Below the pieces are notes generated by a model. It was not told where the DNA came from, did not search any database, and was given only the letters and a program-made list of their open reading frames with translations. Made by a program: the position numbers and the translations under genes. This document shows, piece by piece, positions 1 to 34,224 of a stretch of 34,224 nt of DNA. Positions within the stretch are counted from its first letter, which is position 1; each line of letters opens with the position of its first letter. Location: the NCBI GenBank assembly GCA_030426845.1, contig JAUHXR010000060.1:1-34224 (forward strand), in the 5' to 3' direction. Origin of the DNA: Polyangia bacterium (GTDB taxonomy: Bacteria; Myxococcota_A; Polyangia; Polyangiales; Sandaracinaceae).

Positions 1-2
1 TG

Positions 3-2027
3 CGGCCGACGGTCTACAACGCCTTCGTCTCGCAGATGACCGCGGTCGCCCAGGCGGCGATCGCGGATCTCCAGCCGGCTCAGATCGGGTTCACGCGGAT
101 GACCGGCTTCGACCCGACCAACCGGGTGAACCGCGACCGCCGCGGGGAGAACAACGACCTCGACTACGGCCCGAACAACGAGCGCATCATCCTCGCCGAG
201 CCGCGCTCGATGGACGACGACCAGCTCTTCGTCATCCGCGTCGACACCGCGGCCGGCGACCCGCTCGCGGTCGTGCCCGTGTTCGGGATGCACGGGACCA
301 TCCACTCCGAGCGCAACACGCTGATCTCCACCGACTCGTCGGGCGGGGTCGAGCGCGTGCTCGAGGAGAGCTTCGACTCGGACGTGCTCGTGATGCACCT
401 GCAGGGCGCGGGCGGCGACGTCTCGCCGGCGGGCCTCGGCGCCATCGACTGCTCGGGCCGCAAGGTCTGCGCGGACTTCGGTCGCCCCGAGTCGATCGGG
501 CACTACGCGCTGACGGAGATCCGCGACGCCTACGACGCGGCGGGCGCGAGCATGCAGACGGACGTGCCCGTCGAGATGCTCACCCGGACCGTCCCGCTCG
601 GGCCGGACTGGCGCACCTTCTCGATCCGCGACGGCGCGCTCGAGTACGCCCCGTTCGTCGCCTCGCGCGCCGGCGACGGCGTGGTCTACGGCGCCGACGA
701 TCAGCTCGTCTCGCCGATCGACGAGTTCGCCGCGCCCTTCGGCGCCGCGCTCTGCGGCTCGGGCGACGACCTCGTCATCCGCCTCCCGCGCACGATCTTG
801 AGGGGCGCGGACCAGCTCGGCGACTACTCCTACTGGGGCTGCAACCGCGTCGAGGCGATCGACAACGTGCTCTCCACCCTCGTCGACATCGACTTCGAGG
901 AGGCCCCGTTCTGCGAGACCACGCGCACCGTGGTGAGCGCGCTGCGGATCGGTGACTGGATGATCGGCACGCTGCCCGGCGAGCCGGTGACGCTCCTCCG
1001 CAACCACCTGCAGGAGCTGTCGCCGATGGGCCCGGAGCGCACCATCGTGGTCGGCTACGCGCAGGACCACGGCGGGTATCTCCTGCGGCCCGAGGACTGG
1101 CTGTCGGGCGGCTACGAGCCGAGCATCTCGTTCTGGGGGCCGCTCGAGGGCGAGTACGTCGCCGAGCAGACGGCCGCGCTGATGGCCCTCGCGGTGACCG
1201 ACGAGCGCGAGGACGCCACCGCCGACGGCGTCCCGCGGCCGACGACCCCGGTGCGCCCCGAGAACCTGACGATCGACGACGCGATGAACGCGGGCACGGT
1301 GCCGGCGACGCTCCCGAGCGTCCTCGTCACCCACGACCTCCAGATGCCCGCGTCGGCCCAGCCGGCGTCGCAGGTCGAGCGCATGCAGAGCGTGTTCTTC
1401 ACCTTCATCGGCGAGGACCCGCTGCGCGGCGGGACCCCGCGCGTCTTCGTCGAGCGCGAGGTCACGCCCGGCACCTGGGAGACGGTCGTCCGTCGGAGCG
1501 GCCGCCCGGTCCAGGACGGCGATCTGCTCCTGACGTGGTCGCCCGACCCGCCGCCGCCGACCGCGTCCACGAGCCGTACGCACTACTACACGGTCGAGAT
1601 GCAGGTCGCGAGCCCGCTCGGGATGCCCGGGCTCGACGCGATCGCCGACCGCTGGGGCATGCCCGAGGGCAACTACCGCTTCCGCGTCGTGCACTCGATG
1701 TACGAGGTCACGAGCGATCCGTTCGAGGTCGTGCCGGCGACCTTCGAGGCGAGCGTCACCACGAGCGGGACCGCCGCGACCGTCACGCTCGGCGCGCAGA
1801 ACGACCACGGCTTCCGGCTCCTGAGCCTGCAGGACGGCACCCGCAGCAACGGGCTCGTGCCGCTGCAGGGCAGCGAGCTCACCGTGACGATCGATCCGGG
1901 CGCGGGGATGGTGCGGACCGAGACGCTCACCACCGACGACGCGGGCCAGGTCACGGTGATGGACGCGGTCGGCGCGACCGTTACGTTGACCGACCGCTTC
2001 AACAACTCGGTCGTCGTCACGCCCTGA
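3..2027 (+). CDS. Neutral/alkaline ceramidase-like amidohydrolase (5' end outside window)
   Basis: The frame is open from the window edge and no start is forced, so the true N-terminus lies upstream; the first internal ATG is at 36. The protein resembles neutral ceramidases, zinc amidases that split ceramide into sphingosine and fatty acid, usually secreted. Visible signatures, numbered from the ATG at 36, are HGT at 86-88 (the second zinc-binding histidine region), GDVSP at 127-131 (the nucleophilic serine motif; Ser codon 423-425), LPGEP near 320 (the PGE zinc-ligand motif), and a GYLLRPEDW segment followed by a Tyr-Glu/FWGP stretch matching the family's Tyr-rich region. The remaining C-terminal part looks like the beta-sandwich domain that closes these enzymes. 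The first zinc-binding histidine motif is not in the window. Bacterial ceramidases fit an organism that makes or meets sphingolipids, but activity on ceramide is inferred. Confidence 0.8.
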   Translation, partial: RPTVYNAFVSQMTAVAQAAIADLQPAQIGFTRMTGFDPTNRVNRDRRGENNDLDYGPNNERIILAEPRSMDDDQLFVIRVDTAAGDPLAVVPVFGMHGTIHSERNTLISTDSSGGVERVLEESFDSDVLVMHLQGAGGDVSPAGLGAIDCSGRKVCADFGRPESIGHYALTEIRDAYDAAGASMQTDVPVEMLTRTVPLGPDWRTFSIRDGALEYAPFVASRAGDGVVYGADDQLVSPIDEFAAPFGAALCGSGDDLVIRLPRTILRGADQLGDYSYWGCNRVEAIDNVLSTLVDIDFEEAPFCETTRTVVSALRIGDWMIGTLPGEPVTLLRNHLQELSPMGPERTIVVGYAQDHGGYLLRPEDWLSGGYEPSISFWGPLEGEYVAEQTAALMALAVTDEREDATADGVPRPTTPVRPENLTIDDAMNAGTVPATLPSVLVTHDLQMPASAQPASQVERMQSVFFTFIGEDPLRGGTPRVFVEREVTPGTWETVVRRSGRPVQDGDLLLTWSPDPPPPTASTSRTHYYTVEMQVASPLGMPGLDAIADRWGMPEGNYRFRVVHSMYEVTSDPFEVVPATFEASVTTSGTAATVTLGAQNDHGFRLLSLQDGTRSNGLVPLQGSELTVTIDPGAGMVRTETLTTDDAGQVTVMDAVGATVTLTDRFNNSVVVTP

Positions 2028-2039
2028 TCCGCCGCCGAC

Positions 2040-2066
2040 GAGGGCCGCGCTTGCGGCGAGGCCCTC
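2040..2066. terminator. Possible hairpin terminator after ceramidase-like gene
   Basis: Arms GAGGGCC (2040-2046) and GGCCCTC (2060-2066) are perfectly complementary around a 13-nt loop, starting 12 nt after the stop codon. There is no T-run, so intrinsic termination is uncertain. Confidence 0.4.
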
Positions 2067-2112
2067 GGACGTGAGACCCTCAGCGGGTTCCGGCGGCGTC
2101 CGGACCGTCGCG

Positions 2113-2388
2113 ATGACCAGCCTGGCCGAGTCCCGAGTCGAAGAGGTGATGGCCATGGCCACCGCCGACGGCTCGGACTGGGCGGACGCGGTGCGCGGGC
2201 GCCTCCGCGCGGAGGGGCGGCGCATCAGCGGCATGTGGCCGGGCACCCTCGGCGAGGCGCGGGTCCGCGCGCGGCGAATCCTCGCCCGGGCGCTCGACGA
2301 GGCCGCCCCGCGCGACGTCCGCGAGCAGGTGGCCCGCGCGCTCTACGCGGCCGCCCGGCGCGACTGGAACGAGGGCGGCGAGGCCTGA
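2113..2388 (+). CDS. Small hypothetical protein upstream of rtcBA
   Basis: I do not recognise this family. The 91-residue product (from ATG 2113) is rich in Arg, Ala and Glu and is predicted to be soluble and helical, with a central ISGMWPGTLGEAR motif that could be a conserved turn. No signal peptide or membrane segment is visible. The start is uncertain: a GTG at 2071 and ATGs at 2113, 2149 and 2155 are in frame, and only 2155 has a purine-rich site (GAAGAGG) at normal spacing, which would give 77 residues. The opposite strand is also open here but shows no recognisable protein. The gene ends before the rtcB control region, so it is probably a separate transcription unit. Confidence 0.55.
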   Translation: MTSLAESRVEEVMAMATADGSDWADAVRGRLRAEGRRISGMWPGTLGEARVRARRILARALDEAAPRDVREQVARALYAAARRDWNEGGEA

Positions 2389-2401
2389 GGCCTCCGGGCC
2401 C

Positions 2402-2424
2402 CCTGGGGCCACTGCCGGCCCAGG
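2402..2424. terminator. Hairpin after the small ORF, overlapping the 11-bp repeats
   Basis: CCTGGGGCC (2402-2410) can pair with GGCCCAGG (2417-2424) with one bulged G and a 6-nt loop, starting 14 nt after the stop at 2388. It may end the upstream transcript. The right arm is also part of the first 11-bp repeat, so it may instead be an operator half-site. Confidence 0.35.
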
Positions 2425-2448
2425 ACGGGCCCAGGACGCGCCCAGGAT
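2418..2448 (+). repeat. Three 11-bp-phased direct repeats upstream of rtcB (candidate activator sites)
   Basis: GCCCAGGAC occurs at 2418-2426 and 2429-2437, and GCCCAGGAT at 2440-2448, with an exact 11-bp period, about one helical turn. They lie about 67-97 bp upstream of the sigma-54 -24 element, where enhancer-binding activators commonly bind. A reverse-oriented CCTGGG half-site is at 2402-2407. Binding by an RtcR-type activator is inference. Confidence 0.5.
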
Positions 2449-2513
2449 ATCGTCGGCGCGCGCCTCGTCTCGTCCGCTGGCGCGTCGCTCCGGGCGCCGG
2501 GCCGTCGGCGGCG

Positions 2514-2529
2514 TGGCACGCTCGATGCT
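2514..2529 (+). promoter_or_regulatory. Sigma-54 (RpoN) -24/-12 promoter of rtcBA
   Basis: TGGCAC (2514-2519), a 5-nt spacer, then ATGCT (2525-2529) matches the sigma-54 consensus TGGCAC-N5-TTGCW at all but one position, with the essential GG (2515-2516) and GC (2527-2528) 12 bp apart. A start about 12 nt downstream, near 2540, would give a leader of about 17 nt that holds the AGGAG ribosome-binding site at 2543-2547. In E. coli rtcBA is also sigma-54 dependent. Confidence 0.75.
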
Positions 2530-2556
2530 CAGGGAGCGCTCGAGGAGAACGAGACC

Positions 2557-3780
<1,224 letters not shown>

Positions 3781-3784
3781 CCGG

Positions 3785-4831
3785 GTGTCCGAGCTCATCG
3801 AGATCGACGGCGCGGAGGGGGAGGGCGGCGGTCAGGTCGTCCGCACCTCGCTCGCGCTGTCGGTGGCCACCGGCCGGCCGGTTCGGGTCCGCAACGTGCG
3901 GGCGCGGCGCGGCCGGCCGGGCCTGCTCCGTCAGCACCTCACCGCGCTCGAGGCGGCGGCCGAGGTGAGCGGCGCGCGGGTCGAGGGGGCCTCCCTCGGC
4001 TCGCGCTGCGTCGCGCTCTACCCGAGCGGTCGCGTCGCGCACGGGAGCTACCGCTTCTCGGTCGGCACGGCGGGGAGCGCCCCGCTCGTGCTGCACACCG
4101 TCGTGCCGGGGCTGCTCGCCCACCCGGGCGAGAGCCAGATCGTCGTCGAGGGCGGCACCGACAACCCGGCCGCGCCGCCGTCGCGGTTCCTGACCGAGGT
4201 CTGGGCGCCGCGGGTGCGTCAGCTCGGCGTGCAGCTCGACGTCGAGGTGCCGCGCCGCGGGTTCTTCCCCGCGGGCGGCGGCCGCCTCGAGGTGAGCCTC
4301 CGGGTGCCCGAGCGACTCGAGGCCTTCGAGATCCACGCGCGCGGCGCGCTGCGCGAGGCCCGGGCGATCGCCACGCTCAGCCGGCTGCCGGCCCGCGTGG
4401 GCGAGCGGGAGCTCGACGAGCTCGCGCGCGCGCTGGACGGCGCGCTGCCGCCGACCGTCGCTCGGCTCGAAGAGATCCCGGATCCGCGCGGGCCCGGCAA
4501 CGTGCTGAGCCTCGCGCTCCACGCCGACTCTGGCGTCGAGGTGTTCAGCGCGTTCGGCGCGAAGGGCAAGCCGGCGGAGGCGGTCGCGCGCGAGGTCGCG
4601 GCCGAGGCCACGCGCTGGCTCGCGTCGGGCGCGCCGGTCGGCGAGCACCAGGCGGACCAGCTCGTGCTCCTCCTCGCGCTCGCGGGCGGCGGCTCCTTCA
4701 CCACCGTCCGCCCGAGCCTGCACACCCGCACCCAGCTCGCGCTCATTCCCCGCTTCCTCGACGTGGAGCTCACGCTCGACGAGGACCCCGTCGAGGACCG
4801 AGCCCGCGTCACCGTCCGGCCGCGCGGGTAG
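3785..4831 (+). CDS. rtcA: RNA 3'-terminal phosphate cyclase RtcA
   Basis: RtcA converts RNA 3'-phosphates to 2',3'-cyclic phosphates with ATP, through an enzyme-histidine-AMP intermediate, and so feeds or edits substrates for RtcB. The 348-residue protein has the N-terminal EGEGGGQ motif (11-17), the family signature RRGFFPAGGG (157-166), ADQLVL (290-295), and PSLHTRT, in which His313 matches the adenylylated histidine. The start is GTG 3785, 4 nt after the rtcB stop, with AAGGGG about 8 nt upstream inside the end of rtcB, which implies translational coupling. Both genes use the same GC-rich codon style as their neighbours, so nothing suggests recent acquisition. Confidence 0.95.
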   Translation: MSELIEIDGAEGEGGGQVVRTSLALSVATGRPVRVRNVRARRGRPGLLRQHLTALEAAAEVSGARVEGASLGSRCVALYPSGRVAHGSYRFSVGTAGSAPLVLHTVVPGLLAHPGESQIVVEGGTDNPAAPPSRFLTEVWAPRVRQLGVQLDVEVPRRGFFPAGGGRLEVSLRVPERLEAFEIHARGALREARAIATLSRLPARVGERELDELARALDGALPPTVARLEEIPDPRGPGNVLSLALHADSGVEVFSAFGAKGKPAEAVAREVAAEATRWLASGAPVGEHQADQLVLLLALAGGGSFTTVRPSLHTRTQLALIPRFLDVELTLDEDPVEDRARVTVRPRG

Positions 4832-4834
4832 CCC

Positions 4835-4904
4835 GCGCCTGCACGGCGCATCGCTCCTCGAGAATCCTCCGGGATTCCCTCGTCCCGCTGCGCCACGCAG
4901 GCGC
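4835..4904. terminator. Long interrupted palindrome after rtcA
   Basis: Nested arms are present: GCGCCTGC (4835-4842) with GCAGGCGC (4897-4904), then a symmetric AC/AC gap, then GGCGCA (4845-4850) with TGCGCC (4889-4894), an 11-by-11 unpaired region, and a terminal GAATCC-TCCG-GGATTC hairpin (4862-4877). It begins 4 nt after the rtcA stop and probably ends the operon transcript, although there is no T-run. Confidence 0.5.
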
Positions 4905-4950
4905 GCCCTCGCAACCGCGATCCATCACGGTCGGTTCTTCAACGGGCTGC

Positions 4951-4956
4951 TAGGCT
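4951..4956 (+). promoter_or_regulatory. -10-like TAGGCT, leaderless arrangement, for gene at 4965
   Basis: TAGGCT ends 8 nt before the GTG at 4965, which has no Shine-Dalgarno sequence. This fits a TANNNT -10 element whose transcript starts at or next to the start codon. No convincing -35 element is visible. Confidence 0.45.
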
Positions 4957-4964
4957 CGCTCGCC

Positions 4965-6698
4965 GTGAGCCACCTTCGTCACTGCGCGACGCTCGCGCTG
5001 CTCCTCTCGGCGTGCGGGGTGCCACCCGCGCGAACCGCGCCCGCGCCTCAGCCGTCGCGCCCCGCGGTCGCGTTCCCCGCCGCGGCGCGGGTCGAGGAGG
5101 CGCTCGCCGCGGAGGCGCCGCCCGATCTCGCGCCGCTGCTGCCGCGGGGGGAGGTCGCGGTGGACGCGTGGGCGATCCAGGCCGAGCCGGCCGCGGCCGA
5201 TCCGGTGTACGAGCCCGAGGGGCCCTTCGAGGGGCTGCTCGACGCGGCCGCGGCGCAGCGCGGGGTGCAGGTCACCCGGTCGGCGAGCCTGCGGTGCGTC
5301 GCGCAGGAGATGGCCCGCTTCTACACCGAGCACGAGGCCTTGCCGGCGGAGCGGCTGACCCGCTACCTCCTCGCGGTCTGTGGGTCGAGCGCGGTCGGCG
5401 TGGGGCGTGCCGGGACGCTTGGCCAGATCGACCCGCGCGCGACCGTCGCCCTCATCGCGCAGCAGGCGGGGGACGAGATCCGCGACCAGATCGCGCCGGT
5501 CCTCGTCGACGGCGGGCAGGTCGGGCTGGGCTTCCACCGCGTCGGCTCGGCCGTCGCGGTCATGGCGGTGGTGTCCGCGCCGAAGGTGCAGCTCGCGCCG
5601 CCGGTGCCGCCCACGGCGGACGGGCTCGCGATCGTACGCGGGCGGCTGCTGACGCGAGCGGACGCGGTCGTCGGGCTCATCAACCAGGGGCCGGCCGGGG
5701 TCGCGCGGTGCCGGGTGACGCCGGGCTTCGCCCTGCCGCAGATCGAGCTCCGCTGCCCCATGGCGCCGGGGGACGAGGTCGCGCTCGTGCAGATCAACAC
5801 CCTGAGCCTCGGGCGGGTCCTCACCGAGCACGTCGGCACGGTGCTCGTGCGCCGCGCCGAGGGTGAGGCCGCGCCGCCCTACGCGCCGCGACCGGTCGGG
5901 CAGAGCGCGCTCGTGACCGATCCGGCGCTGGCGGGGGCCACCGTCGTGGAGCGGCTCAACGCGGTGCGGCGGGATGCGGGGCTGGCCGAGGTGCGCCTCT
6001 CGACGGGGCAGAGCGCGGTGAGCGCGCGCGTTGCGCCTCACCTCCTCGCGAGCATCCTGCAGGCCCAGCCGCGTGATCAGGACGTGCTCGCGCTCGGGCT
6101 GCTCGCCGGCTGGGAGGTGCAGGCCGGGACGATCCGCTGGGCGGACATCGTCGGCCAGGTGGTCGTCGGGACCGACGACGTCGCGGACTGGCTCTCGGAC
6201 ACCCTCGAGTCGCCCGGCGGACGCTGGGTCCTCATGCGCCCCGACGTGCGCGCGATCGCGGTCGGTGCGGTGCCCGTGGCGGACCCGCGGTCGCTCGGCC
6301 TCGTCGCGTCCACCTACGCGTTCTACGAGGACGTCGACCACGCGGCCGAGGCGCGGCGATTCCTCGAGCGCGTGAGCCGGGCCCGCGCCAGCCGGGGCCT
6401 GCCGCCGCCTCAGCCGATGGACGGGCTCGACGGGCTCTGGGCCCACGCGCGCGCGGTCTCGGAGGGCCGCGAGGTGCCGAGCGCCGCGCTCCAGGCCGGC
6501 CTCGACGCCGAGAGCCGGGCTCGGCGGCGACCGCTCCGCGGCTACCTCCTCGAGACGATCGACCTCGAGCTGGGCGAGCTCCCCGAGCCCGTGCTCACCC
6601 AGCGGCAGATCAGCCTCGGGGTCGCCGTCGGCCACACGCGCGCGGAGGGCGCGGCGTGGGGCCAGTACGCGGTCTTCCTCGTGATCGGGGGCGGATGA
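4965..6698 (+). CDS. Hypothetical lipoprotein with weak CAP-domain resemblance
   Basis: The 577-residue product begins with a short lipoprotein signal, lipobox LSAC with Cys17, followed by a Pro/Ala-rich linker, so it should be lipid-anchored in the envelope. Two segments faintly recall CAP/SCP domains: a SASLRCVAQEMARFY helix near residue 106 and ERLNAVRRDAGL near 329-340. The usual CAP histidine and glutamate signatures are not clear, so I would not assign the family firmly. The GTG start at 4965 is chosen because it is the only start that gives a complete signal peptide, and a TAGGCT hexamer lies 8 nt upstream with no ribosome-binding site. The gene is convergent with the giant surface-protein gene and separated from it by a strong hairpin. 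Confidence 0.75.
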   Translation: MSHLRHCATLALLLSACGVPPARTAPAPQPSRPAVAFPAAARVEEALAAEAPPDLAPLLPRGEVAVDAWAIQAEPAAADPVYEPEGPFEGLLDAAAAQRGVQVTRSASLRCVAQEMARFYTEHEALPAERLTRYLLAVCGSSAVGVGRAGTLGQIDPRATVALIAQQAGDEIRDQIAPVLVDGGQVGLGFHRVGSAVAVMAVVSAPKVQLAPPVPPTADGLAIVRGRLLTRADAVVGLINQGPAGVARCRVTPGFALPQIELRCPMAPGDEVALVQINTLSLGRVLTEHVGTVLVRRAEGEAAPPYAPRPVGQSALVTDPALAGATVVERLNAVRRDAGLAEVRLSTGQSAVSARVAPHLLASILQAQPRDQDVLALGLLAGWEVQAGTIRWADIVGQVVVGTDDVADWLSDTLESPGGRWVLMRPDVRAIAVGAVPVADPRSLGLVASTYAFYEDVDHAAEARRFLERVSRARASRGLPPPQPMDGLDGLWAHARAVSEGREVPSAALQAGLDAESRARRRPLRGYLLETIDLELGELPEPVLTQRQISLGVAVGHTRAEGAAWGQYAVFLVIGGG

Positions 6699-6763
6699 GC
6701 AGGGGATCGCAGAATCCCCGGCCCGCCCTCCGCTCGGGGTGAGCTTCGCAGCCCCCGTCGGTC

Positions 6764-6805
6764 CACCTGCCCAGCCCCGCTCGCGAGCGGGGCCAAGGGC
6801 AGGTG
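6764..6805. terminator. Nested bidirectional hairpin between convergent genes
   Basis: CACCTGCCC (6764-6772) pairs with GGGCAGGTG (6797-6805), enclosing a perfect 18-bp palindrome at 6775-6792 (arms CCCCGCTCG and CGAGCGGGG). It lies between the stops at 6698 (+) and 6840 (-), where a bidirectional terminator is expected. Neither side has a T-run. Confidence 0.65.
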
Positions 6806-6839
6806 CACGGGGCCCGGGCGCCTCGAGCGACGGCCTCGG

Positions 6840-15203
<8,364 letters not shown>

Positions 15204-15209
15204 CCGGTG

Positions 15210-15215
15210 AGGATA
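15210..15215 (-). promoter_or_regulatory. -10-like TATCCT, leaderless arrangement, for giant surface protein
   Basis: On the minus strand TATCCT ends 6 nt before the ATG at 15203, and there is no Shine-Dalgarno sequence between them. This fits a leaderless transcript. An AT-rich patch at 15241-15271 lies further upstream in this divergent region. Confidence 0.5.
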
Positions 15216-15304
15216 CGGGCCAAGGTCGCCGCGCGTCTACATGAATGGAGGAACTTTCTCTAAACTCTGGAATCGGCGAATCCGCTCGCGAGCCGGATGT
15301 GCGC

Positions 15305-15310
15305 TACCCT
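15305..15310 (+). promoter_or_regulatory. -10-like TACCCT, leaderless arrangement, for hydrolase at 15319
   Basis: TACCCT ends 8 nt before the GTG at 15319, with no ribosome-binding site. It supports choosing this GTG over the upstream ATG at 15241. Confidence 0.5.
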
Positions 15311-15318
15311 CCGACCCC

Positions 15319-16167
15319 GTGATTCGACGAACCCTCCCCCTCGCCGTCGCGCTGGCGACCCTCGGCTGCTCCGAGCCCGAGACGGCCGCGCCCACCCCCG
15401 CGGAGCCGCCACCGGCCGACCCGGCTGAGCCGGCTCCGACGGCCTCCGATCCGGCCGAGCCCGCGCCCGATCCCGAGCCCCCGCCGCTCGCGGAGCCTCG
15501 CACGCTGCGCATCCGGGCGGCGGACGGGGTCGAGCTCGTGGGGGACCTCCGCGCCGGGCAGAGCCTCGAGGCGCCGCTCGTGATCCTGGTCCATCAGCTC
15601 TCGACGACCCGGGCCGAGTGGGAGCCGCTCCTGCGGCGGCTGGGCGCGTCGCCCGCGCTGACGACGTTCGCGCTCGACATGCGTGGGCACGGCGAGTCCA
15701 CGCACCGTGACGGCGCGCGCGGGGGCGGCGAGGTGAGCTGGGAGGGCTTCGAGACGGCCGACTGGGAGAAGGTCTCCGGCGACGTCCTGACCGTGCTCGG
15801 GCACCTGCGGGCGGAGGAGCACCTCAGCCCGGGCCGGGTGATCCTCGTGGGCTCCTCGATCGGCTCGAGCGCGGTGATCCGCGCAGCCGCCGCGGACGAA
15901 GGGATCGACGCGGTGGTCGCGATCTCGCCCGGCCGCGCCTACCGCGGGCTCGACGCGCTGACCCCGTTGCCGCGCCTCGGCTCGCGGGCGCTCCTCACGG
16001 TGGCGGCGGCGGAGGAGACCGGGGCCGCCACGACCGCCGAGGACATGGCCCGCATCGCCACCACCGGCGAGGCGGTCATCGCGCAGGGCAACCGCCACGG
16101 GGTGGGCCTGTTCGAGGACGACCCGAGCGCGCTCGGACGCGTCGTCGAGTTCATCCGATCCCGCTGA
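15319..16167 (+). CDS. Alpha/beta-hydrolase lipoprotein
   Basis: A 282-residue lipoprotein: the signal ends in ATLGC with lipid-modified Cys17, followed by a Pro/Ala/Glu-rich linker to about residue 60, then a single alpha/beta-hydrolase domain. Visible features are VILVHQ (oxyanion region), LDMRGHGES after strand 4, the nucleophile elbow GSSIG with Ser180, and a late GNRHG with candidate catalytic His260. This looks like a small esterase or peptidase-like hydrolase acting in the periplasm; the substrate cannot be read from sequence. The frame is open from ATG 15241, but that start would bury the lipoprotein signal in a non-coding-like extension. GTG 15319 gives a perfect signal and has a TANNNT hexamer in front of it. 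Confidence 0.85.
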   Translation: MIRRTLPLAVALATLGCSEPETAAPTPAEPPPADPAEPAPTASDPAEPAPDPEPPPLAEPRTLRIRAADGVELVGDLRAGQSLEAPLVILVHQLSTTRAEWEPLLRRLGASPALTTFALDMRGHGESTHRDGARGGGEVSWEGFETADWEKVSGDVLTVLGHLRAEEHLSPGRVILVGSSIGSSAVIRAAAADEGIDAVVAISPGRAYRGLDALTPLPRLGSRALLTVAAAEETGAATTAEDMARIATTGEAVIAQGNRHGVGLFEDDPSALGRVVEFIRSR

Positions 16168-16188
16168 CGCGCGCCTGAGCTCCGGCCG

Positions 16189-16239
16189 CTGACACCACGG
16201 TGGCAGGAGCCTCGGACGCTCTTGCCAGGCCGCTGTCAG
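16189..16239. promoter_or_regulatory. Interrupted palindrome between hydrolase and SnoaL-like genes
   Basis: CTGACA (16189-16194) pairs with TGTCAG (16234-16239), and inside a symmetric 6-by-6 gap TGGCA (16201-16205) pairs with TGCCA (16223-16227). It starts 22 nt after the hydrolase stop and sits about 80 nt before the next start. It may be a terminator, or a two-site operator for the downstream gene. Confidence 0.4.
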
Positions 16240-16317
16240 CAGCCTGCCGCGCGTCGGTTGTCCACGGTGGCGCGGTCGGGGAAGGTGCGGCTCCGAACAC
16301 CCGAACCTGGAGCGAAC

Positions 16318-16689
16318 ATGAACAGCAAGGACATCGGTGAGAAGCTCGTCGCGCTCGTCCGCGAGGGCAAGAACGTCGAGTGCATCAACACCTTCTACGC
16401 GGACAACGCGGAGAGCGTGGAGGCGGGCGCGCCTCCGGGCGGCGACCGCGTGACCAAGGGGCTCGAGGGCATCCTCGGCAAGAACCAGTGGTGGATGGAG
16501 AACCACGAGGTCCACAGCGCCAAGGTCGAGGGGCCGTGGCCGCACGGCGCCGAGAAGTTCGCGGTGCGCTTCACCTACGACGTGACGTTCAAGGGCAACG
16601 GCCAGCGCAACACCATGGACGAGATCGGCGTCTTCACCGTGGACGGCGGCAAGATCGTCCGCGAGGAGTTCTTCTACGACATGGGCTGA
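16318..16689 (+). CDS. SnoaL-like / NTF2-fold protein
   Basis: This 123-residue cytoplasmic protein has the pattern of SnoaL-like (NTF2-fold) domains: an N-terminal helix, VREGKNVECINTFYADNAESVE, then KGLEGILGKNQWWMENHEVH and a curved-sheet part with AVRFTYDVTF and a closing DGGKIVREEFFYDMG. Members are small barrels used as isomerases, hydrolases or binding proteins, and the family alone does not fix a reaction. ATG 16318 is preceded by TGGAG 5 nt upstream. The upstream extension of the frame is less codon-biased and was left out. The gene is followed by a hairpin and is convergent with the beta-propeller lipoprotein gene. Confidence 0.85.
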   Translation: MNSKDIGEKLVALVREGKNVECINTFYADNAESVEAGAPPGGDRVTKGLEGILGKNQWWMENHEVHSAKVEGPWPHGAEKFAVRFTYDVTFKGNGQRNTMDEIGVFTVDGGKIVREEFFYDMG

Positions 16690-16696
16690 GCGTCGC

Positions 16697-16723
16697 CGGC
16701 GGCGGGGTGGATCCTCGCCGCCG
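16697..16723 (+). terminator. Hairpin terminator of SnoaL-like gene
   Basis: An 11-bp stem (16697-16707 with 16713-16723) with one G-U wobble and a 5-nt loop starts 8 nt after the stop at 16689. There is no T-run. Confidence 0.55.
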
Positions 16724-16734
16724 CGCGCCGTCGG

Positions 16735-16818
16735 CGCTCAGCGCCAACCGCTCAGCGCCCGTCGCTCAGCGCCGATCGCTCAGCGCCAATCGCTCAGCGC
16801 CCGTCGCTCAGTGCCAGG
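16735..16818. repeat. Six 14-bp tandem repeats, each with an imperfect palindrome and a TCA
   Basis: Units CGCTCAGCGCC plus 3 variable bases start at 16735, 16749, 16763, 16777, 16791 and 16805; the last has one change (CAGTGCC). Each contains CGCT-C-AGCG. The TCA of the last unit (16808-16810) is the stop codon TGA of the minus-strand gene, so the array looks like outward iteration of that gene's end. It lies between convergent genes. Confidence 0.85.
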
Positions 16819-17824
16819 GGACCGCGCGGCCGGCGACCGTGCCCATCTCGTGGCGGCGGAGGCGGCCGGAGCTCGCGACGTAGATGTCGGTGCAGGTCAG
16901 CGGCCCGGCGCCGAACTCGATGCTCGCCGCGGCGGCGACGCCGGTCTCGAGGGTCATGGGAGACCCGCCGCCGGCCGGCAGCATGAGGAGCGTGCCGCTG
17001 CTGTTGTCAGTCACGTAGACGTTGCCGTCCTGGTCGAGCGCGACCCCGTCGGGGCTCCCGAGCCCGGTCGCCGCGGTGGCGCGCGCCATCTCGGTGCCGC
17101 GCTGCAGCCGGAGCTGGAACAGCGTCCCCGTCGCGTAGCTCGCGACGTAGAGCGAGCCGTCGTCCGCGAAGGCGATGCCGTTGGCGCCGCGGATCGGGCT
17201 CGTCGTCACCGTCGTCGACGCGCCGCCGGTGAGGTCGTTGCGCATCACCGCGCCCATCGAGAACTCGGACCAGTAGAGCGCGCCGTCGGGGCCGAGGGTC
17301 AGGCCGTTCGGGCTCCCCGCGTCGATCCGGGTGAAGGTAGGCGGGGAGGCGGTGACGTCGATGACGTAGACGCCGCGGCCCGGAGCGCCGACGTAGAGGG
17401 TCTCGTTGGCGGCGTCGAGGACCAGGCCCCAGACGGTGCGGGCGCTGTCCCCCGACAGATCGACGAACCGGTTCTCCGGCGAGCCGCCGGGCGCGAGCCG
17501 GCCGACCGCACCGTTTTGCGAGTAGTAGATCGTGCCGTCGCGGGCGATCACGAGGCCCTCGGTGCCGCGGATCCCGCTGACGTCGGGGCGCTGGTCACCG
17601 CAGGTCATCGGGCCGGCGTCGGGCGTGCCCGGGCCGGCGTCGTCGTCCCCAGGCCCCGCGTCGCCGCCGCCGGGCCCCGCGTCGAGGGTCGAGGGGGGAC
17701 CGGAGTCGAGGGTCGAGGGCGGACCGGCGTCCACCTGCGGCCCCGAGTCGGTCGGCTCGGCGCCGTCATCGCAGGCGACGAGGAGGAGGGCGAGGGCGAG
17801 GCTCAGCGGCAGGGCGCGCGTCAT
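16808..17824 (-). CDS. SMP-30/NHL-type beta-propeller lipoprotein
   Basis: This is a 338-residue lipoprotein: the signal ends in LLVAC with Cys18 and Asp at +2, followed by a long Asp-Ala-Gly-Pro linker to about residue 72. The rest is a beta-propeller of the SMP-30/NHL type, seen as repeated blades such as GLVIARDGTIYYSQ, GLTLGPDGALYWSE, GIAFADDGSLYVAS and GVALDQDGNVYVTD. Such domains act as lactonases or as binding platforms; metal-ligand residues cannot be assigned by eye, so enzymatic function is open. The stop codon lies inside the 14-bp tandem array. Upstream, TATACG sits 6 nt before the ATG with no ribosome-binding site. Confidence 0.85.
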   Translation of the reverse strand: MTRALPLSLALALLLVACDDGAEPTDSGPQVDAGPPSTLDSGPPSTLDAGPGGGDAGPGDDDAGPGTPDAGPMTCGDQRPDVSGIRGTEGLVIARDGTIYYSQNGAVGRLAPGGSPENRFVDLSGDSARTVWGLVLDAANETLYVGAPGRGVYVIDVTASPPTFTRIDAGSPNGLTLGPDGALYWSEFSMGAVMRNDLTGGASTTVTTSPIRGANGIAFADDGSLYVASYATGTLFQLRLQRGTEMARATAATGLGSPDGVALDQDGNVYVTDNSSGTLLMLPAGGGSPMTLETGVAAAASIEFGAGPLTCTDIYVASSGRLRRHEMGTVAGRAVPWH

Positions 17825-17830
17825 CGACCG

Positions 17831-17836
17831 CGTATA
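17831..17836 (-). promoter_or_regulatory. -10-like TATACG, near-leaderless arrangement, for gene at 17824
   Basis: On the minus strand TATACG ends 6 nt before the ATG at 17824. The sixth base departs from TANNNT, but spacing and the missing ribosome-binding site match the other cases in the window. Confidence 0.35.
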
Positions 17837-17926
17837 TCCGCTCGCGCGCCTCCCGTCGACCGGGACCGCGCCGGTGGCGTCACGGTCGATCGCCCGCGCG
17901 CGTGGCCGTCCGCGCGGCAGGAGGCG

Positions 17927-19336
17927 TCAGGACGCCTTGCGGGACGCGACGCTGGGCCGCGCCGGGGAGGGTCGCGACAGGTAGATCCGGTCCCGACCGT
18001 CGGTCTTGGCCAGATACATCGTGGCGTCCGCGGTCCGGATCAGGTCGGAGCCGTCCCGGGCCTGGGCCTCCGCGGCGCTCGAGATGCCGGCCGAGAACGT
18101 CACCTCGCGGCCGACGCGCCGACCGGCGCGGAGCTGCTTCACCATCCCGCGGATCTCCTCCATGCGCCCGAGCGCCTGCTCCGGCGTCGCGCCCGGGAGC
18201 AGGATCACGAACTCCTCGCCGCCGAAGCGGCAGACGACGTCCTCGGTGCGGAAGAACTCCCTCAGCAGCTTGCCGAGCTCGACGAGGAGCTCGTCCGCCG
18301 CGACGTGCCCGTGGGTGTCGTTGAAGGACTTGAAGTGATCGAGGTCCATCATGACGAGGCTCAGCGGCCGATCCTCGCGCTCCGCGCGGCGCAGCTCGCG
18401 GACGAGGGTCTCCTCGAGGTAGCGGCGGTTGAAGCACCCCGTGAGCGGGTCGCGGATCGTCTGGCGCTGGAGCCGCTCGCGCAGGGTCACGTTCGCGATC
18501 GCGAGGCCGAGGTGATCGGCGACCGCGTTGACGAACCTCGCCTCCGCCGAGTCTCGCGCCACGTCGTGGTCGTGCGGCAGCTCGAGGTGCAAGAGGCCCT
18601 TGGCCGCGCCCTGCGCCATCAGCGGCAGGCAGACGTGCGCGAGGTTGCGGATCCGGGCGTGGCCGCAGTCGAGCGCGAGCCACTCCCCGGTGCTCCAGTG
18701 GGGCCGCCCTCGCCGCAGCGCCCAGCAGTCGGTCGGGTCGATCACCTGCTGGACCTGCATCTGGCCGAAGGAGGAGATCAGCTCGCCGTGGCCCCGGCTC
18801 TCGTCGAGCACGTAGACGCCCCCCGAGTGGGCGGGGAAGATCTTTCGGAGGAAGAGGTCGATGACCTCCCGGGCGTCGTCCATCCCGCGCGAGCTCTGCA
18901 GCAGCTCGCCCATGTCCGAGATCATCCCGAGCTGCTCGGCGCGGTCCTCGAGCTGGGCGAGCCGGCTGGCCGTCGCCGCGCGCTGCGCATGCTCGGCCGT
19001 CACGTCGCGCGCCACCGCTGCGAAGTGCATCGGCTGGAGCGGGTCGACGCTCGCGCTCCAGCGGAGCCAGATGCGCGATCCGTCCGCGTCGGTGCACGGC
19101 AGATCGAGCCCGCGGACCGCGCCGCCGCTCGAGAGCCGCGCCAGCATCTCGTCGATAATCGGGCGCGCCTCAGACGCCGCGAGCTCGACGAGCGAGCGCC
19201 CCTCGAGCTCGGCCGCCTGTCGCCCGAGCGCCGCCTCCCAGCCGGGGTTGACTCGGATGATCTGGCCGTCGAGCCGCGCGATGCACAGCAAGTCGACGGA
19301 GGCGCGGAAGAATGCCTCGAGGTCGGGCTCGCTCAT
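17927..19336 (-). CDS. PAS-GAF-GGDEF diguanylate cyclase
   Basis: A 469-residue cytoplasmic sensor that should make cyclic di-GMP from two GTP. Domains in order: PAS at about 8-125 (LLCIARLDGQIIRVNPGWEAALG), GAF at about 145-285, and GGDEF at about 292-455. The active-site loop is GGEEF (372-376), with RDPLTGCFNRRYL and DLDHFKSFND typical of active enzymes. The inhibitory I-site RxxD (RTED, 363-366) lies exactly 5 residues before GGEEF, so product inhibition is expected. There is no membrane segment, so the signal is probably cytoplasmic. The start is taken at the ATG 19336 (MSEPDLEAFF); the frame extends upstream to 19420 but that part is not domain-like. A small hairpin overlaps the stop codon (AGGCGT/ACGCCT, 17922-17937). 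Confidence 0.92.
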   Translation of the reverse strand: MSEPDLEAFFRASVDLLCIARLDGQIIRVNPGWEAALGRQAAELEGRSLVELAASEARPIIDEMLARLSSGGAVRGLDLPCTDADGSRIWLRWSASVDPLQPMHFAAVARDVTAEHAQRAATASRLAQLEDRAEQLGMISDMGELLQSSRGMDDAREVIDLFLRKIFPAHSGGVYVLDESRGHGELISSFGQMQVQQVIDPTDCWALRRGRPHWSTGEWLALDCGHARIRNLAHVCLPLMAQGAAKGLLHLELPHDHDVARDSAEARFVNAVADHLGLAIANVTLRERLQRQTIRDPLTGCFNRRYLEETLVRELRRAEREDRPLSLVMMDLDHFKSFNDTHGHVAADELLVELGKLLREFFRTEDVVCRFGGEEFVILLPGATPEQALGRMEEIRGMVKQLRAGRRVGREVTFSAGISSAAEAQARDGSDLIRTADATMYLAKTDGRDRIYLSRPSPARPSVASRKAS

Positions 19337-19426
19337 GTCCCCATGGTCCTGATCGCCATGCCCACCCCATCGGCTGTGGGGGGTCCTTCTTGAGGGTGTC
19401 CCTCGGAAAGGACGGGACAAAGTACG

Positions 19427-20764
19427 TCAGAGGTGGAGCGCGAGGCCCAGGCGGACGGTGTTCGCGGAGCCGTGGTAGCGGCCGGTCGGGCTGGGGTGGT
19501 TGAACGCCGCGAGGGAGGGCTGGGTGACCGGGCGGTGGAGGCTCGTCGTCACGTCGCGGTCGATCAGGAAGATGTGGCTGTACGACAGCAGCAGGCTCAG
19601 CTCGGGCACGATGCGCCAGCGCGCGTTCGCGCCGACCTCCACCCGGTGGAAGTCGAGGTTGTTCGGCGCGGCCGTCTCGTCGGGCACGGTGTTGCTCTGG
19701 TAGGCGCCGTGGATCGCGAGGAGCAGCTCCTCGACCGGGTAGACCCCTCCCCGCACCAGGACGCGGTGGCGGTCGAGGTAGGCCTGAGGCTTGGACTGGT
19801 CGGTGATCGCCTCCGACGTCGCCTCGGAGACGTCGAGGTTGAAGTTCGGCTGCGAGCTCGTGTGCTCGAATTGGTAGTAGGCGGCGAGCTCGACCATCGG
19901 GTGCGGCCGCGCGGACACGCCGAAGAAGAAGATCAGCGGGATGTCGAGGTTGAGGTCGATGTTGCCGTTCAGATCGGGCAGCTCCGCGCTCGGCAGGGTG
20001 TTCGCGACGAAGTCGCGGAGCGCCTGCGGGTACTCGACGCTCAGCGTGCCCGCGCCGAGCACCCAGACGGGGCTGTGGATGGAGAAGCTCAGGGCGAGCT
20101 CGTCGATCGGCCGGACGTGGACGCCGCCGAGGAAGCCCGCGCCGAAGCCGCTGCCGCTGACGGTGACCGGCGCGGCGAGGGATGGCTCGGCGTAGGGGAA
20201 GGGGGCGTCGAGCTCCGTGCTCCCGGCGGTCTGGTTGAGCTGCGCCCCGAAGTCCTTGTCGAGGTCGGAGCCGAGGCTCGCGTAGGCGAGGTTGAGGCCC
20301 AGGCCGATCGTGATCCAGGGGGCCGGGCTGAAGCTGCCGCCGACCGAGCCCTGGATGTGGAAGAACTGCCCGTTGACCAGGTAGTAGCGGGTGATCGCGG
20401 CCGCGCCGTCGTCCCGCGACCAGCTCCCGCCGCTCGCCCGCGAGACGCCGACCGTGAAGCCGACCCGCCAGTCACGGGTGTCGAGGTCGGAGAAGCCGCC
20501 GAGGGTGAGGAGGGGACCGACCGGGGTCTGGCTCGAGCCCGCAGAGCCGTCGGCGGGATCGTAGCCGAGGTCGATCACGCTCAGGCCGGCGTCGAGCTCG
20601 AGGCTCGAGCCGCGCGCGGCCCCCATCGCGGCCGGGTTGTAGTAGGCGGCCGAGCCGTCGGCGGTGGACGGGCCGGAGAGCGCGGTGCCGATCGCCTGGG
20701 CCGAGGCGCGTGGGGCGACGAGCCCCGCGCTCAGCAGGGCGAGGAGGGCCGCGAGGCGGCGCAT
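19427..20764 (-). CDS. FadL/TodX-type outer-membrane transport protein
   Basis: This 445-residue protein has a Sec signal peptide ending ASA/Q (about residue 23) and is predicted to fold as an outer-membrane beta-barrel of the FadL/TodX family, which lets hydrophobic compounds such as long-chain fatty acids cross the outer membrane. Evidence is the N-terminal hatch-like SAAYYNPAAMGAARGSS motif just after the signal, alternating aromatic/glycine strands, the length, and a C-terminal GLALHL strand. Its ATG is 1 nt after the stop of the TULIP-like gene (20766-22913), so the two are almost certainly translated from one mRNA. The substrate is inferred from the family, not shown. Confidence 0.88.
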   Translation of the reverse strand: MRRLAALLALLSAGLVAPRASAQAIGTALSGPSTADGSAAYYNPAAMGAARGSSLELDAGLSVIDLGYDPADGSAGSSQTPVGPLLTLGGFSDLDTRDWRVGFTVGVSRASGGSWSRDDGAAAITRYYLVNGQFFHIQGSVGGSFSPAPWITIGLGLNLAYASLGSDLDKDFGAQLNQTAGSTELDAPFPYAEPSLAAPVTVSGSGFGAGFLGGVHVRPIDELALSFSIHSPVWVLGAGTLSVEYPQALRDFVANTLPSAELPDLNGNIDLNLDIPLIFFFGVSARPHPMVELAAYYQFEHTSSQPNFNLDVSEATSEAITDQSKPQAYLDRHRVLVRGGVYPVEELLLAIHGAYQSNTVPDETAAPNNLDFHRVEVGANARWRIVPELSLLLSYSHIFLIDRDVTTSLHRPVTQPSLAAFNHPSPTGRYHGSANTVRLGLALHL

Positions 20765-20765
20765 C

Positions 20766-22913
20766 TCACCGACCCGCGCGGCGGCGGCGGATCACGAGGC
20801 CTGCGAGCCCGAGCGCGAGCAGCGCGAGGCCCGGGCCGCGGCTGGAGCCCGGCGCGCCGACCGAGCAGCCCGACGAGAGCAGGCTCGGGTGCAGCGCGAA
20901 CCCGACCGCCTCGCTCGTCACGTTCCCCGCGGCGTCGCGCACCACGATCTCGAGCTCGTAGAGGTCGTGGCCGCTCAGCTCGCCGGTCGCGAGCTCGAGC
21001 GCCCCCGCGTCCGGCCCGAACGGCGCCTCCTGCAGGATCTCGGTCTCGCCACCCTCGCCGACCATGCGGAGGATCCAGCGGCTCTCGACCGCGCCGGGTT
21101 GGGCGTCCTCGGCCGTCCACGTGACGTGCACCGTCGGGGTGTCGACGATCGCCCCGGGCGCCTCGAGGAGGGTCAGCTCGGGCGGCGTGCCGTCGACGCG
21201 GAAGCCGTGCAGCGCGGGCACGCGATCCTCGTTGCCGTTGAGATCGACCGCCGCGACCTCGAGCACGTGCTCGCCGTCGGTGGCGTCGAAGCGCACCTCG
21301 CGCAGGCCGGTCGGCGCCTCGTTCAGCGGCTCGCCGTCGAGCCAGGCGCGGTAGCGGAGCAGGCTCTCGGGGGTGGTGTCGTCGCGGCCCGAGACGCGGA
21401 AGCGCGCGGTGCCGGCCGGAAGGAGGTTCGATGGATCGACGAGCGAGGTGTCCGGCGCGGTGTCGTCGCTCGGATCGGGCAGGTGGAGATCGGCGCCGAC
21501 CCGCTGCCAGCCGCGGTCGCTCTCGAGCGCGGTCACGTGGAGGAAGGTGCCGGCGATCGGGTGGAGCGTCGGCGCGACCGGCAGACCCGAGAGGCGCTCC
21601 GAGATCATCGGCGTGACCGTCTCGGTGACGAAGGTGCGCAGGCGCGCGGGGTCGACGTCGAGCTCGGTGTTGCCTGCCTCGAGGCGGAGCTGCTCGATCG
21701 CGAGGTCCTGCAGATCGAGGGTGAGGCCGCCGACCTCGGGGTCGACCGCCAGCGCGGCCGAGAGCGTCCCGTCCACGAAGAGGTCGAGCCGGCTCGGGGT
21801 GCCGCGGCCGGGGATGACGTCGACCATCACGTGGAGCTCGCGGAGCGCGACCTCGGCCACGTCCTCGCCCGCGCGGCCGAAGCTCGCGACGAGGGGCTGC
21901 TCGATGTCGACCTCGATCTCGATCGAGGTGCGCGGCGGCAGGCCGATCTGCTGGACGACGCCCTCGGTGCCGAGGTCGAGGCTCTGCGGGTTGTCCGCGA
22001 GGAGGCGGCTGATCAGCCCGCCGCTCCACGCCTCGTAGAGGGCCTCGTTGACGAGCCGGTCCGACACCGCGATCTGGAGCTGCCCGCCCATCTCGCGCGG
22101 CAGCGCCTCGCCCTCGGGCGCGTGGGTGTCGGGCGCGTCCTCGCTCCAGCGGCGCGGGCCCGCCCAGGTGACCATCGCGTCGCCGCCGACCGTCACGCCG
22201 TCGGCCCGGCTGAGATCGAGCGACTCGAGCCAGCCCTCGAGGGAGAAGCCGGCCACCTCGACGGTGAGGCCGAGGGTGTCGCCCATCAGCTCGGTGAGGA
22301 TCGCGGAGACGCGCTCGCTGATCATCGTCTCGAGGCGCGGCACCATCAGATCGAGCGCCCAGGTCTCGACCGCGTTGAGCAGCCACTCCGCGACGTCACC
22401 GACCAGGCAGCCCTCGCTCGCGATGTCGAGGTCGTCGGCCGTGAGGTCGAGCCCGACCATCGCGCCGTGGAACTCGACGCCGCCGTCCGGGCCGGTCGCG
22501 GCCGCGAGCTCCACCGCGACGTCGAGCTGGCGGACCGCCGCGGTCACGTCGCACATCGCCTCGCCGAAGCACGCGTAGGGGTTGTCGATCGTCAGCGGGG
22601 TCGCGACGTCGATGTCGATCACCGTGTCGACCAGGAGCGCGCCGTCGGCGGTGCGCAGCGACAGCTCGTGCCAGCCCAGCTCGACGTTGACGTCCGGCAC
22701 GTGGGCCGTGATCGTCCGCGAGCCCGGGCAGTCGTAGAGCTCCGCGTCGAGGGCCGCGATGGGAAGATCCTCGGGCAGGTGGCTCATCGCGACCGTGGTC
22801 ATCTGGTCGATGCCCGACGGGGTGACGCGGGCCCCGAAGTCCTGGGCGGAGGCGCCGCTCGAGAGGACCGAGGCCGGCAGGACGAGCGCGATCGCGAGGA
22901 GGAGTCGACGCAT
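20766..22913 (-). CDS. MYXO-CTERM protein with TULIP/BPI-like domains
   Basis: This 715-residue exported protein has a signal peptide ending ASA (about residue 23), two long mixed regions (about 25-430), an Ig-like part with DLNGNEDRVPALHGFRVDGTPP (about 500-660), and a MYXO-CTERM tail: SGCS, hydrophobic helix, RRRR. The first regions recall TULIP/BPI-type lipid-binding modules: long amphipathic helices such as VETWALDLMVPRLETMISERVSAIL followed by strands, and a second copy RTFVTETVTPMISERLSGLP. That resemblance is by pattern only. MYXO-CTERM proteins are processed by a myxosortase and end on the cell surface or are secreted. The start is the ATG at 22913; the frame opens further upstream but without a signal peptide. 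It is coupled to the downstream FadL-type gene. Confidence 0.75.
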   Translation of the reverse strand: MRRLLLAIALVLPASVLSSGASAQDFGARVTPSGIDQMTTVAMSHLPEDLPIAALDAELYDCPGSRTITAHVPDVNVELGWHELSLRTADGALLVDTVIDIDVATPLTIDNPYACFGEAMCDVTAAVRQLDVAVELAAATGPDGGVEFHGAMVGLDLTADDLDIASEGCLVGDVAEWLLNAVETWALDLMVPRLETMISERVSAILTELMGDTLGLTVEVAGFSLEGWLESLDLSRADGVTVGGDAMVTWAGPRRWSEDAPDTHAPEGEALPREMGGQLQIAVSDRLVNEALYEAWSGGLISRLLADNPQSLDLGTEGVVQQIGLPPRTSIEIEVDIEQPLVASFGRAGEDVAEVALRELHVMVDVIPGRGTPSRLDLFVDGTLSAALAVDPEVGGLTLDLQDLAIEQLRLEAGNTELDVDPARLRTFVTETVTPMISERLSGLPVAPTLHPIAGTFLHVTALESDRGWQRVGADLHLPDPSDDTAPDTSLVDPSNLLPAGTARFRVSGRDDTTPESLLRYRAWLDGEPLNEAPTGLREVRFDATDGEHVLEVAAVDLNGNEDRVPALHGFRVDGTPPELTLLEAPGAIVDTPTVHVTWTAEDAQPGAVESRWILRMVGEGGETEILQEAPFGPDAGALELATGELSGHDLYELEIVVRDAAGNVTSEAVGFALHPSLLSSGCSVGAPGSSRGPGLALLALGLAGLVIRRRRAGR

Positions 22914-23062
22914 GGGTGTCGACTGCGCAACAATGGTGCCATCCAGGGGGCGAGCCCAAACAACGCGGTCGAGGGAATGCGTGGCTACCCGATTGGCCAT
23001 CGATCGTGGCCACCGGCGGAGCCCCCCGCGCTCCCGGTCCCTGCCGGGTTCCTCGAGCGGCC

Positions 23063-24124
23063 TCAGTCGTACTTGCCGAGGGTGCCTCGGCCGATCGTCG
23101 GGGCGACCCGACCGGCCACGTGCACGCGATCGCGGCCGGCCCGCTTGGCGCGGTACATCGCCCGGTCGGCGCGGGCCTCGAGCTCGGCCGCCGGCTCGCG
23201 TCCATCCCAGGTCGCCACGCCGATCGAGACGGTCTGACGGACGCTGATCCCGCTCGAGAGGGGCAAGAGCCGCTCGGCGAGGCGCGCCCGGACCCGCTCC
23301 GCGACCGCGGCCGACTCGCGGGCGGTGGCGCGCGGCAAGATCACGACGAACTCCTCACCGCCGCGGCGCACGACCACATCGACCGCGCGGACGACGGCGC
23401 GCACCACGCTCACGAAGTGTCGCAGCACCTCGTCACCGGCTGCATGTCCGTACGTGTCGTTGACGCGCTTGAAGCGGTCGAGGTCGAGGAGCATCAGGCT
23501 CAGTGCCTCACCGCTTCGGCGGCTGCGGGCGAGCTCCTCGGCGAGGCGCGGGGCGAGGTAGCCGCGGTTGTAGGCCCCGGTGTGGGCATCGGTGATCGTG
23601 CGCTCCGAGAGCTCGCGGAGGCGCAGCTCCTGCGCCGAGATGGTGCAGAGCAGGAGCGCGGCCCGCTCGTGCTCCTCGGTGAACGCGGCCGGCGCGCGCG
23701 ACGACGCGGAGAGCACGGCGCGTACGTCCCCGTCGACGATCACCGGCGCGCTGAGGACCGAGCGCACCTCGAAGCCGCGGTCGGCTCGCGGCTCGAACCG
23801 GTGGTCGGCGGAGGCGTCGGCGACCCGGGCCACGCGGCCGTGCTCGGCGACCCACCCGAGGATCCCCTGGCCGCGCACGAAGGTCGGCGCGTCGCCCTCG
23901 GTGCCGACGCCCGCGCGCGCGCTCGGCTCGAGCCGGCCGTCGTCTCCACAGAGCCGCACCGAGGCGTGATCGGCGCCGGTCAGCGAGAGGGCGGCGTCGG
24001 CGACGAGCTGGAGCCGCGCTGGCAGCGACGCCCCGGCGTCGTACGACCGGGTGAGCATCGCGAGCATGCCCAGCGCGCCGCCCTCCACGCCGCCCTCCAC
24101 GCCGCCCTCCACGCCGCCCTTCAC
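23063..24124 (-). CDS. GAF-GGDEF diguanylate cyclase
   Basis: A 353-residue cytoplasmic protein with a GAF sensor domain (about 28-170) and a GGDEF domain (about 173-335). The active loop is GGEEF (255-259), metal and substrate motifs DAHTGAYNRGYL and DLDRFKRVND are intact, and the I-site RAVD (246-249) lies 5 residues before the loop, so it should be an active, feedback-inhibited c-di-GMP synthase. The N-terminus is odd: GTG 24124 opens four tandem 12-bp units giving Lys/Val-Glu-Gly-Gly repeats, each with its own GTG. The true start could be any of these, or ATG 24067. GTG 24124 has no good ribosome-binding site, and this choice is the least sure part of the call. Confidence 0.88.
   Translation of the reverse strand: MKGGVEGGVEGGVEGGALGMLAMLTRSYDAGASLPARLQLVADAALSLTGADHASVRLCGDDGRLEPSARAGVGTEGDAPTFVRGQGILGWVAEHGRVARVADASADHRFEPRADRGFEVRSVLSAPVIVDGDVRAVLSASSRAPAAFTEEHERAALLLCTISAQELRLRELSERTITDAHTGAYNRGYLAPRLAEELARSRRSGEALSLMLLDLDRFKRVNDTYGHAAGDEVLRHFVSVVRAVVRAVDVVVRRGGEEFVVILPRATARESAAVAERVRARLAERLLPLSSGISVRQTVSIGVATWDGREPAAELEARADRAMYRAKRAGRDRVHVAGRVAPTIGRGTLGKYD
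24077..24124 (-). repeat. Four 12-bp in-frame repeats, each carrying a GTG start and GGAGG
   Basis: On the minus strand the unit GTGGAGGGCGGC is present at 24112-24101, 24100-24089 and 24088-24077, with the first unit (24124-24113) being GTGAAGGGCGGC. Each unit offers a GTG and a purine-rich stretch just upstream of the next GTG. Copy number changes would keep the reading frame. Confidence 0.8.
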
Positions 24125-24385
24125 GAGGGAAGGGATGCCCCCGCGCGATCCCGCGCGGCAAGGCCGGCGTGGACGAACGCGCGAAAAAAGACGCGCGGCG
24201 TGTCACGGCTCGAGGCGGGGTGATCGGCGAAAATCGCAACGATGTCGATCGAGTCCGCCGCTCGGAGCCGCGAGAGGGCGTCGCGGCCGCGGCGCGCTGG
24301 CGGCGGCCGGCCGCGAATTTCATCGCGCTTCGTGGCGCGCTGCCGACGGATCACGCGCGAGCCGGTCCGGCGAACGGTCCGGACG
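24125..24385. other. Intergenic region, AT-richer than its surroundings
   Basis: These 261 nt lie upstream of the GAF-GGDEF gene and after the end of the glycine-rich membrane-protein gene (both minus strand). They contain an A-run (GCGAAAAAAGACG, near 24180) and a CGAAAATCGCAACG stretch, a plausible promoter zone for the cyclase gene. A 77-codon minus-strand frame (24121-24354) overlaps the cyclase start by GTGA but has weaker codon bias than neighbours, so it is not called. Confidence 0.4.
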
Positions 24386-24922
24386 TCAGCGCGCGAGCCG
24401 GGCCGTCGGCGGCGGGCGCACGGTGGCCCAGTAGACGAGCGCGGCGATCACCGGGACCAGGCTCAGGCCGACCGCGGCGCCGAGCGCGCCTCCCGGGAGC
24501 CAGCCGTCGCCCGGATCGCTGAGCTCTCCTACCGTCGCCCCGAAGCCCGCGCTGGCCAGGACGGTCGCGAACGCAGCGAGGAGGGTCGCGCCGTCGTCCC
24601 CGCCCTGATCCTGGGCGTCGCCGACCCGCCCGAGCCCCCAGCCCGCGCCGAACGCGAGCCCGACGCCGGCGCCGATGAGGAGCGAGAACAGCGCATAACT
24701 ATCGCCTTCTTGCATCAGCGGTAGGCCCAGGCCGCCCCCGAGCGCGCCGCCCGCGAGCATCCCCACCATCGCGCCCATCGACGCGTACCCGAAGGTCGTG
24801 CCGAACGACCAGCGGGGCAGCTCCGGCGGCCAGGGCAGCGCAGCGGAGCATCCAGACGTGTTGCCGGATCGATCTCGACCGCGCAAGCATCGATACGCGA
24901 CACATGCACCGAACGGCGACAC
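24386..24922 (-). CDS. Glycine-rich membrane protein, unknown function
   Basis: I do not recognise the family. The product (178 residues from GTG 24922) has about four hydrophobic segments rich in Gly and Ala, including MGAMVGMLAGGALGGGLGL, LLIGAGVGLAFGAGWGLG, and a final VGLSLVPVIAALVYWATV, suggesting tightly packed glycine-zipper-like helices in a membrane. A GGAGG site lies 8 nt before GTG 24922, which supports that start. However, the first 25 codons have weak third-position GC bias, and ATG 24778 would give a shorter protein beginning at the first hydrophobic segment. The next gene upstream on the same strand ends 69 nt away. Confidence 0.6.
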   Translation of the reverse strand: MSPFGACVAYRCLRGRDRSGNTSGCSAALPWPPELPRWSFGTTFGYASMGAMVGMLAGGALGGGLGLPLMQEGDSYALFSLLIGAGVGLAFGAGWGLGRVGDAQDQGGDDGATLLAAFATVLASAGFGATVGELSDPGDGWLPGGALGAAVGLSLVPVIAALVYWATVRPPPTARLAR

Positions 24923-24930
24923 AGGCGAGT

Positions 24931-24935
24931 CCTCC
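24931..24935 (-). promoter_or_regulatory. Ribosome-binding site supporting GTG 24922
   Basis: On the minus strand GGAGG lies 8 nt before the GTG at 24922. It is one of the few strong Shine-Dalgarno matches in the window and decides the start. Confidence 0.55.
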
Positions 24936-24991
24936 GCGCGGCCCCGAGCTCAGACTCGCCGTGTCGCGGTCCGGAGCTCGGGGCCAGGGCG

Positions 24992-26605
24992 TCAGGGAGC
25001 GTCCATGCAGGTCCCCATCGCGTTCACGGTGGGCATGCCGGTCATACCGTCGATCGGGGCCACGCAGACCTGGCCGGGGACGCACTGCGCGCTGCCGTCG
25101 ACGCCCCGCAGCAGGCGGAGCGGCGTGCCGTCGGCGCGGCGAGGGGAGGGCGAGCAGGCGCCCCCGGGCGCGACGCACACGCCGATCGTCTGGGCGACGC
25201 CGTCGTCCGGGTCGGTGTCGACGATCAGGCATTGCTCGCCCGCGGCGCAGTCGGCGGCGCCGGTGCAGCCGTCCTCGCAGCGGCCGTTGAGGTTCGCGCC
25301 CACGACGCGGCAGGCCTGTCCGTTCGCGCACACCTCGTGGACGGCGCACAGGTTGTCTTGCGCCTTGCAGAGCCCGCGGCCCATCGCGTCCCCCGGGATC
25401 GCGACGCAGGCCTCGGACGCCTCGCACGTCACCGCGCCGGCGAGCCCCGTCGCGCCGGGGTCGCAGAAGGGCGCGCAGATCCCGAGCGAGGCGTTGTTGA
25501 ACCGCTGGACGGTGGCGTCGCAGACGCGGTCCATCTGGCACTCCGAGTCGCCCGAGCACGGCAGCACGCAGAGGCCGGCCCACGCGCGCCCGCTCGCGTC
25601 CATCACCGGGCTCCCCGCCGGGTCGCAGGCCTGATCGGCGAAGCAGTCGTCGGCGGTGTCGCAGAGCCCGACGCAGGCCGAGCTGCCGTTGCCCCCGAGG
25701 CGCACGCAGGCCATCGCGTCGGCCGCGCAGGTGGCGGTCCCCCCCGCGAGCGCGCCGTCCGAGCCCGCGCAGTGCAGCCGCGAGCAGTGGCCGGCGAAGC
25801 AGAACCCGTTGCTCGCCTCGCAGTCGGCGTCGGAGTCGCAGTCGGTCCCGAGGGTCGCGCCGGACGGCGTCGGGTGCTCGCACCGCCCGGTGGTCATCGA
25901 GCAGGTGTAGGGCTCACCTGGCACGCGCGTCGCGACCAGCCCGACCTCGACGCTCGTGCCGAACGACACGTTGCACTGCGCGTCGGTGAGGCAGCGCTCC
26001 ACGCAGGTGTTGGTCCGCGGGTCACACGTCGAGCCGGTGGGGCAGCCGCCGTCGGTCGCCGGGTCGAACTCGCAGCGCGCGCGGCACACGCCGTCCTCGC
26101 CCGCGCCGAGCAGATCGGTCGCGTCGAAGACGGAGACGTCGAGCCCGATCGCGCCGAACGCGCTGGGCCCGCCGATCGCGTCGTTGCAGAACGAGCAGCT
26201 CCCGCACGTGTCGGCCGCGGCCTCGGTGCTGCAGCCTTCGGTGCAGAGCCCGCCCGGGGTCACCGCCACCGGGATGGTCGACGGCTCGCCCGGCAGGTAC
26301 TCGCCGGGGTGCGCCGGGTCCTCGGTGCCGTCGGGGATCTCGAAGGTGCCGAGGGTGAGATCGGCGCGGACGTTCTCGCCGTAGCAGGTCAGGCCCGTCA
26401 CGCACTGGCTGCCCGCCCGGCAGGTGCCGCCGCTCCGTCCCACCGTGTTGCAGGCCATCGGCTCCGGCGGCCCGGCGTCGGGCTCGGGGGCCGGGGGGCC
26501 CGCGTCGATCTCGCCGGGGCCCGCGTCCTGAGCCGGCGGCTCGTCGTCGCAGGCCGTTGTCAGCAGCAGGCAAGTCGCGATGACGCACGGGACGAGCTTC
26601 TTCAT
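24992..26605 (-). CDS. Cys-rich lipoprotein, unknown function
   Basis: This 537-residue lipoprotein has a signal ending LLLTTAC with Cys19 and Asp at +2, then an Asp-Ala-Gly-Pro linker to about residue 48. The mature protein is full of Cys pairs in short modules of the type CxxGxxCxxxxC, such as CRAGSQCVTGLTC, CPTGSTCDPRTNTC, CDSDADCEASNGFC and CANGQACRVVGANLNGRC. These resemble the disulphide-rich modules in part A of the giant surface protein, so a structural or binding role on the cell surface is likely; no catalytic motif is seen. ATG 26605 has a purine-rich GAGAGGGG about 8 nt upstream, and no TANNNT hexamer close by, so this mRNA probably has a leader. Confidence 0.82.
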   Translation of the reverse strand: MKKLVPCVIATCLLLTTACDDEPPAQDAGPGEIDAGPPAPEPDAGPPEPMACNTVGRSGGTCRAGSQCVTGLTCYGENVRADLTLGTFEIPDGTEDPAHPGEYLPGEPSTIPVAVTPGGLCTEGCSTEAAADTCGSCSFCNDAIGGPSAFGAIGLDVSVFDATDLLGAGEDGVCRARCEFDPATDGGCPTGSTCDPRTNTCVERCLTDAQCNVSFGTSVEVGLVATRVPGEPYTCSMTTGRCEHPTPSGATLGTDCDSDADCEASNGFCFAGHCSRLHCAGSDGALAGGTATCAADAMACVRLGGNGSSACVGLCDTADDCFADQACDPAGSPVMDASGRAWAGLCVLPCSGDSECQMDRVCDATVQRFNNASLGICAPFCDPGATGLAGAVTCEASEACVAIPGDAMGRGLCKAQDNLCAVHEVCANGQACRVVGANLNGRCEDGCTGAADCAAGEQCLIVDTDPDDGVAQTIGVCVAPGGACSPSPRRADGTPLRLLRGVDGSAQCVPGQVCVAPIDGMTGMPTVNAMGTCMDAP

Positions 26606-26695
26606 GGGTCACACCCCTCTCCCGCGGGACCTCGGCGGCGGGCGCACCCGTGCACCCCGGCAGGGGCCCCCGCAGGCGCAGCCCCTCCCGCACGA

Positions 26696-26714
26696 CGACC
26701 CGAGCGTCGGGTCG
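26696..26714. promoter_or_regulatory. Perfect 8-bp inverted repeat with 3-nt loop
   Basis: CGACCCGA and TCGGGTCG flank GCG. A further GACGAC/GTCGTC pair (26694-26699, 26718-26723) is available as an alternative pairing. It would lie in the leader or promoter of the minus-strand lipoprotein gene. Confidence 0.35.
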
Positions 26715-26782
26715 CACGTCGTCCGCACGCCGCCCTCCGCGTCCCGAGCGGACGCGCGGCCGGCGAAGCGCCAAGCGTGACA

Positions 26783-26802
26783 GCTACCCTTGCATGGGTA
26801 GC
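26783..26802. promoter_or_regulatory. Operator-like palindrome GCTACCC-N6-GGGTAGC
   Basis: Perfect 7-bp arms around TTGCAT. The centre overlaps a weak -35-like TTGCAT, so a bound regulator could block or position a promoter of the 27058 gene. Inference only. Confidence 0.4.
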
Positions 26803-26962
26803 CTCCGTGCTCGTGTATTGCACTGCGCGCGCCAACGCGGTTCTCGGGCGCGGACCCGACCTCGGGCCTCCCCGGCGCCGGGCGAGGCGACACGGTGTGC
26901 GCGGATGGTGTTAGCTCGCTCACGGTGGCCGGCGCCGCGCGCGTGACGCGCCCGAGGTGGCT

Positions 26963-26989
26963 GATCGACCTGCCACTTCGCGGTCGATC
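26963..26989. promoter_or_regulatory. Spaced dyad GATCGAC-N13-GTCGATC upstream of phosphatase gene
   Basis: Perfect 7-bp arms, with centres two helical turns (20 bp) apart, lie about 70-95 bp before the ATG at 27058. This is the geometry of a dimeric regulator site. Confidence 0.4.
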
Positions 26990-27057
26990 GCTGGCGGAAC
27001 GCGCGGCGGCGCGGCCTGGAACGCGCTTCGCGTAGGGCCCGCGCAGGAGACCTCCTC

Positions 27058-28179
27058 ATGCGCCACCTCGCTCCCCTCGTGTCCCTCTCGCTCGCGCTCG
27101 GCCTCGCCTGCGCGCCGCCCTCCGGCGTCGACCCCGGGGAGGGCGAGGTCTTCGGCGGCAAGGCGGATGGCAGCGTCCGGACGCTCACCCCGGACGTGGC
27201 CGTCAACGGCGAGATCGAGGCTGCGGACGACGAGATCCTCTACTCCTTCTCCGCGGCCGGCGGCGCGCGTCTCCACCTCGAGGTCACCCGGACGGGGAGC
27301 AGCCGCGGGCTCGACACGATCCTCACGATCTACGGCCCGACGAGCGCGGCCGGCCGGGGCGACGAGCTCGCGAGCGACGACGAGGCGGGCTACGGCCAGC
27401 TCTCCGAGATCGACGGGCTCACCATCCCGGAGGAGGGGGACTACCTCGTCGTGCTCTCGGTCGATCCCGACGGCGACACCGATCTCTCCAGCGCCAAGCG
27501 CTACCGTCTCCTCCTCGAGCTCGAGGGCGGCTCGACGGGGCCGGTGCTGTCGGGCGACCTCCCCGAGCAGGTGCACTGGGTGCGCAACTCGGCCGAGTAC
27601 GTGGCGAGCGTCCGGCAGGCCTACACGACCGCGACCGGCCGCGTCATGCAGCTCGATCGCGACGGCGCGCTACCCGACCGCTGGGCGGTCGCGCTCGACG
27701 TCGACGAGACGATCCTCTCCAACTCGACCTACCGACGCGAGCGCGCCCTCGGCGCCGGGACGACGTGGTTCGCGTGGGTCGCACGGCGCGAGGCGACCCT
27801 GCTGCCGGGCGCGCGCGAGTTCATCCAGCGCGTCCACACCCTCGGCGGCACGGTCGCGCTGGTCACCAACCGCCACGTCAGCCAGTGCGGCCACACGGCG
27901 GCCAACCTCGAGCAGGTCGGCGTCACCTACGACGTCCTGCTCTGCCAGGACGGCGAGCGCGAGAAGGAGGGGCGCTGGCAGCGGGTTGAGGACGGCACCG
28001 CGGCCGAGGGCCTCCCGGCCGCGCAGATCGTGATGTGGGTCGGCGACAACATCCACGACTTCCGCGGGATGGACCAGGAGCACCGGCACGATCCGGCGAG
28101 CTTCGACGACTTCGGCACCCGCTTCATCGTCGTGCCGAACCCGATGAGCGGCTCCTGGACGAGCAACCCCGAGGAGTAG
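27058..28179 (+). CDS. HAD acid phosphatase lipoprotein (class B / e(P4)-like) with N-terminal PPC-like domain
   Basis: This 373-residue lipoprotein (signal ending LGLAC, Cys18) has two domains. Residues about 45-155 form a beta-sandwich resembling the bacterial pre-peptidase C-terminal (PPC) domain, with LYSFSAAGGARLHLEV, LDTILTIYG and GDYLVVLSV. Residues about 170-360 match the acid phosphatase/e(P4) 5'-nucleotidase branch of the HAD superfamily: nucleophile motif ALDVDETIL (Asp214, Asp216), VTNRH, and GDNIHDF (Asp330, Asp334), giving the four Asp of the DDDD type. It should release phosphate from nucleotides or small phosphomonoesters outside the inner membrane. ATG 27058 has AGGAG about 8 nt upstream, within a small AGGAG-AC-CTCCT dyad that could affect ribosome access. 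Confidence 0.88.
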   Translation: MRHLAPLVSLSLALGLACAPPSGVDPGEGEVFGGKADGSVRTLTPDVAVNGEIEAADDEILYSFSAAGGARLHLEVTRTGSSRGLDTILTIYGPTSAAGRGDELASDDEAGYGQLSEIDGLTIPEEGDYLVVLSVDPDGDTDLSSAKRYRLLLELEGGSTGPVLSGDLPEQVHWVRNSAEYVASVRQAYTTATGRVMQLDRDGALPDRWAVALDVDETILSNSTYRRERALGAGTTWFAWVARREATLLPGAREFIQRVHTLGGTVALVTNRHVSQCGHTAANLEQVGVTYDVLLCQDGEREKEGRWQRVEDGTAAEGLPAAQIVMWVGDNIHDFRGMDQEHRHDPASFDDFGTRFIVVPNPMSGSWTSNPEE

Positions 28180-28187
28180 CGACGCGG

Positions 28188-28193
28188 TAGGCT
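28188..28193 (+). promoter_or_regulatory. -10-like TAGGCT, leaderless arrangement, for gene at 28200
   Basis: TAGGCT ends 6 nt before GTG 28200, only 9 nt after the stop of the previous gene, with no ribosome-binding site between. This suggests a separate leaderless transcript even in this short gap. Confidence 0.45.
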
Positions 28194-28199
28194 CCCCGC

Positions 28200-28994
28200 G
28201 TGGGGACGCCGTCATCGCGCTCGACCGAGTCGACACCCTGGCGCGTCCACGGGATGATCGCGCTCGCGGGGCTCGCGCTCCTCGTCCCGGTCGTCGCCGT
28301 CGACCTGACGTTCTTCGGGCCCAGCCACGGCGGGTGGATCGCGCTCGACTTCCGCGGGCTCCTGATCGGCGCCTACGTCATCGCGGTCGGCACGGAGCTC
28401 GCGCTCTCCAGCCTCGCGCTGGCGCTCTTCGCGCGGCGCGACGCCGCCGTCGTCCTCGCGCACGGGCTCGCCCTCGTGGTGATGGCGTCGGCGTGCGGGC
28501 TCTACTGGTTCGTCGAGGAGCGGCGCGACGAGGCGGCGTACGAGGAGGCCGAGCGGATCTACGAGGCGGCCCGCCGAGCGGCGCCGGACGAGGTCGCGAT
28601 CGTGCGCTGGCGCCGGCTCCAAGACACCGAGCCAGCGGCGATCGAGCTGACGGTGCGGGCGGCGGTGAGCGGTCGCTTCTCGGCCGGCTACGTGCAGCAG
28701 GCCGTCACGTACGTGTACCTGAGCGAGTCGGCGACCCTCTCGGCGGGCCAGGAGGTCACGCTCACGCTGTCGGTGGATCGCGACGTCGAGCGCGACCTCG
28801 AGGGCGCGGCCGACCGTGGGGACTATGTCCACGCGGCGTGGACCTCGGACGGCCCCCGGATCCCGATGCGCTTCTGCCGCCCGGCGTGCGGCGACGACGG
28901 CCTCGACGACTCGGTCGTCCTCGCGCTGCCGGACCCGGACCCCGCGAGCGACGCGCCGGGCGCCGCCGAGCTCCCCGACGTCGCGCCGCCCTGA
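28200..28994 (+). CDS. Membrane protein of unknown function
   Basis: I do not recognise the family. The 264-residue product has three predicted membrane helices in its first 105 residues (about 19-39, 48-75, 80-102), then a charged helix EERRDEAAYEEAERIYEAARRAAPDE, then a beta-rich part of about 130 residues (AIELTVRAAVSGRF, VTLTLSVDRDVERDL) that may sit on one side of the membrane, and a Pro/Asp-rich tail. A pair of Cys near the end (FCRPACGDD) could be bonded if the domain is periplasmic. The start is GTG 28200, supported by the upstream TAGGCT and by the position of the first helix. Confidence 0.75.
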   Translation: MGTPSSRSTESTPWRVHGMIALAGLALLVPVVAVDLTFFGPSHGGWIALDFRGLLIGAYVIAVGTELALSSLALALFARRDAAVVLAHGLALVVMASACGLYWFVEERRDEAAYEEAERIYEAARRAAPDEVAIVRWRRLQDTEPAAIELTVRAAVSGRFSAGYVQQAVTYVYLSESATLSAGQEVTLTLSVDRDVERDLEGAADRGDYVHAAWTSDGPRIPMRFCRPACGDDGLDDSVVLALPDPDPASDAPGAAELPDVAPP

Positions 28995-29006
28995 GCGGGC
29001 GTGTGC

Positions 29007-29012
29007 TAAGCC
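29007..29012 (+). promoter_or_regulatory. -10-like TAAGCC, near-leaderless arrangement, for gene at 29020
   Basis: TAAGCC ends 7 nt before ATG 29020 and there is no ribosome-binding site. The last base departs from TANNNT. Confidence 0.35.
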
Positions 29013-29019
29013 AGCGCGC

Positions 29020-30135
29020 ATGCGCGGCGCGGCTCTCGGGGGTTCTCTGCTCGTCCTGCTCCTCTCTGTCGGGTGCGACGGCGAGGTCCCGAGCGACGCA
29101 GGCCCGAGCCTGGACGCCGGCGCGCCCGCCGACGCGGGGCCGGGACCCGACGCGGGCGCGCCCTTCGCGATCGTGCCGCCCGACGAGCTCACGATCGATC
29201 CGCTCGACCCACCGATCAGCGTCCCGGCCGGCGTGCAGTTCACGACCCTCGCCTACGGCCCGGGACCGCAGCAGGTCTTCGACGCGTTCATCCACCCCGA
29301 CGCGGCCGAGCCCACCGCGGCGGTGATCTTCATCCACGGCGGCGGCTTCGTCGGGGGCAGCCGCACCGACGCCTACGCGGGCGGCACCGCAGCGGGCCTC
29401 ACCTACCTGCTCGAGCAGGGCGTGGCCTACTTCTCCATCGACTACTCGCTCCTCGTCCTCGGGCGCGAGGAGGAGGGCGCGCTCAAGTGCCTGCACGACG
29501 CGCGGCGCGCGCTGCAGCTCATCCGCTACTACGCGGGGCCGCTCCACGTCGCCCCCGATCGCGTCGCGCTCGTCGGCTCGTCGGCCGGCGCGGGCACAAG
29601 CCTCTGGCTCGCGTTCCACGACGACATGGCCGACCCGAGCGGAGACGCGGTCGCGCAGCAGAGCACGCGAGTCCGCGCGGCGGTGGTGGTCGCGACCCAG
29701 GCCACGTACGAGCTGCTCCGCTGGCCGACCGACGTGTTCAGCCCGACCTATCCGCTGACCGTCGACCAGCTCCTCGCGGACACCGCCAACGCGGCCCAGG
29801 TGGCGACCTTCTACGGCCTGCCGCTCGCCCTCGCGACGGACCCGGCGGGGCTGCGCGCCGCGCTCGAGGAGCCCGACGTCGTGGCGTACCGCCAGGAGCT
29901 CGACATGCTCGCGTGGATGAGCGCCGACGACGCGCCGTTCTTCGCGCGCAACCAGGCGGCGGACGTCGCGCCCGGCGCGCCCGGCTTCGACCTGCTGCAT
30001 CACCCGCTTCACGCGGCCGCGCTCGAGCAGCGGCGCGCGGAGGTCGGGCTCGAGGGTACGGTCGAGGCGCCGGCGCTCGGCATCGGCGGCGCCGAGAGCT
30101 CGGCCGCGTTCCTCCTCGAGCACCTCGCGCCGTGA
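29020..30135 (+). CDS. Esterase-like alpha/beta-hydrolase lipoprotein
   Basis: This 371-residue lipoprotein has a signal ending LLSVGC (Cys19, Asp at +2) and an Asp-Ala-Gly-Pro linker to about residue 48. The catalytic domain is an alpha/beta hydrolase of the HGGG (carboxylesterase/hormone-sensitive-lipase-like) type: oxyanion motif FIHGGGF (104-110), nucleophile elbow GSSAG with Ser188, and a late HHPLH segment that may hold the catalytic histidine. It probably hydrolyses short esters in the periplasm or at the surface. The start is the ATG at 29020, where the signal peptide begins; the frame is open further upstream inside the previous gene. Its stop overlaps the start of the MOSC gene (GTGA at 30132-30135). 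Confidence 0.87.
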   Translation: MRGAALGGSLLVLLLSVGCDGEVPSDAGPSLDAGAPADAGPGPDAGAPFAIVPPDELTIDPLDPPISVPAGVQFTTLAYGPGPQQVFDAFIHPDAAEPTAAVIFIHGGGFVGGSRTDAYAGGTAAGLTYLLEQGVAYFSIDYSLLVLGREEEGALKCLHDARRALQLIRYYAGPLHVAPDRVALVGSSAGAGTSLWLAFHDDMADPSGDAVAQQSTRVRAAVVVATQATYELLRWPTDVFSPTYPLTVDQLLADTANAAQVATFYGLPLALATDPAGLRAALEEPDVVAYRQELDMLAWMSADDAPFFARNQAADVAPGAPGFDLLHHPLHAAALEQRRAEVGLEGTVEAPALGIGGAESSAAFLLEHLAP

Positions 30136-30686
30136 GCGCGGCGCCCGCCGGCGAGGTGGTCGCGGTGGCCCGGAGCCGGCGCCACGGGATCGGTAAGGAG
30201 CGCGCGCTGACGATCCGCCTCCTCGAGGGCCTCGGGGTGGACGGGGACTGCCACGCGGGCGTGACCGTCAAGCACCGCTCGCGCGTGCGCGCCGACCCGA
30301 CCCAGCCAAACCTCCGCCAGGTGCACCTGATGCACGAGGAGGTCTTCGGAGAGCTGGCCGCGCGCGGCTTCACGGTGGCCGCGACCGAGATGGGCGAGAA
30401 CGTGACCACCCGCGGGGTCGACCTGCTCGGCCTGCCGGTCGGGGCGCGCCTCCGGCTCGGGGCGGACGCGGTCGTCGAGATCACCGGCCTGCGCAACCCG
30501 TGCAAGCAGCTCGAGGCGCTCGCCCCGGGCCTCATGAAGGCGCTCCTCGACCGCGCGCCGGACGGCGGCCTGATCCGCAAGGCGGGGGTGATGGGGATCG
30601 TGATCGCGGGGGGAGACGTCAGCCCGGGGGACCCGATCGCGCTCCGCCTGCCTCCGCCCCCTCACCGTCCGCTCGACCGGGTCTGA
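30132..30686 (+). CDS. MOSC domain protein
   Basis: A 184-residue cytoplasmic MOSC-domain protein. MOSC domains bind molybdopterin-type cofactors or carry a sulphur on a conserved Cys, as in molybdenum-cofactor sulphurases and YiiM-like N-hydroxylated-base reductases. Visible signatures are GLGVDGDCHAG (about 34-44), QVHLMHEEVF, MGENVTTRGVDLLGLPVGARLRLG, and TGLRNPCKQLE with the conserved Cys. The start GTG overlaps the stop of the esterase gene by 4 nt, so the two are translationally coupled, although a lipoprotein esterase and a cytoplasmic MOSC protein have no obvious shared pathway. Confidence 0.9.
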   Translation: MSAAPAGEVVAVARSRRHGIGKERALTIRLLEGLGVDGDCHAGVTVKHRSRVRADPTQPNLRQVHLMHEEVFGELAARGFTVAATEMGENVTTRGVDLLGLPVGARLRLGADAVVEITGLRNPCKQLEALAPGLMKALLDRAPDGGLIRKAGVMGIVIAGGDVSPGDPIALRLPPPPHRPLDRV

Positions 30687-30747
30687 CGCGCGGGGCCCCC
30701 GATTGCGAAGTTGTGTTCAGTGGGTGGTCGCCGCGGGCGAGGGCGCC

Positions 30748-30753
30748 TATCCT
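30748..30753 (+). promoter_or_regulatory. -10-like TATCCT, leaderless arrangement, for gene at 30761
   Basis: TATCCT ends 7 nt before ATG 30761, with no ribosome-binding site. The same hexamer serves the giant surface-protein gene. Confidence 0.5.
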
Positions 30754-30760
30754 CTCCGCC

Positions 30761-31057
30761 ATGGTACAGCGTGCGAAGTCCACCCTCGGTCTCCTGGCGC
30801 AGCTCCTCAAGGTCCGCTGGGGCAAGCTCGGCCGCGGCGGCCGGCTCATGGTGTTCGGCGGCCTGATCCTCGCGGCCCTCGCGGCCGTGCAGGTCGGCGC
30901 GTGCATGATGGGCGGCTGCCCGCTCTCGGCGTCCTCGCCGTGCGCGGCCGGCCCCTGCCCGTACAGCGGCGCCGAGGCGGAGCCGTCGGACGAGCCGTGC
31001 CCCTACTCCTCGCCGGCGCAGGAGGCGCCGACCGAGGAGCCCTGCCACGCGCGCTGA
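30761..31057 (+). CDS. Small single-pass membrane protein with Cys-rich tail
   Basis: I do not recognise the family. The 98-residue product has a basic N-terminus (KSTLGLLAQLLKVRWGKLGRGGR), one membrane helix at about 30-50, then a tail with six Cys and two PCPYS motifs. By the positive-inside rule the N-terminus is cytoplasmic and the Cys-rich tail faces the periplasm, where the Cys could form disulphides or bind metal. ATG 30761 is preferred because the frame upstream runs through the end of the MOSC gene, and TATCCT sits 7 nt before it. The gene is convergent with the LamG lipoprotein gene. Confidence 0.75.
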   Translation: MVQRAKSTLGLLAQLLKVRWGKLGRGGRLMVFGGLILAALAAVQVGACMMGGCPLSASSPCAAGPCPYSGAEAEPSDEPCPYSSPAQEAPTEEPCHAR

Positions 31058-31080
31058 TTCGCCGGCCGCTCCAACTCCAG

Positions 31081-31177
31081 CGCGGCTCACGGGTAGAGCG
31101 GGTAGAGCGGCTCACGGGTAGAGCCGCTCACGGGTAGAGCGGCTCACGGGTAGAGCCGCTCACTCGTAGAGCGGCGC
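31081..31177. repeat. Alternating inverted-repeat array (16-bp period) between convergent genes
   Basis: GAGCGGCTC (31105-31113, 31137-31145) alternates with its exact reverse complement GAGCCGCTC (31121-31129, 31153-31161), separated each time by the 7-nt spacer ACGGGTA. Partial units flank this at 31081-31104 and 31162-31177. Every neighbouring pair forms a 9-bp stem with a 7-nt loop. The stop codon of the minus-strand LamG gene (31160-31162) lies inside it. A bidirectional terminator array is the simplest reading. Confidence 0.85.
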
Positions 31178-32443
31178 GTCCGCCCCGCGGCGGAACCAGC
31201 AGTCGACCTCCGCGCCGTCCATCGCGCGCGCGTAGATCGCCACCCGGAGCACCGTGCCCTCGAAGGTGCGGCCGCCGAGCACCTCTTCGCCGAGGACGAG
31301 CCGATTCACGCCGGCGGTCCAGTCCAGGGTCGGAGCGCCCGGGCAGTAGTCCCAGGTCGTCGCCGCGCCGTCGAGGTACGCGCGAGGGCCCCCCGCCGCG
31401 TCGAACGTCATGACCGCGTGGTTCACGGTGCCGACCGCCTGATAGGGAGGCGTGATGAGGGGTGGCCGGACGCCGGCGTCCGGGGCCAGGCACGCGGTGC
31501 CGTTGCCGTCCGTGGTGCTGGAGCGCAGCCGCATCACAGTCTGTCCGGTCTCCACCCCGATGGTGAACGCGCGCGCTCCCGCGTTCTCCGACAGCGTGAC
31601 GAGCCGCTCGGGGCCGACGGCCTCCTCGAGCACGAGGTCCGCGACGCTGAACCAGACCTCGACAGTCAGCGCCTGCGCCGTGAGCAGGGCCTCCTGGAGC
31701 GCCTCGCTCGCGGGCTGGTCGGCGATCAGATGACCACCCTCGAGGATCACGGCTCCGCCTTCGACGCGGATCGGGGCGACCCCGGTCAGCGGCACGTCCG
31801 GCGCGGCAGGGGCGCGGTCCTCGACGAGGCTCGCGCTGTCCGGCGACTGGAAGGTGTAGAGGACGAGCGGATCCTCGCGCGGGCTCGGGGAGGTCGGCCG
31901 GCAGGCGAGCTGGGGCGGCCCGCCGTCGCCGTCTCCGGCGTCGGGGGCCGTCCCCGCGTCGCCCGGCGGTCCGCCGTCGGCGGGGCCCGCGTCGATCGGC
32001 GGTCCGGCGTCCATACCGCCGAGCTCGCAGCGCGTCGCGACGCAGCGCTCGCCCGCCGCGCAGCCGGGGCCCGCGACCGTGCGCAGCGTGACCTCCAGGT
32101 CTCCGTCGCCGACGACCACGTCCGCGCAGCCCGCGGCGACCACCTGGCAGCGCGCGTCCCAGGCGCGCGCGTAGAGCCCGGCCGGGCCTCGGTCGACGTC
32201 CCCGAACGCCATCGTCGCGCCGTCGCCCCGCACCGCCTCCACCGTCGCGATCGCGCCGCGAGGGGCTTCGCCGCTCGTGTCCTGCGCGTCGCACGAGGCG
32301 ACCAGCGAGACCTCCACCCGCTCGAGGTCGTCGACGAGGGAGCCGGGGTCGGTGCGAACCGTGACCGCAGAGGTCCCGGGGTCGCAGCCCAGCGCCGCCG
32401 CGACGAGCAGGATCGACCCGAGCGCCCGCGGGCCGCGTGTCAC
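31160..32443 (-). CDS. LamG-like (concanavalin-fold) lipoprotein
   Basis: A 427-residue lipoprotein: the signal ends AALGC (Cys20, Asp at +2). An N-terminal region of about 130 residues with two or three disulphide-type Cys pairs is followed by an Asp-Ala-Gly-Pro linker (about 140-180) and a C-terminal LamG/concanavalin-A-like domain: LVLYTFQSPDSASLVEDRA, LTVEVWFSVADL, NHAVMTFDAAGGPRAYLDG and TFEGTVLRVAIYARAM are typical strands. Such domains bind sugars or proteins. The start GTG 32443 overlaps the stop of the upstream CAP-domain gene by 4 nt, so the two lipoproteins are coupled. The stop codon lies within the inverted-repeat array. Confidence 0.85.
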   Translation of the reverse strand: MTRGPRALGSILLVAAALGCDPGTSAVTVRTDPGSLVDDLERVEVSLVASCDAQDTSGEAPRGAIATVEAVRGDGATMAFGDVDRGPAGLYARAWDARCQVVAAGCADVVVGDGDLEVTLRTVAGPGCAAGERCVATRCELGGMDAGPPIDAGPADGGPPGDAGTAPDAGDGDGGPPQLACRPTSPSPREDPLVLYTFQSPDSASLVEDRAPAAPDVPLTGVAPIRVEGGAVILEGGHLIADQPASEALQEALLTAQALTVEVWFSVADLVLEEAVGPERLVTLSENAGARAFTIGVETGQTVMRLRSSTTDGNGTACLAPDAGVRPPLITPPYQAVGTVNHAVMTFDAAGGPRAYLDGAATTWDYCPGAPTLDWTAGVNRLVLGEEVLGGRTFEGTVLRVAIYARAMDGAEVDCWFRRGADAPLYE

Positions 32444-33486
32444 GGGCACCGCACCAGCGTGGTCTCGTAGACGATGTCGCCGATCGCGGTGCCGCTGACC
32501 GTCACGCGGTAGGTCTCGCCGGCCCGGGGCGACCAGCTCTGCGGGGTGAACCCCACGCTGGCGGGAGGGCCGCCGCCGCCCGTCAGGTAGTGGTGCACGG
32601 GACGTTGACGGTCGCTCCCCACCAGCTCCACCTGGACCGCGGTCGTGTCGGGCAGATCGAAGTCGTTCGCCTGGAGCGACCAGGTCACCTCGCCGCGGCC
32701 GCTCGAGACCATCTCGATGGGCGCGAAGCCAGGGTTCGGGTACGCGGTCCAGCGCCGGCTCGACGAGCCGCCGCGGCTGAACACCCCGAGGCACTGCCCG
32801 GGCCGCCCGCCGCTCGCGCTGAAGCCGACCTCCACCGAGGAGAGGCGCGTGCCCAGGATCCAGCGACGGTGCCCGAGGCTCATCGTGCCCACGTCGGTCA
32901 TGTAGCCGTTGATCGCGTCGGCCGACGTGCCGTAGCCGAACGCGATGTTCGAGCGGCCCGCCGCGTCGGCGCCGCCCGACGTCCAGCACGTCCAGCTCAT
33001 GGGCGGGTCGTGGCTGAGCGCGCTGTTCTGGCTCATCATGCTCGCGCAATCCATGAGCTCCGCGTGCGCGCTCCCGTCGTAGGCGATGGGCGGCAGACCC
33101 GCGAGCCAGCGAAACGCGTTGACGCGCACCACCGTGTCGTCGACCGCCTCCGTCGGCATCGTCCCCGGGTCGCAGCCGCCGGCGCCGGCCATCCAGGGCG
33201 TCGCCGCGGTCTCCACGTGGCCGGTGGCCCACGCCTCGCAGACCTCCGCCTCGGTGCGGAGGCGCGGGTCGTCCGGCGGGATCTCCACGCAGTCGCCCTC
33301 GCGCGCGAACCCGTCCGCGCAGACGCACTCGCCGGTCTCCGGCACGCAGCGCTCGCCCACGTCGCAGGTGACCGTCACGCACATTCCCGGATCGCCCGCG
33401 TCGAGGTCCGGGATGTCACCGTCAGCGGGCGCCGCCTCGCCGTCGCACGCACAGAGGAGCAGGACCAGCCCGAGCGTCCGTCGCAT
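32440..33486 (-). CDS. CAP/SCP-domain lipoprotein
   Basis: A 348-residue lipoprotein with signal ending LLLCAC (Cys14, Asp at +2), a short EGF-like Cys segment (CDVGERCVPETGECVCADGF, about 52-71) and a CAP domain (about 100-250): VNAFRWLAGLPPIAYDGSAH, MDCASMMSQNSALSHDPP and LGHRRWIL match the CAP family's helix and histidine motifs. The C-terminal 90 residues are beta-rich (GRGEVTWSLQANDFDL, YRVTVSGTAIGDIVYETT). Bacterial CAP proteins are extracellular and mostly of unknown activity. ATG 33486 is used because the signal peptide starts there, and TACCAT lies 7 nt upstream. It is the first gene of the pair with the LamG lipoprotein. Confidence 0.87.
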   Translation of the reverse strand: MRRTLGLVLLLCACDGEAAPADGDIPDLDAGDPGMCVTVTCDVGERCVPETGECVCADGFAREGDCVEIPPDDPRLRTEAEVCEAWATGHVETAATPWMAGAGGCDPGTMPTEAVDDTVVRVNAFRWLAGLPPIAYDGSAHAELMDCASMMSQNSALSHDPPMSWTCWTSGGADAAGRSNIAFGYGTSADAINGYMTDVGTMSLGHRRWILGTRLSSVEVGFSASGGRPGQCLGVFSRGGSSSRRWTAYPNPGFAPIEMVSSGRGEVTWSLQANDFDLPDTTAVQVELVGSDRQRPVHHYLTGGGGPPASVGFTPQSWSPRAGETYRVTVSGTAIGDIVYETTLVRCP

Positions 33487-33493
33487 CGCCTCG

Positions 33494-33499
33494 ATGGTA
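33494..33499 (-). promoter_or_regulatory. -10-like TACCAT, leaderless arrangement, for gene at 33486
   Basis: On the minus strand TACCAT ends 7 nt before ATG 33486. The intervening CGAGGCG has a GAGG too close to the start to serve as a normal ribosome-binding site. Confidence 0.45.
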
Positions 33500-33537
33500 C
33501 CGGCGCCGGTTCGCGGTTGCACCTTCGCGTCCCGCGG

Positions 33538-34224
33538 TCAGTAGTCGAGGTCGGTGAACACGCCGGCCCGGCTGCGCGCGGGGCCTGGCGACGCGGGCTC
33601 GGGAGCCTCGGTCGTCGCAGGCGCTGCGGTCGCAGGCGCCGCGGTGGCAGGCGCCGCGGTGGCGGGCGCTGCGGCTGGGCCGGGTGCGGCAGGCGCGGTG
33701 GTCCCCGCGGCCTCGAGGCGCACGGTCCGCTCGATCTGACCCTCGGCGAGGAACGCGTCGCTCCACCGGCGCCCCCCTCGCCAGACCGCGACGGTGTGCT
33801 CCGCGCCGTCCGCCGGCAGCTCCAGCGTGCCGTCGGGGGCGGCCACCTCGACGTCGTCGATCGTGACGCGCGCGCCCCGCGGCAAGCTGCGCAGGGTCAG
33901 GTGGGCCGACGCGGGGGGCGCCGGCGGGGGCTCCTCGGGGAGCGCGGGGCTCGCCGCCTCGTCAGCCGCCGGACCCACCGGCAGCGCGGTCGGAGCCTCG
34001 CGGGTCGAGGGAGCGGCCGCCGCGGTCCGCTCGGGCGCGGGCTCTTCGGCGTCCAAGGCGCCTCCGAGGACGCTGAAGGCCCCGACCCCCACGAGCGCGA
34101 GGACGGCGGCCGCGGCGATCAGCCACGGAGCGCGCGAGGCGGAGGCGGGCGCCTGCGAGCTCACGGCGGGCTCCGGCTCCGAGGCGCGCCGCAGCTGCTC
34201 CTCGAGGACGGCCGGCAGCGCGGG
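33538..34224 (-). CDS. PEGA-domain membrane protein, possible Ser/Thr kinase C-terminus (5' end outside window)
   Basis: The frame is open to the right edge of the window, so this is the C-terminal part of a longer protein. From the edge it reads a helix (LPAVLEEQLRRASEPEPA), a membrane segment (APWLIAAAAVLALVGVGAF), a Pro/Ala/Glu linker, and a PEGA domain (LRSLPRGARVTIDDVEV, GEHTV-like AEHTVAVWRGG), then an Ala-Pro-Thr repeat tail. In myxobacteria the order cytoplasmic kinase, membrane helix, PEGA is common in Ser/Thr protein kinases, and the first helix resembles the end of a kinase domain; the kinase itself cannot be seen. A GTG at 34164 could start a shorter protein, but the coding signal continues past it. 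Confidence 0.75.
   Translation of the reverse strand, partial: PALPAVLEEQLRRASEPEPAVSSQAPASASRAPWLIAAAAVLALVGVGAFSVLGGALDAEEPAPERTAAAAPSTREAPTALPVGPAADEAASPALPEEPPPAPPASAHLTLRSLPRGARVTIDDVEVAAPDGTLELPADGAEHTVAVWRGGRRWSDAFLAEGQIERTVRLEAAGTTAPAAPGPAAAPATAAPATAAPATAAPATTEAPEPASPGPARSRAGVFTDLDY
33617..33676 (-). repeat. Four 15-bp repeats coding for an Ala-Ala-Pro-Ala-Thr tail
   Basis: Units at 33617-33631, 33632-33646, 33647-33661 and 33662-33676 are nearly identical (GCAGGCGCCGCGGTG and variants on the plus strand). They encode a five-residue Ala/Pro/Thr repeat after the PEGA domain, probably an extended, possibly glycosylated spacer. Confidence 0.8.

Follow-up and report, generated by a model that had tools for sequence, protein, structure and literature searches.

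The control of RNA repair by RtcR was established in E. coli and Salmonella, and its wide conservation in Proteobacteria has been described (PMC9879122). In Salmonella, the rsr-yrlBA-rtcBA RNA-repair operon is RtcR-controlled and sigma-54-dependent (PMC7790460, PMC9879122) and is known to be induced by RNA fragments ending in a cyclic phosphate, in a manner that depends on both rpoN and rtcR (PMC7790460). A model for the RtcR ligand and for activation was put forward by Hughes et al. 2020 (PMC7790460), and RtcA and RtcB bind RtcR (PMC9650030). As for the enhancer, a 2016 review gave that of Salmonella RtcR as not known (PMC4987338), and no published RtcR enhancer motif was found in the literature that we searched.

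Here we describe an rtcBA operon from a Polyangia bacterium (Sandaracinaceae), contained in a 34,224-nucleotide stretch of DNA (the window; 74% GC). Among the closest described systems is that of E. coli K-12, which has the same rtcBA order, a TGGCAC-type element (TGGCACGACGGTTGCA, at -54 before rtcB) and an RtcR protein 59% identical to that of the window's genome. E. coli also shares a GATA-N6-TATC arrangement with the window's relatives. The E. coli rtcR gene is, however, divergent from and adjacent to rtcBA (188 bp gap), whereas in the window's genome it is found on a separate contig, and upstream of the window's rtcB a single GATATC remains. The Salmonella operon resembles that of the window as an RNA-repair operon under RtcR and sigma-54, which in our case is predicted from sequence, but in the window neither rsr nor Y RNA genes lie between promoter and rtcB, and rtcB comes first. 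Within the myxobacteria, Sorangium cellulosum So ce26 (L074) and Nannocystis (L106) have the same genes and promoter type, with the element 24-43 nt before rtcB in loci of this type (27 nt in the window); they differ in that rtcR is adjacent and, in Sorangium, in that the intergenic region has phased half-sites.

The rtcB and rtcA genes of the window are separated by 4 nt and form one operon (Table 1). The genes 5' of rtcB are a short ORF, for which no clear relative was seen among the fetched loci, and a ceramidase-like ORF, the latter named by eye from its sequence. Elsewhere in the window, positions 6840-15203 of the minus strand hold a single open frame of 2787 aa that, judged by eye, is made up mostly of repeated CDG.DNDCDG..DEG-like motifs and has an N-terminal stretch resembling a von Willebrand type A domain.

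Table 1. Features of the rtcBA locus, in window coordinates
Feature	Position	Strand	Remarks
Short ORF ahead of promoter	2113..2388	+	doubtful gene, not rtcR; without Pfam match
GATATC, lone remaining GATA/TATC half-site	2446-2451	.	in zone of relatives' phased candidate enhancer
Sigma-54 promoter -24/-12 element, TGGCAC-GCTCG-ATGCT (TGGCACGCTCGATGCT)	2514..2529	+	10/11 consensus; conserved in RtcR-bearing relatives
Predicted untranslated leader (TCGAGGAGAACGAGACC)	2540..2556	+	17 nt; start assumed 12 nt past -12 C
Shine-Dalgarno AGGAG	2543-2547	+	within predicted 17-nt leader
rtcB, 3'-phosphate RNA ligase	2557..3780	+	407 aa; PF01139, 4.2e-128
rtcA, RNA 3'-terminal phosphate cyclase	3785..4831	+	348 aa; GTG start; PF01137, 3.4e-65

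The -24/-12 element and its conservation with RtcR

The sequence-only reading had placed a near-consensus sigma-54 promoter, TGGCAC-N5-ATGCT with GG and GC 12 bp apart, 27 nt before rtcB, and its exact positions were recovered: the GG (2515-2516) and the GC (2527-2528) are spaced by 12, 27 nt separate the end of the element from the rtcB ATG, and 10 of 11 positions agree with TGGCAC-N5-TTGCW. The short AGGAG-bearing leader that it had predicted also agrees with the sequence and would run for 17 nt from about 2540.

In DNA this rich in GC, such a site might simply be a chance match. Relaxed searches of the window alone are what this reading draws on, for with up to two mismatches TGGCACN5TTGCW is found 7 times, against 6.3 expected from shuffles. 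The rtcB element is the top site on the plus strand of the window; an equal-scoring second site (22941, minus strand) is not part of the rtcBA locus. Since matches in the window are about as frequent as in shuffles, composition alone cannot judge the site, and it is position that gives it significance. Pattern searches of the whole 9.4-Mb genome returned 10 exact TGGCACN5WTGCW sites over the two strands, compared with 6 when the pattern was reversed as a control, so that only ~1e-4 would be expected within the 200 nt ahead of one gene, and a score of at least 10 was reached in 14 of 3960 random 200-nt stretches drawn from the same loci. Chance is made unlikely by where the site lies, by how well it matches and by its conservation alongside RtcR; we attach next to no probability to it, and the conservation described below already contradicts it. 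The element is thus confirmed as real: it is unlikely to have arisen by chance, and its conservation removes doubt.

RpoN is encoded by one gene in the genome (PF04552, 9e-66), as is RtcR (C94:6450-6992, minus strand). The latter is the homologue, combining CARF, AAA+ and HTH domains, that the sequence-only reading had proposed to look for. It is a full-length protein of 531 residues with an RtcR/CARF domain (PF06956, 3e-78), a sigma-54 AAA+ domain (PF00158, 3e-48) and a Walker A motif of sequence GPTGAGKS, and its 59% identity to E. coli RtcR extends over the full length, C-terminal helix included. The HTH was assigned by alignment alone, the C-terminus being collinear with that of E. coli RtcR, and the recognition helix NDADRLRKYL is present in both proteins. 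Of the 48 RtcR proteins of the fetched loci, 37 have exactly this helix, and the others depart from it at one or two positions. The sigma-54 contact loop reads GAFTGA in 44 of the 48, GSFTGA in three and GAYTGA in one, namely that of the window's genome (L009 / L221, G000 contig C94); GAYTGA variants have been reported to be functional in sigma-54 activators (PMC6615313).

Upstream regions were compared across 84 class-level rtcB orthologues, an element being called when at least 9 of 11 positions matched within ~250 nt of the start. The element tracks RtcR: it was found at 32 of the 58 rtcB genes with RtcR in the genome, versus 1 of the 26 that either lack RtcR or are second copies (Fisher p=3e-6 over the 84 orthologues, phylogeny ignored). 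A phylogeny-corrected pair test on the rtcB tree pointed in the same direction (2.9 to 0.1) and, with 7 pairs, was underpowered (median p 0.25). By class, the element was present at 25/45 genes with linked rtcR, 6/11 with unlinked rtcR, 1/2 with rtcR a few kb off, none of the 20 from genomes that lack RtcR and 1/6 second copies, which lie apart from rtcR in genomes where the other rtcB is linked. Many of the linked rtcB genes below threshold show a near variant such as AGGCAC-N5-CTGCG, and in 12 of 16 loci where rtcR and rtcB are set apart by other genes or by a long gap, the element lies beside rtcR, before the first gene. Two genomes with an unlinked rtcR, G007 and G049, have RtcR and no element at rtcB.

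Several leaders in this collection have features of their own. At L017 and L042 (G039), some 300 nt separate the upstream element (TTGGCACGGGCCATGCT) from rtcB, and a tRNA 3'-end-like sequence, GGTTCGATCCCCGCC, lies in that interval. In a Sphingomonadales locus, a tRNA gene (L084:3651-3724) is located between the sigma-54 element and rtcB, with a second (L084:1671-1743) just past the rtcR 3' end; the first may be a tRNA gene within the leader of an RNA-repair operon, or else mark an insertion site. No tRNA was found by ARAGORN in the order-level rtcB loci. In five further Sphingomonadales loci (L100, L123, L126, L133 and L139), two common hairpins are seen ~100 nt before rtcB, one being a long GGCGGCCGGAAT(A/G)GGCCGGCCGCC stem; over the two hairpins together, three pairs are changed on both sides, and neither hairpin has an Rfam match.

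Phased GATA/TATC half-sites

Many relatives have a divergent rtcR-rtcBA pair separated by some 120-280 bp, and in these intergenic regions GATA and TATC are abundant at a spacing of 10 bp. The divergent regions contain 23 pairs at 10 bp, against 0.70 in shuffles (maximum 5 in 200 shuffles), together with 11 pairs at a distance of 20 and 4 at 30. Much the same was seen in held-out regions, in which genes intervene between rtcR and rtcB: 16 pairs at 10 bp against 0.17 expected (maximum 2 in 300 shuffles), with 8 at 20 and 4 at 30. The half-sites take the form GATA-N6-TATC-N6-GATA and partial versions of it. Of the class-level rtcB genes, 35 of the 58 with RtcR in the genome have a 10-bp pair, as against none of the 26 that lack RtcR or are second copies. 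The GATA-N6-TATC of E. coli is located at -166 before rtcB and falls within the 175-nt regulatory region of Engl et al. 2016 (PMC5175333). Half-sites phased in this way are probably the RtcR enhancer, to judge from their spacing and distribution.

Whether such sites might instead be part of rtcR's own promoter can be decided from genomes in which the two loci are separated, these being the cases that tell the DNA of the rtcB promoter apart from that of rtcR. In four genomes (G003, G055, G001 and G006) rtcR is unlinked and both the element and phased half-sites are nevertheless found at rtcB. In G003 and G055 the pair precedes rtcB and not the unlinked rtcR, indicating that the sites belong with the rtcB promoter; the rtcR-promoter explanation was accordingly rejected. 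A search of 17 genomes for GATA-N6-TATC-N43-73-TGGCAC gave three matches, all ahead of rtcB, and with the orientation reversed the matches were rtcB in G013 and two background-like places elsewhere. Across these 17 genomes no convincing target of a wider RtcR regulon was seen beyond rtcB.

The unlinked rtcR and the upstream region of the window

In the window's genome, rtcR (contig C94) and rtcBA (C107) each lie several kb inside their contig or with another gene upstream, and the divergent adjacent arrangement is not seen. The same lack of linkage is found in G001, G003, G006, G007, G049 and G055; around the unlinked rtcR genes, no common gene order was seen apart from a weak match of a neighbouring gene with G003. 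The RtcB and RtcR trees are in conflict. The window groups with G005/G008 in the former and with G003 in the latter; placing its RtcR with that of G005 was rejected (p=0.0009), as was placing its RtcB with that of G003 (p=0.015). RpoN of the window's genome is 86% identical to that of G005 and 84% to that of G003. The simplest reading would be an early separation of rtcR from rtcBA in this family, after which the G005/G008 lineage gained another rtcR beside its rtcBA; on these trees, an exchange of rtcR next to a resident rtcBA in G005/G008 appears likely.

Upstream of the window's own rtcB, the intact 10-bp phased pair is absent, and this is the weakest link of the case. When mismatches are allowed, two or three phased half-sites can be placed without reaching significance (p=0.10 for three). 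The TATC of the single GATATC starts at 2448, 66 bp ahead of the -24 element, and the stretch that holds it, TATCGTCGGCGCGC, aligns with the relatives G001 and G006 and is common to G001. The candidate enhancer of the window appears largely eroded, reduced to one GATATC. At positions 2419-2451 there are also three period-11 direct repeats, CCCAGGACGGG CCCAGGACGCG CCCAGGATATC, which end in the remaining half-site. RtcR might bind weakly here, might at high level do without a strong site, or might have been replaced by another activator.

The last of these would mean that the sigma-54 promoter is real and is served by a different enhancer-binding protein, and that the separation of rtcR from rtcBA was accompanied by loss of the RtcR enhancer. 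Myxobacteria have many sigma-54 activators, rtcR is on a separate contig and an intact phased enhancer is missing, all of which are compatible with such a replacement. The genome nevertheless encodes a full-length RtcR, unlinked rtcR genes elsewhere still pair with an element and half-sites at rtcB (the four genomes named above), and the element is missing from all 20 rtcB genes in genomes without RtcR, though other activators are presumably present there. We therefore regard replacement as improbable.

Very improbable, too, is a decaying promoter in a lineage that is losing the circuit, with rtcBA read through from the upstream genes. The eroded enhancer and the unusual GAYTGA loop of RtcR would fit with decay, as would the lack of any terminator-like site from the upstream ORF to rtcB and the state of genus g3 of the same family, in which G002 has neither RtcR nor the element and G007 has RtcR and no element at rtcB. 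Against this, the window has the top-scoring -24/-12 element of the family members compared, both RpoN and RtcR are intact, and positions 1950-2600 yielded no sigma-70-like promoter.

We consider it likely that the phased half-sites are an RtcR enhancer shared across phyla, a signature of RtcR regulons for which no description was found in the literature searched and that goes with a near-invariant recognition helix and stays at the rtcB promoter when rtcR becomes unlinked, and that the lineage of the window combines an unlinked rtcR with an eroded enhancer.

Predicted RNA-repair control beyond the studied bacteria

Taken together, these results make it very probable that positions 2514-2529 are a working sigma-54 promoter of rtcBA that is switched by RtcR, with ligand, oligomerisation and induction predicted here by analogy with E. 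coli and Salmonella and RtcR binding upstream of this rtcB putative. RpoN-polymerase would wait in a closed complex at the element. Ligand-bound RtcR would oligomerise, as in those two species, and would be positioned upstream by GATA-type half-sites, which are weak in the window. Hydrolysis of ATP by RtcR would then open the promoter, and rtcB and rtcA would be made only on demand.

That control of the sigma-54/RtcR type might operate on rtcBA in a distant phylum had been raised by the sequence-only reading, and promoter, RpoN, RtcR and conservation all agree with it. That reading had left undecided whether the control was conserved or gained again. Conservation fits better, given the 59% full-length identity of RtcR and the occurrence of the same promoter and phased GATA/TATC element from E. 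coli to Acidobacteria, Planctomycetes and Myxococcota; horizontal spread of the circuit is possible.

RtcR control, established in E. coli and Salmonella, can now be traced by sequence through Myxococcota and on to Acidobacteria and Planctomycetes. Through the phased GATA/TATC signature the RtcR enhancer becomes directly testable, and this signature is the result most worth testing; it would also allow RtcR targets to be found in other genomes, genes other than rtcBA included. The window itself adds one rtcBA operon of the established RtcR/sigma-54 type, with an unlinked activator gene and an apparently eroded enhancer. With rtcBA behind an E. coli-type promoter and RtcR encoded elsewhere in a myxobacterial genome, the known circuit very probably extends far past the bacteria in which it has been studied.
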